Positions 1-64,000 of a stretch of 64,000 bases of DNA are shown in pieces (the first letter of the stretch is position 1; the number at the start of each line of letters is the position of its first letter). The notes beneath the pieces were generated by a model that was not told the origin of the DNA, did not search any database, and worked only from the letters and a program-made list of their open reading frames with translations. The position numbers and the translations under genes were made by a program. The DNA is taken from assembly GCA_031292275.1 (NCBI GenBank), contig JARLHL010000023.1, positions 1-64,000 on the forward strand, written 5' to 3'. Source of the DNA: Desulfocapsaceae bacterium. GTDB lineage: Bacteria; Desulfobacterota; Desulfobulbia; Desulfobulbales; Desulfocapsaceae.

Positions 1-168
1 GCAACAGCTCTTTCCTGGTTCTGCGGCCTCCGCATCTCCTCCGATCGCAGCACCGGATTGCCTCCTTGAGGAACCGGCCCAGGGGCAACAGCTCTTTCCT
101 GGTTCTGCGGCCTCCGCATCTCCTCCGATCGCAGAACCGGACTGCCTCCCTGAGGAACCGGCTGATAA
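1..168 (-). repeat. 84-bp tandem repeat inside the DUF6600 gene
   Basis: Positions 1-84 and 85-168 are near-identical direct copies, with a few substitutions in the last third of the unit. The unit length is a multiple of three, so it encodes a 28-residue protein repeat (core NPVLRSEEMRRPQNQERAV). The array continues beyond the window edge, so copy number is unknown. Confidence 0.85.
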
Positions 169-1634
169 TTCCGGTCCGTATCCGTTTTCAGCTGACGGGG
201 TGCGGGAGGAACGCTGTAGGTGACCGGGACATGCCCTCTGATACCTGGAGCCTGTTCCCTTCCTGTGTTTCCAGTCCCATTGAGACGAACAGGCCTGGAT
301 TCAACCACCGGACGCTGCATGAGGGCATCGGACGGCCGGATCCCCCTGTTGCCCACAGGCAGGCCGCGGCCGACCACACCGGGGGCAAGGCGATCAGCCT
401 GGATCGGCCGCAGGTCCCCTCCCCTGCCATCGGATCGCATAAGCTCGAGGTGTCCCCGTCCGAACCGTTTTTCGCTCACCACCATCATACCATTGCCAAC
501 CGCCAGGTTTTGATACCTTCCCGACTCGACTTCCCTGCCCCGGGGGCCGCCCCAACCGCCCCACCATGGGCGGCGAAACCGTTCCGGCCCCCACCAGGGC
601 ACCAGGGGTTCTCCCCAGCCCAAAGGAACCCAGCCGATGACGGCTCCGGAGCCGCCCCCCTGATTGCCGAAAAAGGCAACCAGGGCAGGCGCATAGAGAG
701 GTCTCGGCAGAGGCGGACCAGGGGCCCAGAACCAGCGCCCATCCAACGAAATCCAGCGGCCATAGTGATACGGGGCCCACCCCCAGGGGGCGGCATCCAC
801 CCAGGTCCACCCGTAAACCGGGTCCATGATCCATGAACCGTTGCTGTACGGGGCCCAGCCTTCGGGCACATCCGTCGGCATCCAGACAGCCCCGTAGGCC
901 GTTGTATCCTGCCACACTCCGGCCCTGTCCAGGTCGTTGAGCCCGTATACACCGCGGGAGACATAGCGGCCACTTTGCGAGTCAAGAAGGTCGTCGGTGC
1001 GAGAAAGACACCACTGATCCCATCGATCCAGATCCGACTCCCGATAAGAACCCACCTGCGGGTCGGTTGTACCGTCAAGGACAATCCGTTCGCCGGAGCC
1101 GATACCGAAGGTCTCTCCATCAGCGGGCGCTACCGTGGCGTGCCCGGATCGGTGCACAGTAAAGGACGTCCGCTCACCGTTTACATCAAGCCGGTAATAT
1201 CCGACCCTATCGATAATAAAAGCGGCATTGGGCGCATCCACCTCCACCGTCTTTCCGGAATCAAGAGACCGGATATCCAAAGAAACGGCACCTGCAGTCA
1301 CCCTGAACTGAGTATAGTTCTGATCGAGATTTCCAAGACCTATCTGGGAGTTTCTCCCGGCCCGGACAAAGGATCCGCCGTCAGTCTGCACCTCTAGATT
1401 TCCGGACTCCCCGACATAGAGCTGATCACCGGTGGCAAGCGGCATATTCACCTGCGCTTCAATCCAGTCAGGGGAGCCCGGTCTCCAGAACGAAACCTGG
1501 CCATCTGCAAAACTCAAACGCGGTGGCGTCTCGCCCCCCATTCCCGGCTGTTCGTCATCCTCGAACCCCAGTGCAGAGCCTTGGACCAAGAGGCCCAGCA
1601 CCAGCATCACACCCATGAGCTTCAGCACTCGCAT
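1..1634 (-). CDS. Secreted FecR/DUF6600-type Trp-rich protein, 3' end cut by window edge
   Basis: An open minus-strand frame runs from an ATG at 1634 to the left edge with no stop, giving about 544 visible residues. A GGGAGGA ribosome site precedes the ATG. Residues 1-23 form a signal peptide ending near GSALG. Residues about 40-200 look like a FecR-type beta domain (phrases such as LATGDQLYVGESG and VEVDAPNAAF). Residues about 245-360 are packed with GW, PWGWAPYHYGRW and WWGGWGG motifs typical of DUF6600. The C-terminus is Pro/Arg/Gln-rich and enters 28-residue tandem repeats (PVPQGGNPVLRSEE unit) at about residue 489. The family is probably envelope or surface associated, but its function is unknown. 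The domain assignment is by recognition, without a search. Confidence 0.8.
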   Translation of the reverse strand, partial: MRVLKLMGVMLVLGLLVQGSALGFEDDEQPGMGGETPPRLSFADGQVSFWRPGSPDWIEAQVNMPLATGDQLYVGESGNLEVQTDGGSFVRAGRNSQIGLGNLDQNYTQFRVTAGAVSLDIRSLDSGKTVEVDAPNAAFIIDRVGYYRLDVNGERTSFTVHRSGHATVAPADGETFGIGSGERIVLDGTTDPQVGSYRESDLDRWDQWCLSRTDDLLDSQSGRYVSRGVYGLNDLDRAGVWQDTTAYGAVWMPTDVPEGWAPYSNGSWIMDPVYGWTWVDAAPWGWAPYHYGRWISLDGRWFWAPGPPLPRPLYAPALVAFFGNQGGGSGAVIGWVPLGWGEPLVPWWGPERFRRPWWGGWGGPRGREVESGRYQNLAVGNGMMVVSEKRFGRGHLELMRSDGRGGDLRPIQADRLAPGVVGRGLPVGNRGIRPSDALMQRPVVESRPVRLNGTGNTGREQAPGIRGHVPVTYSVPPAPRQLKTDTDRNYQPVPQGGSPVLRSEEMRRPQNQERAVAPGPVPQGGNPVLRSEEMRRPQNQERAV

Positions 1635-1896
1635 CCCGCTATCCTCCCGAACAAAACCTCTGTTTTTTTGGCATATTGATTTCTTCCTGCCGCCGTTCTC
1701 CTTTCTTTTGACGGCATCGAGAAAAAATTAAGCAAGAGCAGGCTTGAATTCCTCTCTTTTCACAGATTGATAACATAACGATGTTCTTATCAATATGCAA
1801 GCAGCCTAATTTTTTTTGCACACCGGAAAAAAGGATGCAGGCCGGACGGGCATGGGAGGGAGGAGGCCTGACATATGTCCTGAAAATTCTGAATAT

Positions 1897-3075
1897 TTAC
1901 GACAACCTGGCTTTATAGTCTTCGTAACCGAAACGCCGAATCACTGAAATCTCGTCCGTGCTTTGCCTGAAGCTGATGAGCGACGGGAGTTCAACTCCGT
2001 TAAAGGTGGTATTTTTCACAAAGGAATACAAAGCCATATCCAGAAGGACCAGCCGATCGCCCGGCGCCAGCGGCTGCGCAAAGGAGTAGTCACCGATCAC
2101 ATCGCCCGCAAGGCAGGAGATCCCCCCCAGCCTGTAGGTGCAGGGCAGCACACCCGGCAGGGCCGCTCCGATGATCTCCGGGCGATAGGGCATGGCCATC
2201 ACATCGGGCAGATGGGTCTCTGCCGATGAATCGACAAGGGCGATCTTCACCCCCTTGTCGATGATATCCAGGACCTGGGTGACAAACACGCCGCCATTCA
2301 GGACCACGGCCTCTCCCGGTTCAAGATACACCTGGATGTTGCTGTATTTCTTTCTGAAATTGCTAATCAGCGAGCAAAGCAGGCCGACATCGTAGTCCTC
2401 TCGGGTGATATGATGGCCGCCTCCGAAATTCACCCAGCGCAGAGCAGGGATATACTGCCCGAAGAGCTCTTCAAAACTTGCCAGAACCCTCGCCAGCACA
2501 TCGGCATTCTGCTCACAGAGGGCATGGAAATGCAGGCCGCTGATGCCGGTCAGATCCATTTCTGCAAGGTCTTCGGCAGCCAGGCCAAAACGCGAACCCG
2601 GCAGGCAGGGGTTATAGATATCGCGCTCCACCTCCGAATGGCCAGGATTGACCCGCAGGCCGACATCGATGGGCCTGCCCGCAGCGGCTATCTGCCGTCG
2701 GTGCCTGTGCCACTGACCGACGGAATTGAAGACAATGTGATCGGAGTACCGGATAACCCGCTCCATCTGCCCGTCTGTGTAGGCGGGAGCGTAGGTGTGC
2801 ACCTCCCGTCGGAAGTCCTCCCGCCCCATCCGGGCCTCGATGGGCCCGCTGGCGCAGACCCCGTGCAGGGTCCTGCTGATCGACGGAAAAAGGGCCGGCA
2901 GGGCGAAGGCCTTCATGGCCAGCAAAATCCTGGCCCCGGTACGCTGCTGTACCGTGTCGAGCAGGGCGCAGTTCCGCTCAATCACATCCTGGCTGATCAG
3001 ATAGCAGGGGGTCTCGACCCGGGAGGTAATCCGGGACGGGAAATCGGCCAGCGCCCTTTGGTGTCCGGCATCCAT
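1897..3075 (-). CDS. nspC: Carboxynorspermidine/carboxyspermidine decarboxylase
   Basis: This is a PLP-dependent fold-III decarboxylase that removes CO2 from carboxynorspermidine or carboxyspermidine to give norspermidine or spermidine. The 392 residues match the usual NspC length. The PLP lysine is K55 in LLAMKAFALP. The glycine-rich stretch VNFGGGHHIT and the ASGPIEARMG and PGEAVVLNGG segments are characteristic. Its ATG directly abuts the TAG of the upstream synthase gene (3076-3078), so the two are co-transcribed and probably translationally coupled. Which triamine is made cannot be read from sequence. Confidence 0.92.
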   Translation of the reverse strand: MDAGHQRALADFPSRITSRVETPCYLISQDVIERNCALLDTVQQRTGARILLAMKAFALPALFPSISRTLHGVCASGPIEARMGREDFRREVHTYAPAYTDGQMERVIRYSDHIVFNSVGQWHRHRRQIAAAGRPIDVGLRVNPGHSEVERDIYNPCLPGSRFGLAAEDLAEMDLTGISGLHFHALCEQNADVLARVLASFEELFGQYIPALRWVNFGGGHHITREDYDVGLLCSLISNFRKKYSNIQVYLEPGEAVVLNGGVFVTQVLDIIDKGVKIALVDSSAETHLPDVMAMPYRPEIIGAALPGVLPCTYRLGGISCLAGDVIGDYSFAQPLAPGDRLVLLDMALYSFVKNTTFNGVELPSLISFRQSTDEISVIRRFGYEDYKARLS

Positions 3076-4293
3076 CTATTCCGGCAGCCGGCCGTTGAAA
3101 TCCACTACCTGCCAGGGGAGACCGCAGGCGTTCAGGGCCTCCATGAAGGCATCGGGGTCGAGCTGCTCCACATTGAAGACGCCCTCCCCCCTCCAGATAC
3201 CTTTCAGCATCATCATCGCCCCGATCATTGCGGGGACACCGGTTGTGTAGGAGACGGCCTGGGCCTGTACCTCGCGGTAGGCCTCGGCATGATCGCAGAC
3301 ATTATAGATATATTTCCGGGTCTGTTTTCCCTCTTTGAAGCCGTCGAAAACGCAGCCGATCACCGCTTTGCCGGTATAGTTCTCGCCCAGCGAGCCCGGA
3401 TCCGGGAGCAGCGCCTTTAAAAACTGCAGCGGCACGATCTGCCGTCCCTCGAAGTCCACCGGATCGATCCTGGTCATCCCGACATTCTCCAGGACCTGCA
3501 GATGGGTGATATAGGCCGGGGAAAAGGTCATCCAGAAGCGGATGCGTTCAAGGCCCCGGATATGCCGGACCAACGACTCCATCTCCTCATGGTAGAGCAG
3601 GTAGCTTTCCTTGGGCCCCGCCACCGGATAGTCGAAGGTAAAATGGACACAGCCGTCATTCAGGATGGCCGGGGTCTCAAGCCACTGCCCATGCTGCCAG
3701 TGCCTGACGGTCTGGGTCACCTCCCGGATATTGATTTCGGGGTTGAAATTGGTGGCAAAGGGGTGGCCGTGATCGCCTGCGTTGCAGTCGAGGATGTCGA
3801 TGGTCGTAATCGAGTCGTAGAGGTGCTTCTGGGCATAGGCGCAGAAGACATTGGTGACGCCGGGGTCAAAACCGCAGCCGAGGACCGCCATCAGGCCCTT
3901 TTCCCTAAAACGCTCCTGATAGGCCCACTGCCAGCTGTACTCGAAATGGGCCTGATCCTTAGGCTCATAATTGGCGGTATCAAGGTAATTGACCCCCGCG
4001 ATAAGGCAGGCGTCCATGATGGTCAGATCCTGATAGGGTAAAGCCACGTTGACCACCAGGTCGGGCTTGTACTCCACAAGCAGGGCCGCCAGCTCCTGGA
4101 CCTGATCCGCATCCACCTGTGCGGTGACAATGCTGATGCCGTACAGCCTTTTAATATCGGCGGCAATGGCATCGCACTTGGCCTTGGTCCGGCTGGCCAG
4201 ACAGATTTCCTGGAAGACATCCGGATGCTGCGCACATTTTTTCACTACCACGTTGCCGACACCGCCTGCACCGATAATCAATACCCGAGACAT
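3076..4293 (-). CDS. Carboxynorspermidine synthase (saccharopine dehydrogenase family)
   Basis: This NADPH-dependent enzyme condenses aspartate semialdehyde with a diamine to form carboxynorspermidine or carboxyspermidine, the substrate of the next gene. The N-terminus has a Rossmann GAGGVG motif at residues 8-13. The rest matches the saccharopine dehydrogenase-like family at normal length (405 aa), with signatures such as CGFDPGVTNVF and GDHGHPFATNFNPEIN. Adjacency to nspC and speA favours the polyamine role over lysine metabolism. An intergenic repeat (4321-4424) separates it from speA. Confidence 0.88.
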   Translation of the reverse strand: MSRVLIIGAGGVGNVVVKKCAQHPDVFQEICLASRTKAKCDAIAADIKRLYGISIVTAQVDADQVQELAALLVEYKPDLVVNVALPYQDLTIMDACLIAGVNYLDTANYEPKDQAHFEYSWQWAYQERFREKGLMAVLGCGFDPGVTNVFCAYAQKHLYDSITTIDILDCNAGDHGHPFATNFNPEINIREVTQTVRHWQHGQWLETPAILNDGCVHFTFDYPVAGPKESYLLYHEEMESLVRHIRGLERIRFWMTFSPAYITHLQVLENVGMTRIDPVDFEGRQIVPLQFLKALLPDPGSLGENYTGKAVIGCVFDGFKEGKQTRKYIYNVCDHAEAYREVQAQAVSYTTGVPAMIGAMMMLKGIWRGEGVFNVEQLDPDAFMEALNACGLPWQVVDFNGRLPE

Positions 4294-4320
4294 AGGTTTT
4301 CTCCAGTTGTTAATAGGCCT

Positions 4321-4424
4321 TTATATGAAAACTCCCCGGCAACAGCGGGCATTGCCTTGTTAAAATGACGTGTTTTCATGGTTCGTTGCGGCTGGCAAGT
4401 ATGGTCCAGCCATGCTGTTTTGAG
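4321..4424 (+). repeat. Intergenic two-stem repeat, copy C
   Basis: One of five related ~100-bp intergenic elements. The first stem pairs ATGAAAAC with GTTTTCAT. The other copies have AAAGT/ACTTT at this place, so the change is compensatory. The second part contains TGGTCCAGCCATGCTG. It sits between speA and the carboxynorspermidine synthase gene. Confidence 0.7.
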
Positions 4425-4430
4425 GCGTTG

Positions 4431-6335
4431 TCACTCTTTCTCAAAATAGGTGTAACCGCGCAATCCTTCATCAAAACTGTGGAGGATGGATTTCCGTTCC
4501 TTGGCGGTGATAAAACCCTTCTGGATGGAGTCCTCGGCCAGCTGCTTGATCTTGTTCTTGATGGAACGGACATCATATTCCACATAGGCCAGGACATCAG
4601 AAACCGAATCCCCCTCCAGCTCGCGGATAAACTGGTAGGATCCGTCCTCCTGGGCATGGATGGACACCACATTGGTGTCGCCGAAGAGATTATGCAGATC
4701 CCCCAGGGTCTCCTGATAGGCCCCGACCAGAAAGACCCCCAGGTAATACTCCTCATCATCCTTGAGGTCGTGCAGCATCAGAGACTTTTTCTCATGGGAA
4801 TAATCGGGAAAGGAGTCGATCTTGCCATCACAGTCGCAGGTGATATCGGAGATGATCGCCGGATGGACCGGCCTTTCCTTAAGACGGTGGATCGGCATGA
4901 TCGGAAAGATCTGATCGATGGCCCAGACATCCGGCAGCGATTGAAAAAGACTGAAGTTCCCGTAGTAGACATCGTAGAGCAGCTTGGTTATCTCTGAAAC
5001 ATCTTTTGGAATATGATCGAACTGGGCGCCGACCTCGGAGATCTTGATCAGGATATGCCGAACCAGGTTCTCAGCCAGGGCCCGCTCACGGATGTTTATC
5101 TGGCCGTGTTTGAAGAGCTGACGGGCCTGGTTGCGGTAGTAAAGGGCATCGTTGCAGCACTCCTGGATATCCTTGGGCGAGACCATGTCATAGGTGCTGA
5201 GCAGATTCTCCACCAGGCCGTTTGAGGAGGGCGGAATATCCTTGGGGATCGGCGGCGGCACATGGGAGGACACATCCAGAATATTGAAGAGCAGCACCGA
5301 GTAGTAGGCGACGATGGCCCGACCCGATTCGGTTATGATAGTGGGATGCGGAATCTTGTTTTTCCCCAGCACTGTGATAATTGACTCAACGATATCGTAA
5401 CAGTACTCTTCGATGCTGTAATTCCGACTGGAAGAGTAATTGGTCTGAGAGCCGTCGTAATCTACGGCGAGACCGCCGCCCAGATCGATATACGACATAT
5501 TGGCGCCTTCTCTGACCAGTTCTTCGTAGATCCGGCAGGCCTCCATGGCACCAGCCCGGATGTCGCGGATATTGGGGATCTGGGAGCCAATATGGTAATG
5601 GAGCAGCTGCAGGCAGTCCAGCATGTCCTCTTCCTTCAGGCGGTCGAGGACATCGACGACATGGCTCATGTTCAGGCCAAAGACGCTGGCATCGCCGCCG
5701 GACTCCGTCCAGTGGCCCTCGGCCTGGGTAGACAGTTTTATGCGCAGTCCCAGATGGGGTTTGACGCCCAGGTATTTCGCCCGTTCGATGATCAGATCGA
5801 TTTCACCCGGAACCTCTACCACGAAGAAGCACTGAAAGCCCATTTTGATGGCATATAGCCCCAGGTCGATGAATTCTTCATCCTTATAGCCGTTGCAGAT
5901 CAGGCAGGCGTTGCGGTTGTTGAGCATGGAAATGGCGGCGATCAGCTCAGACTTGCTGCCGGCCTCAAGCCCGTGATTAAACTCCCGGCCAAACTCTGAA
6001 ACCGCCTCGAGAACCTGCTCCTGCTGGTTCACCTTGATCGGATAGACCCCTTTGTATTCACCGGTATAGGCGGTCTCGCGGATCACCTTGCGGAAGGTTT
6101 CGTGCAGCAGCTTGATCTGGGAGCCGAGGATGTTTTCCACCCGCAGGAGGACAGGCATGGACATCCCCCTCTCCTCCACCTCCCGGGCGATGGCATACAG
6201 GCTTATTCCCGGTCCGTTATTTCGTCCAAAAGGAGTGACGACGACGTCCCCGCCCTCGTTGATAGTGAAATAATCAGCACCCCAGTGGTTGATCCCGTAC
6301 AATTCAGCGGCATCGTCTATTTCCCATTTTTTCAC
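4431..6335 (-). CDS. speA: Biosynthetic arginine decarboxylase
   Basis: SpeA converts arginine to agmatine, the entry to putrescine-derived polyamines. The PLP lysine lies in YPIKVNQQ (K101 with the start chosen here), and HYHIGSQ and DLGGGLAVDYDG form the active-site core. The length (634 aa) is normal. I chose the GTG at 6335 because it has AAGGAG nine bases upstream and yields the family-typical MKKW start. An upstream in-frame GTG at 6368 would add 11 residues. It is first in the polyamine block with the synthase and nspC, but no agmatinase or agmatine deiminase gene is in the window. Confidence 0.95.
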   Translation of the reverse strand: MKKWEIDDAAELYGINHWGADYFTINEGGDVVVTPFGRNNGPGISLYAIAREVEERGMSMPVLLRVENILGSQIKLLHETFRKVIRETAYTGEYKGVYPIKVNQQEQVLEAVSEFGREFNHGLEAGSKSELIAAISMLNNRNACLICNGYKDEEFIDLGLYAIKMGFQCFFVVEVPGEIDLIIERAKYLGVKPHLGLRIKLSTQAEGHWTESGGDASVFGLNMSHVVDVLDRLKEEDMLDCLQLLHYHIGSQIPNIRDIRAGAMEACRIYEELVREGANMSYIDLGGGLAVDYDGSQTNYSSSRNYSIEEYCYDIVESIITVLGKNKIPHPTIITESGRAIVAYYSVLLFNILDVSSHVPPPIPKDIPPSSNGLVENLLSTYDMVSPKDIQECCNDALYYRNQARQLFKHGQINIRERALAENLVRHILIKISEVGAQFDHIPKDVSEITKLLYDVYYGNFSLFQSLPDVWAIDQIFPIMPIHRLKERPVHPAIISDITCDCDGKIDSFPDYSHEKKSLMLHDLKDDEEYYLGVFLVGAYQETLGDLHNLFGDTNVVSIHAQEDGSYQFIRELEGDSVSDVLAYVEYDVRSIKNKIKQLAEDSIQKGFITAKERKSILHSFDEGLRGYTYFEKE

Positions 6336-6523
6336 GTGGGTACTCTCCTTCATGTCCCGTTTATTCACGTAAGGCTACCTCGGAAAATTGCATCTGCTCC
6401 CCGGGATCTGACGGAACATGCCAGGGGATTGTCAGCCAAAGGCCGACGTTAATTCTTACAGGCACTGCGCACAAAAGAAAAAACCCATTTTCCCAGGCAA
6501 ACCGGAGGGACAACAGGTTAAGA

Positions 6524-6556
6524 CAAAAAAAGCGGCTATATGCATAGTCGCTTTTT
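6524..6556. terminator. Bidirectional hairpin terminator between cspA and speA
   Basis: The stem AAAAAGCGGCTAT pairs with ATAGTCGCTTTTT with a single G-T wobble. It is flanked by A-rich and T-rich tails, so it could terminate on either strand. It most likely ends the cold-shock transcript. Confidence 0.6.
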
Positions 6557-6571
6557 ACACAAAAATATAAT

Positions 6572-6604
6572 CCCCCTGCCAAACCGGCGTGGGTCGACAG
6601 GGGG
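6572..6604 (-). terminator. Second hairpin downstream of the cold-shock gene
   Basis: CCCCCTG at 6572-6578 pairs with CAGGGGG at 6598-6604. On the minus strand it is followed by ATTATATTTTTG, a partial U-tract, so it could be the first terminator after the cold-shock gene. Confidence 0.5.
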
Positions 6605-6659
6605 CTGATAACTGGTGCCACTGATCTCCTGACGAAGGAGCCTGGCGGTCTGTCAAAAA

Positions 6660-6860
6660 TTAAATTTTGACAACTTTTTCGGCAGCCGGGCCTTTGGCGC
6701 CATCCACAACCTCAAAACGAACTCTTTCCCCTTCCTTCAAAGATTTGAACCCGTCACCCTGAATGGCGGAATAATGGACGAAAACATCTTTGCCCCCATC
6801 CTGCTCAATAAATCCAAAGCCCTTAGAATCATTAAACCATTTTACCGTTCCTTCAGCCAT
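6660..6860 (-). CDS. Cold-shock domain RNA-binding protein (CspA family)
   Basis: A 66-residue OB-fold RNA chaperone. The RNP1 motif KGFGFIEQ and RNP2-like DVFVHYS are both present. The start at 6860 (MAEGTVKWF) is supported by AAGGAG upstream. A longer frame to 6890 adds non-conserved residues. A small hairpin (6881-6897, TGGTCC/GGACCA) lies just upstream of the ribosome site in the 5' leader, which may matter because such genes are often leader-regulated. It has its own downstream hairpins and is probably monocistronic. Confidence 0.95.
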
Positions 6861-7689
6861 TTCTACTACTCCTTTGCACGTGGTCCCCAAAGGACCATTT
6901 TTAAAATACCGGGGAGCCTTCCTACACCAACAGCCCGGTTAACAGTCCGGAAGTTGCCCGGACCGGAATTTCCACCCAAAACACCCACGAGTCCAGTGTG
7001 CCACCGCCGGTTTTCCAAGAGAGATGAATCAGTATAAGAACGCCGGCGCCGACCACGATCGGTCGCGACTCTTACAAACAACGGTACATGGGGCTCCGGA
7101 GTACAGCTGTGATTTTCTCCGATCTCATCAAATATGGGACTCACCCACCCTGCAGAAGAGCCCGCAATCCAATTATTCAGTCCGGGAAATCTGCCCGTCC
7201 ATGGTTTTATTCCCAATGCCTTCTCTGTTGACTGCAAAGCAGAACAACCCGGATGATCGTCAGAAATAAACCCCTTATCTTCCAGCGCTGATCAACGAAA
7301 CTGAACAAAATCGGGCATTGAAAGATATCTATCAAAGGAGCAAAGAGGGAGAACCATCCGAATCAACAAACCACTCAACTTTGCGGGAGTGTACCCAATC
7401 CTCTTTCTTATCGCAATAAAATAGTTACGCTTATATCTTCGGCAGTCCAAAATCATTCTTTTATAGGCTCTGCGGCCGGAGATACCGGGAGAAAGAGGCA
7501 GGAATCCCATATTGACAAGGGCCCCGGCGCTTCTTAGTTTCCTCTCAGGAGCCCCCGGCTCCGCACCGGAGAATCATCTCCGCCGGCCTCAGTGAAGAAG
7601 AACCGTTTCAGCTTTTCCACAGGCGGAGGCAACAGCGTTCATCCTTAAGGCAAAAAGAATCATCCCCTCTATTTCATAGGAGATTTCAT
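6861..7689. other. Non-coding interval, no gene supported
   Basis: About 830 bases upstream of both the cold-shock gene and the Cys-rich mini-gene, which are divergent. Short frames exist here but have no ribosome site, composition or motif to support them. It probably holds both promoters and a cold-shock leader. An AGGAG ribosome site ends it, just before the ATG at 7690. Confidence 0.5.
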
Positions 7690-7911
7690 ATGGCACATAC
7701 ATGCAAAAACTGTGGCGCGGTCGCCGATGACCCCGGCCATCTCTGCAACCCGACCACAGAAAAAATTTCCTGTTCCTACTGCGGGGCGGACGATGTCAGC
7801 ATCAATCATGTCTGCAAAGAAAAACTGACTGCAATGAAATTCTCCTGCCAGACCTGCGGCAGGATTGCAACCGAAGAAACAGATATCTGCGTGCCGAAGG
7901 CCATTGTCTGA
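7690..7911 (+). CDS. Small Cys-rich zinc-ribbon-like protein
   Basis: A 73-residue protein with nine cysteines, mostly in CxxC-type pairs: CKNC, CSYC and CQTC, each followed by a lone downstream Cys (HLC, HVC, DIC). The pattern suggests three repeated zinc-binding half-ribbons. A good AGGAG site precedes the ATG, and a strong hairpin follows at 7920. It appears monocistronic. I do not recognise a function; it could be a metal-binding or nucleic-acid-binding accessory protein. Confidence 0.75.
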   Translation: MAHTCKNCGAVADDPGHLCNPTTEKISCSYCGADDVSINHVCKEKLTAMKFSCQTCGRIATEETDICVPKAIV

Positions 7912-7919
7912 TGCAGTCC

Positions 7920-7947
7920 TTGCCCGGAAAAAAACCATTCCGGGCAA
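7920..7947 (+). terminator. Hairpin terminator after the Cys-rich gene
   Basis: TTGCCCGGAA pairs perfectly with TTCCGGGCAA around an 8-base loop. It is followed by a pyrimidine-rich tail rather than a pure T-run, and starts 8 bases after the TGA. Confidence 0.6.
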
Positions 7948-8203
7948 CTCTTCCTCATGGCTTGACGCCGCCTCCCCCCGCTCCTCTTTTTTGCCCCGGA
8001 GTTTTGAGAACTTCGGAGAAAGAGACGCACAGTTATTCGTCTTTCAATATGGGGTTTTCCTCATAACCAATACCCTCGCCGTGCCGAAGAGGTGATAATC
8101 CTGATCAACTGGAGTCAGATCGGCAATTGATTCGAGCAGGATACTGTCTTATCGTACAAGCTGCAGACAACACCGTATGCCTTCTTTCATCACTGGAGCA
8201 ACC

Positions 8204-9268
8204 ATGGAATTTGAAGCAAAATGGCTGGCCTGGGAGATAACCCGCCGCTGCAACCTGAAATGCGTGCACTGCAGGTCCTCCTCCGAGCTGACGGTGCAGG
8301 ACCATCCCGACTTCACCTTTGACCTGGCGAGGGCGATTCTTGACGACGTCGCCTCGTACGCCAGTCCTGTCATCGTGCTGTCCGGAGGCGAGCCCCTGCT
8401 GCGGGGGGATGTCTTCGACATCGCCCGTTACGGCAGCGGCAAGGGCCTGCGCATGTGCCTGGCTACCAACGGCACCCTGGTCACCGAGGCTATCTGCGGA
8501 CAGATAAAAGAGGCCGGCATCAGGATGGTGTCCCTCAGCCTCGACGGGGCCTGCGCCGCGACTCACGATGATTTCCGCAATCAGGCCGGGGCCTTCGAGG
8601 GGACGATGAAGGCCATCAGCCTTTTTCGAAAACACAAAATCCCTTTTCTGATCAACTCGTCCTTCACCTCCAGAAACAAGGATGAGATTCCCGCGATCTT
8701 CCAACTGGTCAAAGGTCTGGGTGCCACTGCCTGGTACATGTTCATGATCGTCCCAACCGGCCGGGGAGAGGAGATCATGGAAGAGTTGATCCCGGAGAGA
8801 CTCTACGATGAGATCCTCGACTGGCACTACGCCCAGGAAAAGGAGGAGACGGAGATCCTGATGCGGCCGACCTGCGCCCCCCATTACTACCGGATCGTCC
8901 GGCAGAGGGCAAAAGAGGAGGGAAGTTCATTCAAACGGCGCAATCTGCAATTTTCAACCGGCGGCTCCAAGGGCTGTCTCGCCGGCCAGCTGATCTGTCT
9001 GATCAACGTCGATGGCGATGTGCTGCCCTGCAGTTATTTCCCCAAAGCAGCCGGCAATATTTTTTCTTCTTCTTTCAAGGACATCTGGGAGAATTCAAAA
9101 TTGTTCATGGAACTCCGGGACTTCAAAGGGTATAAAGGAAACTGTGGCCGATGCGAATACCTGCAGGTCTGCGGCGGCTGCCGGGCCAGGGCCTATGCGA
9201 TGACCGGCGACTACCTGGCCCAGGAGCCCTTTTGCAGCCATGTGCCCATCCGCCCGCACAAGTCCTGA
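8204..9268 (+). CDS. ahbD: Radical SAM/SPASM heme synthase, AhbD-like
   Basis: The radical SAM cluster motif is CNLKCVHC (C16, C20, C23 with this start). A SPASM region at the C-terminus carries [21 protein letters not shown] and a final C. Phrases such as [10 protein letters not shown], the LPCSYFP...AGNIF block and [13 protein letters not shown] fit AhbD, which converts Fe-coproporphyrin III to heme b in the siroheme-dependent route of sulfate reducers. I chose ATG 8204 because GGAG lies six bases upstream; 8177 lacks a site. A related AhbC/NirJ-type activity is the main alternative. hemE follows 56 bases downstream. Confidence 0.75.
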
Positions 9269-9324
9269 GGCTGCTGAGGGTGCGGCGCGGTCCAATCATT
9301 CCCCCTTGCGATCAATGGTCTTCA

Positions 9325-10344
9325 ATGAATACAACCTTTCTGCAAGCATGTCGTGGTGAAAAGACGGAGTATACGCCTGTCTGGATGATGCGCCAGGCGG
9401 GACGCTACCTGCCCGAGTATCAAAAGGTCAGAGGCGGCATCTCCTTTCTCGATCTGTGCAAGACGCCCGATCTCTGTGTCGAGGTGACGCTGCAACCCGT
9501 CAACCGCCTGAATATGGATGCGGCCATCCTCTTCTCCGATATCCTGATCCCCATGGAGGCCATGGGGGCGGGGCTGGAATTCAACGAGGGTCGGGGTCCA
9601 GTCTTTCATCAGACCATTCGAGATCAGGCAGGCCTGGACCGACTCATTGTTCCCGATCCCGAGGCAAGCATGGGTTTTGTCATGGAGACCATCCGTCTCC
9701 TGCGCCGGGAACTCAAGGTGCCGCTCATCGGCTTTGCCGGGGCCCCCTTCACCTGCGCCACCTACCTGATCGAAGGCGGTTCCTCCAAGACCTTCTGGGA
9801 GACCAAAAAGATGATGTTCACCCAGCCGGGACTCTTTCACGGGCTGATGGAGAAGATCACCCTCTGCACCCTGGCCTACCTGCAAGCCCAGGCCAGGGCC
9901 GGCGCCCAGGCCCTGCAGATTTTCGATTCCTGGGCGGGAATTCTGGCCCCGTGCGACTTCGAAGAATTCGCCCTGCCCTACGTGCAGCGGATCATCGCGG
10001 GCCTCAAGGACACGAAACTGCCCCTTATCTATTTTGCCAATAACGGCGCCACGCTCCTGGATCTGGCGGTTCTTTCCGGGGCGGACGTCCTTGGCATCGA
10101 CTGGAGGATCAACATCCGAGAGGCCATCAGGCGCGTCGGCCCCAGGGCGATCCAGGGCAATCTCGACCCCTTTGCCCTGCTGCTGCCCGCCCCCGAACTC
10201 CGGGCCCGGATCAAGCGCCTGCTGGACGCCGCCGCCGACGCCCACGGTTATATCTTCAACCTGGGGCACGGCATCCACCAGTTCACTCCGCCCGATCAGG
10301 CAAAATGCGCCGTGGATGCCGTCCATGAACTGAGCGGCAGATGA
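9325..10344 (+). CDS. hemE: Uroporphyrinogen III decarboxylase
   Basis: HemE converts uroporphyrinogen III to coproporphyrinogen III. The family signature PVWMMRQAGRYLPEY is intact near residue 20. GAPFTCATYLIEGG, QIFDSWAG and FNLGHGI are all present, so this is a true HemE and not a MtaA/CmuA methyltransferase. Length 339 aa is normal. The frame extends upstream to 9151, but that part overlaps ahbD and is not conserved, so MNTTFLQ is taken as the start. Confidence 0.95.
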   Translation: MNTTFLQACRGEKTEYTPVWMMRQAGRYLPEYQKVRGGISFLDLCKTPDLCVEVTLQPVNRLNMDAAILFSDILIPMEAMGAGLEFNEGRGPVFHQTIRDQAGLDRLIVPDPEASMGFVMETIRLLRRELKVPLIGFAGAPFTCATYLIEGGSSKTFWETKKMMFTQPGLFHGLMEKITLCTLAYLQAQARAGAQALQIFDSWAGILAPCDFEEFALPYVQRIIAGLKDTKLPLIYFANNGATLLDLAVLSGADVLGIDWRINIREAIRRVGPRAIQGNLDPFALLLPAPELRARIKRLLDAAADAHGYIFNLGHGIHQFTPPDQAKCAVDAVHELSGR

Positions 10345-10375
10345 GTCCCGCAGGCAACTGAATCGGATAGTGACA

Positions 10376-10960
10376 ATGCATGAACCTCCTTCCATAGCCC
10401 GCTGCCTGTCTCTGATGGATGATTTTGCGATGCTGGAGAATATCCGGGAGCACTCCATCATGGTTGCACGCACCGCCCAGGCCCTGCTGGACTCTCTGCG
10501 CCCGGCGGCCGGAATGCTGCCCTCCAGGCATCTGGTCGTCTCCGGGGCCCTGCTCCATGATATCGCCAAGACCCAGTGCATCAGGACCAACTGCGACCAC
10601 TCGCAGGTCGGCAGCGCCATCTGCGCCGATCTGGGCTATCCGGAGATCGGCGAGATCGTCCGCGAGCATGTGATCCTGGCCGACTTTCCGGTGGAACGCT
10701 ACAGACAGGGGATCTTTTCGGCCAAAGACATCGTCTACTACGCCGACAAGAGGGTCCTGCACGACCAGATCGTCTCCCTGGACATCAGGCTCGGCTATAT
10801 CATTGAGCGTTACGGCAACAACAACGAAGTCTATCACGCGCTGATCAGGAAGAATTTCGTCCGCTGCCAGGATCTGGAAGGCTTCCTCTTCGCCCATATC
10901 AGTTACCCCCCCAAGGAACTGGCCCTCCAGGTCAGCGCCGCTCCCCCCTTAAGCGACTAG
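10376..10960 (+). CDS. HD-domain phosphohydrolase-like protein
   Basis: A 194-residue HD-superfamily protein. Metal-binding residues are visible as EHSIMVA, LLHDIAK (the HD pair) and EHVIL. This gives a single-domain metal-dependent phosphohydrolase of unknown substrate. It begins about 30 bases after hemE and is probably in the same transcript. A GTG at 10370 two codons earlier is an alternative start; neither has a strong ribosome site. A link to heme synthesis is only contextual. Confidence 0.8.
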   Translation: MHEPPSIARCLSLMDDFAMLENIREHSIMVARTAQALLDSLRPAAGMLPSRHLVVSGALLHDIAKTQCIRTNCDHSQVGSAICADLGYPEIGEIVREHVILADFPVERYRQGIFSAKDIVYYADKRVLHDQIVSLDIRLGYIIERYGNNNEVYHALIRKNFVRCQDLEGFLFAHISYPPKELALQVSAAPPLSD

Positions 10961-10983
10961 CGCCGGTTCCCTCCCCTTAGCAG

Positions 10984-11010
10984 CCCCGGGCGGCGGGGAT
11001 TGTAATTTTA
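10984..11010 (+). terminator. Probable terminator after the HD gene
   Basis: A short GC stem (CCCCG/CGGGG, loop GGCGG) is followed by ATTGTAATTTTATT. It lies between the convergent HD and hoxH genes. Confidence 0.45.
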
Positions 11011-12426
11011 TTAGGTCTCGCCAAGTATGGTGCCGTCGGTCTTCATAAAACGGATGGTGAAGGGTGCCTGGCCAAGGGCATGGGTTGAACAACTCAGGCA
11101 GGGGTCGAAGGCCCGGATGAGGGCCTCCACCCGATTCAAGGCCCCCTCGGTAATCTTCGCACCGGTAATAAAGCGTTTGGCGACCTGCAGCACCCCCCGG
11201 CTCATGGCCATGGTGTTATGTCCCGTGGCAACGATCAGGTTGGCCCAGGTCATCAGGCCGTCTTCATCGACGCGGTAATGATGGATCAGCGTCCCTCGAG
11301 GGGCCTCGACACAACCGACGCCTTCGGGGAAATTGGGCTGGGCAACGGCCCTGACCCGGGCAGCAAGGATGGCAGGTTCGGCCAGCAGGCCCTGCATGGT
11401 CTCGATACAGAACAGTATCTCAATCAGCCGGGCATAATGATTGAAAAAGGAACTCATGAGCGGCCCCCTCTCAATCTCCCTGAATTCCGCCCATTCCTGA
11501 TCGGCCAGCGCCGTACCGCATCCATTGCAGACATTCAGCCGGGCGGCGGGACCCACCCGATAGATCCCGGCGGGGAAACCCAGGGGTTTATAATAGGGAA
11601 ACTTCAGATAAGACCAAGGCTCGACGGCCTCGGCAATATACTCCCGGTAGTCTGCCGGATCGATGGCATCGGCAACGATATGCCCTTTGGCGTCGATGAT
11701 CCGGAGCCTGCCGCTGACATGTTCGAGATTGCCCTCCTCATCGACCATCCCCATGAAATAAGTCGGGAAATTGGCAAAGGTCCGGATCTCTTCCCGATGC
11801 TGGTCCAGGGTCTTTTTAAACAGGGCCAGGGTCCGGATAATGATCTCCAGGGCCTCGGGGATCATCTGCAGCATCGTCTGGCGATGCCCGGCATCCAAAG
11901 GAGCATTGACGCCACCGGGGACCACCCAGGAGGCATGGATGCGCTTGCCGCTGATCATCTCGATAATCTGCTGCCCGATCTTCCTCAGCCGGATTCCGTC
12001 CCGCGCCATCTCGGGATAGGCCTCTATGATACCGGTAATATTTCGTTTCGCGGGATCGGCGTCCATCCCCAGGAACAAATCCGGCGATGAAAGGTAGAAG
12101 AAGCTCAGCGCATGCGACTGGATGAATTCCCCGCAGTTGAGCAACCGCCTGAGCAGGCTTGCGGCCTCAGGGGGATGGACGCCCAGAATGGCGTCGCAGG
12201 CCTTGCCCGAGGCCAGGGCGTGGCTGACCGGACAGATGCCGCAGATCCTCTCGGTGATGGCAGGCATCTCATAATAGGGTCTGCCCTCGCAGAGCTTCTC
12301 AAAGCCCCGGAACTGGGTCACGTGAAAGCGGGCATCGCTGACCTGGCCGTCATCATCGAGGATGATGGTGATCTTCCCATGGCCTTCAATCCTTGTGATC
12401 GGTTCTATGGTGATGGTCTCAGCCAT
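11011..12426 (-). CDS. hoxH: [NiFe] hydrogenase large subunit, HoxH type
   Basis: The catalytic subunit of a bidirectional NAD-linked hydrogenase. The four NiFe ligand cysteines are in ERICGICPVSH near the N-terminus and DPCLSCSTH near the C-terminus. About 22 residues follow that His, a tail that maturation proteases normally remove. The length (471 aa) fits group 3 enzymes, and the flanking HoxEFUY set indicates group 3d. A GGAGGAG site precedes the ATG. No hyp genes or HoxW-type protease are in the window, so maturation factors must lie elsewhere. Confidence 0.93.
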   Translation of the reverse strand: MAETITIEPITRIEGHGKITIILDDDGQVSDARFHVTQFRGFEKLCEGRPYYEMPAITERICGICPVSHALASGKACDAILGVHPPEAASLLRRLLNCGEFIQSHALSFFYLSSPDLFLGMDADPAKRNITGIIEAYPEMARDGIRLRKIGQQIIEMISGKRIHASWVVPGGVNAPLDAGHRQTMLQMIPEALEIIIRTLALFKKTLDQHREEIRTFANFPTYFMGMVDEEGNLEHVSGRLRIIDAKGHIVADAIDPADYREYIAEAVEPWSYLKFPYYKPLGFPAGIYRVGPAARLNVCNGCGTALADQEWAEFREIERGPLMSSFFNHYARLIEILFCIETMQGLLAEPAILAARVRAVAQPNFPEGVGCVEAPRGTLIHHYRVDEDGLMTWANLIVATGHNTMAMSRGVLQVAKRFITGAKITEGALNRVEALIRAFDPCLSCSTHALGQAPFTIRFMKTDGTILGET

Positions 12427-12463
12427 TGCTGCTCCTCCATAAAAATGAGCGGTCTCGTCGCTC

Positions 12464-13012
12464 TCATGCCCCGAACCTGGTCCGGCCGTTCATGTTCGGA
12501 CGCCGGCCGGCCAGAAGTTCGGAGAAGAGATAGAGAATCGCTTCCGGCGGCGGTGGACAGCCGGTCAGAAAGATGTCCACCGGGACGAACTCGTGCACAG
12601 GCCTGGCCTGGGGGCAGAGTGCGGGCACCTCCTGGAAAAAAAGGGTGTCCCGGCTTATCGCCGCAGCCGGGCAGGCGTTCTCCGCATAGGCCCTGGCCAA
12701 GACATCCGCCACCGGATACCTGTTGCGCATCCCCGGCACATTGGCGGTGACCGCGCAATCCCCGAAGGAGACCAGGATTCCGCTTCGATCCCGGATGGTC
12801 AGGACCTTTTCCCTGTCGGATTCGCTGCCGACCGCACCCTCGACCAGGCTCACGTCCACATGATCGGGGAAGGATTTGGTGTCCACCAGCGGACTGAAGA
12901 GAATCTCCACCTGGCCCGCAAGATCGATCAGAAACTCGTCGATGTCCAGGAACGACATATGACAGCCGGAGCAGCTGTCCAGCCAGATCGTTGCAAGCGT
13001 TATTTTGGCCAT
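12464..13012 (-). CDS. hoxY: [NiFe] hydrogenase small subunit, HoxY type
   Basis: A 182-residue small subunit carrying the proximal 4Fe-4S cluster, with ligands in [12 protein letters not shown] at the N-terminus, a central FGDCAV and GCPPPPE near the C-terminus. It lacks the signal peptide and extra clusters of membrane uptake enzymes, as expected for cytoplasmic HoxY. It overlaps the 3' end of hoxU by 13 bases and is followed by hoxH after 37 bases. Confidence 0.93.
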
Positions 13013-13767
13013 GATTCATCCTGCCTCCCTCTCATCATCTGCAGATACGGCAAAAACTGGCGGCGCTTGATCATCTCCGCCACCGATTTTCCCTTCTCCG
13101 ACAAGGCCCCGGTCGGGCAGACCTGGACGCATTTTCCGCATCCCGTACAGGTCTCCGAGCTCCCCCAGGGCTGATTGAGATCGGTGATCACCCGGGAGGT
13201 GATGCCGCGGCCCATGATATCCCAGGTATGCGCCCCTTCGATCTCGTCACAGACCCGCACGCATCTGAGGCAGAGCACACACCGGTTATGATCGACAGAA
13301 AACCGGCTGTGAGAGGCATCGACGGCCAGACGGGGATAGAGATAGGGGTAGCGGACATGGGAGATGCCAAGTTCCACCGCCAGGTTCTGCAGCTCGCAGT
13401 GCCCGTTGGAGACGCAGACTGCGCAGACGTGATTGCGCTCGGTGAAGAGCAGCTCAAGGATCTTCTTGCGATAGCTGACCACCCTCTCCGAGGCGGTAAT
13501 AATTTCCATATCCTGCCGGGGAAAAGTAACACAGGAGGGCAGCAGCCTGGCCACACCTTTGACCTCGACGATGCACAGCCTGCAGGCCCCCCGTTCGGAC
13601 AGCCCGTCCAGATGGCAGAGGGTTGGGATAGATATCCCGTTCTGCCGGGCCACACTCAGGATGGATTCATCCTCGTGGGCACTGACGACGCGCTCATCGA
13701 TCCTGAAGGTCAGCAGACGGGAAGGATTCAGGTCGGAACGGACATTTTTGCGGGGATGGATCTTCAT
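13000..13767 (-). CDS. hoxU: Hydrogenase diaphorase iron-sulfur subunit, HoxU type
   Basis: A NuoG N-terminal-like electron-relay subunit. Visible clusters are an N-terminal 2Fe-2S site ([15 protein letters not shown]), an HC3-type segment ([12 protein letters not shown]), and two 4Fe-4S motifs ([11 protein letters not shown] and [11 protein letters not shown]). ATG 13767 is chosen because GGGAGG precedes it and its ATG overlaps the hoxF stop as ATGA. A longer frame to 13806 lies inside hoxF. It passes electrons between HoxF and HoxYH. Confidence 0.93.
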
Positions 13768-15404
13768 GCAACCTCCCTTGCGGCCTTGCAGGCCCCGGCC
13801 AGACACCGTTTATCATGGATGTGGGACAGATAGTCATCGCGGAAATACCGGAGGGTCGTCAGCACCGGATTGGGGGCGCTCTGCCCCAAACCGCAGAGGC
13901 TGGTGCTCTTCATCAGATCGCAAAGGTCCTCTAACATGGCCAGGTCATCAGGACCCGAGAGGTTGCCGGTTATCCTGCACAAGATGTCGTATATCTGCCG
14001 CGTTCCGACGCGGCAGGGCGCACACTTGCCGCAGGATTCGGACATGCAGAACTCCATGAAGAATCTGGCCACATCCACCATGCACGAGGACTCATCCATG
14101 ACGATCATGCCGCCCGAGCCCATAATGGAGCCCACCTTGGCCAGCGAGTCGTAATCAACAGGCATATCCAGAAACTGTCCGGGAATACAGCCACCGGAAG
14201 GTCCCCCGGTCTGTACGGCCTTAAACTCCTTTCCCCGGGGAATACCGCCGCCGATATCGAAGACGATATCACGCAGCGAGGTTCCCATGGGCACCTCGAT
14301 CAGCCCGGTGTTCATGATTTTTCCGGCCAGCGCGAAGACCTTGGTGCCCTTACTCTTTTCCGTGCCCAGGCCCGCAAACCACCGGCCTCCTTTGCGGATG
14401 AGAGGAGGGACGTTGGCAAAGGTCTCGACATTGTTGATGAGGGTGGGATGCTCCCAGAGACCGAACTCCGCCGGGAATGGCGGCCGGGGCCGGGGCCGTC
14501 CCATCCGGCCTTCGATGGAGGCGATGAGGGCAGTCTCTTCACCGCAGACAAAGGCCCCCGCCCCCAGGCGGACTTTAATATTGAAGCTGAAGGAGGTATT
14601 GAAGATATTGTTTCCCAACACCCCCATGCGTTCCGCCTGAAAGAGGGCCAGCCTGACCCTTTTGACGGCCAGGGGATACTCGGCCCGGACGTAAATATAT
14701 CCCTGGCTGGCCCCGGTGGCATAACCGGCGATGGCCATGCCCTCGATCACCCGATGCGGATCACTCTCCAGGACCGAACGATCCATGAAGGCCCCGGGGT
14801 CGCCTTCATCGGCATTGCAGATGACGAATTTTGTCAGACCGGAGGCCTTTGCGACACTGGTCCATTTCAGTCCCGTGGGGAATCCGGCCCCGCCTCTTCC
14901 CCGCAAACCGCTCCTGCTGACCTCTTCGATCACCTCCGTCGGACTCATCTGGCTGACGGCAAGGGCGAGTCCCCCGTAGCCGGACTCTGCCATGTACTCC
15001 TCGATGCGCTCCGGGTCTATCCGGCCGCAGTTTTCCAGGACAATCCGGACCTGCCGCCGGAAAAAGGCCGAATTGACGGGGCATATCAGGCGTTCGACGG
15101 GAGCGCCGCCCAGGGCTTCGAGGATGTCAGAGACATCGGAGACCTTCACCCCCTGATAAAATATGCCGGCAGTCTCCAGGGAGAGCAAAGGGCCTGCCGT
15201 GCAGAGCCCCAAACAGCCGACACCTTTGACCCTGCACCAGGTATCGAGCCCCCGCCTGGCGATCTCCTTTTCCAGGGCCTCCTTCAGCTGGCCGCTGCCG
15301 CAGGACAGACAGCCTGCTGCGACGCAGACATGGATCTGGTGCTGAAAGCCCTCCTGTTTCGATTTTTCAATCCTGGCAATCTGATGCAAATCTTCAATGT
15401 TCAT
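13764..15404 (-). CDS. hoxF: Hydrogenase diaphorase NADH-binding subunit, HoxF type
   Basis: The NuoF-like flavoprotein that binds FMN and NAD(H). The N-terminal 110 residues are a thioredoxin-like 2Fe-2S domain (CVAAGCLSC...CLGLC). The Rossmann/FMN block [13 protein letters not shown] and [13 protein letters not shown] follow, and a C-terminal 4Fe-4S site has [10 protein letters not shown] with a later SLCGLG. 546 residues is normal. It overlaps hoxE by 11 bases, indicating tight coupling. Confidence 0.94.
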
Positions 15405-15921
15405 GGCCCCGCCACCTCCCTATGCGTTCAAGGACGTGCTCCGAATCCAGCTTGCCGGTCACCTCACCGTCGAAGACACCGGCCGGGGCCAGCCCGCAGG
15501 ACCCCAGACAGCGAGCCACCAGCAGGGAGACCTTGCCGTCCGAGGTGGTTTCGCCGGAGACAATCCCCTCCCCCTCCCGGAGAGCGTCGAGGATCGCCCC
15601 CGAACCGCCGATATAGCAGGCCGTGCCCATGCAGATCACGCAGGTATGCTCTCCCGGCGGCTTCAGAGAGAAGGAATGATAGAAAGTGGCCACCGCGTAA
15701 ACCCTGCTGAGGGGGACACGCAGGGTCCGGGCCACGTATTTCAGGACGTCTTCCTCAAGATAACCGAAGGATTCCTGAACGGCATGCAGGGTCTCGATCA
15801 GGGCATGGGCCTCGTTCCTGTAGAGCTGCATGGTTCGATTCACCAGGCGCAGGCGGCGGTCTTCAACAGATTTCGAAGATACTTGGACGCTGGCTTCGGG
15901 AGGTGCTCCCTGATCTTTCAT
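15394..15921 (-). CDS. hoxE: Hydrogenase diaphorase subunit, HoxE type
   Basis: A NuoE-like 2Fe-2S protein of 175 residues. The cluster ligands are in CVICMGTACYIGG and CLGSCGLAPA, and VYAVATFYHSF is the usual family signature. The start at 15921 has AAGGAG about eight bases upstream. The open frame continues to 16044 but without a ribosome site. First gene of hoxEFUYH, with a good promoter about 225 bases upstream. Confidence 0.92.
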   Translation of the reverse strand: MKDQGAPPEASVQVSSKSVEDRRLRLVNRTMQLYRNEAHALIETLHAVQESFGYLEEDVLKYVARTLRVPLSRVYAVATFYHSFSLKPPGEHTCVICMGTACYIGGSGAILDALREGEGIVSGETTSDGKVSLLVARCLGSCGLAPAGVFDGEVTGKLDSEHVLERIGRWRGHEH

Positions 15922-16152
15922 GGCGGACTCTCCTTTCATTGAAATGAGCGGAAAGACGGCAAATGACAGGTGTACGGGTTTGTTCAAGGCAGTTTGTCGA
16001 TTGCCTTGGGATAATGCACAGATATTTTCCGCATTTCCGGCCACAAGAGCCGCAGGGATGCTTTACGCAGGCGGGGAAGGACGATTGAATGGGGAACAGG
16101 ACCCCCGGCAGTCACTTCCCGGACGGTTCCATCTCAGTTTTGCCTCTACCTT

Positions 16153-16182
16153 ATTATAGTCGTTCTGGATACATGAATGCAA
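16153..16182 (-). promoter_or_regulatory. Sigma70-type promoter for hoxEFUYH
   Basis: On the minus strand: -35 TTGCAT, 18-base spacer, -10 TATAAT, predicting a start near 16146 and a leader of about 225 bases before hoxE. It is the only strong match in the interval between the PNPOx gene and hoxE. Confidence 0.6.
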
Positions 16183-16291
16183 CTTTAATTATCAAACACC
16201 CCACCCAACGGAAAACTGGTGGCAGAAGGCAGGATGATACGCAGTTTCTGTGCCCTGAGACAGGTTTTTTCCATTGAGGCGGAAAAGTCAA

Positions 16292-16876
16292 TCAGCTTTC
16301 CAGCAGCCGGGCAGCCTCTTCATCACCGGGCAGTCCGCGTTCGCGCAGGTAGTCGGCAATCCGCCGCCTCTCCTCAGGGCTCTTCTTCTGGGCAAGATCG
16401 CTCTTGCAGCTGAGCCTCTCGATTCTGACCGCTATAACCGCGCACAGACCGACCGCCTGCGCATCGGCGGTGATGGCGGCAAAATCCGGCTGCCCTTCGT
16501 GAACGGCCATCAGCGCATTTAAAGCCGCCACCTTTTCAGTGAGGTCTTCGACGATCTCAGCCCTGCCGCGGATGATGATGCAGTGATAAAACTGATGAAC
16601 CTGACAGGGAGGTCTGACCGGATCGAAGGCCAGATCGAGATAGGCCAGGGGGATATCGATCTCGAAGCAGACCCTGCTGTCCGCCAGGATATTATCCAGC
16701 TTCTCCCCCTGGCGGGCGCAATGGAAATAAATCGCATCCTGAAAGAAGACGTAATTCACCGGCGTAATATAGGGATAGCCGTCCCGGCCAGTGCTTGCCA
16801 GCCTGCCCACCCGGCAGCGGACAAGGAGCCTGCGGACGGTCATTTGATCAGTGATCGCGGATTGCCTCCGGCGCAT
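16292..16876 (-). CDS. Pyridoxamine 5'-phosphate oxidase-like flavoprotein (NimA type)
   Basis: A split-barrel FMN-binding protein of 194 residues. VGRLASTGRDGYPYITPVNYV, here extending through IYFHCA, is the characteristic N-terminal strand set of the NimA/PNPOx-like family. Members include nitroimidazole reductases and heme or flavin oxidoreductases, so the substrate is not assignable. A GGGGAGG site precedes the ATG. It starts 14 bases after rph and is probably co-transcribed with it. Confidence 0.82.
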   Translation of the reverse strand: MRRRQSAITDQMTVRRLLVRCRVGRLASTGRDGYPYITPVNYVFFQDAIYFHCARQGEKLDNILADSRVCFEIDIPLAYLDLAFDPVRPPCQVHQFYHCIIIRGRAEIVEDLTEKVAALNALMAVHEGQPDFAAITADAQAVGLCAVIAVRIERLSCKSDLAQKKSPEERRRIADYLRERGLPGDEEAARLLES

Positions 16877-16890
16877 GTCCAGCCTCCCCT

Positions 16891-17586
16891 TTACCAGAGA
16901 TCGAACAGCTTCTGGATCCCCTGGCTGGCAAGCCCGGACAGGACAAGAAAGGATTCATTGCTGAAGGGCTCGCCCTCGGCAGTGGACTGGATCTCGATCC
17001 AGCGGCCATCCCCGGCCATCACAAAATTGGCGTCCACCTCAGCCCGCGAATCCTCGCCGTAGTCCAGGTCAAGCATCGGTACCCCGTCCACCATCCCCGC
17101 CGAGATGGCGGCAACAGGCATAATGACGGGCATCTTCTCCAGTTTTCCGTCAACGACCAGGCGGCCCAGAGCATTGCGAACCGCCAGGGCGGCCCCGGTG
17201 ATGGATGCGGTGCGGGTGCCGCCGTCGGCATTGAGGACATCGCAGTCGATCCGCAGGGTCCTCTCGCCGATGGCCGCCAGATCCACCATCATCCTGAGGC
17301 TGCGGCCGATCAGACGCTGAATCTCATAGGTCCGGCCCGATCTGCCGGATACCGACTCGCGGCGGCTGCGGCTGGAGGTGGCGCAGGGCAGCATGCCGTA
17401 TTCGGCGGTGATCCAGCCCTGGCCGCTGCCCTTGAGAAAAGAAGGAACCGTCTCTTCCACCGAGACGCCGCAGGCCACGTGGGTGTTGCCCATCTTGATC
17501 AGAATGGAGGCATCCGCCTGGGGCTGAAAGTCCCGGACGATGGAGACGGGACGAAGACTGTTCGGGGCACGGTTGTCGCTACGCAT
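16891..17586 (-). CDS. rph: Ribonuclease PH
   Basis: A phosphorolytic 3'-exoribonuclease that trims tRNA 3' ends. The N-terminal arginine-rich start, [19 protein letters not shown], the [17 protein letters not shown] block and [16 protein letters not shown] are all diagnostic. The length (231 aa) is close to the normal ~240. The start has AAGGAA upstream. An intergenic repeat copy lies just upstream. Confidence 0.96.
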
Positions 17587-17656
17587 GGGAAAATTCCTTT
17601 TATGAGTCAGCCGGGGACAGAATTCAATTCTGTCCCACGAGATTTAAGATCGCCTC

Positions 17657-17757
17657 TATATGAAAGTCTCCCAGAAGCAGCGTCCTCGCCGTACTCAAAT
17701 GAGAAACTTTCATGTTTCGTTAAAGAATCTGGTCCAGCTATGCTGGTTACAGCCTCC
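17657..17757 (+). repeat. Intergenic two-stem repeat, copy A
   Basis: A ~100-bp element nearly identical to the reverse complement of 55111-55210. Stem 1 pairs ATGAAAGTCTC with GAGAAACTTTCAT in a long hairpin. Stem 2 is CCAGC-TAT-GCTGG. It overlaps the very end of the downstream paaK gene (which ends at 17747) and lies upstream of rph. Confidence 0.8.
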
Positions 17758-19045
17758 GTTTGTCAAGCACCCTGCTGCCCTTTCCGTCGAAACGATCCAG
17801 GGTCTTCTCCTCCACCAGCTTGATCTCGACGTGGATCCCCAGTTCCGAGGCAAGCCGGCGCTTGATGGTTTCAATCAGGGCCTTCTGCTTTTTCATCTCA
17901 TCAAAGAAGATGGACTCGACCACCTCCACCATCACAGTGACCCTGTCCTCATTGTTCTCACGCTCGACAATGATCCGGTAATGGGGCTCGGTCCCTTCAA
18001 TATCGAACAGGACCGCCTCAATCTGGGTCGGAAAGACGTTGACGCCCTTGATGATCAGCATGTCGTCGGTACGGCCCATGATCCGGCTCATGCGGGCAAA
18101 GGTCCGCCCGCAGGGACAGGGCCCCGGCAGGATCCGGGTCAGATCGCGGGTCCGGTAGCGGATGACCGGGAAGGCCTCCTTGGTCAGGGTGGTGATGACC
18201 AGTTCCCCGATCTCGCCCGGCGCCACCGGCTCCAGCGTTTTGGGATCCAGAACCTCGACCAGAAAGTGATCTTCATTGATATGCAGGCCGTTGCACTCCT
18301 GACACTCCCCGGCCACACCCGGTCCCATGACCTCGGAGAGACCGTAATTATCCGAGGCCCTGATCCCGAGCCGCTCGTTGATTTCGGCGCGCATGGCCTC
18401 CGACCACGGCTCGGCGCCGAAAACGCCGTAGCGCAGGGACAGTCCGTGGGGGTTGATCCCCATATCCATCATCACATCGGCCATCTTCAGGGCATAAGAG
18501 GGGGTGCAGACCAACGCGGTGGTCTTGAAGTCCTGCATGATCTGGATCTGGCGTTTGGTATTGCCCGAGGAGATAGGAATAACAGAGGCACCCAGGCGTT
18601 CGGCCCCGTAATGGAGGCCGAAGCCGCCGGTGAAGAGGCCGTATCCGAAGGCGATCTGGATCACGTCATCGGCGGTGACCCCAGCGCCGCAGAGGATGCG
18701 GGCCACGAGATCGGACCAGTTTTTGATATCATTGCGGGTATAGCCCACCACCGTGGCCATGCCGGTGGTGCCCGAGGAAGAGTGGACCCGGACAATATCC
18801 CGAAGCGGCACCGCAAAAAGGCCATACGGATAGTTGTCGCGCAGGTCCTGCTTCATTGTGAAAGGCAGTCTCCGCAGATCGGCAAGAGAATTGAAAGAGT
18901 CGAAATCAATCTTCAGCTCATTGAATTTTTTTCGGTAGAACGGCACATGGGTCCCGACCCGGTACAGGGTGGACTGCAGCCTCTCCAATTGCAGCTGTTC
19001 CAGATCCTCTCTGGACATACATTCTTTTTCAGGTTCCCAAAGCAT
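17747..19045 (-). CDS. paaK: Phenylacetate-CoA ligase (first of two)
   Basis: An AMP-forming aryl-acetate CoA ligase of 432 residues. The P-loop SSSGTTG follows VRVH, with the adenylation motif [18 protein letters not shown] and the late YRTRDL...[16 protein letters not shown] block. The start at 19045 aligns with that of the second ligase at 24551-25861, with which it shares nearly every motif. It is the last gene of the iorAB-liv operon, 254 bases after livF, with a repeat copy in the gap. Confidence 0.93.
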
Positions 19046-19072
19046 AATTTTCAGTAGGAAATAATAGAGTTT

Positions 19073-19180
19073 CTATAAAAGTGTCGTTTGCAGCCTGAGA
19101 CTTCTCAAGAGACAGACTTTCATATTGTGTTGTGGCTGGCGCGATCCGTGTCCAGCCATGCCGGTTTGAAGCTGTGAGGC
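19073..19180 (+). repeat. Intergenic two-stem repeat, copy D
   Basis: A divergent member of the same family. TATAAAAGTGTC faces GACAGACTTTCATA, then the shared GTTGTGGCTGGC and TGTCCAGCCATGCCGG. It lies between livF and paaK. Confidence 0.6.
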
Positions 19181-19299
19181 ACCTTCCTGATTGTGCACCG
19201 GGAGATAAGGAAGAGACGCTATTGCCGCCCTCATCCTTCTGCCCTTCGCAGTGTAGTCTAAAAAATGTCCCGGGGCCATGAATTCCAAGCATGCGGGTC

Positions 19300-20025
19300 T
19301 CAGGCCTCAATTTTTTCCCGTCCCAGATAGGCCCTCTGCACATCCCGGTTCTGCAGCAGATCCTGGGACGGCCCCTGAATGATCACCTTTCCCGTCTCCA
19401 GCACATAGCCCCGGTCAGCGATCCCCAGCGCCGCCTTGGCGTTCTGCTCGATCAGAAGCACGGTCTTGCCCTCCTGACGCAGACGGACGATGACTGCAAA
19501 GATCCCCTTGATAATAAGCGGGGCAAGGCCGGTCGAGGGCTCGTCCATCATCACCAGCGACGGCCTGGACATTAACGCCCGGGCTATGGCCAGCATCTGC
19601 TGCTCCCCCCCCGACAGGGTGCCGGCCAGCTGCCCCCTGCGCTCCTTGAGGATGGGAAAGAGATCGTACTGGTAGTCGAGAAGCCCCTGCAGGACCCGGC
19701 TGCCCTGGCTCCTGACAACATGTCCGCCCAGGAGCAGATTTTCCTCCACCGTCATGGGAGAGAAGACCTGTCGTCCTTCGGGGACCATCACGCAGCCCAG
19801 ACGCGGGATACGGGATGCGGGCAGGCTCCGCAGATCCTGTCCCTTGAAGGTAATTTCGCCCTTTCCGGCCTTCAGCAGTCCGGCTATGACCGACAGCAGC
19901 GTGGTCTTGCCGGCGCCATTGGCGCCGATGATGGTGACGATCTCACCCGGATCCACATGCATGGAGATGTTTTTCAACACCTTCAACTTTCCGTAGCCCG
20001 CCTCCAGATTCCGTATTCTCAGCAT
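19300..20025 (-). CDS. livF: Branched-chain amino acid ABC transporter ATPase LivF
   Basis: 241 residues. Walker A is GANGAGKTT, the signature LSGGEQQMLAIARAL, and Walker B LVMMDEPSTGLAP, with the LivF-type C-terminus. It energises the LivHM channel. It starts 6 bases after livG and belongs to the livKHMGF set. The transported ligand may be an aromatic or other hydrophobic amino acid given the IorAB and PaaK partners (inference). Confidence 0.95.
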   Translation of the reverse strand: MLRIRNLEAGYGKLKVLKNISMHVDPGEIVTIIGANGAGKTTLLSVIAGLLKAGKGEITFKGQDLRSLPASRIPRLGCVMVPEGRQVFSPMTVEENLLLGGHVVRSQGSRVLQGLLDYQYDLFPILKERRGQLAGTLSGGEQQMLAIARALMSRPSLVMMDEPSTGLAPLIIKGIFAVIVRLRQEGKTVLLIEQNAKAALGIADRGYVLETGKVIIQGPSQDLLQNRDVQRAYLGREKIEA

Positions 20026-20031
20026 GAATCT

Positions 20032-20787
20032 CTATTCCCCCAGATAGATCCTGACCACGTCCGGGTCCTGCTGGATCGCCTGGGGCGGACCTTGGGCGAT
20101 GACCTGGCCGAAGCTGAGGACGACGATCTCATCGGATATCTCCATGACCAGCGACATATCGTGCTCGACCAAGAGAATGGTGACGCCCAGGTCACGGATC
20201 CTGGTGATCAGCCGTCCGACCTCGGCGGTCTCATAGATATTCAAGCCGGCGGCCGGTTCGTCCAGCAGCAGCAGGGTCGGCTCCATAGCCAGGGCCCGGG
20301 CGAATTCCACCGCCCGCTGCTGACCGAAGGCCAGGCCCGCGGCTTCCTTATCCGCCAGGTCAGCCAATCCCAACAGGTCGAGGAGAGCAAGCGATCTCTC
20401 ACGGATTTTCCTCTCCTCGGGCCGGGTCCAGGGTAGGGCAAACATCGAGGCCAGAAAGCCCGCCCTGCTGCGGACATGACAGCCCACCATCACGTTTTCA
20501 AGCGCGGTCATCCCTGAAAACATCTCGATATTCTGAAAGGTCCGGGCCATCCCCATGGAGGCAACCTGATGCGGTTTTTTCCCCTGAAGATCGCAGCCGT
20601 CGAAACGGACCCGGCCCGCAGTGGGGGCAAGGGCCCGTGAGATCAGGTTGAAGAGCGTAGTCTTGCCGGCCCCATTGGGCCCGATCACCGCCTTGATCAC
20701 TCCCTTTTCCACGGCGAAGGAGACATCCTTTACCGCCACCAGCCCGCCGAAGCAGCGTCGAAGACTGTCCACCTCAAGCAGGGCCAT
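20032..20787 (-). CDS. livG: Branched-chain amino acid ABC transporter ATPase LivG
   Basis: 251 residues. Walker A GPNGAGKTT, the LivG-specific insertion around MARTFQNIEMF, a signature variant LAFGQQRAVEFARAL, and Walker B LLLDEPAAGLN. It pairs with LivF as the second ATPase. It is 2 bases from livM and 6 bases from livF, so it is clearly in one transcript. Confidence 0.95.
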   Translation of the reverse strand: MALLEVDSLRRCFGGLVAVKDVSFAVEKGVIKAVIGPNGAGKTTLFNLISRALAPTAGRVRFDGCDLQGKKPHQVASMGMARTFQNIEMFSGMTALENVMVGCHVRSRAGFLASMFALPWTRPEERKIRERSLALLDLLGLADLADKEAAGLAFGQQRAVEFARALAMEPTLLLLDEPAAGLNIYETAEVGRLITRIRDLGVTILLVEHDMSLVMEISDEIVVLSFGQVIAQGPPQAIQQDPDVVRIYLGE

Positions 20788-20789
20788 GT

Positions 20790-21851
20790 TCAGTCCTCCT
20801 CCCGGCGCGACACCAGCCTGCGCAGCCTGTCCATGATCCCGGTCTGCAGGATGCCCTCCGGAGCAAAGAGCATGATCAGGATCAGGATGGCCCCGAAGAC
20901 GGCGTCGTCATAGGTACCGAAGACCCCTCTCAGCGACAGGAAATTCAGCAGGGTGCCCATGACCAGCGCCCCCCAAATATGGGCCATGCCTCCTACCGCG
21001 ACGATGGCCACATAACGGACCGATTTCATCACCCCCGCCTCCGAAGGACCAATCCCCCCGTTGTAGTGAGTCAGAAAGACCCCGGCCAGGGCGGCAAAGA
21101 CAGCGGAGAGCATGAAGGTGTAGAGCTTGTAGCGGGCAGTGTCCACCCCGATGGAGTCCGCCGCCCTCTCCGAACCGTGGATGGCCCGCAGGGCCCGGCC
21201 GACCCGGGAATGGATCAGATTCCAGAGCAGGGTCACCCCCAGGAGCACCAGCGTCCAGGCGATGTAGTAATTGGCAATCCGATTGGCCGAACCGCCGGTG
21301 ATGGCAAGCCCCGGCAGCAGGTTAAAAGGCGGCACCTCGGAAATGCCGTCCGCCCCGCCGAAGTAGGGGACGGCCAGTGCGATCTTATAGATTATGATCC
21401 CGAAGCCCAGGGTAGCCATGGCCAGATAATGGCCTTTGAGCTTCAGTACCGGGATGCCGATAAGCAGTGCGATCAGTGCTGCAGCCAGGACTGCCGCAAC
21501 ACAGGCGGCCCAGGGAGTCACCACCAGCTGGGCCCCGCCGTAGACATCTCTCCCCGAGACCAGAAGGCCTGCGGCATCGAGCATCCTGACCGGCAGGGCA
21601 TCCTGCAGGCCCGCCAGATTCCTGGTGGTGAAGGCCGCGGCCAGATAACCGCCGATGGCAAAAAAGCCGGCATGCCCCAGCGAAATCTGCCCCGCATAGC
21701 CCATCACCACGCAGAGGCCGATAACAAGCAGCGAATAGTAGGCCGACATGGTCATCTGAGTCAGATAGTAGAGGGTACCCGTCCAGGCGCAGAGCAGATG
21801 CACGGCCGCAATCGCCAGGACCAGCGGTATCAGAAAGAGGAGGCGGCGCAT
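20790..21851 (-). CDS. livM: Branched-chain amino acid ABC permease LivM
   Basis: 353 residues with about ten hydrophobic segments. The LivM signatures YAGQISLGHAGFFAIGGY and LKGHYLAMATLGFG are present, as is the EAA-like loop GRALRAIHGSERAADSIG. It forms the inner-membrane channel with LivH and is separated from both neighbours by only 2 bases. Confidence 0.95.
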   Translation of the reverse strand: MRRLLFLIPLVLAIAAVHLLCAWTGTLYYLTQMTMSAYYSLLVIGLCVVMGYAGQISLGHAGFFAIGGYLAAAFTTRNLAGLQDALPVRMLDAAGLLVSGRDVYGGAQLVVTPWAACVAAVLAAALIALLIGIPVLKLKGHYLAMATLGFGIIIYKIALAVPYFGGADGISEVPPFNLLPGLAITGGSANRIANYYIAWTLVLLGVTLLWNLIHSRVGRALRAIHGSERAADSIGVDTARYKLYTFMLSAVFAALAGVFLTHYNGGIGPSEAGVMKSVRYVAIVAVGGMAHIWGALVMGTLLNFLSLRGVFGTYDDAVFGAILILIMLFAPEGILQTGIMDRLRRLVSRREED

Positions 21852-21853
21852 CG

Positions 21854-22744
21854 CTAGAAGGCCCTCAGACCGGCCGCCTCTTTCGAGGCGAACAGGCCGT
21901 TGGGCCTGATGAAGAGGATTATCAGCAAGATGGCGATGGAGATCACATCCTGAAAGGCCAGCGGCACCACGGAGACCGAAAAGGCCTCAACAACCCCCAG
22001 CAGCAGCCCCGCCGCCACAGCCCCGCCCACATTGCCCAGCCCGCCCAGAATGGCCACGGTGAATCCCTTGATGGCCAGGGCTGTGCCGCTGTCGTATTGG
22101 GTATAGGTGATCGGCGACATCATGCAGCCGGCCAGGGCGCCTATTCCTGCGCTCAGCACGAAAGAGAATGTCACCATATTGCCGGTATTGATGCCACAGA
22201 GGATGGCGGCCTTCCGGTTTGCGGCGCAGGCCCGCATCTCCCGTCCCACCGGGGTGGCTTTAAAGAAGAAGCTCAGCGCCAGCACCGTCAGCCCGCAGGC
22301 ACCGACAACCCAGAGCACCTGGGGGCTGATCCGAGCACCAAAGATGCCCACGGCAGTAATGGCAGAGCCGGTGAAGTACGGCAGGGAGCGGACCCCCTCG
22401 CCCCAGATGTACAGGGCCGCCTCTCTGATAAGTATGGAGATGCCGATGGTGATGATGATCATCCTCAGCACGCTTGGAGCGGCAAGCCAGCGGATGAAGA
22501 CAATCTCGATGAAGGCGCCGATGACCATAGTAATGGCAACCGCCAGGATGATCGCGCAGGCAAGCGGCATGAAATCCAGCAGCGAAATAGAGATCATGCC
22601 CCCCAGCATGACAAATTCCCCTTGGGCAAAATTTATTATCCCGGTGGTGTTGTAAATAATATTGAAGCCGATGGCGACAATGGCATAGATGCTGCCATAG
22701 GTAATCCCGGCAAACAGATACTGGATGAAGAGCTCGATGGTCAT
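21854..22744 (-). CDS. livH: Branched-chain amino acid ABC permease LivH
   Basis: About 296 residues, highly hydrophobic. GFNIIYNTTGIINFAQGEFV is the LivH hallmark and GREMRACAANRKAAILCGI is the cytoplasmic coupling loop. The frame is open to 22813, but residues before MTIELFIQYL are not conserved, so ATG 22744 is used. Its ribosome site is weak. Confidence 0.93.
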   Translation of the reverse strand: MTIELFIQYLFAGITYGSIYAIVAIGFNIIYNTTGIINFAQGEFVMLGGMISISLLDFMPLACAIILAVAITMVIGAFIEIVFIRWLAAPSVLRMIIITIGISILIREAALYIWGEGVRSLPYFTGSAITAVGIFGARISPQVLWVVGACGLTVLALSFFFKATPVGREMRACAANRKAAILCGINTGNMVTFSFVLSAGIGALAGCMMSPITYTQYDSGTALAIKGFTVAILGGLGNVGGAVAAGLLLGVVEAFSVSVVPLAFQDVISIAILLIILFIRPNGLFASKEAAGLRAF

Positions 22745-22861
22745 GGAACTGAAAGACGTGTCATTGGCGCATGGGGGAAGGGATGAAAAACGACAGCCTC
22801 GCGGCCTGTTCACAGAAAATAGGGCCGGGAGGCCGTCCCGGCCCGGGAAGCATCCGGTTTC

Positions 22862-24010
22862 TTACCTTGTATAGGGAACGAATTTGCCGTCCTTGACCGT
22901 CATCATCTCGAAGGCGTCAATGCCCAGCCCGTTATGATCCGTCGGCGAAAAATTGTAGACTCCGCCGGTCCCGGGGAAATTCTTCAGCTGCTCAATGGCG
23001 CCGGGAATCTTTTCCTTATTCGGCCCCACGGCCTTAAGGGCGGCAACCAGGATGTTGAAGACATCGACGCCATGCCCTCCGAAGGTGGAGGCGTTCTCCT
23101 TATACTTTGCCTCGTAGTCATGGACATATTTGGTCAGCAGGGCCTTCTGGGGATGGCCTTCAGGCAACAGATCGGCAATCAGCAGACGGCCGGCCGGAAA
23201 GATGATGCCGTTGGAGGCCGCTCCGCCCGCCTCTGCATACTTGATATTGGCAAAGCCATGGCTCTGGAAGAGAGGGACGTCCCAGCCGGCCTGACGCATA
23301 TTCTTGGCGACAATGGCCTGGGCAGGTACGATGGACCAGTTGATCACGGCCTGGACCTTGGGATCGGCCTTGATCTTGGCAATGATGGCCGACAGGTCGG
23401 TGGCGCTCTTATCGTAGACCTCGTTATCAACGATCTCGATACCGTACTTCGGCGCGATCTTTTCCACCTGCTCCTTTCCGGCCTGACCGAAGCCGGTATT
23501 GTCGGACAGCAGGGCCACCCGGACAATCCTCTGCCTGTTCATCTCCTGGAAGATCATCTCGGCGGCAAAGGAATCATTCTGCGGGACCTTGAAGACATAG
23601 GAGGCCAGAGGATCGACGATCACTTCAGCCGAGGCGCAGGAGAGCAAGGGAGTCCTACTCTCCTCGGCAATCTTCTTCAGGGCCATGGTCTCACCGGAGG
23701 TGGACGGTCCAAGCAACGCTATAACGTGATTTTCCTCGATAAGCTGCTTGGCAAAGGAGACGGCCTTCTCGGGGCTGCTCCCGGTGTCCTTGATGATCAG
23801 GCGGATCTTGGCCCCGTCGACCCCGCCCTTGGCGTTCAGTTCGTCCACCAGCATCTCCAGGCTCCTGGCCTCCGGACCGCCAAGAAAGGAGGCGGGTCCG
23901 GTGACAGCCAGCACGGCCCCGACGGGAATATCATCCTTTGCCCAAACGGCCGGCACGGCCAAGAGACAGAGGATCGCCACAAGCCATAGTTTCATTCCTG
24001 GATTTTTCAT
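22862..24010 (-). CDS. livK: Periplasmic amino-acid-binding protein LivK-like
   Basis: 382 residues. A signal peptide (residues 1-24, ending VWA) precedes a type I periplasmic-binding fold with GAVLAVTGPASFLG at the mature start and the Leu/Ile/Val-BP-like LLGPSTSGETMA segment. It delivers substrate to LivHM. 117 bases separate it from livH. Ligand identity is not readable from sequence; the operon suggests amino acids that feed IorAB. Confidence 0.93.
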   Translation of the reverse strand: MKNPGMKLWLVAILCLLAVPAVWAKDDIPVGAVLAVTGPASFLGGPEARSLEMLVDELNAKGGVDGAKIRLIIKDTGSSPEKAVSFAKQLIEENHVIALLGPSTSGETMALKKIAEESRTPLLSCASAEVIVDPLASYVFKVPQNDSFAAEMIFQEMNRQRIVRVALLSDNTGFGQAGKEQVEKIAPKYGIEIVDNEVYDKSATDLSAIIAKIKADPKVQAVINWSIVPAQAIVAKNMRQAGWDVPLFQSHGFANIKYAEAGGAASNGIIFPAGRLLIADLLPEGHPQKALLTKYVHDYEAKYKENASTFGGHGVDVFNILVAALKAVGPNKEKIPGAIEQLKNFPGTGGVYNFSPTDHNGLGIDAFEMMTVKDGKFVPYTR

Positions 24011-24050
24011 AGTCTCCCCTCAAATATGGTGCGAATCGGCTCTGTACGCC

Positions 24051-24488
24051 CTAGAGAGCGCAGAGCTGTTCCCCGGTCAGGATCGTGAAGCCGTTATCGC
24101 GCAGGACCTCAATGGCCTTGTCAATCTCGTCGAAACGGAAGATCAGCACCGCATCCTCGCCTGTCTTGTTTACAAAAGCGTACATATACTCGACATTGAG
24201 CCCGGCGTTTTCAACCACCTTCAGGACCCCCGCCAGCCCTCCGGTCCTGTCCGGCACCTCGACGGCGATGACGGTGGTCTTGCCGACGGTGAAGCCGTTC
24301 TGCTTCAGGGCCGTTTTGGCCTTCTCCACCTTATCGACGATGAGACGGAGGATTCCGAAATCCGCAGTGTCGGCCACAGACAAGGCCCGTATATTAATAT
24401 CATTTTCGGCAAGGATAGAGGTTATTTCCGCCAACCGCCCCGATTTGTTTTCCAAAAATACCGCAATCTGCTCTACACGCATGTTCAT
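24051..24488 (-). CDS. Tandem ACT-domain regulatory protein
   Basis: 145 residues made of two ACT domains. The first is about residues 4-70 ([20 protein letters not shown]). The second is about 73-140 ([20 protein letters not shown]). There is no catalytic domain. Stand-alone double-ACT proteins commonly sense amino acids and are often next to paaK in arylacetate and branched-chain clusters. It is likely an amino-acid-responsive regulator of this operon (inference). A second ATG lies two codons in. Confidence 0.88.
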
Positions 24489-24550
24489 TCTCCCAAAATC
24501 AGACCGGCATCTGCGCCTGCAGTCATGCCAGAAGCCCCAAATCGGGGTGC

Positions 24551-25861
24551 TTACATCTTTCGTTTATCAATGACCCGCTGGGCTTTGCCCTCGCTACGCT
24601 GGATCGTCTTCGGCTCAACCAGCTTCACCTTGCAGGTGACCCCCAGCAGATCTTTAATCTCCACCTGGATTTTCCGGCTCAGGTTCTCCAACACCCTGAT
24701 TTCGTCAGAAAAAATAATCTCGCTCACCTCGACCTGAACGGTCATGGTGTCCAGATTACCCTCACGCTCAACCACGATCTGATAATGGGGCTCAACGCCT
24801 TCAATGCCCATCAGCACATGCTCCACCTGGGACGGGAAGACATTGACGCCGCGGATGATCAGCATATCATCGGTACGGCCGGTCACCTTCTCCATCCGCA
24901 CCAAGGTCCTGCCGCAGCTGCAGGGCTCATAGATCAACCGGGAAATATCCTTGGTCCGGTAGCGGATAATAGGAAACGCCTCTTTGGTCAGCGTAGTGAA
25001 GACCAGCTCTCCCTTCTCTCCCGGGGGCAGGACCTCGCCAGTGTCCGGATCGATGATCTCGGGCAGGAAATGATCCTCAAAGACATGCATGCCCTTTTCA
25101 GCCGACAGGCATTCCATAGCAACGCCGGGGCCCATGACTTCCGACAGACCGTAGATATCCACCGCCTTCAGGTTCAGCTTGCGTTCCACCTCCTCGCGCA
25201 TGTTCTCACTCCAGGGCTCGGCCCCGAAGACTCCGACCCGAAGCGACAACGAATGGGGATCAACCCCGACGGCGCCCATGGCCTCAGCCAGATTCAACGC
25301 GTAGGAAGGGGTGGACAGCAGGACGGTGGAGCCGAAGTCCTTCATGATGGTGATCTGCCGCTTGGTATTGCCGCCGGAGACGGGGATCACCGTGGCCCCC
25401 AGGCGCTCCACTCCATAGTGGGCCCCCAGGCCGCCGGTAAAAAGGCCGTAGCCATAGGCGTTGTGGACGATGTCCCCCTTATGGGCGCCCGCGCAGGTCA
25501 GGGCCCTGGCCATCACGTTGGCCCAGGTCTCGATATCCTTCTGGGTATAGCCGACCACGGTGGATTTGCCGGTGGTCCCCGACGAGGCGTGGACCCGGAC
25601 GATCTCCTCCATGGGCACCGTAAACAGGCCGAAGGGATAGTTATCGCGCAGGTCATCCTTGACCGTAAAGGGGAGCCTGCGCAGGTCCGCCAGGGTCCGG
25701 ATATCCTCGGGCCTGACCCCCGCAGCCTCCATCTTCCGCCGATAGGGAGCCACGGTCATATAGACCCGGGCCACGAGATTTCTCAACCTTCTCAACTGAA
25801 TCGACTCGAGCCCCACCCGAGGCAGGGTCTCAATCTCTTCTTCCCAGAACAATGTCGCCAT
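24551..25861 (-). CDS. paaK: Phenylacetate-CoA ligase (second of two)
   Basis: 436 residues with the same layout as the ligase at 17747-19045: [37 protein letters not shown] and [16 protein letters not shown]. It lies 17 bases after iorB, consistent with acting on products or substrates of IorAB. Two divergent copies in one operon suggest different acid specificities, for example phenyl- versus indole-acetate (inference). Confidence 0.93.
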
Positions 25862-25878
25862 AGCCGCTCCCGAATTTA

Positions 25879-26460
25879 CTATGAACTTGCCTTTCGCCCC
25901 TCCGCAAAGGCAAGAAGGTTCACCTCGCGGAATTTCGCCGGGACCCGCGCCCCGATCACCTGTTCATAAACGGCGGGATCTATGGGCAGGAACACCGACA
26001 GGGCTCCCACCATCACCATGTTGGCCGTCCGCACCTCTCCCACCTTGCGGGCCAGCTCAAAGGCATCGACGCAGACCACCTCAATCCCCTGCCCGGTCAG
26101 CTTGTCCAGCACCTCCTCGGGATAGGCCGTCTTGCCGGTGGCAACCGAAGGCGGCAGGATCCTCTGGGTGTTGACGATGACCTTGCTGTCCTTATGCAGA
26201 TAGGGCAGATAGCGCACCGCCTCCATCATCTCAAAGGCCACCTGGATATCGGCCCGGCCCGGCTCGATCAGCGGTGAGTAGACCCTGTCCCCGTAACGGA
26301 GCTGGGCGGTCACCGAACCGCCACGCTGGGCCATCCCGTGCACCTCGCTCTTTTTGGCATCAAAGCCTGCTGCAAGCAGACTGTAGGCGGTGATCTCACT
26401 GGCCAGCAGGATGCCTTGGCCGCCAACCCCCGAGAAGAGGATATTTCCTGTTGTTCTCAT
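25879..26460 (-). CDS. iorB: Indolepyruvate ferredoxin oxidoreductase, beta subunit
   Basis: 193 residues with the start [16 protein letters not shown] at 26460. The gamma-domain signature [15 protein letters not shown] and [15 protein letters not shown] are diagnostic of IorB. The start ATG overlaps the TAA of iorA (TAATG). With IorA it oxidatively decarboxylates arylpyruvates from aromatic amino acids to aryl-acetyl-CoA, reducing ferredoxin. Confidence 0.95.
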
Positions 26461-28268
26461 TACTCCCCCTCCTGGGTAATCGCATGGAATTTGCAGAGTG
26501 ATGCACACTGGCCGCAGGCATTGCAGAGGATCTCGTCGATCCTGGAAATGCCTTTCTGGGACTTTTTATACCCCCTGGCCTCAGCCTCGCCCTCGGCAAA
26601 GGCCGTCCAGCTGATGGCGGGACAGCCCAGACGGATACAGGACATGCAGCCGACGCAGTTGTCCTGCTGCGTATAGAAGGTCACGGTCTTTCTGACCTTC
26701 ATCTCCGGCAGCAGCACGCAGGGAGCCCGCGAGATGACCACCGACGGCTCGGTCAGGGCGATAGCCTCCTCCAGCACCTTCCTGGTCTCCGGCACCTTAT
26801 GGGGGTTGACTACGAAGACGTGCCTGACGCCGACGGCCCGGCACAGGGCTTCGATATCAATGGCGAAGGCAGGATCCCCTTTGATGTTGCAGCCCGAGGC
26901 CGGATTCTGCTGCTGGCCGGTCATGGCCGTGATCCGGTTATCCAGGATGATCAGGGTGGAGGCCGAATTATTATAGACGGTGTTGATCAGACCGGTGATG
27001 CCCGAATGCATGAAGGTGGAGTCACCGATGACGGCGACGATCTTATCATGCGCACCCTCTCCCAGGGCCTTGGCCATGCCGTGGGCGATGGGCACCGAGG
27101 CCCCCATGCAGACTGTGGAGTCTAAAGCCGACAGCGGCGGCAGAAAGCCCAGGGTATAGCAACCGATGTCCCCGGAGATGAAGACCTTCATCTTGGCCAG
27201 ATTAAAGAAAATGCCGCGGTGCGGACAGCCGGGACACATATTCGGCGGCCTGGGCGGCAGATCGACTGCGGGGAACAGATCGGGCGTCTGCGACGGATCG
27301 ATGGCCGAGCGGATAATGGCGGTGTTCAGCTCCCCCTGGTTGGGTATCAGATCCTTGCCGTGGCAGGCAATGCCCATGGCCTTAATATGCAGTTCCAGAA
27401 AGGGGTCGAGTTCTTCAACGATATACAGCTCTTCCACCGAGGCGGCAAAAGCGCGGATCTTCGCCTCCGGCAGCGGCCAGCACATGCCGAGCTTCAGGAC
27501 GGCGGCATCGGGAAAGGCCTCTTTCACATAGAGATAGGAGACGCCCGAGGTGATGAAACCGCGGTTAGAACTCCCCTTTTCCACCCGGTTGCAAGGCAAG
27601 ATTTCGGCCATATCGCGGCACTTCAGCATCCGCTGCTCCACCGCCACCCGCCGCTTGCGGGCCAAAGCCGGCAGCATCACGAATTTTCCGGGGACCTTTT
27701 CAATGCCAGCGGCCGCGGACGAGGCCTCCATTTTTCCTTTTTTCACCACGCCTTTCACATGGGAGACGCGGGTGGTAATCCGGAAGAGGACAGGCGTGTC
27801 CAACTCCTCGCTGAGGGCAAAGGCAAGCTTCAGAAACTCTTTGGCCTCGGCGGGATCCGAAGGCTCCAGCATCGGCACCTTGGCGGCAAAGGCATAATTC
27901 CGGTTGTCCTGCTCGTTCTGCGAGGAATGCATCTCCGGATCGTCGGCCGTGACCACCACCAGTCCTCCGCGCCCGCCGGTATAGGAGGCGGTGAAGAGCG
28001 GATCGGCGGCAACGTTCAGCCCCACGTGCTTCATGGTCGCAAGGGCCCTGACCCCTGCGAACGAGGCGCCGATGGCAACCTCCAGGCCGACCTTCTCGTT
28101 CGGAGCCCATTCCGTATAGACTCCGTCATAGCGGCAGAGATTTTCCAGTATCTCGGTGGACGGTGTACCCGGATAGCCGGAGGCGACCCTGACTCCCGCC
28201 TCGAAGGCCCCAAGGGCGATGGCTTCGTTCCCGGACAGCCACATTGATTCATCGCTGATTTTCACCAC
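26460..28268 (-). CDS. iorA: Indolepyruvate ferredoxin oxidoreductase, alpha subunit
   Basis: 602 residues. The N-terminal pyrimidine-binding domain contains ALGAFEAGVRVASGYPGTPS. The TPP-binding core has CPGCPHRG, GDIGCYTLG and the GDSTFMHSG...DNRITAMTGQQ segment. A C-terminal ferredoxin domain has CVGCMSCIRLGC and CNACGQCASLC, two 4Fe-4S sites. It starts at GTG 28268 behind AGGAG. It is the promoter-proximal gene of the operon running to paaK at 17747. Confidence 0.96.
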   Translation of the reverse strand: MVKISDESMWLSGNEAIALGAFEAGVRVASGYPGTPSTEILENLCRYDGVYTEWAPNEKVGLEVAIGASFAGVRALATMKHVGLNVAADPLFTASYTGGRGGLVVVTADDPEMHSSQNEQDNRNYAFAAKVPMLEPSDPAEAKEFLKLAFALSEELDTPVLFRITTRVSHVKGVVKKGKMEASSAAAGIEKVPGKFVMLPALARKRRVAVEQRMLKCRDMAEILPCNRVEKGSSNRGFITSGVSYLYVKEAFPDAAVLKLGMCWPLPEAKIRAFAASVEELYIVEELDPFLELHIKAMGIACHGKDLIPNQGELNTAIIRSAIDPSQTPDLFPAVDLPPRPPNMCPGCPHRGIFFNLAKMKVFISGDIGCYTLGFLPPLSALDSTVCMGASVPIAHGMAKALGEGAHDKIVAVIGDSTFMHSGITGLINTVYNNSASTLIILDNRITAMTGQQQNPASGCNIKGDPAFAIDIEALCRAVGVRHVFVVNPHKVPETRKVLEEAIALTEPSVVISRAPCVLLPEMKVRKTVTFYTQQDNCVGCMSCIRLGCPAISWTAFAEGEAEARGYKKSQKGISRIDEILCNACGQCASLCKFHAITQEGE

Positions 28269-28700
28269 AATTGCTCCTGAAATTATTCCGACGTATTCTC
28301 AAACAATTAACATATTGATAGTGTATATTTCCCGAAATTTTTCCGGCAAGGACAAGGACTCCAAGAAGGGCTACGCTTTACCTTGTGACCGATCTAATTA
28401 CCCTGAAAACACTCCAATAGGCAAGGTTTTTCTGCCTGCGCCAGCCTCTGTCAAAGCAGATTTAAATGGGCCGTCCGTCACCCCGGCCTCCGTACCGCTG
28501 ATGGTATATTTCTGATTCGACACTTCGAAAATCGGTTTCCTCGCCGCCGGCAATGCGGTATGCTCACCGGATAGCCGGACCATAAAAACGCCAGTCGGAT
28601 AAAACAGTCAGCAAACCCAAGGCGCAAAGGCTGCTCATGCTCCGGGCTTGTCTTTTAAAACAAGCCCTTACAAAATTATCACATCGAAAGTCTTCCATCC
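28269..28700. other. Non-coding divergent interval
   Basis: 432 bases between the divergent iorA and the small gene at 28701. It should hold the iorAB-liv operon promoter on the minus strand, but no convincing -35/-10 pair was singled out. The only clear structure is the hairpin at 28644-28667. Short frames here lack support. Confidence 0.4.
28644..28667 (+). terminator. Hairpin just upstream of the 57-aa gene
   Basis: GGGCTTGT pairs with ACAAGCCC around CTTTTAAA, about 33 bases before the ATG at 28701. It resembles a terminator or attenuator stem but has only a weak T-tail. Confidence 0.4.
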
Positions 28701-28874
28701 ATGACCCACGATACATCCGCATCACCCTCTGCCTATACCTGCAACGAATACCGGGAGGAAATGATGCTTATGGGCCTGCTTCGACGATTACAGGATCCCG
28801 ATATTACAGACAAAGAAAGGAAGAAACTGACAGAGGAAATAGCGTATCTAAAAAAAAAGACAGGCCTTGAGTAA
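28701..28874 (+). CDS. Small conserved-looking charged protein (57 aa)
   Basis: ATG at 28701 to TAA at 28872-28874. The central part, CNEYREEMMLMGLLRRLQD then PDITDKERKKLTEEI, is helical and highly charged and matches a pattern I have seen in short hypothetical proteins of delta-proteobacteria (recollection, not a search). It has no cysteine pair, membrane segment or signal peptide. It lies about 40 bases upstream of umuD on the same strand and could share its transcript. Function unknown. Confidence 0.6.
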   Translation: MTHDTSASPSAYTCNEYREEMMLMGLLRRLQDPDITDKERKKLTEEIAYLKKKTGLE

Positions 28875-28916
28875 CTGGGCGTCTGCCATACCGAACTATT
28901 TGATAATTTGCCCCCC

Positions 28917-29354
28917 ATGAGAACAGATCCCACAATAGACGAGATTGCTGCCGTCGAGCAGAAGACACCGGTCACATGCCCGCTCTTTGTCTGCGGGGTT
29001 TCTGCCGGTTTCCCCTCACCGGCCGACGACCATATCGACCGCAGTCTTGACCTGAATGAGCTGCTTATCCAGAATCCGGCCGCCACTTTTTTTGTACGGG
29101 TTGCCGGGGATTCCATGCGGGACGCTGGCATCAATCACGGGGACATCCTGGTTGTCGACAGATCCCTGGAGCCGACGAACGGAAAAATCATCATCGCCAT
29201 CGTCAATGGCGACCTGACGGTGAAAACATTTTTGCGCAGCCGCACCGCATGCCGGCTGGTTGCCGCGAACCCTGACTACCAACCCGTCGAAATCACCGAA
29301 GATACTGACTTTACTGCCTGGGGAGTTGTCACCAGCGTCATTCATCAATTTTAA
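28917..29354 (+). CDS. umuD: UmuD-like SOS mutagenesis protein (LexA-type autoprotease)
   Basis: About 145 residues of the S24 family. The self-cleavage region SAGFPSPADDH is near residue 30, the nucleophile is in GDSMRDAGI, and the catalytic Lys is in GDLTVKTF. There is no DNA-binding domain, which separates it from LexA. ATG 28917 is used; a TTG nine bases earlier is possible. umuC follows after 12 bases, forming the error-prone polymerase V pair. I did not find a confident SOS box. Confidence 0.93.
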   Translation: MRTDPTIDEIAAVEQKTPVTCPLFVCGVSAGFPSPADDHIDRSLDLNELLIQNPAATFFVRVAGDSMRDAGINHGDILVVDRSLEPTNGKIIIAIVNGDLTVKTFLRSRTACRLVAANPDYQPVEITEDTDFTAWGVVTSVIHQF

Positions 29355-29366
29355 CCGGTTCCTGCG

Positions 29367-30638
29367 ATGAAGAAAGTTTTTGCCCTCGTCGACTGTAATA
29401 ATTTTTTCGTTTCCTGCGAGCGGCTCTTTCGGCCAGGCCTGAACGGCAGGCCGGTTGTCGTTCTCTCCAACAATGACGGCTGTATTATTGCCCGATCAAA
29501 CGAGGCAAAATCGCTGGGGATTCCGATGGGGGCTCCCCTGTTTCAATACAGACACCTGATCGCCCGGCATAATGTCCATGTATTTTCATCAAACTATGCC
29601 TTGTACGGGGATCTTTCCTGCCGTGTCATGGATGTCCTGCGGCAGATGGAGGCAAACGTTGAGGTGTATTCCATCGACGAGGCCTTTTTATCTCTGCCTG
29701 TCAATACGCTCTGGGACAGGGGCGGATATGCGGCAACGCTCAGGGATAGAGTGCAGAAACATGTGGGTATCCCGATCTCAGTCGGCATTGCCAACACCAA
29801 AACCCTGGCGAAGATTGCCAACGGCGTCGCCAAAAAGGATCCGCGATGCCGGGGCGTCTTTGATCTTGTCGGCAACAGCCAGACAGACAACATCCTGCGC
29901 CAGACAGCGGTCGGGGATGTCTGGGGTATCGGCAGGCGCTCTGCGGAAAAGCTGAATATACGTGGTATTTTTACAGCCCTGGATCTCAAACGATCCGATG
30001 AGACCTGGATACGCAAGAGCATGACGGTCGTTGGCGCACGAACCGTTATGGAATTGAACGATATCCCGTGCATAGCCTTGCAAAACGCCCCGGTCTGCCC
30101 ACAGTCCATCGTCACATCACGATCCTTCGGACAGGCGGTAACCGACCTCGGCAGCCTCAGAGAGGCTCTCATCAGCTACACCTCAACGGCAACTGAAAAA
30201 CTTCGCAAACAGGGGGTTGAAGCCGGAACCATTACTGTATTTATTACGACCGGCCCTTTTGCGCAGCACTGCTACTCCAACAATCAGACAATCGCCCTGC
30301 CCCGGCCCACCGCCTCGACCCCTGCGCTCATAAGCGCAGCCTTGCAGTGTCTGAGATCACTGTACCGGCCGGAGTACAAATACCGAAAGGCCGGCATCAT
30401 GCTTTCCGGCATCGTCAAGGGGTACAAACAGCTTGATCTTTTCCAGCCCGCAGCCAAAGACGACAGGTCGCTGATGGCCGGACTGGACAGGATAAACGGC
30501 AAATGGGGCCGTCACACCATCCAATACGGCATGGCGAAAACGACCCATACAGCCTGGTCGGCACAGCAGTCCCAGAAGTCTCCTGCCTACACCACCAGAT
30601 GGCAGGAACTCCCCGTGGTGCGGACGGCGGCTTCGTAG
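29367..30638 (+). CDS. umuC: DNA polymerase V catalytic subunit UmuC
   Basis: 423 residues of the Y-family polymerase. The metal-binding motifs are LVDCNNFFVSCERLF at the N-terminus and YSIDEAFLSL near residue 100. The helix-hairpin-helix and little-finger regions (VWGIGRRSAEKL; SRSFGQAV) follow. Length equals that of E. coli UmuC. It performs translesion synthesis together with processed UmuD. Confidence 0.95.
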   Translation: MKKVFALVDCNNFFVSCERLFRPGLNGRPVVVLSNNDGCIIARSNEAKSLGIPMGAPLFQYRHLIARHNVHVFSSNYALYGDLSCRVMDVLRQMEANVEVYSIDEAFLSLPVNTLWDRGGYAATLRDRVQKHVGIPISVGIANTKTLAKIANGVAKKDPRCRGVFDLVGNSQTDNILRQTAVGDVWGIGRRSAEKLNIRGIFTALDLKRSDETWIRKSMTVVGARTVMELNDIPCIALQNAPVCPQSIVTSRSFGQAVTDLGSLREALISYTSTATEKLRKQGVEAGTITVFITTGPFAQHCYSNNQTIALPRPTASTPALISAALQCLRSLYRPEYKYRKAGIMLSGIVKGYKQLDLFQPAAKDDRSLMAGLDRINGKWGRHTIQYGMAKTTHTAWSAQQSQKSPAYTTRWQELPVVRTAAS

Positions 30639-30719
30639 ACCTTCGCCAGAGAACAGCTGCTCACCCTCACCTGACCAGTTTATGCACATCAGGCTGTCGC
30701 ATCCTTCAATAATTTCAGT

Positions 30720-30992
30720 ATGCAGGAAATCATGAAAATTGACGGGACCACCCTTATCGGATTCGTGGCTGCAATATGTACCACCTGTTCATTCCTGCCT
30801 CAGGTGATTAAGATACTGCGATCGAAAAGGACCAAGGACGTTTCCCTCCTGATGTACGGCATCCTCACCACGGGATTGCTGCTTTGGCTGATATACGGAC
30901 TTGTGCTCAATGATATTCCGTTAATCTTATCCAATTGTATCAGTCTCACACTCTCATTATGCGTTCTGCTTCTCAAGATACGGCATGGATAA
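30720..30992 (+). CDS. SemiSWEET-type PQ-loop transporter
   Basis: 90 residues with three predicted membrane helices. The PQ motif is in CSFLPQVIKILRSK in helix 1, and LLLWLIYGLVLNDIPLILSN is the conserved third-helix region. Bacterial SemiSWEETs dimerise to move sugars down a gradient; the substrate here is unknown. An in-frame ATG at 30732 is an equally good start. It ends at a convergent hairpin. Confidence 0.88.
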   Translation: MQEIMKIDGTTLIGFVAAICTTCSFLPQVIKILRSKRTKDVSLLMYGILTTGLLLWLIYGLVLNDIPLILSNCISLTLSLCVLLLKIRHG

Positions 30993-30997
30993 AAGAG

Positions 30998-31072
30998 ATA
31001 GAGTCCGCCGGCGGAAAAATCGGCAGGAGAGCACTTGCCGGCTGTCCTCAGCGCCACAGGACCGGACTCTAT
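30998..31072. terminator. Bidirectional terminator between convergent genes
   Basis: ATAGAGTCCG at 30998-31007 pairs perfectly with CGGACTCTAT at 31063-31072, with additional GC-rich pairing inside the loop. It lies between SemiSWEET and the minus-strand gene at 31069. Confidence 0.5.
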
Positions 31073-31320
31073 TTATCCTTATGACCGCTGACCGCGCCAT
31101 CGATCTGACCGACGACATCCTGGATACCTGCAGCAATCAGGTCCGGCTTCAGGAGAAGCTCCATTTTCTTCGCGCCCCGTGCATCGACGAAGGTATCCTC
31201 GTACCGGACCCCGGTCTTCTTGATGATTTTCAGATTTTTGTCAAACAGGATAAAGTGATAGCTTAACAGGCCGTAGCCCGCGGCAGCCGCAACGATGAGC
31301 AGGAGAAGAATTTTTTTCAT
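31069..31320 (-). CDS. Small single-pass membrane or secreted protein
   Basis: 83 residues starting at MKKILLLL (31320). An N-terminal hydrophobic segment (residues 3-20) is followed by a soluble, lysine-rich tail (NLKIIKKTGVRYEDTFVDARG). It could be an uncleaved anchor or a signal peptide. The function is unknown. It is convergent with SemiSWEET. Confidence 0.6.
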   Translation of the reverse strand: MKKILLLLIVAAAAGYGLLSYHFILFDKNLKIIKKTGVRYEDTFVDARGAKKMELLLKPDLIAAGIQDVVGQIDGAVSGHKDK

Positions 31321-31508
31321 GGCAGATCCCCGCACTGGATAGTCAAACAAATCGTTTTTTTATTTAATCCCATACTCTTATACCTATTGGCGATAGACTT
31401 CCCGCAAAAAAATCCCACCCGGCAGGACCGGAAAATGCATAGCCATTTTTCATGCAGGCGTCCAGCTCCACTGCAGCCTGCCCCAGCAATTGCAGAAGAG
31501 GCACGTCT

Positions 31509-31997
31509 TTACGGCCGATGCAGACAGGGCGGGCGGCAGCTTCGGTCCTCAATGCCTGCCAGCTGACGGATATGGTTGCGTTCCTCTTCAATGATTCTTT
31601 GCAGCTGCTCGACGGCCTCCGCATTGTCCAATAAGCCCAGCAGAAACTCATAGAAGACGACTGTATCCTCTTCAAATGTCCGGGCCCTGCCCAAGACCTC
31701 CGCCACTGTCCTCATCCCTGCCAGTTCCTTCCCGTCCAGGAGAAAGGTATTACCCTCGATCATATCCGTGAGCAGGGATGCACCCATGGACTCTATCTTC
31801 TGCTCTTCATCCGTCAAGGGCCTGCTGGAGGTGATCCGCCCAAACCACTGGGCATGCGCCCTCTCCTCCTCGGCCATCCGGGCCAGGATCCGGGCGACAT
31901 CGTCGTTCTTGGCCTCCGAGCAGGCATGCAGATAGGCCTCTTCGCCGTTTTTTTCAATCTGGATTGCAATATTGCGAATATCGGCAACGGTGAACAT
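31509..31997 (-). CDS. Ferritin-like/rubrerythrin-family diiron protein
   Basis: 162 residues, all helical. Two EExxH motifs (EEERAH near residue 46 and EEERNH near residue 139) plus N-terminal EKNGEEAY and central FEEDTVVFYEFL supply the diiron ligands. It lacks the C-terminal rubredoxin domain of classical rubrerythrin, so it is probably a peroxide or oxygen-detoxifying or iron-binding protein. A CAGGAG site precedes the ATG. It may share a transcript with the nitroreductase upstream (63-base gap). Confidence 0.85.
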   Translation of the reverse strand: MFTVADIRNIAIQIEKNGEEAYLHACSEAKNDDVARILARMAEEERAHAQWFGRITSSRPLTDEEQKIESMGASLLTDMIEGNTFLLDGKELAGMRTVAEVLGRARTFEEDTVVFYEFLLGLLDNAEAVEQLQRIIEEERNHIRQLAGIEDRSCRPPCLHRP

Positions 31998-32060
31998 CTC
32001 TTGCTCCTGTGTGTCCCGGCAGTCGGCCCCCGGGGAAGTGTCTTTTGACGGGTGATCGCT

Positions 32061-32726
32061 TTATGAGAAGAAGCGCGTAAAACTTTCGACCTCTTCTCGG
32101 GGCGTCCGGTACGAGTTGACGGCAGCGTCTTTATCCTCGTACCCCAGAGCCATGCCGCAGAGAAGGACGGTCCCGGGACCATATCCCAGGGCCTCCTTCA
32201 CCAGAGGGGCAAATTGGCCGAGAGCGGCCTGAGGGCAGGTGGCCAGGCCCTCTTCCACGGCCGCCAGCATGACCGACTGCAAAAACATGCCGAAATCGAG
32301 ATAGGAGCCCTTCTCCAACGAGTTATCAAGAAAAAAGAACAGGACGACCGGGGCATCGAAGGCCCGATAATTGGCCACCCATTGCTCCAATCGCCTGGCC
32401 TTGTCCTTCCGACCGATATGCAGGGATTCATAGAGCTGGATGCCGCAGGCGATGCGCCGTCCCTTATAGGGTTCCTGCCATTCCAGCGGATAGTAATTAT
32501 AGTCCATGCCGCTGACCCCATCCTGTCTGAAGGCGGCCTCCGTCGCCCTGGCCAGCGCCTCTTTTTTTTCGCCGCTGACCACCGCGACCTGCCAGGGTTG
32601 GGCATTGCCGCCCGAAGGGGCATGGCGCGCCACCTCAAGGATCCTGACAATGCATTCTCTGGCAACCGGCTTATCGAGAAAGGCCCGTGTCGATTTGCGC
32701 GCCTTCAAGGCTTCAAGGACATTCAT
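32061..32726 (-). CDS. Nitroreductase-family flavoprotein
   Basis: 221 residues of FMN-dependent NAD(P)H oxidoreductase. The N-terminal ARKSTRAFLDKPV and ARHAPSGGNAQPW bind FMN. FGMFLQSVMLAAVEEGLATCPQ and the terminal RTPREEVESFTRFF complete the family pattern. The start is MNVLEALKARK at 32726; the upstream extension to 32780 is not conserved. The physiological substrate is unknown. Confidence 0.92.
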   Translation of the reverse strand: MNVLEALKARKSTRAFLDKPVARECIVRILEVARHAPSGGNAQPWQVAVVSGEKKEALARATEAAFRQDGVSGMDYNYYPLEWQEPYKGRRIACGIQLYESLHIGRKDKARRLEQWVANYRAFDAPVVLFFFLDNSLEKGSYLDFGMFLQSVMLAAVEEGLATCPQAALGQFAPLVKEALGYGPGTVLLCGMALGYEDKDAAVNSYRTPREEVESFTRFFS

Positions 32727-33232
32727 GATACATTTTTCCTTTTTAGTCAGGTAATGGTTTTCCTCCCCGGAGGGGGACATTCAGGTGAGAATACGGCCGA
32801 CGTCAACGCTCTGGCCAACATGGGATAGACACCGTTCCCGGAAACGCAGAGAAGGCAGGTTGTAATTTCTTCATCAGCCTGCATGCAGCGTCCACAGGCC
32901 AAGCTGGCGACTGCAGCCATGATCGTGATGAAGAAGCAAAGCCTTGCGGCCCGGCCTTAGGCGGTCCGACCGAAGTACAGCCTTCTCGGCTAAGATAATG
33001 CCTGAGTTGCAGAGATCAACGGAGAAAATAGGGATATCCCCGGTCGGCATGTATTTCGCCACAATGCCCTTGCCCCGAATCGGCCCTTTATGGTAAGCAA
33101 TCCCTGACACGGCCCCTTCCTCTTGATGCCGGCGGGCGGACGGGGCCTGAACCGTGGACCCCAGCTTGACCAAAAGGCAGAGATCTTTAGCGCATCTATT
33201 CGAAATTACATATTTATTGCAGGAGAATCATT
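32727..33232. other. Interval without a supported gene
   Basis: About 500 bases between the divergent nitroreductase and the YdhR-like gene. One minus-strand 99-codon frame (32874-33173) has no ribosome site or recognisable motif. It is probably promoter and spacer. Confidence 0.4.
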
Positions 33233-33547
33233 ATGATAACAGCACTTGTACAGTTCAGGCTTCCGCATCCGATTTCCCGCAAGGAGGCCCGGGAGATCTT
33301 CTCCGGCACTGCCCCCAAATACACCGAAATTAAAGGCCTGATCCGAAAATACTACATCCTCTCCGAGGACGGCGGGACGGCTGGCGGGGTTTATATATGG
33401 AACTCGCGCCAGGAGGCGGAGAAATTGTATACGGAGAGCTGGCGGCAATTCATCCTCGACAAATACGGCGCCCAGCCGACACTGACCTACTTTGAGACCC
33501 CTGTGGTCGTCGATAACGCCAAGGGAGAGATCGCCACCGACTTATAA
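33233..33547 (+). CDS. YdhR-like dimeric alpha-beta-barrel protein
   Basis: 104 residues with the pattern of putative mono-oxygenase YdhR: an initial strand MITALVQFRLP, then KGLIRKYYILSEDGGTAGGVYIW and a C-terminal LTYFETPVVVDN. A CAGGAG site precedes the ATG. The family is a ferredoxin-like dimer with no proven substrate. It stands alone upstream of the acyl-CoA synthetase gene. Confidence 0.8.
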   Translation: MITALVQFRLPHPISRKEAREIFSGTAPKYTEIKGLIRKYYILSEDGGTAGGVYIWNSRQEAEKLYTESWRQFILDKYGAQPTLTYFETPVVVDNAKGEIATDL

Positions 33548-33730
33548 GATCTGTTGTCCCATGTTTTTTAAGATGACATGAGAATTGTCTCTGTCTCATC
33601 GCCCCGGTCCTTCTCCTGCCGTTCCAGTCAGTGCAGATGAAATCGTCGAATTTCTGTTGCCAGATGAGGCTGTTTCCGGCGAAAATACGGTATCCGCAGA
33701 CCTTCCGACAATTTTAACGAGAGACGCCCC

Positions 33731-36154
33731 ATGCCCCCCCATGTCGATCATGCAGCAATTCAGCAGCTCTTCATCAGGGCGGCGGCGGACAACCGTCTCT
33801 CTCTCTTCGAATACGAGGTCTATGATCTCATCAAGGCGATGGGATCCGAGACCCCGCCGCTGTTTTCGCTGCTGCAACGGGATGCACCTCCCGACCAGGC
33901 CGGGCTCGCCGCAGCCCTTGCCGCCATTCCGGGCGACAGGATCGTCGTCAAGGTCGTCTCGCCCTCCATCCTGCACAAGAGCGATATAGGCGGGGTCCGC
34001 ATCGCAGCCAAGACCTGCGAGGAGGTCCTGGCCGTGACCCGGCAGATCTACCGGGAGGTCCCTGAAAAATTGGCCGCACGCATTGAAGAAAGGCCCAGGC
34101 AGGCCTCAGGCGGCTTCGATCATCTGCGGGGGGAAGCCCTGGTTGAAGCCATAACAGCCGACATTCGGGGCGTGGTTCTCTGCCAGTATATCCATCCTGA
34201 TTCTGAACAGTTTGGCAACGAACTCCTGGTCAGCCTCCGCAGGACCAGGGAGTTCGGCATGATCCTGAGTGCAGGTCTTGGCGGCACCGACACCGAACTC
34301 TACGCCCGACAATTCAGAAAAGGACAGGCCCTGGCCCTGGCCTCGACGGCCATGGTGGACGGCGAGACTTTTTTTTCTCTGTTTCGCCATACCATCTCGT
34401 ATAAAAAACTGGCCGGCCTGACCCGCGGCGGCAAGCGGATTGTTACTGATGTCCAGCTCCTCGACTGTTTTTCGGCCATGATCGAGGTAGGAAACGCCTA
34501 TGCCGTCGGCTCAGGTCACGGGGATGTCATCATCGATGAGCTGGAGATCAACCCCTTTGCCTTTTCCAACCACCGGATGGTGCCCCTTGACGGCTTGTGC
34601 CGTCTTTCTCCGGCCGGGCAAAAGCCGGCTCCTTCCCGGCCCATCGAGGCTATTGACCGCCTCCTCCATCCCGCCACCATAGGCATTGCCGGCGTCTCGT
34701 CCGGGGAGACCAACATCGGCAGGATCATCCTTGAAAATATTCTGAAAAACGGTTTCGAACCCGCAGCCCTGAGGGTGATTCATCCCACACCTGCCGTCAT
34801 TGACGGGATCGCCACCGTCCCCGGGCTCCGGGCCATGGGCCGGAAGGTCGACCTGCTCATCCTGGCGGTAAGCGCAACCTATATCCCCGGGATGATTGAT
34901 GATATTATCAATCACGACCTGGCCTGGAGCAGTATCCTGATCCCTGGAGGCCTGGGGGAAAAAAAGGGGCAGGAGCAGGTCCGCATCGATATCTGCAGGC
35001 GGATTGCCGAGGCCCGCGACAACCAGGAGACGGCGGCGGTCTTTCTGGGTGCAAACAGCCTGGGAGTCCTGTCCCATCCCGGACGATACGACTCAATGTT
35101 TATCCCGGACAGCAAGCTGCCCAAGAATCGCGGCAGGCACAGCCGCCGCAGCGCCCTGGTTAGCCAGAGCGGCGCCTACATGATCACCCGGATGAGCAAG
35201 CTGTCCTTTCTCGATCCTGCCTATGCCGTCTCCATCGGCAACCAGATCGACCTGACTGCCTCAGACTTCCTGCGTTTTTTCAACGGGCTGCCGGAGATAC
35301 AGACCATCGCCTTTTATGTCGAGGGCTTCACGGACCTGGATGGGCTGGAATTCGCCAGGGCAGTCCGCCAGGCCATCCCTGCCGGCAAGGAAATCATCCT
35401 CTACAAGGCAGGCCGAACACCGGCGGGAAAGACTGCCCTGGCCGGACATACCGCCTCCATTGCCGGCAACTATCTGGTCTGCGAGTCGTGCATCAGCCAG
35501 GCAGGTGCCATGGTGGCCGAAAACTTCACAGTATTTGAAGGCCTGCTGCGACTCTCCTGCGCCCTGCACGACAAGAATATTGCAGGCAATCGCCTGGGGG
35601 CGGTCAGCAATGCCGGCTATGAAGCAGTGGGGATTGCCGACAATATCCTGGGCGAGGACTACAGCGTAGCGATGGCCCACCTTGGGCCGACAACGCAGAG
35701 GGCCCTGGCAGCGATCCTGGCCGAGGCGGGATTATCGGAGCTTACCGATATCAGGAATCCGCTCGATATCACGCCCATGGCCGGTGAGGACGTCTATGAG
35801 AAGGTAATTCAAACCCTGCTGGATGATCCCCGGGTCGATGCCATCATCGTCGCCATCGTCCCGCTCACCCCCCTCCTGCATACCCTGCCAGACGAATGTG
35901 CGCCCACCGAGTCCTTTACGGCCGATCAGTCCATCATCAATCGCGTCGTCCGGATCAATGCCCGGTCCGCCAAACCTCTGGTCCTGGTGGTAGACAGCGG
36001 ACCGCTGTACGACTATATGGCCGACGCCTTCCAGCAGCAGGGCTGCCCGGTCTTCAGATCCGCCGATCAGGCCGTTCGGGTCCTCGGCAAATATATCCAG
36101 GGAAGGCTCAGGGCCCAAAAACTGCACGCTCAGCCCCCTGCCGGACGCCTTTAA
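33731..36154 (+). CDS. ADP-forming acyl-CoA synthetase, beta-alpha fusion
   Basis: 807 residues. Residues about 25-290 are an ATP-grasp beta domain (IVVKVVSPSILHKSDIGGV; IDELEINPFAF). Residues about 310-800 are the CoA-binding and succinyl-CoA-ligase-like alpha part, with IGIAGVSSGETNIGR and the phospho-His site GHTASIAG. The enzyme cleaves acyl-CoA and makes ATP (or the reverse). Most fused members carry the alpha part first; here the ATP-grasp part is N-terminal. With IorAB in the genome, aryl-acetyl-CoA is a plausible substrate (inference). Confidence 0.87.
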   Translation: MPPHVDHAAIQQLFIRAAADNRLSLFEYEVYDLIKAMGSETPPLFSLLQRDAPPDQAGLAAALAAIPGDRIVVKVVSPSILHKSDIGGVRIAAKTCEEVLAVTRQIYREVPEKLAARIEERPRQASGGFDHLRGEALVEAITADIRGVVLCQYIHPDSEQFGNELLVSLRRTREFGMILSAGLGGTDTELYARQFRKGQALALASTAMVDGETFFSLFRHTISYKKLAGLTRGGKRIVTDVQLLDCFSAMIEVGNAYAVGSGHGDVIIDELEINPFAFSNHRMVPLDGLCRLSPAGQKPAPSRPIEAIDRLLHPATIGIAGVSSGETNIGRIILENILKNGFEPAALRVIHPTPAVIDGIATVPGLRAMGRKVDLLILAVSATYIPGMIDDIINHDLAWSSILIPGGLGEKKGQEQVRIDICRRIAEARDNQETAAVFLGANSLGVLSHPGRYDSMFIPDSKLPKNRGRHSRRSALVSQSGAYMITRMSKLSFLDPAYAVSIGNQIDLTASDFLRFFNGLPEIQTIAFYVEGFTDLDGLEFARAVRQAIPAGKEIILYKAGRTPAGKTALAGHTASIAGNYLVCESCISQAGAMVAENFTVFEGLLRLSCALHDKNIAGNRLGAVSNAGYEAVGIADNILGEDYSVAMAHLGPTTQRALAAILAEAGLSELTDIRNPLDITPMAGEDVYEKVIQTLLDDPRVDAIIVAIVPLTPLLHTLPDECAPTESFTADQSIINRVVRINARSAKPLVLVVDSGPLYDYMADAFQQQGCPVFRSADQAVRVLGKYIQGRLRAQKLHAQPPAGRL

Positions 36155-36164
36155 AGAAAAATTT

Positions 36165-36255
36165 CGTTTGAGTGGCGACCCTGCCATGCTGAAATGACAG
36201 GCTTTCCTGTTGCGTTATGGCTGGCTCACCGGGGCCATTCATGCTTGTTTAACGG
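36165..36255 (+). repeat. Intergenic two-stem repeat, copy E (divergent)
   Basis: The most diverged member. The conserved part is GAAATGACAGGCTTTCCTG, then TTGCGTTATGGCTGGC and a CCATTCATGCTTGTTT end that lines up with the second stem of the others. It lies directly after the acyl-CoA synthetase gene. Confidence 0.5.
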
Positions 36256-36375
36256 AATACTAACAGCAAGGAGGGTAATTGAGGTCAATTTCCATTTGTA
36301 AAACCTCTTTGATTGGGGTATCCTCCCCAGCGGTTGCACCCACCTGTTTTAGGATAATTTTACCGGAGGAAAGAA

Positions 36376-36516
36376 GTGAACAGCCCTGATGGCAGTAGCA
36401 GTTCAAGCCCAGCTCAACTCTTGAACCAAAACGAACAAGAAGAACCTGACTCGCAGTGCTGGAGTATTGCGGCCGTTGCGGTGACTTTCTCTCTGTCCTT
36501 TGTCTTAGTCGAGTGA
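36376..36516 (+). CDS. Leader peptide candidate upstream of mgtA (46 aa)
   Basis: GTG at 36376 sits six bases after a GGAGG site, and the stop is at 36514-36516. The peptide has a Ser-rich start, an acidic/proline patch NEQEEPD at residues 19-25 and a hydrophobic tail (IAAVAVTFSLSFVLV). Its stop lies four bases before a long hairpin that masks the ribosome site of the next ORF. The acidic-proline patch recalls the E. coli MgtL leader, whose EPDP run destabilises ribosomes at low Mg2+. The regulatory role here is inferred. Confidence 0.5.
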   Translation: MNSPDGSSSSSPAQLLNQNEQEEPDSQCWSIAAVAVTFSLSFVLVE

Positions 36517-36519
36517 TTG

Positions 36520-36567
36520 TTCACCTCGGACCGCATCCATGCCGCTGCGGTCTGATCACGAGGTGAA
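36520..36567 (+). promoter_or_regulatory. Hairpin masking a ribosome-binding site in the mgtA leader
   Basis: The outer stem TTCACCTCG (36520-36528) pairs perfectly with CGAGGTGAA (36559-36567). The inner stem GACCGCA (36529-36535) pairs perfectly with TGCGGTC (36546-36552). The 3' arm contains GAGGTG, the apparent ribosome site for the ATG at 36570. A ribosome finishing the leader ORF would cover the 5' arm. Confidence 0.65.
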
Positions 36568-36569
36568 TC

Positions 36570-36872
36570 ATGACAGTACCGATCCTGCTCCGGAAGTTTC
36601 TTTTCCGCGACGTTATTTTTACCGTTCCGAAAAACTGCTCTGCCGTATTCTTGCAGAGAATCGATAGGGATCTCCCGGCAGAGCTCCATCCGGTTCAAGG
36701 CCTTTTACCCACTCTTCTGTCGGCGGGGCAATCCCTCACGTCTGCCGGCAATCCGATCCTCTGTATTCCTGATCGCCGCATTCTGTCTGGACCAGCTGGA
36801 GCCATAAACAGGGTTTCCAAGCCGGAAACATCCGGCAATGAACAGAGCAGCCGATGGAGTGTTGTCTTATGA
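36570..36872 (+). CDS. Second leader ORF coupled to mgtA (100 aa)
   Basis: ATG at 36570 behind the hairpin-embedded GAGGTG. The stop TGA at 36870-36872 overlaps the mgtA ATG at 36869 (ATGA). The product starts MTVPILLRKFLFRDVIF and has no motif I recognise. It may be a coupling ORF whose translation, rather than its protein, matters. If mgtA instead starts at 36854, the two frames overlap by 19 bases. Confidence 0.45.
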   Translation: MTVPILLRKFLFRDVIFTVPKNCSAVFLQRIDRDLPAELHPVQGLLPTLLSAGQSLTSAGNPILCIPDRRILSGPAGAINRVSKPETSGNEQSSRWSVVL

Positions 36873-39526
36873 TTAAAGAAATCCTGAAAAAATTTTCAAA
36901 GGACCAAGAGATGCAGCCGGCGCCCTCCCGCGGCCTGCGAGAACATGAGCGCCAGTTGATCGAACTCTGCCGGATGCCGCCGGCCAGGGCCCTGGAGGCC
37001 CTGGATTCTACCGCCAGCGGGCTGAGCGCAGAAGAAGCGGAACACCGTCTTGGCGAATACGGGCTCAACGAACTGTCCCATCTGAAGCATCTGAGCTTTT
37101 TTGCCGACATGGCCCATCGCTTTTCAAGCCCGCTGGTGGTTCAATTGCTGGTGATTGCGGTGGTGTCAGCCATAACCGGAGACATGATCTCGGCCTGTAT
37201 TGTCGGGGCCATGATCGTTCTCAGTGTCGGCCTGGCAGCCGTCCTCGACCGCAAGTCCAATATGGCCGTTGAGGCCCTGGGCAAACGGGTCCAGTCCCGG
37301 ACCCTGGTCCTGCGGGATGGCGCAGAATGTGAGATCAGGATCTCCAAGGTGGTTCCAGGCGACATCGTCCTGCTCTATGCCGGCTCCGTCGTCCCGGCCG
37401 ACCTCATCCTGATCTCCGCCAAAGACTTCTTCGTCGGCGAGTCGGCCCTGACCGGCGAGGCCATGCCGGTGGAAAAGACGGCCGGGACCGCAACGGCAGA
37501 GGTGCATACGGCTCTCGGACTCGGCAACGCCTGCTTCCTGGGGACCTCCGTCAACAGCGGCACCGCCCGGGGTGTGGTGGTGAACACCGGCACCCGAACC
37601 CTGTTCGGGGCCATCTCCGAGTCTCTGACCGGGATCAGGGAGGAGACCAGTTTCGACAAGGGCATCCGCGACTTCACCTGGCTGATGATTCGCTTCATGG
37701 TCGTCATGGTCTTTGCCGTCTTCATGATTGTCGGTATCACCAAGGGCAACTGGATGGAGGCCCTGATCTTCGGCCTGTCGGTTGCCGTCGGCCTGACCCC
37801 GGAGATGCTGCCGATGATCGTCACGGTCAACCTGGCCAAAGGGGCCCTGACCATGGCCAAGAAAAAGGTCATCGTCAAGCGGCTGCCCTCGATCCAGAAT
37901 TTCGGGGCCATCGATATCCTCTGCACGGACAAGACCGGGACGCTGACCCAGGACCGCGTTGTCCTTGAGCGGCATGTGGACCTCACCGGCCATACCAGCG
38001 AAGAGGTCCTGAACTATGCCTACCTGAACAGCTATTTCCAAACCGGCCTGCGCAATCTTATCGATCGGGCGGTACTCGAATTTGCCGATCTGGCCGTCGA
38101 GCAGCACTGCCGGCTGGTGGACGAGCTGCCCTTTGACTTTCAGCGGCGGCGGATGTCGGTGGTCGTGGACTACGAGGAGGACCACGTCCTTGTCTGCAAG
38201 GGCGCCGTCGAAGAGATCTACGGCTGCTGCAGCCATTATCAGATCGATGAGGAGGTCTATCCCCTCATCGATCTGCTCCGCGCTGACCTCTTCGAGGAAG
38301 TCGACAGGCTGAACCGCGACGGCTTCCGGGTCCTGGGGATCGCCTATAGGGAATTTCCGCGGACCCAGACCTCCTTCAGCGTCAAGGATGAAAGCAAACT
38401 GATTCTTCTGGGTTATATCGCTTTCTTTGACCCGCCCAAGGTCTCCGCCTCCGAGGCACTGACCCTGCTGACTACGGCCGGTGTCCGCCTCAAGGTACTG
38501 ACCGGCGACAATGGCTTGGTCACGGAAAAAATCTGTAATGACGTGGGCCTGCAGGTGAACCGGATTATCACCGGCGGCGAGATCGCCCGGATGGAGCAGG
38601 AAGAATTTGCGGCGGTGGTGTCGGAAAACGATGTCTTCGTCAAACTCTCTCCCGATCAGAAAGAACAGGTGGTCAGAGAACTGCGCCGCCAGGGGCATGT
38701 GGTCGGGTTTATCGGCGACGGGATCAACGATGCCCCGGCCCTGAAGGCGGCGGATGTCGGCATTTCCGTGGACTCGGCGGTGGATGTGGCCAAGGAGGCG
38801 GCGGACATCGTCCTGCTGGAAAAGAACCTTTTGGTCCTCGAAGAAGGCATCATGGAGGGCAGACGAGTTTTTGCCAATATCGTCAAGTATATCCGGATGG
38901 GCGCCAGCTCCAACTTCGGCAATATGTTCAGCGTGGTGGGGGCCAGTTACCTCTTGCCCTTCCTGCCCATGCAGCCGGTGCAGGTACTGGCCAATAATCT
39001 CCTGTACGATTTTTCCCAGACCGGGATCCCCACCGATAATGTCGATGAGGAGCTGATCCAGAAGCCCCTGAAATGGAACATCGAAAATATCAAGCGTTTC
39101 ATGTTCTTCGTCGGGCCCATGAGCTCGATATTCGACTACGCCACCTTTGCGCTGATGTGGTTTTTCTTCAAATGCAATATCTTTCTGGACCCGTCGGCAA
39201 GTGCGGTGCAGCGGGAGGTGGCGGAAAAACTTTTCCAGACCGGCTGGTTTGTGGAGTCATTGCTGACCCAGACCCTGATTGTCCATATCATCAGGACCAG
39301 AAAGATACCGGTTTTCGGCAGCCAGGCCTCCTTTCAGATGACCGTGACGACACTGGGCGTCATGGTTTTCGGTTCCTGGCTGCCCTACTCGCCTTTTGCC
39401 TCCCTTCTGGGCCTGGTTCCCCTGCCAGCCATTTACTGGCTCTGGATCGGAGGCTTTATGGCTGCTTACGCGGTCCTGACCTGTGGCGTGAAAAACTGGT
39501 TTTTTAACCATTTTGGAGGTGATTGA
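36869..39526 (+). CDS. mgtA: Magnesium-translocating P-type ATPase
   Basis: 885 residues of the P3B (MgtA/MgtB) family importing Mg2+. The phosphorylation site CTDKTGTLT has D354, the actuator loop reads LTGEAMPVEK, and the hinge GDGINDAPALKAAD is near residue 616. Membrane signature VGLTPEMLPMIVTVNLAKGA and NNLLYDFSQTGIPTDNVD are typical of MgtA. The N-terminus has the cation-ATPase region GEYGLNELSH. The start is placed at ATG 36869, which overlaps the leader ORF stop; ATG 36854 is an alternative. A PTS EIIA-like gene follows two bases after the stop. Confidence 0.94.
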   Translation: MIKEILKKFSKDQEMQPAPSRGLREHERQLIELCRMPPARALEALDSTASGLSAEEAEHRLGEYGLNELSHLKHLSFFADMAHRFSSPLVVQLLVIAVVSAITGDMISACIVGAMIVLSVGLAAVLDRKSNMAVEALGKRVQSRTLVLRDGAECEIRISKVVPGDIVLLYAGSVVPADLILISAKDFFVGESALTGEAMPVEKTAGTATAEVHTALGLGNACFLGTSVNSGTARGVVVNTGTRTLFGAISESLTGIREETSFDKGIRDFTWLMIRFMVVMVFAVFMIVGITKGNWMEALIFGLSVAVGLTPEMLPMIVTVNLAKGALTMAKKKVIVKRLPSIQNFGAIDILCTDKTGTLTQDRVVLERHVDLTGHTSEEVLNYAYLNSYFQTGLRNLIDRAVLEFADLAVEQHCRLVDELPFDFQRRRMSVVVDYEEDHVLVCKGAVEEIYGCCSHYQIDEEVYPLIDLLRADLFEEVDRLNRDGFRVLGIAYREFPRTQTSFSVKDESKLILLGYIAFFDPPKVSASEALTLLTTAGVRLKVLTGDNGLVTEKICNDVGLQVNRIITGGEIARMEQEEFAAVVSENDVFVKLSPDQKEQVVRELRRQGHVVGFIGDGINDAPALKAADVGISVDSAVDVAKEAADIVLLEKNLLVLEEGIMEGRRVFANIVKYIRMGASSNFGNMFSVVGASYLLPFLPMQPVQVLANNLLYDFSQTGIPTDNVDEELIQKPLKWNIENIKRFMFFVGPMSSIFDYATFALMWFFFKCNIFLDPSASAVQREVAEKLFQTGWFVESLLTQTLIVHIIRTRKIPVFGSQASFQMTVTTLGVMVFGSWLPYSPFASLLGLVPLPAIYWLWIGGFMAAYAVLTCGVKNWFFNHFGGD

Positions 39527-39528
39527 TC

Positions 39529-40341
39529 ATGGATACCCTTTTGGATGCCCTGCAGGAAGGCCGGCTCTTCGAACTTCCTGAAAACGATAAGGGCCACGCC
39601 CTGCAGTTTCTCGCCCATATTATCGAGGCTTTTCCGGAGATGCCTGCCGGAACCGATATCGTCGACCACGTCCTGAAGCGGGAGGAAACCACCATCACCG
39701 CCCTGGGAAACGGCTGGGCCTGTCCGCACGCCAGAATCACCTTCGATGAGGATCTGATGAGTGTCGTGGGATGGAGCCCCGCAGGCATTGAGTATGGGGC
39801 CCCGGACGGCAGGCCCGTGTCCATCATCGTCATGTATCTGGTGCCGGCCAATCAGCGTAACCATTTTCTGCGGGAGGTCTCCATCCTGGCCAAGGCCCTG
39901 GAGACCTACCCGGATCAGGAAAAGTTCCGGACGGCCAAGGACCTCAATGAGGTACGGAACTCTCTGCTTGATCTCATCGGCACCACCAAGGAGAACGTCG
40001 GCCCCGACGCACGGGCGAGGATGATCCGCCTGCAGGCCAAACCGACAGTCTCTTCGGCGGCGACCTTCCCCACCCAGGATCTCTCTCATCTGATCATGGA
40101 GCCTCTCACCCTTGTGGCAGGAGCCGGGCCCAGGGCCATCGTCCTGACCCAGAATGCCGAGTTGGCTGAACATCTGAACGCGGCCGCCGGGATGATGGAG
40201 AAGATCGAGGGCGATGGCATCTTCCAAAGCGGGGGATGGCGGGTGCTGCGGCGCCACGCGATTTCCTATCAGGGAGGAGTGGTCACCTACGACTGTCTGG
40301 CCATCAAGGCTGCCTTTCCCTTAGTTGCAGCGGGAAATTGA
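39529..40341 (+). CDS. PTS EIIA-type (fructose/Ntr) domain protein
   Basis: 270 residues. The first ~150 match the PTS_EIIA_2 fold, with the phospho-acceptor His67 in GNGWACPHARI and the VPANQRNHFLREVSILAKAL helix. The last ~110 residues are not recognised. GGAGG precedes ATG 39529, two bases after the mgtA stop, so the two are co-translated. No EI/HPr or sugar permease is nearby. A regulatory EIIA-Ntr-like role on Mg2+ transport is the simplest reading (inference). Confidence 0.85.
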   Translation: MDTLLDALQEGRLFELPENDKGHALQFLAHIIEAFPEMPAGTDIVDHVLKREETTITALGNGWACPHARITFDEDLMSVVGWSPAGIEYGAPDGRPVSIIVMYLVPANQRNHFLREVSILAKALETYPDQEKFRTAKDLNEVRNSLLDLIGTTKENVGPDARARMIRLQAKPTVSSAATFPTQDLSHLIMEPLTLVAGAGPRAIVLTQNAELAEHLNAAAGMMEKIEGDGIFQSGGWRVLRRHAISYQGGVVTYDCLAIKAAFPLVAAGN

Positions 40342-40388
40342 TCTGCAGGCGCAAAGACCCTTTTTCTGAACCCGCATCAGCAGAGGAA

Positions 40389-40646
40389 ATGTTATGGGTC
40401 AGATTTCAATCGGAACACCGACGTCAACCGGTTCCCAGAGGGCGTCCATATCTTATTGCGCAGGGCAATGCATCCGTTCGTCCAATCGAAATGCTGGGCG
40501 ATGAAGCCCGCCCAGCCAAAGCCGTTCTTTTGCCCGTGGATCATAATAAAGCCACCTGGCGAGACACCGCGTCGCAGCGCATTTTCCCTATCCTGTTAAT
40601 AGCTTTCGCTGTCGCCTGGCAAGTCTTATTTCGGACATTTACGTAA
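40389..40646 (+). CDS. Possible small tail-anchored protein
   Basis: An 85-codon frame ending in a hydrophobic tail (IFPILLIAFAVAWQVLF). The soluble part includes GRPYLIAQGNASVRPIEML. The ribosome site (AGAGGAA) is very close to the ATG and third-position GC is lower than in neighbours, so it may be a chance frame or an acquired gene. It follows the EIIA gene by 47 bases. Confidence 0.35.
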   Translation: MLWVRFQSEHRRQPVPRGRPYLIAQGNASVRPIEMLGDEARPAKAVLLPVDHNKATWRDTASQRIFPILLIAFAVAWQVLFRTFT

Positions 40647-40791
40647 TAAACACGATTCAGGAATTCCCGGTGGCGGAAGGGATATGATGCACCCTTTCTC
40701 CATCCCCTCAGGCCCGATATTCAGGCAGTATTGCAGATCCGCTCACAGATATTGAACTTTCTTCATTTCATGTGTATAGATACTATTCATA

Positions 40792-40807
40792 ATGTGCTTT
40801 TGCACAT
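40792..40807. promoter_or_regulatory. Palindromic operator-like site upstream of the persulfide reductase
   Basis: ATGTGC-TTTT-GCACAT is a perfect inverted repeat about 77 bases before the ATG at 40884. It could be a transcription-factor operator; the factor is unknown. Confidence 0.4.
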
Positions 40808-40883
40808 ATTACATTGTGGTATGCCAAGCCATGATGGCAAATTGAAAGAGGAACCCTGTAGCGGGAAAGAGAGAGGAGGAAGT

Positions 40884-42590
40884 ATGCCGAAAAGAGTAGT
40901 CATCATCGGGGCAGTGGCCCTGGGACCCAAGGTGGCCTGTCGTCTACGGCGCCTGGACCCTGATGTCGAGATCACCGTCATCGACCGGGACGATATGATT
41001 TCCTATGGCGGCTGCGGAATTCCCTATTATGTCGGAGGGGATGTCAACGAGATTGAGGATCTCTGCTCGACGGCCTCCCATGCCATCAGAGACCCCGAAT
41101 TTTTCCGGACCGGCAAGGGGATCGCCATGCTCACCCGGGTAGAGGCCCTGGCCATCGACCGGAAAGGGAAGCGGCTGAAGATCAGACACCTTGAGGATGG
41201 AAAAGAGGAGCACCTGAGTTACGACAAGCTGGTCATCGCCACGGGATCGGCCCCGGTGCGGCCGCCCTTTCCCGGTGCCGATCTCCCGAGGGTGAAGATC
41301 GTCTCGAACCTGCATGACGCCCAGGCCGTAAAAGACCTTCTGAAGCAGGGCAAGGTCGGACGGGCGGTGATCGTCGGGGCCGGGGCCATAGGCATCGAGC
41401 TGGCCGAAGCCATGACCGACCTCTGGGGCGTGGAAACAACCGTCATCGAACTAGCCGACCAGGTCCTGCCCGCGGCTCTCGGCAAGACCATCGGCAGGAT
41501 CGCCAAACGGCAGATGGAGGACCATGGCGTCAAGGTCATGCTCTCCGAGCGGGTGATCCGCATCGGCGAGGCCCCGGATACGGGAAGCCTGCTGGTCGAG
41601 ACTCTGTCCGAGACCCTGTCCTGCGATCTGGTGGTGCTCTCCACCGGCATCAGGCCCAATTCCATGATCGCCTCAGCGGCGGGACTGGCCGTTGGGAGGT
41701 CCGGCGGGATATTGGTGGACAGCCGTCTGCGCACCAGCGACCCGGACATCTACGCCAGCGGGGACTGCATCGAGTTGCGCCATCTGATCAGCGGCGAGAA
41801 CCAGATCATGCCGCTGGGCTCCCTGGCCAACCGCCAGGGGCGGATCATAGCCGACAATATCAGCGGCGGCAGCAGCCTGTTCACCGGCACCGTCGGCGCT
41901 TTCTGCCTCAAGGTCTTTGATCTCGGGATCAGCAAGGCCGGGCTGACCTTCCGCCAGGCCCGGGCCGCCGGTTTCGATCCTGTCTTCGCCGTGGTCTCGC
42001 AACCGGATCACGCCCATTTTTATCCCAGCGCCAATCTCATTTTCATGACCCTGATTGCCGACCGCCGGAGCCGAAAGATCCTGGGCATCGAGGCGGCGGG
42101 AAAAAACGGTGCTGCGGTCAAGGCCCGTGTCGACGCGGTAGCGGTGATGCTCCGGCACGGCCTGGACGTGGAGGATGTCTGCACCCTCGAAACCGGCTAT
42201 GCCCCGCCCTTTTCCTCCGCCATGGACGTCATCAATAACGCCGGCAATGTCCTCGACAATATCCTTGCAGGCAGGAACAGACCAATCGGTGCTGCGGAAT
42301 TCCTCGAAAAGCTCGCGGCCGGGGAAATGCAGGTCCTGGATGTGCGCGAGGCGCCCACAGCAAAACCCTTTGTCGATAAATATAAAGACAGGTGGCTGAA
42401 CATTCCCCTGCTGGAATTGCGTGCCCGGCTTGCGGAGCTCCCGCGCCAGACACCCCTGGGGCTTCTCTGCGATACCGGTCCCCGGTCCTACGAGGCCCAG
42501 GTAATCCTTGATGCCGGAGGAATCACCGACACCCTGAACCTCCAGGGCGGCTATGCGATGATCCTGGCCACCGGTTCCCCCCTTCTCTGA
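40884..42590 (+). CDS. FAD-dependent persulfide/CoA-disulfide reductase with rhodanese domain
   Basis: 568 residues. An N-terminal FAD/NAD(P) disulfide-reductase part has GAVALGPKVACRL, redox-active C44 in YGGCGIPYY, the NADH site VGAGAIGIELAEAM and TSDPDIYASGDC. A C-terminal rhodanese domain has C529 in CDTGPRS. This fusion and length match NADH-dependent persulfide reductases (Npsr) and CoADR-rhodanese proteins that reduce CoA or glutathione persulfides. That fits a sulfur-metabolising organism. GAGGAGG precedes the chosen ATG; upstream frame extension to 40731 is unsupported. Confidence 0.88.
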   Translation: MPKRVVIIGAVALGPKVACRLRRLDPDVEITVIDRDDMISYGGCGIPYYVGGDVNEIEDLCSTASHAIRDPEFFRTGKGIAMLTRVEALAIDRKGKRLKIRHLEDGKEEHLSYDKLVIATGSAPVRPPFPGADLPRVKIVSNLHDAQAVKDLLKQGKVGRAVIVGAGAIGIELAEAMTDLWGVETTVIELADQVLPAALGKTIGRIAKRQMEDHGVKVMLSERVIRIGEAPDTGSLLVETLSETLSCDLVVLSTGIRPNSMIASAAGLAVGRSGGILVDSRLRTSDPDIYASGDCIELRHLISGENQIMPLGSLANRQGRIIADNISGGSSLFTGTVGAFCLKVFDLGISKAGLTFRQARAAGFDPVFAVVSQPDHAHFYPSANLIFMTLIADRRSRKILGIEAAGKNGAAVKARVDAVAVMLRHGLDVEDVCTLETGYAPPFSSAMDVINNAGNVLDNILAGRNRPIGAAEFLEKLAAGEMQVLDVREAPTAKPFVDKYKDRWLNIPLLELRARLAELPRQTPLGLLCDTGPRSYEAQVILDAGGITDTLNLQGGYAMILATGSPLL

Positions 42591-42890
42591 CCCGTTCCTT
42601 CTCCCGCTTGGCTCAGCCGGGCGGGAGATCCCTGTTCATCGACTTTCTCCACCCTTGAAGGCCATGGGCTATTCTTTACGGGGTATGGCGCAGGGCGGAA
42701 ATCGCTTCAATCACGCTGATCTCCCCTCAGACCCCCAGCGAAGACCGCCGTATCTGTAATCGGCGTCATCTGCCCCCCCCGTCCCTGTCACGCGACGGGG
42801 CGAGAAGAACATATTGTTGATCGGCCCTTTGATGTTTATGATAATCGGCAAGGCAGCCAAAGGCCGAAGGCCGGTGCCAGCGTTTTATTG
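42591..42890. other. Spacer between reductase and ybbA-like gene
   Basis: About 300 bases. A GC-rich stem (CCCGC ... GCGGG, near 42613-42630) shortly after the reductase stop could be its terminator. No promoter was confidently read. Confidence 0.35.
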
Positions 42891-43613
42891 ATGGACAAGC
42901 AAACCCTTCTCCCACATGGACCTATGACCGAGACAATTCTCGAGGCCAGAAAACTGGCCAAGACCTATACCATCAACAACAGCGCCATCCTGATCCTGGA
43001 TGCCGTCTCCCTCACCATCGGCCAAGGAGAGTTTGCCGTGATCACCGGGGACAGCGGCAGCGGCAAGACCACCCTGCTGACCCTGCTCTCCGGTCTTGAC
43101 CGGCCGACCTCAGGCCGCGTGATCCTTGCAGGCCGAGATATCACCGATCTGGATGAGGATAGCCTGGCCCGGCTCCGCAATGAGCAGATCGGCTTTGTCT
43201 TTCAGGCCTTTCATCTGGTGCCGTCCCTCAACGCCATGGAAAATGTGATGTTTCCAGCCGAACTGAAAGGAGACAGGCTAGCCCGGGACAAGGCCTCTGC
43301 ACTGCTGCACAGGGTTGGCCTCTGGGAGCGCCGCCATCACTTTCCCGACCAGCTTTCCGGCGGCGAGAAGCAGCGGATAGCCATCTGCCGGGCGCTGATC
43401 AACAGCCCCCGCATCCTCTTTGCCGATGAGCCCACCGGCAATCTCGACTCGAAAAACAGCGATGCCATCGTCGATCTTCTTGCCGAACTCCATCGCGAAC
43501 AGGGCGCGACTCTGGTGCTCGCCACCCACAGCGCAGGCATCGCCGGACGGGCCCAGAGAATCATCCGGCTCAGCGATGGCCGCCTCAGCAACGGGTCGGG
43601 ATCGTCATGCTGA
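42891..43613 (+). CDS. ybbA: ABC transporter ATPase, YbbA/LolD type
   Basis: 240 residues with ATG 42891; ATG 42924 (MTETILEA) is another candidate and neither has a strong ribosome site. Walker A is GDSGSGKTT, signature LSGGEKQRIAICRAL, Walker B ILFADEPTGNLD, the MacB/LolD subfamily. It overlaps the permease gene by seven bases. The order ybbA-ybbP-tesA matches the E. coli locus. Confidence 0.9.
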   Translation: MDKQTLLPHGPMTETILEARKLAKTYTINNSAILILDAVSLTIGQGEFAVITGDSGSGKTTLLTLLSGLDRPTSGRVILAGRDITDLDEDSLARLRNEQIGFVFQAFHLVPSLNAMENVMFPAELKGDRLARDKASALLHRVGLWERRHHFPDQLSGGEKQRIAICRALINSPRILFADEPTGNLDSKNSDAIVDLLAELHREQGATLVLATHSAGIAGRAQRIIRLSDGRLSNGSGSSC

Positions 43614-46114
43614 ACCTGCGTTTTCTGCTCCGGGAACTGGTCCAGTCCAGAAAACAGGCAACGGTCTTCGTCCTCTGTGTCGCCCTGTCGATCTTCTCCA
43701 TGGTGGCGTTGAACAGCTTCAGGGATACCGTTCAGAATCTGGTGCTGGGCGATGCCCGCAGTCTGCAGGGAGGTGACCTCCTCCTTCACTCCCATTACCC
43801 GTTCGGCCCCGCCCTGATGCAGGCCGTGGCCGGTCTCGAACAGAGCGGACAGGTCAGGGGCACCAGGATCTACGAGTGTTACTCGGTAATCCGGCCCATG
43901 GCAGGGGTTCGCAGCCTGCTCAGCCGATTGAAGATCGTGGGTCCCGGCTATCCCCTCTACGGCAGGGTGGAACTGCAGTCGGGCCTGCCGCTGGAGACGG
44001 TCCTGACCGCAGGCAGGGTGGTAGCGGAACGGGAGGTCCTGGACCGGCTCGGCCTGCAGGTGGGGGACCAGGTGTATATCGGCAGCGCGGTGCTGACCAT
44101 CGCCGACATCATCCTCCGAGAGCCGGATCGGCCCGTGGAGGTCTTCGCCCTCGGCCCCAGGATCCTGATCAGCGAGGCGGATCTGGACCGGCTGCAACTC
44201 ATCGGCAAAGGCAGCCGTGTCGACTACGGCATCCTGCTCAAGATCCGAGACCGAGATGCGGATATCAAGGCCATAACAGCAGGCCTTTTGCGATCGGCCC
44301 AGCCGGAACAGGAACAGGTGAGCACCGCCCTGAATGCCCGTTCCGGAGTGAAGGTTTTCTTCGACAACCTGTTTTTCTTTCTGTCGCTGATCTCCATCTT
44401 CACCCTGCTGCTGGCGGGTATCGGCATGCAGACCTCCCTGGCCGCCCTCTTGCGCGGGAAGAGGACGACCCTGGCCATCATCAAGGCCATGGGCGCCTCC
44501 GGCGGCTTTCTCTTCAGGCATTATTTCGTCCTCACCCTGGGCCTGGGCCTGATCGGCAGCCTTACGGGCATGGCTCTGGGTGCTGCGGTCCAGCGCCTCC
44601 TGCCCGTCCTGTTCACAGGCCTTCTGCCGGCCGGCATAACACCTGCCCTGCGTCTGGCCGATGCCGGTCAGGGACTGCTGCTGGGGCTGCTGGTCGTGAT
44701 TTTCTTCACCTTCCTCCCTCTCCAGGGCCTGCGGCATATCAGACCGGCAGCCCTCTTCAGACAGGAGAACCAGAGCGGTACCAGAGGGATGCTCTTCTAT
44801 CCGACGGTGGCTGCAGGCCTGCTCCTGCTGGCCCTGCTGATCATCCGGCAGCTGCAGGACCTGCGGATCGGCCTGTACTTCATCGCCGGGGCCCTTGCCC
44901 TGATCGCCTGCATCTGGCTGTTGACCAGGGCTCTGCTTGCCGCAAGCGCAAAGATCCGCAGCCCTTTTCTCGGACTGCGCCAGGCCCATAAGAGCCTGTT
45001 CCGGCCAGGCAACGCCACCGGCTCCATCATCGTCACCCTGGCCTGTGCCCTGTCGGTACTCCTGGCCATCTATCTGGTCAGGACCAACCTGGAGGCCACC
45101 TATGTCGAATCCTACCCGCCGGAGGCCCCCAATCTCTTTTTCCTTGATATTCAGCCGGACCAGCGGCAGGCCTTCATCCGGAAGACCGGCCAGGCTCCCC
45201 AGCTTTTTCCGGTAGTCAGGGCCCGTCTTGTCTCCATCAACGGCCAGCCGGTCAGGGAGCGGCAACAGCCGCAGCAGCGGGGAGACAGCCTGACCCGGGA
45301 GTTCAGCCTCACATACAGGAACAACCTGCTGGCGGACGAGGTGGTCAGTGAAGGCGGCTCCCTCTTCCGGAGGGACAGGTCGGGAGCCGTCCCCCTGCAG
45401 GTGTCGGTCCTGGATACAGTGGCGGAGATGGGGGATATGCATCTGGGCGACAGATTGGAATTCAATATCCAGGGTGTGCCCCTGCAGGCACAGATCAGCA
45501 GCATCAGGACCAGGACGAAATCCCGACTCTACCCCTTTTTCTACTTCGTCTTCCCCGAGGAATTTCTGCGCGATGCCCCCCAGACCTCCTTTGCGGCCCT
45601 GCATATTGATCCTCAGGAGATCACCGGTATGGAGAACAGAATCGTCAGCGCCTTTCCGAACATCAGTTTCATCAATATGGCCCAGACGGCGGCGGAACTG
45701 GGAGAGCTTGCCCGCAGGCTGGCCGGCATCGTCAATTTTTTCGCCGGTTTCTCCATCCTGGCCGGCACCTTGATCATAATCGGCTCTATCCTGGCGACCA
45801 GGCTGGCAAGGGTCCGGGAAGCGGTGTATTATACAATCCTGGGTGCCGACTCCCGTTTTGTACTGTCGGTCTTTATCTACGAGCACTTGCTGCTGGGCCT
45901 TTTCAGCTCGCTTATAGCTGTGATGCTGGCGCAACTGGGAAGCTGGGCACTCTGCCGATTTCTCTTCAACATCGGCTACTTGCCCCACTGGTCTGTCAGC
46001 TTCCTGTTGATCGTGCTGACGCCCCTGCTGGTCGTCGTCATAGGGCTTTTGAGTTCGGCAGGTATCCTCCGGCAGAGGCCTGCCCAGATCCTGCGGGAGC
46101 AGACCGGTGAATAA
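43607..46114 (+). CDS. ybbP: FtsX-like ABC permease, YbbP type
   Basis: 835 residues with two FtsX-like repeats and about ten membrane helices: an initial helix near residues 15-35, a large periplasmic domain, helices near 260-400, a second core at 400-510, a second periplasmic domain, and a terminal three-helix FtsX unit. Size and layout match YbbP, partner of YbbA. The pair is thought to act in envelope lipid or small-molecule export, but the substrate is unproven. Confidence 0.9.
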   Translation: MLNLRFLLRELVQSRKQATVFVLCVALSIFSMVALNSFRDTVQNLVLGDARSLQGGDLLLHSHYPFGPALMQAVAGLEQSGQVRGTRIYECYSVIRPMAGVRSLLSRLKIVGPGYPLYGRVELQSGLPLETVLTAGRVVAEREVLDRLGLQVGDQVYIGSAVLTIADIILREPDRPVEVFALGPRILISEADLDRLQLIGKGSRVDYGILLKIRDRDADIKAITAGLLRSAQPEQEQVSTALNARSGVKVFFDNLFFFLSLISIFTLLLAGIGMQTSLAALLRGKRTTLAIIKAMGASGGFLFRHYFVLTLGLGLIGSLTGMALGAAVQRLLPVLFTGLLPAGITPALRLADAGQGLLLGLLVVIFFTFLPLQGLRHIRPAALFRQENQSGTRGMLFYPTVAAGLLLLALLIIRQLQDLRIGLYFIAGALALIACIWLLTRALLAASAKIRSPFLGLRQAHKSLFRPGNATGSIIVTLACALSVLLAIYLVRTNLEATYVESYPPEAPNLFFLDIQPDQRQAFIRKTGQAPQLFPVVRARLVSINGQPVRERQQPQQRGDSLTREFSLTYRNNLLADEVVSEGGSLFRRDRSGAVPLQVSVLDTVAEMGDMHLGDRLEFNIQGVPLQAQISSIRTRTKSRLYPFFYFVFPEEFLRDAPQTSFAALHIDPQEITGMENRIVSAFPNISFINMAQTAAELGELARRLAGIVNFFAGFSILAGTLIIIGSILATRLARVREAVYYTILGADSRFVLSVFIYEHLLLGLFSSLIAVMLAQLGSWALCRFLFNIGYLPHWSVSFLLIVLTPLLVVVIGLLSSAGILRQRPAQILREQTGE

Positions 46115-46156
46115 GGCCTGGCTGCTGCACTCCTGCCAGCCATAATGAGGGTTCAT

Positions 46157-46927
46157 ATGAGACATGTCATGCTGACAGGCCTGGCTCTGATTCTGCTCTT
46201 CGTTGCCGGTGGCTGCCGGCAACCCGCCGAAAAAGCAGCAAAAAAAGAGGTTGATTCCGCGGATGGGCTGATCATCGCCGTAGGTGACAGTCTGACCGCA
46301 GGTGCTGGCGTCGATGAGCAGGCCAGCTACCCGGCCCTGCTGCAGAAACGGCTGCAGGCGGCAGGCCTGCATTACCGTGTCATCAATGCGGGGGTGAGCG
46401 GCGAGACCAGCAGCGGCACCCTGTCGCGATTAGGCTGGATCCTGACCCAGAAACCAGGCATCGTTATCCTGGAGACCGGTGCCAATGACGGTCTGCGCGG
46501 CATCGACCCGGACCTGACCCGGGCAAATATTGAAAAAATCATGGCCAGGCTGCAGGCAGAAAAAATCGTCACAGTCCTTGCCGGGATGCGGATGGTGGGC
46601 AATATGGGCGGCGGCTACACCGAGTCCTTCCGCAAGCTCTATGAGGATGTGGCCCGGGAAAACGGGGCCGTCTTCATGCCCTTCTTCCTGGAAGGCGTTG
46701 CCGGAGATCCCGCCTTCAACAACAGCGACGGCATCCACCCCAACGCCCGCGGCTATGAGATAATCACCGATAATCTCTTCCCCTACGTCGTCCAGGCAAT
46801 CAACAAACGCAGGGAGGCAGACGAAGACCAGAAAGGCAGGGCCTCTTCCCACCTGGGCCGGGCCCTGCAATTGTTTTGCCATTTTCCAGAGCATCCCTAT
46901 AGTACATATAGGGTTTCATATAAATGA
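46157..46927 (+). CDS. tesA: SGNH lipase/thioesterase I-like (arylesterase)
   Basis: 256 residues. The GDSL motif is GDSLTAGAGV, the second block GANDGLRG, and the catalytic Asp-His is in DGIHPN. An N-terminal hydrophobic signal ends at VAGGC, which could be a lipobox. This E. coli TesA/arylesterase-type enzyme hydrolyses acyl thioesters or esters in the envelope. ATG 46157 has GAGGG five bases upstream; 46145 does not. Confidence 0.92.
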   Translation: MRHVMLTGLALILLFVAGGCRQPAEKAAKKEVDSADGLIIAVGDSLTAGAGVDEQASYPALLQKRLQAAGLHYRVINAGVSGETSSGTLSRLGWILTQKPGIVILETGANDGLRGIDPDLTRANIEKIMARLQAEKIVTVLAGMRMVGNMGGGYTESFRKLYEDVARENGAVFMPFFLEGVAGDPAFNNSDGIHPNARGYEIITDNLFPYVVQAINKRREADEDQKGRASSHLGRALQLFCHFPEHPYSTYRVSYK

Positions 46928-46985
46928 GCATATCGCCTGCCAGGGCGATGAACGGGAACTCGGCTGTTATACTGTGGAGGCCGTT

Positions 46986-47324
46986 ATGAATAGACGAGGA
47001 CATCGACGCATGCAGGTAAAGGGCATCGCGGCGGATATTTCTGATGGCAGAGGCTTCTTTTCGGGAACCGTGCACGACATATCCCGTTTCGGCGTATCGC
47101 TTGACGACGTCCCGCAGAAATTAAACGCTCACGTCCCGAAACTCACCATCATTCTCGATGGTCGGGGCGGGCATTTCAAGCTCAAACTTTTTCCCCGCTG
47201 GGAGTCCGCGGCCGGCCTCAGGAAAACCGTCGGCTGCCAGATCGAACTGAGCCCCTTGCAGTGGACGGAATTTGTGATGAGATTTGAGCCGAAAAAGGAC
47301 GACATCTGGGGCAAGGGGGATTAG
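46986..47324 (+). CDS. PilZ-like domain protein (first of three)
   Basis: 112 residues. RRxxR near the N-terminus (RRGHRR) and DISRFG (DxSxxG) are the c-di-GMP-binding signature of PilZ domains. The C-terminal half has PRWES and WTEFVMRFEP. The proteins at 61530-61838 and 62448-62813 share the same DGxxF, DxS, P-x-W-S and W-x-x-F landmarks, so the three are paralogues. The start has GGAGG five bases upstream. It overlaps the convergent ABC gene by four bases. Confidence 0.8.
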   Translation: MNRRGHRRMQVKGIAADISDGRGFFSGTVHDISRFGVSLDDVPQKLNAHVPKLTIILDGRGGHFKLKLFPRWESAAGLRKTVGCQIELSPLQWTEFVMRFEPKKDDIWGKGD

Positions 47325-49114
47325 CCCTCCTGCGACAGGTCAATGGCCACGAGATCAGCATAATGCCCCCCTGCAGCCAGCAGATCCGCATGGGTGCCCT
47401 GCTCGATTATGCGCCCGCTCTCCATGACAAGTATCCGGTCGGCCCGGCGGATGGTGGACAGCCTGTGGGCCACAACCAGCGAGGTCCGATCCCGGAAGCT
47501 GTCAGCGATGGCCCTCTCGAGGATATTTTCGGATTCGGTGTCGATGGCCGCAGTGGCCTCGTCCAGAACCAGGATGGCGGGATTGCGGCAGAGCACCCGG
47601 GCAAAGGCCAACAGCTGTTTCTCACCGGAGGACAACTCCTGCCCGCCCTCGCCGATCAGGGTATCCAGCCCGTGGGGCAGCCTCTCCACAAACCGGCTCA
47701 TCCCCGTTTTTTTCATAATTTCCTCGACCTTTTCCCTCGAACTGCCGGTATCCATGATGATATTGGCAAGCAGGCTGTCCTGAAGGAGGAAGACATCCTG
47801 GAGGATGACGCCGACAGCCTGCCGCAGGGCCTCCTGCTCAAGGTCGGCGATATCGACACCGTCGATGGTGATGGTCCCTGATCCGGGGGCATAGAATCTG
47901 AGGAGCAGGTTGACCAGGGTAGTCTTGCCCGATCCCGTGGTACCCACCAGGGCGTAGGTCCTTCCGGGCGGAACCCGGAGGCTGATATCGTGCAGGATCT
48001 GATTTGCCGTGTCATAGGAAAAATTGACCCGGTCAAAACAGAGCTCGCCTCTGACCTGCGGCAAAACGACAGGCGCCGCAGGCAGGGCAATGACCCTTTG
48101 AGTATCGAGCAGCTCGAAGATCCGCTCGGCCGAGGCCATGGCCGACTGGACGATGGAGTATTTCTGGGAGAGTTCCCGTAGCGGCTGGAAGAAGAGGCGC
48201 ATATAGGAGATAAAGGCCACCAGCTCCCCCAGGCTCAGCTCGCGGCGGATTATCTCGCCGCCGCCATACCAGAGGATCAGGGCTGTCGCCGCCGAGCCCA
48301 TGAGGTCGGTAAGGGGCATAAAGACTCCGAACAGCCGCACCTGGGACATGTTCCGCCGCATATACTCGCCGCTCATGGACTCGAAGATATGCCGGCTCCT
48401 CTCCTGCCGGCCAAAGAGCTGGAGGATGCTCATCCCGGAGATCGCCTCCTGCAGGAAACTGTTCAGTTTGGCCAGCTGGCTGCGGATGGCCCTGAACTGC
48501 TCCCTGGCCAGGTTGGCAAAAAGGAGGGTGAGAAGGGCAGCTAGCGGCACAAAGACGGACATCAGCAGGGCCAGCTTCCTGTTCAACGTAAAAAGGACCA
48601 CCATGATGCCCGCAATCTGCAGGAGATCGTTGAAGACGGTGACGACGACCGAGGTGAACATCTCGGTCATATTGGAAATATCATTGGTCAGACGAGTGAC
48701 CAGCCGGCCCGTTGGATGGGCGTTGAAATAGGGAAGATCCAGCTCCAGGGTATGGCTGAACATCTTCTGGCGGATCAGATGCATGACCGACTGGCCGATC
48801 CATTCAAGGAGGACCACCTGTAAAAAGGAGGCGATAAAGATGCCGGCCACAAGCAGGCCGTACCAGATCCCTATTCGCAGCAGACCCGCTGTCCTCTCCG
48901 GATATCCCAGGGAGGGTGAGGCGATATACCGGTCGATCCCGGTCTGCATCAGGGTGGGCAGCACCAGGGAGGCGCCCGTCACCAGCATCGACAGGACGAC
49001 CGCTCCGGTCAGGGCCAGCCGGTAACGGGCACAGAAGACCAGAATGCGCCCCCAGAGACGGATGTCCCCGACAGACCCGATCTTACCTTCCTCTGAATAT
49101 CCGAAATCATTCAT
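47321..49114 (-). CDS. ABC exporter half-transporter with canonical ATPase site (MdlB-like)
   Basis: 597 residues. Six membrane helices (residues about 25-310) precede a nucleotide-binding domain with Walker A GTTGSGKTT, signature LSSGEKQLLA and Walker B ILVLDEATAAID. Its start overlaps the stop of the other half-transporter by four bases (ATGA). Together they look like the MdlA/MdlB or TM287/288-type heterodimer, and this half supplies the catalytic glutamate. Substrate unknown. Confidence 0.92.
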   Translation of the reverse strand: MNDFGYSEEGKIGSVGDIRLWGRILVFCARYRLALTGAVVLSMLVTGASLVLPTLMQTGIDRYIASPSLGYPERTAGLLRIGIWYGLLVAGIFIASFLQVVLLEWIGQSVMHLIRQKMFSHTLELDLPYFNAHPTGRLVTRLTNDISNMTEMFTSVVVTVFNDLLQIAGIMVVLFTLNRKLALLMSVFVPLAALLTLLFANLAREQFRAIRSQLAKLNSFLQEAISGMSILQLFGRQERSRHIFESMSGEYMRRNMSQVRLFGVFMPLTDLMGSAATALILWYGGGEIIRRELSLGELVAFISYMRLFFQPLRELSQKYSIVQSAMASAERIFELLDTQRVIALPAAPVVLPQVRGELCFDRVNFSYDTANQILHDISLRVPPGRTYALVGTTGSGKTTLVNLLLRFYAPGSGTITIDGVDIADLEQEALRQAVGVILQDVFLLQDSLLANIIMDTGSSREKVEEIMKKTGMSRFVERLPHGLDTLIGEGGQELSSGEKQLLAFARVLCRNPAILVLDEATAAIDTESENILERAIADSFRDRTSLVVAHRLSTIRRADRILVMESGRIIEQGTHADLLAAGGHYADLVAIDLSQEG

Positions 49115-50904
49115 GAATTACCCTGAAGATCTTCCTTTCGCATCTGCTTTTCATACATGGCCCGGTAAAAACTGTTTGCCCTCACCAGCTGGTCATGGGT
49201 CCCGATACTGGCGATCCTGCCTTCATCCAGGATAATAACGCGGTCGGTCATGGACAGGAGCTTGACCCGGTTGGAGACTATCACCACGGTCTTTTCCCGG
49301 AGCTGGCCCCGGAGACCTGCAAAGATTTCATGTTCGGTGGCTACATCCACCGCCGAAAGACCGTCGTCGACCAGCAGGATAGGCCGGTCGCAGAGCAGGG
49401 CCCGGGCCAGGGCCAGCCGCTGGCGCTGGCCGCCGGAGAGCTTGACGCCCCGCTCGCCGATGATGGTGTCATAGCCGGCCGGCAGGGTCAGAATATCCTC
49501 GTGGATCGCGGCATGCCGCGCTGCGGCCTCAATTTCATCCCGGCCGGCCTCAGGTCTGCCCAGACTGATATTGGCGCTGATGGTGTCGGAAAAGACGATG
49601 GGCTCCTGCCCCACATAGCCCATGGAGGACCGGACCGAATCCAGGGAGAGGCAGTTGACATCATGGCCGCCGAAAAAGACCCGGCCGTCGTCCACCGGAT
49701 AGAGTCTGGCCAGAACCTTGCACAAAGAAGACTTGCCGCTGCCGGTGCGCCCGGCCACGCCATGAATGCCGGGGCCGATCTCAAGGCTGATACCGCACAG
49801 GACCGGGGCTGGCGACGAGGGATAGGAAAAGGTCAGTGAACGCAGCGAAAAAACCGGCTCAGCCGCAGTTGCAGCTGTAATCTCCGGCAGGGCCGAACGG
49901 GAGGCGAGGAGATCATGGATGCGCCTGAGCGAGGTGAGGCCGCGCTGCACCAGATTGGCAACCCAGCCGATGGCCATCATCGGCCAGATCAGCATATAGA
50001 GGTAGGAGATGAAGGCGACGAAATCACCCATGCTGATCTGGCCCTGGATCACCAGACGTCCACCGAAAATCAGGACAAAGAGCATCCCGATATTGCCGGT
50101 CAGGGTCGCAATGGGGAACATCAGCCCCTGGATCACCGCCACCCGCAGATTGCTGCGCACATATTTTTTCCCCAGGTCATCAAACTCCCTGGTCCTGAAT
50201 TTCTCCATGGTATAGGCCTTGATCAATCGGACGGAAATCAGGGTCGAGCGGGTAAACTCCGTCATCAGCGAAAACTGTTCCTGGACTGTGGCAAAACGAT
50301 GATGGAGCTTTGCCGACAGGATGCGGGTGCACAGGGCCAGAAGGGGCATGGGCAGGATGGCCAGCAGGGTCAGCGAGACATGGATATTGCACATGAAGCC
50401 CATGGCCGCAACACTCATGAAGGAGGCGTCCATGGCGGCAATCAGGCCCATACCGCAGGCCATCTGGACCGCCGACAGGTCATTGCTGACATGAGCCATG
50501 ACGTCGCCCGTGGTGTGCTTCTCGAAAAACAGCGCATCCATCTTCAGCACATGGGCGAAGATCCTATCCCTGATGACCTGCTCCATGATCCGGGAAAAAC
50601 CGAGGATCATCAGACGCCAGACAAAACGCAGGCAATTGACGCAGACCGCGACCAGGATAATGATCCCGGCAAGCTCCAGCAGCGTGCGGTCCGAGGAGGT
50701 ACCGGCGGCCAGCCCGTCCACCCCCCGTTTCAAGACCCTGGGAATGAGAAGCTGCAGCAGGTCAACGGAGAGCAGCGAGAGGCAGCCGATCAGGATACGG
50801 AGCCTGTGCTGCCGGAAAACGGGAGTAAGAAGGTCCAGCAGCCGGCCCAGACCGGATTTCGCCGTTTGCTCCCCCTCTCCAGGTTGGGAATCGGAATGTA
50901 TCAC
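49111..50904 (-). CDS. ABC exporter half-transporter with degenerate site (MdlA-like)
   Basis: 597 residues, six helices then a nucleotide-binding domain with Walker A GRTGSGKSS, signature LSGGQRQRLALARALL and Walker B ILLVDDGLSAVD. The usual catalytic Glu after the Walker B Asp is an Asp here, as in E. coli MdlA. That marks the degenerate half of a heterodimeric exporter. It starts at GTG 50904 and is the first gene of the pair. Confidence 0.92.
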   Translation of the reverse strand: MIHSDSQPGEGEQTAKSGLGRLLDLLTPVFRQHRLRILIGCLSLLSVDLLQLLIPRVLKRGVDGLAAGTSSDRTLLELAGIIILVAVCVNCLRFVWRLMILGFSRIMEQVIRDRIFAHVLKMDALFFEKHTTGDVMAHVSNDLSAVQMACGMGLIAAMDASFMSVAAMGFMCNIHVSLTLLAILPMPLLALCTRILSAKLHHRFATVQEQFSLMTEFTRSTLISVRLIKAYTMEKFRTREFDDLGKKYVRSNLRVAVIQGLMFPIATLTGNIGMLFVLIFGGRLVIQGQISMGDFVAFISYLYMLIWPMMAIGWVANLVQRGLTSLRRIHDLLASRSALPEITAATAAEPVFSLRSLTFSYPSSPAPVLCGISLEIGPGIHGVAGRTGSGKSSLCKVLARLYPVDDGRVFFGGHDVNCLSLDSVRSSMGYVGQEPIVFSDTISANISLGRPEAGRDEIEAAARHAAIHEDILTLPAGYDTIIGERGVKLSGGQRQRLALARALLCDRPILLVDDGLSAVDVATEHEIFAGLRGQLREKTVVIVSNRVKLLSMTDRVIILDEGRIASIGTHDQLVRANSFYRAMYEKQMRKEDLQGNS

Positions 50905-51055
50905 GGACGGGCGGGTCTGCGGAAGAAGAAAGACATAGGGGACATCTGCGGAAAGAAATTTTCAGGTTGTGGACATGCTGATACGGAAATGTGCATTCTA
51001 GCACTTCATCCCCGCCGCCGTCAAAAAAATCTCAGCCTCATCGGTAATTCCGTGC

Positions 51056-51085
51056 TTGACAGCCCTCAAGCAGCAGGATTACATT
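51056..51085 (+). promoter_or_regulatory. Sigma70-type promoter upstream of cfa
   Basis: TTGACA, 18-base spacer, TACATT. The predicted transcript starts near 51092 and would carry a leader of about 330 bases before the cfa ATG at 51421. Confidence 0.55.
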
Positions 51086-51420
51086 CTCTTTGTAAGGGAT
51101 AATCAGAACAGCGCTCTTCCCGGCTGCTTACAGTATCTCCCCCGGCTGATCCTGCAACGCCCTGCGAGAACAACAACGGCCATGCCTTAAAACCGATCCC
51201 CGCTCCGCAAATGCTCCTCCTGGCCCTCTCGTTTTTCTCACCGCGCCTGATCTTCCGCCTGTATGCGCCACCTCACCGTTTTCAAAGATTCTATTCTCAA
51301 TCCATGGGCCTTTGCTGTCACAGACGATGGCTGTCAGCACCCGCACCTGTCATACAGCTTCGCTGCAGCAGCACTAAGTCCCCCAACCACCAGTTCGAAA
51401 ATCAGAGGGGGGTAAGAATC

Positions 51421-52557
51421 ATGCATGCGAGAAAACGAAGGATACATCATGACAAAGAGGTGATGACCCGACTCCTTGCCACCGCCGGCGTAACCGTCAA
51501 CGGCAGCAATCCCTGGGATATCAAGGTTAAGGATGACCGGGTCTATTCTGCCCTCCTGCGGCAGGGCTCGCTGGGGCTCGGCGAATCCTATATGGACGGC
51601 TGGTGGGATTGCGAGCAGGTGGATCAGTTCATTGCCCGGCTGATCAGCGCCAATCTGGAAAACTGCGTCAGGCGGAATAAAAGTTTTCTCTTCCGGACCC
51701 TTCTCGGCAGATTCGTAAACTTCCAGGACCGGAAAGGATCACTGGTCGTAGGCAAGGTCCATTATGACATCTCCCCGGACCTGTATCAAAAGATGCTCGA
51801 TCCGGAGATGAACTACTCCTGCGGATACTGGAAGGATGCAGGCAGCCTGGCTGAGGCCCAGCGGGCCAAACTGGAACTTTCATGCCGGAAGCTGAAGCTT
51901 GAACCGGGCATGAGGGTTCTGGACATCGGCTGCGGTTTCGGCGCCTTTGCCAAATATGCTGCCCAGAACTACAAGGTCAGCGTGGTCGGGGTTACCATCT
52001 CCAGGCAACAGGCCGCCTGGGCTCAGCGCGCATGCGCGGGCCTTCCAGTGGAGATCCGTTTTCAGGATTACCGCGATGTGGCCGAACGATTCGATCGGGT
52101 GATCTCCATCGGCATGTTCGAGCATGTGGGGGAAAAAAACTACAGGAAATATATGGAAACTGTCCACAGAAATCTCTGCGACGGCGGACTCTTTCTACTG
52201 CATACCATCGGCACCTCGCAGGAGAGGAGCAGCACCGATGCCTGGGTGAACAAATACATCTTTCCCAATTCCGCACTCCCCTCGGCCACGGAGATCCCCA
52301 CAGCCTGCGCGGGGAAGTTTGTCCTCGAAGACTGGCACAATCTGGGCGGCGATTATGTACGGACGCTGAGGGCCTGGTACAAAAATTTTACCGGCCAGTG
52401 GAATACCATCAAACAGCATTACGACGACCGGTTTTTCCGAATGTGGACCTATTACCTCTCTGCATTCATGGGAAGTTTTCAGGCCAGACATATCCAAGTC
52501 TGGCAGGTCGTACTCTCCAAAAATTATCGCAATCGAGAATATATCCCCGTTCGTTGA
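51421..52557 (+). CDS. cfa: Cyclopropane-fatty-acyl-phospholipid synthase
   Basis: 378 residues. SAM-binding LDIGCGFGAFAKYA is near residue 166, preceded by VHYDISPDLYQKMLD and YSCGYW, and followed by GMFEHVGEKNY and WINKYIFP-like VNKYIFPNS, all diagnostic of Cfa. It adds a methylene bridge across unsaturated acyl chains of phospholipids. ATG 51421 follows a G-rich site. An open extension to 51211 is not conserved and overlaps the leader. Confidence 0.94.
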   Translation: MHARKRRIHHDKEVMTRLLATAGVTVNGSNPWDIKVKDDRVYSALLRQGSLGLGESYMDGWWDCEQVDQFIARLISANLENCVRRNKSFLFRTLLGRFVNFQDRKGSLVVGKVHYDISPDLYQKMLDPEMNYSCGYWKDAGSLAEAQRAKLELSCRKLKLEPGMRVLDIGCGFGAFAKYAAQNYKVSVVGVTISRQQAAWAQRACAGLPVEIRFQDYRDVAERFDRVISIGMFEHVGEKNYRKYMETVHRNLCDGGLFLLHTIGTSQERSSTDAWVNKYIFPNSALPSATEIPTACAGKFVLEDWHNLGGDYVRTLRAWYKNFTGQWNTIKQHYDDRFFRMWTYYLSAFMGSFQARHIQVWQVVLSKNYRNREYIPVR

Positions 52558-52637
52558 AAAGGGCGGCAGAGCCGAAGGTCGAAAGATCCCGATATTCCGC
52601 GCACCTCAAGCCCTCAGAAAAAAGGGGAAACCGTATG

Positions 52638-53270
52638 TTATCTACCCCCTGCCCCATGGCGGGTCGAGGAAATCTGGGGGACAAGGCTCAACTGCAGGGC
52701 CCCGTTCACGGCCCGGATATCGGCTATATGCATAGTAATGGCAACGGTCTTATCGGTGGTATCGGCAATCAGGGGTTCAAGATCCCTCAGGGTTACCGGA
52801 AACTCGTGCTCGTTGAGGATGGGCAGCAGGGTCCCGCCGATATCGGTATTGGAAGGTTTGGGCGAGGATATGTCGCTCAGGGTTGGCTTGATATACAGAG
52901 TCTGTCTGGCACTGTCATAACGCAGCCTGGCCGCACAGTTGAAGTTAAGTTCGATCTCGCCCACCTTCAGGTTGATCTGGTGACCGGCTATCTCGGTCAA
53001 GATCTGGAGCTTTTTCCCGGACAGCCGCAGCTTGCAGAAAATATTCTGATCGGTGATCTTCAGGTCGTCAATTCTGCTGATGATAATCGATCCCTGCAAG
53101 CCGGGCGAGGCAGGATCTATCTCCAGGGGCACCATTTCCCCGATGGCCTGGGCCAGAACCGATTCCGGCAGGTTAAGGAATATGGTCTTGTCCTTGGCCG
53201 GAGCCGCAACCAGCAGACTCGGTACAATCAGGACCAGAAAAAAGAGAAAAGCTGCAACACGCCTGCTCAT
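52638..53270 (-). CDS. Periplasmic or outer-membrane-associated protein of unknown function
   Basis: 210 residues with a clear signal peptide (residues 1-24, ending LLVAAPA). The mature part alternates short beta strands (DDLKITDQNIFCKL, GHQINLKVGEIELNF), suggesting a lipid-binding or LPS-related beta fold similar in feel to YceB/DUF1439 proteins. That is an impression, not an assignment. It is convergent with cfa, separated by 80 bases. Confidence 0.7.
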   Translation of the reverse strand: MSRRVAAFLFFLVLIVPSLLVAAPAKDKTIFLNLPESVLAQAIGEMVPLEIDPASPGLQGSIIISRIDDLKITDQNIFCKLRLSGKKLQILTEIAGHQINLKVGEIELNFNCAARLRYDSARQTLYIKPTLSDISSPKPSNTDIGGTLLPILNEHEFPVTLRDLEPLIADTTDKTVAITMHIADIRAVNGALQLSLVPQISSTRHGAGGR

Positions 53271-53624
53271 AATATGCCATCCTTTACATGGGTTGAATGA
53301 AGATCAGCTTGAATTCGTCCTTGTCATTGAAGCCGGTTACAGGCATACTATACACATATTGGCAAAAGTACAGACCATTTGCGCACGAACCAGCCCGCCA
53401 ATCCGGAACCTGCTTATTTTTATACTATTTATAAATAATTTTTCCGAGTTTTTTCACCACAGGGCGGCGATTCAGGTCTGCCCGAAGAAGCTTTCCTCCG
53501 AACCCGACAAGCAGGCGTCTCCCGGATATCCGGAGAGCCGGCCTGGACATCACGGGAACACTTCAGGTCCGATGATCGGAGGGCTGTCGTTTTTTCAGCC
53601 GGACCGCAGAGGGTACGCGTGACA
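53271..53624. other. Divergent intergenic interval
   Basis: About 350 bases between the periplasmic protein gene and the helicase gene. It includes an AT-rich patch (53420-53450) that could host promoters. No gene or clear motif was seen. Confidence 0.4.
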
Positions 53625-54968
53625 ATGACGACCATCACAGTTACCACCGATTGTCTCCTCGCCGGGGCGCCCCCGGCACTGATCACGGCCTTAAAAGGCC
53701 TGCTGACCATCGACAATCCCCAGTATACGGCCGCAAAACGTTATGGACGCTGGATCGGCAAGACTCTCAAGCCCAAGCTCTACTATTTTCGGGAGACCGC
53801 AGCCGGCCTGCAGTTCCCGCGGGGATTTTCCAACCAGGCTGTCCTGCTCTGCCGCGAGCAGACCGGTGCCTCGCCGGAAATTATCGATAAAAGGCGCCTG
53901 CTGCCCGATACCGGACTCACCTTTTCCGGGACCCTGCGTCCCTATCAGCAAACGGCCGTCGACCTGGTGGCCAAACGCTCCTTCGGGGTACTGGAGGCGG
54001 GCACCGGCAGCGGCAAGACCATCATGGCCCTGGCCCTCATCGCCCGCCGCAGGCAGCCCGCCCTCATCATCGTCCACACCAAGGAACTCCTGTATCAGTG
54101 GCAGGACAGAATAGCCGAGTTCCTCGGTTGTGAGGCGGGCCTGATCGGAGACGGCCAGAACCGGATTGGAGCGGTGACGGTGGCCATCGTCAACAGCGCC
54201 CGCAAACGGACCTGCGAACTGGTTCCGCAGTTCGGCCATCTGATCGTCGATGAATGCCACCGGGTCCCCGCTGCCCTCTTCACCGATGTGGTGTCGAACT
54301 TCGACTGCCACTTTCTGCTGGGACTGTCGGCCACGGCCTTTCGCAATGACGACGGGCTGACAAAGCTCATCTACATTTTTATGGGCGACCGGATCCACAA
54401 GGTCGACCAGGACGAACTCAAGGCCACGGGCGCCATCGTCAGACCACGACTCATCAGAAAGGAAACCGGCTTCTCTTATGCCTACAGGGGCGATTACCAG
54501 GCCCTGCTCAAGGCACTGACCCGGCATGAGGGACGCAACCGGATGATCGTCGACGATATCCATCGGGCCGTGGAGGACAGCGGCACGGTGCTGGTTGTCT
54601 CCGACCGCATCGGCCACTGCGCCCTTTTCGACAGGCTACTGAAAGAGCAGGGGGTGTCGGTGGCCCTTCTCACCGGCAAAACCCCGCCGGAACAACGCAC
54701 CGCCATCGTCGAGGCCGTCCAGAACGGCGGGCTGCAGGTCCTGGTGGCCACCATCCAGCTCATCGGCGAGGGCTTCGACTGCCCGGGGCTCTCCACTCTC
54801 TTTCTGACCACCCCCATCACCTTTGAAGGCCGGCTCCTGCAGGTCATCGGCAGGATCATGCGGCCCGGAAAAGACAAAGAGGCCCGGGTCTACGATTATC
54901 TGGACGATTCCATCAGCGTGCTGAGACGCTCGGCCCAGGCCAGGATGAGGGCCCTGGCAGGACTGTAA
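53625..54968 (+). CDS. XPB/SSL2-like SF2 DNA helicase
   Basis: 447 residues. Motif I is EAGTGSGKT, motif II DECH, motif III GLSATAF and motif VI QVIGRIMRPGK. An N-terminal damage-recognition-like domain (about 110 residues) precedes the helicase core, as in bacterial XPB-like enzymes. It probably unwinds DNA in repair. A GTG at 53619 two codons earlier is possible. No nuclease partner (Bax1-like) is adjacent. Confidence 0.85.
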   Translation: MTTITVTTDCLLAGAPPALITALKGLLTIDNPQYTAAKRYGRWIGKTLKPKLYYFRETAAGLQFPRGFSNQAVLLCREQTGASPEIIDKRRLLPDTGLTFSGTLRPYQQTAVDLVAKRSFGVLEAGTGSGKTIMALALIARRRQPALIIVHTKELLYQWQDRIAEFLGCEAGLIGDGQNRIGAVTVAIVNSARKRTCELVPQFGHLIVDECHRVPAALFTDVVSNFDCHFLLGLSATAFRNDDGLTKLIYIFMGDRIHKVDQDELKATGAIVRPRLIRKETGFSYAYRGDYQALLKALTRHEGRNRMIVDDIHRAVEDSGTVLVVSDRIGHCALFDRLLKEQGVSVALLTGKTPPEQRTAIVEAVQNGGLQVLVATIQLIGEGFDCPGLSTLFLTTPITFEGRLLQVIGRIMRPGKDKEARVYDYLDDSISVLRRSAQARMRALAGL

Positions 54969-55024
54969 ACCGGCCGTATTTTCCCCAATCTTCTGTTCAG
55001 CGCCTCCCCCCTGACGAGAATAGT

Positions 55025-55053
55025 TTGCATAGTCTGGAATTATGGTGTATATT
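55025..55053 (+). promoter_or_regulatory. Promoter-like pair immediately before a terminator
   Basis: TTGCAT, 17-base spacer, TATATT predicts a start near 55060, only about 14 bases before the strong terminator stem at 55074. It could make a very short RNA or be an attenuated typA promoter. Confidence 0.4.
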
Positions 55054-55073
55054 ATAAGGTTCCTCTATTCAGG

Positions 55074-55104
55074 AAGCACTCGTAATCGTACGAGTGCTTT
55101 TTTA
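55074..55104 (+). terminator. Strong intrinsic terminator after the helicase gene
   Basis: AAGCACTCGTA pairs perfectly with TACGAGTGCTT around ATCG, followed by a T-run. It ends about 135 bases after the helicase stop. Confidence 0.85.
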
Positions 55105-55110
55105 TCTTCA

Positions 55111-55210
55111 GCACTCTAACCAGCATGGCTGGACCAGATTCCTCAACAAAACACGAAAGTTCCTCATTTCAGTAGGGCGAGGATGCTGCTTCTGGGAAAC
55201 TTTCATATAA
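55111..55210 (-). repeat. Intergenic two-stem repeat, copy B
   Basis: Reverse-oriented copy, closely matching copy A at 17657-17757. Stem 1 (ATGAAAGTTTCC against GGAACTTTCGT) and stem 2 (CCAGC-CAT-GCTGG) are preserved. Substitutions between A and B fall on all codon positions, so the shared short frame is not coding. It lies between the terminator and typA. Confidence 0.8.
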
Positions 55211-55276
55211 ATGTCGGCAGGATTATCCGGACCTCTCTTCTCATGTCCGCCTTTCCGCCGTCGCACAGGGAAAAAA

Positions 55277-57076
55277 ATGGAGCAGGAAAAAATTCGTAAT
55301 GTGGCGATCATCGCCCATGTCGATCATGGAAAAACCACCTTGGTTGATCAGCTGTTCAGGCAGTCCGGGATGTTCCGCGACAATCAGACGATGACGGAAC
55401 GGCTGATGGATTCCATGGATCTGGAAAGGGAACGGGGAATTACCATCACCGCCAAGAACGGATCGTACAACTACAAGGATTATTGGATTAACATCATCGA
55501 CACCCCCGGCCATGCCGACTTCGGCGGCCAGGTGGAGCGGGTCCTGCGCATGGCGGACGGCGCCCTCCTTCTGGTGGATGCCCAGGAAGGGCCCATGCCC
55601 CAGACCTATTTCGTCCTGAAAAAGGCCCTGGAGAACCACCTGCCGGTAATCGTCGTCATCAACAAGATCGACAAGCCGGCGGCGCGCTGCGCCTGGGCCG
55701 TCGACCAGGTTTTCGACCTCTTCGTCAAGCTGAACGCCCCCGACGACGTCCTGGATTTTCCCATTGTCTACACCTCGGCCAAGGCCGGCTTCTCTCTACT
55801 TGATCCTTCTGATATCGTTAACAAAAGTGCGGGGATGGATCACGTCTCCCAAAAGATCGTCGACCATATTCCGGCCCCCAGAGGCTCGGCTGACGCCCCC
55901 CTGCAGATGCAGGTGGGCACCATCGACTATTCGCCCTACCTGGGCCGCCTGGGGATCGGCAAGGTAGTCAACGGCACTATGTCCATCAATCAGCCGGTAG
56001 TGGTTGCCAGAAGGGACGGCACGGTGCGCCCGGTCCGGATTTCCAAGCTCTTCCGCTTTGTCTGCGACGGCAAGGAATCGGTGGAATCGGCCTCGGTCGG
56101 CGAGATCGTGGCCGTGGCCGGCATGGACGATGTCACCGTCGGCGTCACCTTTACCGACCCTCTCGATCCGCGCCCCCTGCCGCTGGTCCCCATCGACCCG
56201 CCGACCATATCGATGAACTTCATCCCCAACGATTCGCCCTTCGCCGGCAAGGAGGGGAAATTCGTCACCTCCCGGCATATCGAAGAGCGCCTGAACCGGG
56301 AGACCCTGGCCGACGTGGCGCTGCAGTTCCAGCCGCTCACCGACGCCGTGGGATTCAAGGTCTCCGGCCGCGGCGAGCTGCATCTGTCCATCTTAATCGA
56401 GAAGATGCGCCGCGAGGGCTACGAGCTGCAGGTCACCCGCCCCCAGGTCATCATGCGCGAAGAAAACGGCAAAATGCTGGAACCCTATGAGCGATTGACC
56501 GTCGATGTGGACGAGAAGTATCAGGGGGCCGTCATCGAAAAGCTGGGCAGGCTCAAAGGCCAGATGGAGGAAATGAATACCGAAAACGGCATGATGCGGA
56601 TGGTCTTCAAAATCCCCACCCGCGGGCTTTTGGGCTATCGTTCCGAATTCATGACCGACACGAAAGGGATGGGCCTGATGAACTACGTGTTCTGTGAATA
56701 CGGCCCTTACGCAGGCGATATTGTCAGCAGGGTGAACGGCGTGCTGGTGGTAAAAGAGACCTGTACAGCGGTCGCCTACGCCCTGTTCAATCTCCAGGAG
56801 CGCGGCAAGCTCTTTATCCATCCCGGCGCGCCGCTCTATCCGGGCCAGATCATCGGCGAACACAGCCGTCCCGTCGACCTGGTGGTCAACCCCGCCAAGG
56901 GCAAGAAGCTCACCAACATGCGGGCCTCGGGCTCCGATGAGGCCGTTATTCTCGTCCCGCCTTTAGATATGACCCTCGAGGACTGCATCGCCTATATCAA
57001 CGATGAGGAACTAGTCGAGGTCACGCCCGAATCCATTCGTCTCAGGAAGAGGGCCGGGATAAAAATCCGAGGGTAG
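55277..57076 (+). CDS. typA: Translational GTPase TypA/BipA
   Basis: 599 residues. G1 is [10 protein letters not shown], the switch RERGITI, G3 [10 protein letters not shown] and G4 NKIDK. The BipA-specific C-terminal part ([21 protein letters not shown]) follows. It is a ribosome-associated GTPase involved in stress and 50S assembly. ATG 55277 gives the family start [15 protein letters not shown]; the earlier frame from 55211 overlaps the repeat. Confidence 0.97.
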
Positions 57077-57081
57077 CTGCG

Positions 57082-57246
57082 ATGGCAGATCTTCTTATCG
57101 TCATCCTCTCCGGGGCGGTCGGACTGGCGACATTCGGTTTCATCGCCAAAAAATTCGGTGGCGACTGCCTCCCCTGAGCGATGCTCTACGGGTCCATAGG
57201 CATGGGCCTTCTGACCTTCTGGCTGCTGCGGCTGCTCCTGCCCTGA
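57082..57246 (+). CDS. Candidate small CxxU membrane selenoprotein (in-frame UGA)
   Basis: ATG 57082 with GAGGG upstream, overlapping the typA stop region. The frame reads 31 codons, then TGA at 57175-57177, then 22 more codons to TGA at 57244-57246. Residues 3-21 and 37-54 are hydrophobic. The UGA falls in C29-L-P-U32, a CxxU redox pattern between the two helices. After the UGA, GGTCCAT (57191-57197) pairs with ATGGGCC (57202-57208) around AGGC, a position and loop G compatible with a bacterial SECIS. Without selenocysteine decoding it would be a 31-residue peptide or a broken gene. Confidence 0.5.
57191..57208 (+). promoter_or_regulatory. SECIS-like hairpin after the in-frame UGA
   Basis: A seven-pair stem with one G-U (GGTCCAT/ATGGGCC) and a four-base loop AGGC. 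The loop lies about 20 bases 3' of the UGA, within the usual distance for bacterial SECIS elements. Confidence 0.4.
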
Positions 57247-57250
57247 GTAC

Positions 57251-57685
57251 TCAGGAGATCCGTCCGTATCTGCCGGAGAAATAATCGGCCAGGATCAGGG
57301 CGTGATCGAAGGCCAGATCCGGCAGGTTGTCACGGGAAAAGAGTCCGGCCTCTCCCGCATCGTCCCCTGCCTGCGGCACTCCGCAGGCCCGGCCGGTGAA
57401 GACCGTCGAAGCCGTATGCTGCCGGGCATCCCGGTCCGGGTTCGAATAGGTATGAAACTGCTCCAGGCCGCTTACCGCAAGCCCGGTCTCTTCTTTGGCC
57501 TCCCGCAGGGCCGCGTCCTCGAAGGATTCTCCATAGTCGACAAATCCGCCAGGCAGCGCCCAGCCGAAGGGCGGGTTCTTGCGTTTTATCAGTACAATCC
57601 GGCCATTGATATCGATGATGATATCGACGGTGGGAGTCGGGTTGCGATGCTGGACGATCTCTTTATTACAGTGCGGGCATTTCAT
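57251..57685 (-). CDS. Nudix hydrolase with N-terminal zinc-ribbon start
   Basis: 144 residues. The Nudix box is complete ([18 protein letters not shown] through KEETGL). The N-terminal [16 protein letters not shown] resembles a zinc-ribbon half (CPHC). ATG 57685 has AGAGGA upstream; the frame extending to 57802 is not conserved. It probably hydrolyses a nucleoside-diphosphate-linked compound of the ADP-ribose type. It is convergent with the CxxU gene. Confidence 0.9.
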
Positions 57686-58114
57686 TGTATCCTCTCTTCC
57701 TGCGCTCTGCGGCACGGCGTGAGCCGGGCCATCTTCCGCCGCCCACCCTTCCCTTGGCCCTGGGCCTGGCATCGGGGGAAGCTTACGGCAGTCTTGCTCC
57801 ATTCTTCACCTAAAACCTCACTCCTGTCAAGAGGGGAATCCTCTTTGATAACACCTTTCTATCACACCTCGGTTTACTACAGACAGGCGCACTCAAACGG
57901 ATACAAATTTCCGCCTTGGCCGGGATCCGTATTACTGCTTGTGTTTGTGTTCCTCCTATGGTAAAGCCTAACTTGCAAGGCGGGGAAACGGACCAAACTG
58001 TCTCTGCCCAGCAGCATGATAACACCAGGATCTACAACCGGAATCGATTCAATACCGCCATGCCGAACGCCCCGCCGGCCCATGTCGGCCTGCATGCGTA
58101 AAAGGAAAAACCCC
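57686..58114. other. Divergent spacer between Nudix and membrane-protein genes
   Basis: About 430 bases with no supported gene. Several short frames overlap on both strands but have no motifs. Promoters for both flanking genes should lie here. Confidence 0.4.
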
Positions 58115-59023
58115 ATGAAGATAACAATTGATCTGGACGAACTTCTCGAGGCGAAAAAGATCAACCAGGCCGAGTACGACAAGTTCAGCCGGTTTGCGGC
58201 CAGGAGCACATCGGCCTTGGCCTTTAATATTCTGGTTGGCTTCGGCGTCATAGCCGTCAGCGGGGCGACGCTGGCCCTAGTGCCAAGCCTGATTACAGCA
58301 TTCGTTTTGGGAATGGCCGTCTTCGCAGGCGGCATCGCCCTGGCATATACACGCTTTGAGCAGTGGCAGCTGCTCGCCAACATCTGCATTATCGCAGGCG
58401 CCCTGCTGCTCGGCGGGACGATCATCGCTCTCGATGAGGGCAGCACCCGCTCGTTTCTGTTTGTCGCGGCGGCCTTTGCCGGTGCCGGTGTCTTGACGCA
58501 AAGCCGGCTGCTTATCGTGCTTTCCGTGCTGGCCCTTTTCACCTGTCTGGGCGCCAGATCAGGCTATTTTCACGCCAGCTACAGCCTCAACGTTAAACAA
58601 CCCGCCCTGACCGTTCTGGTGTTCAGCCTCTTCAGCGTCGGCGTCTATCAGCTCTCCAAAATACTCCCCGTAGCCTACCAGGGCCTGGCTATCGTCGCGT
58701 CAAGGACGGGGGTTTTTCTCGTCAACCTCGGCTTCTGGATAGGCTCCCTTTGGGGAGACGGCTCCGATCAGGCAACGATCCCCAGCTGGTTTTTTTCCAT
58801 AGGCTGGGCCATCGCCCTGATCGCCGTCTCAATCTGGGCCTGGAAGGCCAATCGGCGATGGGTCATCAACGTTGCGGCGGTATTCGGCAGCATCCATTTC
58901 TATACCCAGTGGTTCGAGATCCTGGGCCCAAATCCGATTACTGTCCTGCTTGCCGGTCTGCTGGCTCTGGGCTTTGCCCTCGGATTGAGGGCCATGAATG
59001 CAAAACTGGCTAGACAGGCCTGA
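58115..59023 (+). CDS. Polytopic inner-membrane protein of unknown function
   Basis: 302 residues: a short soluble N-terminus (MKITIDLDELLEAKKINQAEYDKFSRFAA begins it), then about nine hydrophobic helices. The opening pattern resembles DUF2157-type membrane proteins, but that is only an impression. ATG 58115 has AAAGGA upstream; the frame from 58016 is not convincing. No operon partner. Confidence 0.7.
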   Translation: MKITIDLDELLEAKKINQAEYDKFSRFAARSTSALAFNILVGFGVIAVSGATLALVPSLITAFVLGMAVFAGGIALAYTRFEQWQLLANICIIAGALLLGGTIIALDEGSTRSFLFVAAAFAGAGVLTQSRLLIVLSVLALFTCLGARSGYFHASYSLNVKQPALTVLVFSLFSVGVYQLSKILPVAYQGLAIVASRTGVFLVNLGFWIGSLWGDGSDQATIPSWFFSIGWAIALIAVSIWAWKANRRWVINVAAVFGSIHFYTQWFEILGPNPITVLLAGLLALGFALGLRAMNAKLARQA

Positions 59024-59289
59024 CGGGATTGTGGCGGGCCTCCGGCAATTGGAATTCACCAGGGCAGGCGGCACTCCCCGCAAAAGATGAGCCTTATGCC
59101 CTGGTAAGCCTGATCATCGTAGTGCCTGAGCCGTCCCCCCCCCCCGAGTTATACCGGAATATTCTCCCTGCTGTCAGACAAATATCCCGCCAAGGCTGTT
59201 CCGTCCCTCGGTCGGAGTCTCCTGAAAGCGGCACACACCCGGCGTCTACGCAGCCCTCATCCTCCGCATCACCTCTCTCGGTATAATGC

Positions 59290-60081
59290 TTAATCCCACA
59301 ACTCAGGGACAATCTTTTTGATCTTACACTCAGCGGCAACAGGCATGTCGTCATCTTCATATTTTTTGGCCTGCCGGGCAAGTTCCCTGGTTCGCTCAAC
59401 CTTATCTTTTACAGACTGGGCAGTGTACATTGAACACGCAAAGTCACTCCAGAAGGCATAAAAATAATCCTTCAGAGTTATACAGGAATCGAAGTTCCGG
59501 CTCACAATATTCTGTTCAAGGGAAAAAGAGGTAAACAGATGCCCCTGTGAAGCATTCCAGTATTTTATCAATCTAACCAGGGGTTTTATTTTATAGTTCG
59601 TGGCCTTATCCTTCTCCTGAATTTTTTGCCCGTCGCCCACAGGATCTGTATACATCCACCCGCCCCAACTCGATGAAGGTGAAGGGATCTGGCAGCCAAC
59701 GAAAAAAATTGCCGGGACAAGCTTGAATTTCGTATGATTAAGCATCAAAACTATCGCTGAACCGGATTCCGTTCTTTCAGAAGGTAGATAATTTTTCCAG
59801 GCAAAATTTTTCAGCCGATCAAGATACTCCTGCGGTTTCTCCTGCCCGTCATCGGAATTGAAAACAATCATATAATCAACGTCAGCGTTGCTATCAGCCT
59901 TCCGGGGCAGAATGGTGCCTCGATGATATGATCCGAATACAAAATTACCTTTCGCATCATCACCAAAATAGGCGCCAAGTCTTGACGATAGCGTTGATAT
60001 GGAGACAGAAATTCCATCTATTTCAACGTCGGAAAGGACAAGCCTGCTCGCTAAGGATGCAAGATGGGAATTCACTGGCAT
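59290..60081 (-). CDS. SMODS/CD-NTase-like nucleotidyltransferase
   Basis: 263 residues. FGSYHRGTILPRKADSNADVDY contains the G-S...D-x-D metal-binding motif of cyclic-oligonucleotide synthase-like nucleotidyltransferases (read as GSYHRGT then DVDY). NYKIKPLVRLIKYWNAS is the following helix. The third acidic residue, expected in the HxKFxLVPA strand, is Lys here (KFKLVPA), so activity is uncertain. AT-rich codon use differs from the rest of the window, suggesting transfer. No CBASS effector or SLATT partner is next to it. GGGAG precedes the ATG. Confidence 0.8.
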   Translation of the reverse strand: MPVNSHLASLASRLVLSDVEIDGISVSISTLSSRLGAYFGDDAKGNFVFGSYHRGTILPRKADSNADVDYMIVFNSDDGQEKPQEYLDRLKNFAWKNYLPSERTESGSAIVLMLNHTKFKLVPAIFFVGCQIPSPSSSWGGWMYTDPVGDGQKIQEKDKATNYKIKPLVRLIKYWNASQGHLFTSFSLEQNIVSRNFDSCITLKDYFYAFWSDFACSMYTAQSVKDKVERTRELARQAKKYEDDDMPVAAECKIKKIVPELWD

Positions 60082-60989
60082 TTATGCTCTCCCTTTAATT
60101 TTCTTCTGTGCCATCAGAAGGTTACTATTGTAATAAATTGCATCTTTTTAAAAACCTGCGAAACTGACCTCCCGTCAACGCAAAACACACCTGAACACAC
60201 CTCCGATTTTTCCCGTTTTAGAGCAATTAGCCAGGTCTGGCTACAATTTTATCCAAAGACGGCGGGACGGCAGCAACAAAAACGCCTCCGCAGGGACACA
60301 GCTGCAGTCCGAAGCCGAACGGGTTGCATGCTGCCCAGTCGTGGATGAATCCGTATATATCCGATTCGGTAAGAACCGAGAACACGAGAAAAGATCGCCA
60401 ACCCATCGCGGCGCTGACGAATAGCCTAATCGAGGCAAATCTCAACATGTCGAGCCACAAACAGCGGGCGTTCGGCCTCCAGACGTCACGGTCGAGACCA
60501 TCTTTCCGATACTGGTTATACAACAAGCAGGACCGGACCAGACCCTCTGCAAACTATGACAGCCCTCTCAGGTATAGAAAAAGTCCGGCTTCAGGAAAGC
60601 CTCCCTATACACTTTTATGACGGCTGTTTATTTTCAGAGGCCAATTCCAAAGGAAGGAATTCGACGCACACCACGCCCATCACCGGTGTCAGTAACATTC
60701 AGGGCGGTTTTCTCAGTAACCAGTTGCTTCCCGCCCAATTTGGCGCATCTGGCACCACTGCAAATAAACAACGATCCGCCATGACAATATATCTCCTGTT
60801 CTATCCTTTCTTCTTCCTCTCTTCATAACAAAACGTGCCCGCCATACCGCCGCCCTTTCTCCCGATACGGATTTCAACACGACTCAATCGCACCGAATTA
60901 AGGCAAAAATCAGGCCCGTTGCTCTCTTACGGTGAAGAATCCGATTAATATCCTTATAATACAGGGGATTTAAACCATAAGGAGACAAA
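60082..60989. other. Interval with no firmly supported gene
   Basis: About 900 bases upstream of the nucleotidyltransferase. It mixes AT-rich and GC-rich stretches. A minus-strand frame at 60227-60526 and plus-strand frames lack ribosome sites and motifs. It ends with a TATAAT (about 60956) that may drive the small gene at 60990. Confidence 0.4.
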
Positions 60990-61235
60990 GTGGAGTCATG
61001 CTTTCCACCTCACGGCACATTTTTTTCCGGACAAAAGCCAAAACATTCCGGTTTTAAGGAAACAACACAAATCCGCAAACCCAGAAAAACGAACAGACAA
61101 CTCCAGGAGAGCGCCTACACTATCGACATAAAAACAGCACGTTATTTAGAATACAAACAGCATGAGTTGAAACTTACGACACCGGACAAAAAACGATTAC
61201 TTAATTTTTTCCGGTTTAATGGAGACAAAGGATAA
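60990..61235 (+). CDS. Possible small basic protein (81 aa)
   Basis: GTG at 60990 six bases after AAGGAG, with a TATAAT box about 30 bases upstream. The product is lysine-rich (TTPDKKRLLNFFRFNGDKG at the end) with no known motif. It is AT-rich like its surroundings. It could be a real accessory gene or a remnant. Confidence 0.4.
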   Translation: MESCFPPHGTFFSGQKPKHSGFKETTQIRKPRKTNRQLQESAYTIDIKTARYLEYKQHELKLTTPDKKRLLNFFRFNGDKG

Positions 61236-61529
61236 GACACAAATGCAGGCGGTTACGAAAAGTTACGATCAGAATTCCATCCGGCTTCTGCCGTAAAATC
61301 GCCATTGCTGATGGTAAGGCTTGAGAAGAGAGTCCCCTCTTCCGCCACCGGAAATCCCGCCCATGGTCAGGGGATCACCTGATTATTTATATAATGCAGT
61401 GATAATATTTACGTCCTGCGACATCAGGAGGAAAGCCTCCAGAAAATCGTTCCTGCCCCGACAAGGCAGACCGACCAAAAGCAACCCGTTCTCTGCGACA
61501 ATCAGTCGAAGCACCCATTTTGCAGGCGC
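61236..61529. other. Short spacer, nothing recognised
   Basis: About 290 bases between the 81-codon frame and the minus-strand PilZ-like gene. No supported gene, terminator or repeat was seen. Confidence 0.35.
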
Positions 61530-61838
61530 TTATGGTTCAAGATTAATCGTAAATTCCGTCCAATTCCACGGCGCATTTACAATTTCAGCTCCGATCGTTT
61601 TGGAAAGGCGATCCTTGGCTGACCATCGGGGTTGAATATTTAATTTAAAATGTTTCTCAAAGACGGAAATAATAGCCGTCATATTTCTCACATTCCCATT
61701 CAATCTATTCGACAGACCGGTCATACAAAGACCGAATCGGGAAAAATCAGAAACAACACCCGAGGAAAATCCAATCCCATCAGATACATCAACACTTAGG
61801 TTTTTTATCACTAATCGCGGATATTTTCTGTTCTCCAT
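61530..61838 (-). CDS. PilZ-like domain protein (second of three)
   Basis: 102 residues from ATG 61838, which has GGAGG six bases upstream. RKYPR matches RxxxR and DFSRFG matches DxSxxG. The end WTEFTINLEP is nearly the same as WTEFVMRFEP of the paralogue at 46986-47324. The open frame to 62042 includes non-conserved AT-rich residues and is not used. Confidence 0.78.
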   Translation of the reverse strand: MENRKYPRLVIKNLSVDVSDGIGFSSGVVSDFSRFGLCMTGLSNRLNGNVRNMTAIISVFEKHFKLNIQPRWSAKDRLSKTIGAEIVNAPWNWTEFTINLEP

Positions 61839-62042
61839 TTTCGCCTCCAGTTTATCTCTCTCAAATATATCTCTCGTTAAAAATTTGCCTACTGCATGGA
61901 GAGTCAAACCAAGACCATGCTCAATGTTGCGAGATTTCGACTCAACCTGACAAAATTCACAAAGGGTCTTGAACGGCTCTAAAAGACTTGTCATCTCCCA
62001 AATCATGGATAATATGATAACCAGTGATGAAAAGCTAAACAA

Positions 62043-62447
62043 TTATCAATAACAAATATAGAATAATACGATTATAAGGCGTCTAAGGATAACGGCAGTA
62101 AAGCAATCCGCGCCCATTCAAAGCTTCTTCCTGCCTGTTCATAGAAATCCTTTGAATAATGAAGGTTATTACCTAAGGTCAAGATATGCGGAAAATTTTA
62201 CTGTAGGCATGGATGTCCGCTTCCGGTAAAAAAATTTTGGGCACAACACAGTGATTGGACTAGGGGGGCAATTCGTCACGGTAATCACAAATTTTATTAA
62301 GAATTGCATGCAGGGTTAATCAGCTACCATTCTTTTAAGACCCGGTTAGGAGAACGTGGTAATCGGGTCCTCCCTTGAGGCAGAAAACACCTTATCAGAT
62401 TCTGACGAGGCTTTTTGGAGTGTAACTCTATCCTGAGACTGAAAATC
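62043..62447. other. AT-rich divergent spacer between two PilZ-like genes
   Basis: About 400 bases between the divergent second and third PilZ-like genes. No supported coding frame. It likely holds both promoters, though no strong -35/-10 pair was fixed. Confidence 0.35.
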
Positions 62448-62813
62448 ATGGAGAAAAAAACAAAAGATATCGGGTCCCTGTATTTGGAAAGAGAGCATAA
62501 TCGTTTTAAGGTGGACCGTTTTTCCTGCCGTATCGCTGATGGCAATTTCCTTCTTGATGCAGTTGTCGAAGATGTCTCGCAGGGGGGATTCAAGGTTTCC
62601 TATCTAGCACGGAATCTCAGCGAATACGCGAGTACATATAATGCACAAATAATAGGAAATGGTCATCACTACAAGCTGCTTGTGGCTCCGCATTGGTCGG
62701 CAGAAATGGCAGCGAGCCGTTTCGTTGAAATCGGATTCAAAATCATTCATGAATCCTTGAACTGGAAAAAATTCATAGTAAAAGAGGGGCACACAAAAAC
62801 CGAAAAAGGCTGA
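62448..62813 (+). CDS. PilZ-like domain protein (third of three)
   Basis: 121 residues from ATG 62448. REHNR provides the RxxxR, DVSQGG the DxSxxG. PHWSAEMAASRFVEIGFKI and LNWKKFIV align with the same regions in the other two paralogues. The ribosome site is weak. A c-di-GMP effector role is inferred from motifs only. Confidence 0.72.
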   Translation: MEKKTKDIGSLYLEREHNRFKVDRFSCRIADGNFLLDAVVEDVSQGGFKVSYLARNLSEYASTYNAQIIGNGHHYKLLVAPHWSAEMAASRFVEIGFKIIHESLNWKKFIVKEGHTKTEKG

Positions 62814-63273
62814 AAGTCATTTTGTTTTTCAACAGCCCATGCCGAAGACCAATGAGGATCAGGCCAATCGCCGGAACTCAGGAGCATTCCCCGGTTTTCC
62901 GTTCCATTCAAAATGGCCTATCCTAGTTGGTTGCTTATATAAAATCCCCCGGCATGCCCCGTTTGTCCCCCGCAGTGGTCTTGCAGTCATTTTCTCAGAC
63001 AACAGAGAGCATCCCCGCACAGAACAGGAATATTATATCATATGCATGGGAAAACATACAACAATTCCTTTTATCTTGTGCAAGAGTCTTTCAGATCGCC
63101 GTTGGGATCCCCTCACAAGAGGCAATCCGCGCTGCATCATTTCCGGCATACGTATTTCTTCAATTGCCGATCCTGCGGCGGGGTTCTCCTGTACCTCTCT
63201 GCAGTAGCCTTAAGTTCTCCCAAACCGAGCAATGCATTCATTTTGCTGACCGCTCCCCTGCAGACCGCTTTTC
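62814..63273. other. Spacer, no gene supported
   Basis: About 460 bases between the third PilZ-like gene and the convergent HAD phosphatase. Several overlapping frames lack ribosome sites and motifs. Confidence 0.35.
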
Positions 63274-63885
63274 CTATTTCTTGATTGAGCCTGAATCCGC
63301 AAGACAGACCATGGCGCGGATCTCTTGCCAGTTTTCCACGGCATGAAAGCTGTGCCTGTTTCTATTCCACGGCTGGGAGAAGATCACAGGGGTAATATCG
63401 GCGTCGTAAAGGATTTCACAGGTCCGGGTCCTGTCATCGACAAAATACTGCAGGCCTTCCTGCCGGATATAATCGAGTTTTCCGTCATGATCACCCATGG
63501 CAATCAGATTTATCCTGGCACAGGTCTGGGCCGGAAGGAAATTATCGAGCCAGTCGGCTACCGGCTGCCATTGCGGCCGGGCAGTAATAATGGTCACGGC
63601 GGCCTGATTCGTCATCGTCTTTATCACCTCGACCATGCCGGGCATGGGCTTCAAGCCTGCGGCCAGCGAATCATGCAGGATGTCAGTGAAAATCCCCTCA
63701 ACCAAAGGGAAGGGCATATTCAGACATTCCTCGACCTGGAAGCTGGTGATATCGTCGGCGGTAAAGGAGCAGTATCCGTGCTCCTCGCAAGCAATCCGCA
63801 AAAAGACCTCAGCAATGTCGGCAATCACGCCGTCGAAGTCAAACCCGATCTCGCCGGGGGCAATTTTGAGAGCGTGCGACTGCAT
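63274..63885 (-). CDS. HAD-superfamily phosphatase-like protein
   Basis: 203 residues. Motif I FDFDGVIAD gives the nucleophile Asp, motif II is in TIITARPQW, and the acidic motif is YFVDDRTRT. The cap is of the small C1 type. The layout resembles 5'-nucleotidase or YqfW-like HAD proteins; the substrate is unknown. ATG 63885 has AGGAAAG upstream and is preferred over 63915. It begins seven bases after the upstream gene's stop, so it is probably its operon partner. Confidence 0.85.
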   Translation of the reverse strand: MQSHALKIAPGEIGFDFDGVIADIAEVFLRIACEEHGYCSFTADDITSFQVEECLNMPFPLVEGIFTDILHDSLAAGLKPMPGMVEVIKTMTNQAAVTIITARPQWQPVADWLDNFLPAQTCARINLIAMGDHDGKLDYIRQEGLQYFVDDRTRTCEILYDADITPVIFSQPWNRNRHSFHAVENWQEIRAMVCLADSGSIKK

Positions 63886-63892
63886 GCTTTCC

Positions 63893-64000
63893 TCACAAGC
63901 TGTATGTACGTTCAATCGCTTTTATCCTTCTGACCAGTGATTCGTTGACCGGGGTTTTGATCCCCAATTTTGTCGCCTCTCTGACCACGGCCCCGTTAAT
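63893..64000 (-). CDS. panE: Ketopantoate reductase-like protein, C-terminal fragment at window edge
   Basis: 35 codons before the stop are visible, entering from the right edge. INGAVVREATKLGIKTPVNE is the conserved C-terminal substrate-domain motif of PanE/ApbA 2-dehydropantoate 2-reductases, which reduce ketopantoate to pantoate with NADPH for CoA synthesis. The rest of the gene lies outside the window. Family members with other substrates exist. Confidence 0.7.
   Translation of the reverse strand: MNGAVVREATKLGIKTPVNESLVRRIKAIERTYSL

What the first reader, a model, noticed from the sequence alone, without database searches (positions are those of the whole stretch)
57082..57246. Candidate 54-residue CxxU membrane selenoprotein hidden by an in-frame UGA
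Seen: an ORF with a ribosome site right after typA, two hydrophobic segments, and a single in-frame TGA exactly at the second position of a CxxC-like motif (C29-L-P-U32). A SECIS-like hairpin (57191-57208) follows the UGA at the usual distance. The same frame then continues hydrophobic to a proper stop four bases before the convergent Nudix gene. Known: Desulfobacterota are rich in selenoproteins and CxxU is a common selenol redox motif. Inference: a tiny redox-active membrane selenoprotein not predictable by standard gene callers.
Basis: partly seen in the sequence, partly recalled or inferred. Interest (0 to 1): 0.75.

Follow-up and report, generated by a model that had tools for sequence, protein, structure and literature searches.

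The report
New tiny membrane selenoprotein family
A 54-residue membrane protein whose gene is cut in two by an apparent stop codon turns out to be a selenium-containing protein, conserved in well over 200 sulfate-reducing-type bacteria and missing from the family catalogues and the review checked here.

Summary
ORF 57082-57246 (54 codons, in-frame UGA at codon 32, motif C-L-P-U) belongs to a conserved 51-58-residue family. In its own class 212 of 258 genomes match. In a second class of the phylum 54 of 247 match. Every listed U-form match keeps exactly one UGA at the same codon.

Four independent tests support selenocysteine. (1) Purifying selection is the same on both sides of the UGA (pN/pS 0.24 and 0.23). 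(2) A bSECIS hairpin starts 12 nt after the UGA, with compensatory changes at synonymous codon positions; 74% of members meet the published bSECIS criteria against 15% of synonymous shuffles. (3) A sister genus has Cys exactly at the U position, in the same gene neighbourhood. (4) selA, selB, selC and selD are all present, and one genus without SelA or a qualifying SelB also lacks the gene.

No Pfam, NCBIfam or PDB relative was found, and the family is absent from a 2026 table of 119 prokaryotic selenoprotein families. It probably is a two-helix membrane hairpin presenting a Cys-x-Pro-Sec redox couple at the membrane surface. Substrate, partner and topology are inferred, not shown.

The parts
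57082..57246 (+). 54-codon selenoprotein gene; UGA at codon 32, terminal stop TGA at 57244-57246
   Evidence: homologues across the class with the same UGA
57069..57073 (+). GAGGG ribosome-binding site, overlapping the end of typA, 8 nt before the ATG
   Evidence: Sequence read directly
57166..57177 (+). C-L-P-U motif (Cys29 and Sec32); U codon TGA at 57175-57177
   Evidence: Cys and U invariant in the 46-row alignment; one outlier, G257, lacks the Cys
57190..57209 (+). bSECIS hairpin, 8-bp stem, apical loop AGGC at 57198-57201, loop 20 nt after the UGA
   Evidence: compensatory changes; synonymous-shuffle control
57088..57144 (+). first hydrophobic segment (residues 3-21), putative transmembrane helix 1
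   Evidence: Hydropathy over 75 genes
57178..57240 (+). second hydrophobic segment after Sec with conserved Y36, S38, G40, G42; putative transmembrane helix 2
55211..57076 (+). typA/bipA, upstream gene; 5-nt gap to the selenoprotein start
57251..57802 (-). convergent Nudix hydrolase gene

Best explanation
It is a genuine selenoprotein and the founder of a family not found in the catalogues checked here. Shown computationally: SelB and tRNA-Sec are available to read UGA codon 32 as selenocysteine, and an in-gene bSECIS hairpin lies at the right distance to direct them. Strongly suggested by sequence: the ~53-residue product is a two-helix membrane hairpin, with a basic (K/R)(K/R) loop ending in C-x-P-U right at the start of the second helix. 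Inferred: the loop faces the cytoplasm (positive-inside rule). Cys29 and Sec32 form a selenol/thiol - selenenylsulfide couple at the membrane surface, with the selenolate activated at the helix N-terminus and the Cys resolving it. The protein, probably as an oligomer, reduces a membrane-proximal oxidant such as a hydroperoxide or disulfide/persulfide, with electrons from a cytosolic carrier. In one genus that carrier may be the rubredoxin encoded directly upstream.
For: U-form conserved across 212 of 258 genomes of the class (at least one of these hits is the Cys form G050) and 54 of 247 of another class. Cys29, U32, Y36 and G42 invariant in 46 diverse members. pN/pS equal before and after the UGA (0.236 and 0.234) and about 1 or above in the other frames. 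bSECIS: synonymous Gly37/Gly42 third positions pair in 47 of 61 against 24 expected, 74% against 15% of synonymous shuffles, 7 of 7 double changes in sister pairs keep the pair. Cys forms CPAC and CPMC at the U position, upstream of mtnA like the U forms of sister families. Sec machinery complete. Genus g49 lacks SelA, a SelB over cut-off, and the gene. The 12 residues before U carry 2.3 K/R on average against 0.6-0.7 at either end. Rubredoxin directly upstream in all five g108 genomes examined.
Against: No experimental selenium incorporation or protein detection. The AlphaFold2 model is poor (pLDDT 69, pTM 0.35, one long helix) and does not show a hairpin. Gene neighbours differ between lineages (typA, mtnA, engA/dnaX, cmk, rubredoxin), so no partner is conserved family-wide. 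Some members lack a standard bSECIS (L082, L083, L066, L091). One member, G257, has lost the first Cys, so a strict Cys/Sec couple is not universal. Some genomes with Sec machinery lack the gene, e.g. genus g8.
Confidence: 0.72

Rival explanations
1. A genuine selenoprotein whose C-x-P-U pair binds a metal or metalloid (Hg, Cu, Se, As), acting as a small transporter or chaperone of the MerF/MerT type rather than as a redox enzyme.
For: Small two-helix membrane layout with a vicinal thiol/selenol at the membrane surface; a Sec-containing MerT-like family (PF02411) and a Cu/Zn exporter (NF033936) are on the list of known selenoproteins (PMC13188914).
Against: No match to PF02411 or any Pfam/NCBIfam transporter; no metal-resistance genes among the neighbours identified; no second cysteine pair as in MerF (from memory).
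Confidence: 0.15
2. A structural subunit or regulator: the hairpin associates with a larger membrane complex and Sec serves as a sensor or disulfide anchor rather than a catalyst.
For: GxG and SxxxG small-residue pattern in helix 2 suggests helix packing; in genus g311 a second two-helix ORF of similar size precedes the gene.
Against: No conserved large partner gene next to it; Sec is costly and normally catalytic (general knowledge).
Confidence: 0.1
3. UGA acts mainly as a stop: the 31-residue peptide is the product, and the readthrough form is incidental or a selenium-sensing switch.
For: UGA is a normal stop elsewhere in this genome (this gene's own terminal stop is TGA).
Against: pN/pS downstream equals that upstream; Y36, S38, G40, G42 invariant; Cys replaces U in sister taxa rather than a sense codon of another kind.
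Confidence: 0.02
4. Chance: an open frame past a stop with an accidental hairpin.
For: In the single window the hairpin region folds no better than shuffles (z 0.17).
Against: Same UGA position, frame and length in well over 200 genomes and compensatory base changes.
Confidence: 0.005

Closest known systems
Bacterial selenoprotein families (119 listed in PMC13188914)
   Same: In-frame UGA, bSECIS within published limits, Cys homologues, complete Sec machinery, CxxU-type motif
   Different: None of the listed families was recognised as this one; no Pfam or NCBIfam match; no thioredoxin-like fold; about 53 residues and almost entirely membrane-embedded
DsbB / VKOR (works-like comparison)
   Same: C-x-x-C/U pair at the N-terminal end of a transmembrane helix at a membrane surface (DsbB layout from memory)
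   Different: No detectable homology; two rather than four helices; loop predicted cytoplasmic, not periplasmic; Sec instead of Cys
Sec-containing MerT-like mercuric transport protein (PF02411)
   Same: Small membrane protein with a C/SxxU motif
   Different: No profile match; different length and sequence; no mer genes among the neighbours identified
Glutathione peroxidase / peroxiredoxin selenoenzymes
   Same: Possible shared chemistry: selenolate attacks a peroxide and a thiol resolves
   Different: No thioredoxin fold, not homologous; activity here is inferred only

Membership tests
Bacterial selenoprotein | In-frame UGA conserved at one codon with coding sequence beyond it | tested here: met
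   (one TGA in all listed U-form matches); pN/pS 0.234 downstream
Bacterial selenoprotein | Cys-containing homologues at the Sec position | tested here: met
   G050 (L119) CPAC and G037 (L121) CPMC, both on the mtnA side like sister families
Bacterial selenoprotein | bSECIS: G in the first two loop positions, loop 3-9 nt, 16-37 nt from UGA, stem of 4 bp or more, -7.5 kcal/mol or lower | tested here: met
   Window: loop AGGC, 20 nt, 8 bp, -10.1. Family: 74% met against 15% of synonymous shuffles
Bacterial selenoprotein | selA, selB, selC, selD in the genome | tested here: met
Bacterial selenoprotein | Selenium shown in the protein | not testable with these tools
   Needs 75Se labelling or mass spectrometry
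Any of the selenoprotein families in NCBIfam or Pfam | Profile match | tested here: not met
   46 members scanned; only scattered weak matches to unrelated families (best E 0.001)
DsbB/VKOR membrane thiol oxidoreductase | Sequence homology (profile or PDB) | tested here: not met
DsbB/VKOR membrane thiol oxidoreductase | Quinone-linked disulfide formation | not testable with these tools
   Biochemical
MerT (PF02411) | Pfam match | tested here: not met
Two-helix membrane hairpin | Two hydrophobic segments separated by a charged loop | tested here: met
   Best 17-residue Kyte-Doolittle means 2.5 and 1.8, loop -1.0
Two-helix membrane hairpin | Predicted structure shows a hairpin | tested here: inconclusive
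   AlphaFold2 pLDDT 69, pTM 0.35, single helix, 12-row alignment

The most novel reading that the evidence does not exclude
The founding member of a new class of selenoenzyme: an autonomous two-helix membrane selenol reductase of anaerobes that removes lipid or membrane-borne oxidants using a cytosolic carrier such as rubredoxin, with Sec as the near-universal and ancestral form and Cys as the rare exception.
Probability: 0.25. Interest if true: 0.87.

Novelty: new variant of a known kind. Interest (0 to 1): 0.74.

Why it matters
It adds a family to the prokaryotic selenoproteome that homology-based searches are built to miss: the proteins are about 53 residues, nearly all members carry Sec, and Cys relatives are rare. 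deep-Sep keeps a candidate only if it has known Sec homologues or at least two Cys homologues among its top hits, and its authors say selenoproteins lacking Cys homologues may be filtered out (PMC12013277). Two genomes it scanned have exactly the lengths of single-contig genomes here that carry this gene (G015 and G120), yet the family is not among its reported new ones. The finding suggests more tiny membrane selenoproteins remain. Near-universal retention of Sec in one class makes the question 'what can a bare Cys-x-Pro-Sec hairpin in a membrane do?' directly testable in cultured bacteria.

Tried and rejected
Rfam search near the gene: no relevant match. Plasmid search: only chance matches. 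AlphaFold2: uninformative, so no fold search was run. The G259 match (one TAA) was rejected as chance: no C-x-x-U and broken frame. G045 matches only up to the UGA and its frame then diverges, so it was not counted. A tRNA upstream of the g311 genes was considered and not found. A conserved operon partner for the whole family was looked for and not found.

Full report
Observation. The frame 57082-57246 is as described: 54 codons, UGA at codon 32 inside C-L-P-U, two hydrophobic stretches, a GAGGG ribosome site overlapping the typA end, and a stop 4 nt before the convergent Nudix gene. The standard ORF stops at 31 aa. The hairpin 57190-57209 is an 8-bp stem with loop AGGC, 20 nt after the UGA. 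In this one sequence its energy is not unusual for the region, so the case rests on comparison.

Family. A six-frame search of 58 relatives found homologues in about 45 genomes, and every convincing match contained exactly one TGA. A profile of 29 members (A1) matched 212 of 258 genomes of the class; all listed matches have one TGA, though the listing is truncated. One of the 212, G050, is a Cys form described below. Members are 51-58 residues long. A 46-row profile (A2) found 54 of 247 genomes in the class of G296 at E below 0.001, again one TGA each. In an even sample of 395 genomes of the phylum, no convincing member lay outside these two classes. Named loci are Desulfobulbaceae, Desulfocapsaceae, Desulfocapsa and relatives. 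The second class is unnamed in the tools; I infer Desulfovibrionia.

Sequence pattern. Cys29, Sec32, Tyr36 and Gly42 are invariant in A2, Pro31 and Gly40 nearly so. The pattern is (K/R)(K/R)-x-x-G-x-D-C-x-P-U-x-x-x-Y-G-S-x-G-x-G, approximately. One outlier, G257, has lost the first Cys but keeps the UGA.

Coding on both sides of the UGA. In 19 independent close pairs pN/pS is 0.236 before and 0.234 after the UGA. In the two other frames downstream it is 0.97 and 1.77. Differences fall 47/22/101 on codon positions 1/2/3.

SECIS. Among 75 unique genes the stem of eight pairs forms in 89% of cells against 80% for column shuffles (2000 shuffles, maximum 83%). The third codon positions of Gly37 and Gly42 are synonymous sites. 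They are complementary in 47 of 61 genes (GGC with GGG 24, GGA with GGU 20) against 24.5 by permutation, with a maximum of 38 in 10,000. The protein-level coupling of Ile39-Met41 and Val39-Thr41 follows the same base pairs. In 25 sister pairs all 7 double changes keep the pair; partners slid by 1-3 nt give 0-1 double changes. By the published bSECIS criteria (PMC13188914), 74% of 105 genes qualify against 15% of synonymous shuffles; mean energy -8.9 against -3.9 kcal/mol. Several lineages use a hairpin in another register (GGUAUG-GGUCU-CAUAUC, loop 27 nt after the UGA).

Cys forms and machinery. Family f2, genus g19 carries full-length relatives with Cys at the U position, CPAC in G050 and CPMC in G037. 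They lie upstream of the IF-2B/MtnA-type gene, as do the U forms of other families (the MtnA assignment within that Pfam family is mine). The window's genome has selA, selB, tRNA-Sec with anticodon TCA and two selD genes, one itself with an in-frame TGA. Genus g49 has no SelA, no SelB over the cut-off and no member of this family. Absence is not strictly tied to the machinery: genus g8 genomes with SelB lack the gene too.

Context. In families f1 and f12 the gene usually follows typA at a short distance. In most families of the same class outside f1 and f12 it precedes the mtnA-type gene. In the second class neighbours vary (engA/dnaX, cmk, an ion-channel-like gene; names by eye). In all five g108 genomes examined a rubredoxin gene ends next to the start of this gene (Pfam PF00301). 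In one g319 genome the upstream divergent neighbour is an AhpC-type peroxiredoxin.

Mechanism. Shown by computation: recoding signal, selection, conservation, Cys exchange. Supported: a membrane hairpin with a basic loop. Not shown: fold (AlphaFold2 failed), orientation, substrate, electron donor. I favour a membrane-surface selenol/thiol redox couple, fed from the cytosol. Rubredoxin as donor is a lead from one genus only and chemically unusual, because it carries single electrons.

Novelty. No member has a credible match in Pfam-A or NCBIfam release 20, nor in the PDB. I recognise no entry of the 119-family table of PMC13188914 as this family; I judged by name, domain and motif, and could not compare the sequences behind the accessions. 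deep-Sep (PMC12013277) analysed D. ganghwensis (5,653,142 bp) and D. dissulfuricans (3,596,428 bp), exactly the contig lengths of G015 and G120, which both carry this gene. Its nine new families do not include this one, by name. Only open-access main texts were searched, so a report elsewhere cannot be excluded.

Noticed in passing
L042 (MCBF01000001.1, Candidatus Altiarchaeales archaeon IMC4): A contig labelled as an archaeon is 100% identical over 6,619 bp to a Desulfocapsa contig (L041), so this stretch is bacterial DNA in a misassigned record.
   Followed up: partly
L135, L137, L140, L141 (genus g311), just upstream of the family gene: A second ~62-residue two-helix ORF ending in GSGRTGWP (GKGRTGWP in L140) precedes the selenoprotein gene by about 30 nt and has no Cys/Sec in its loop; possible partner or degenerate paralogue.
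   Followed up: partly
L098, L144-L147 (genus g108): Rubredoxin gene ends directly at the start of the family gene in all five genomes examined, suggesting an operon.
   Followed up: partly
L084, L085, L088, L092, L094, L096: The SECIS hairpin sits in a different register (loop GGUCU, 27 nt after UGA) from that of most relatives, so the element has moved within the same coding frame.
   Followed up: partly
G000:C2:38365-39288 and G000:C64:33414-34343: Two selD genes in the window's genome, one with an in-frame TGA (Sec form) and one without.
   Followed up: no
Genus g49 (G121-G125): No SelA, no SelB over cut-off and no family gene: apparent loss of selenocysteine use in one genus.
   Followed up: partly
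L122 (G257): Member with the first Cys of C-x-P-U replaced while the UGA is kept (SSGRPU).
   Followed up: no
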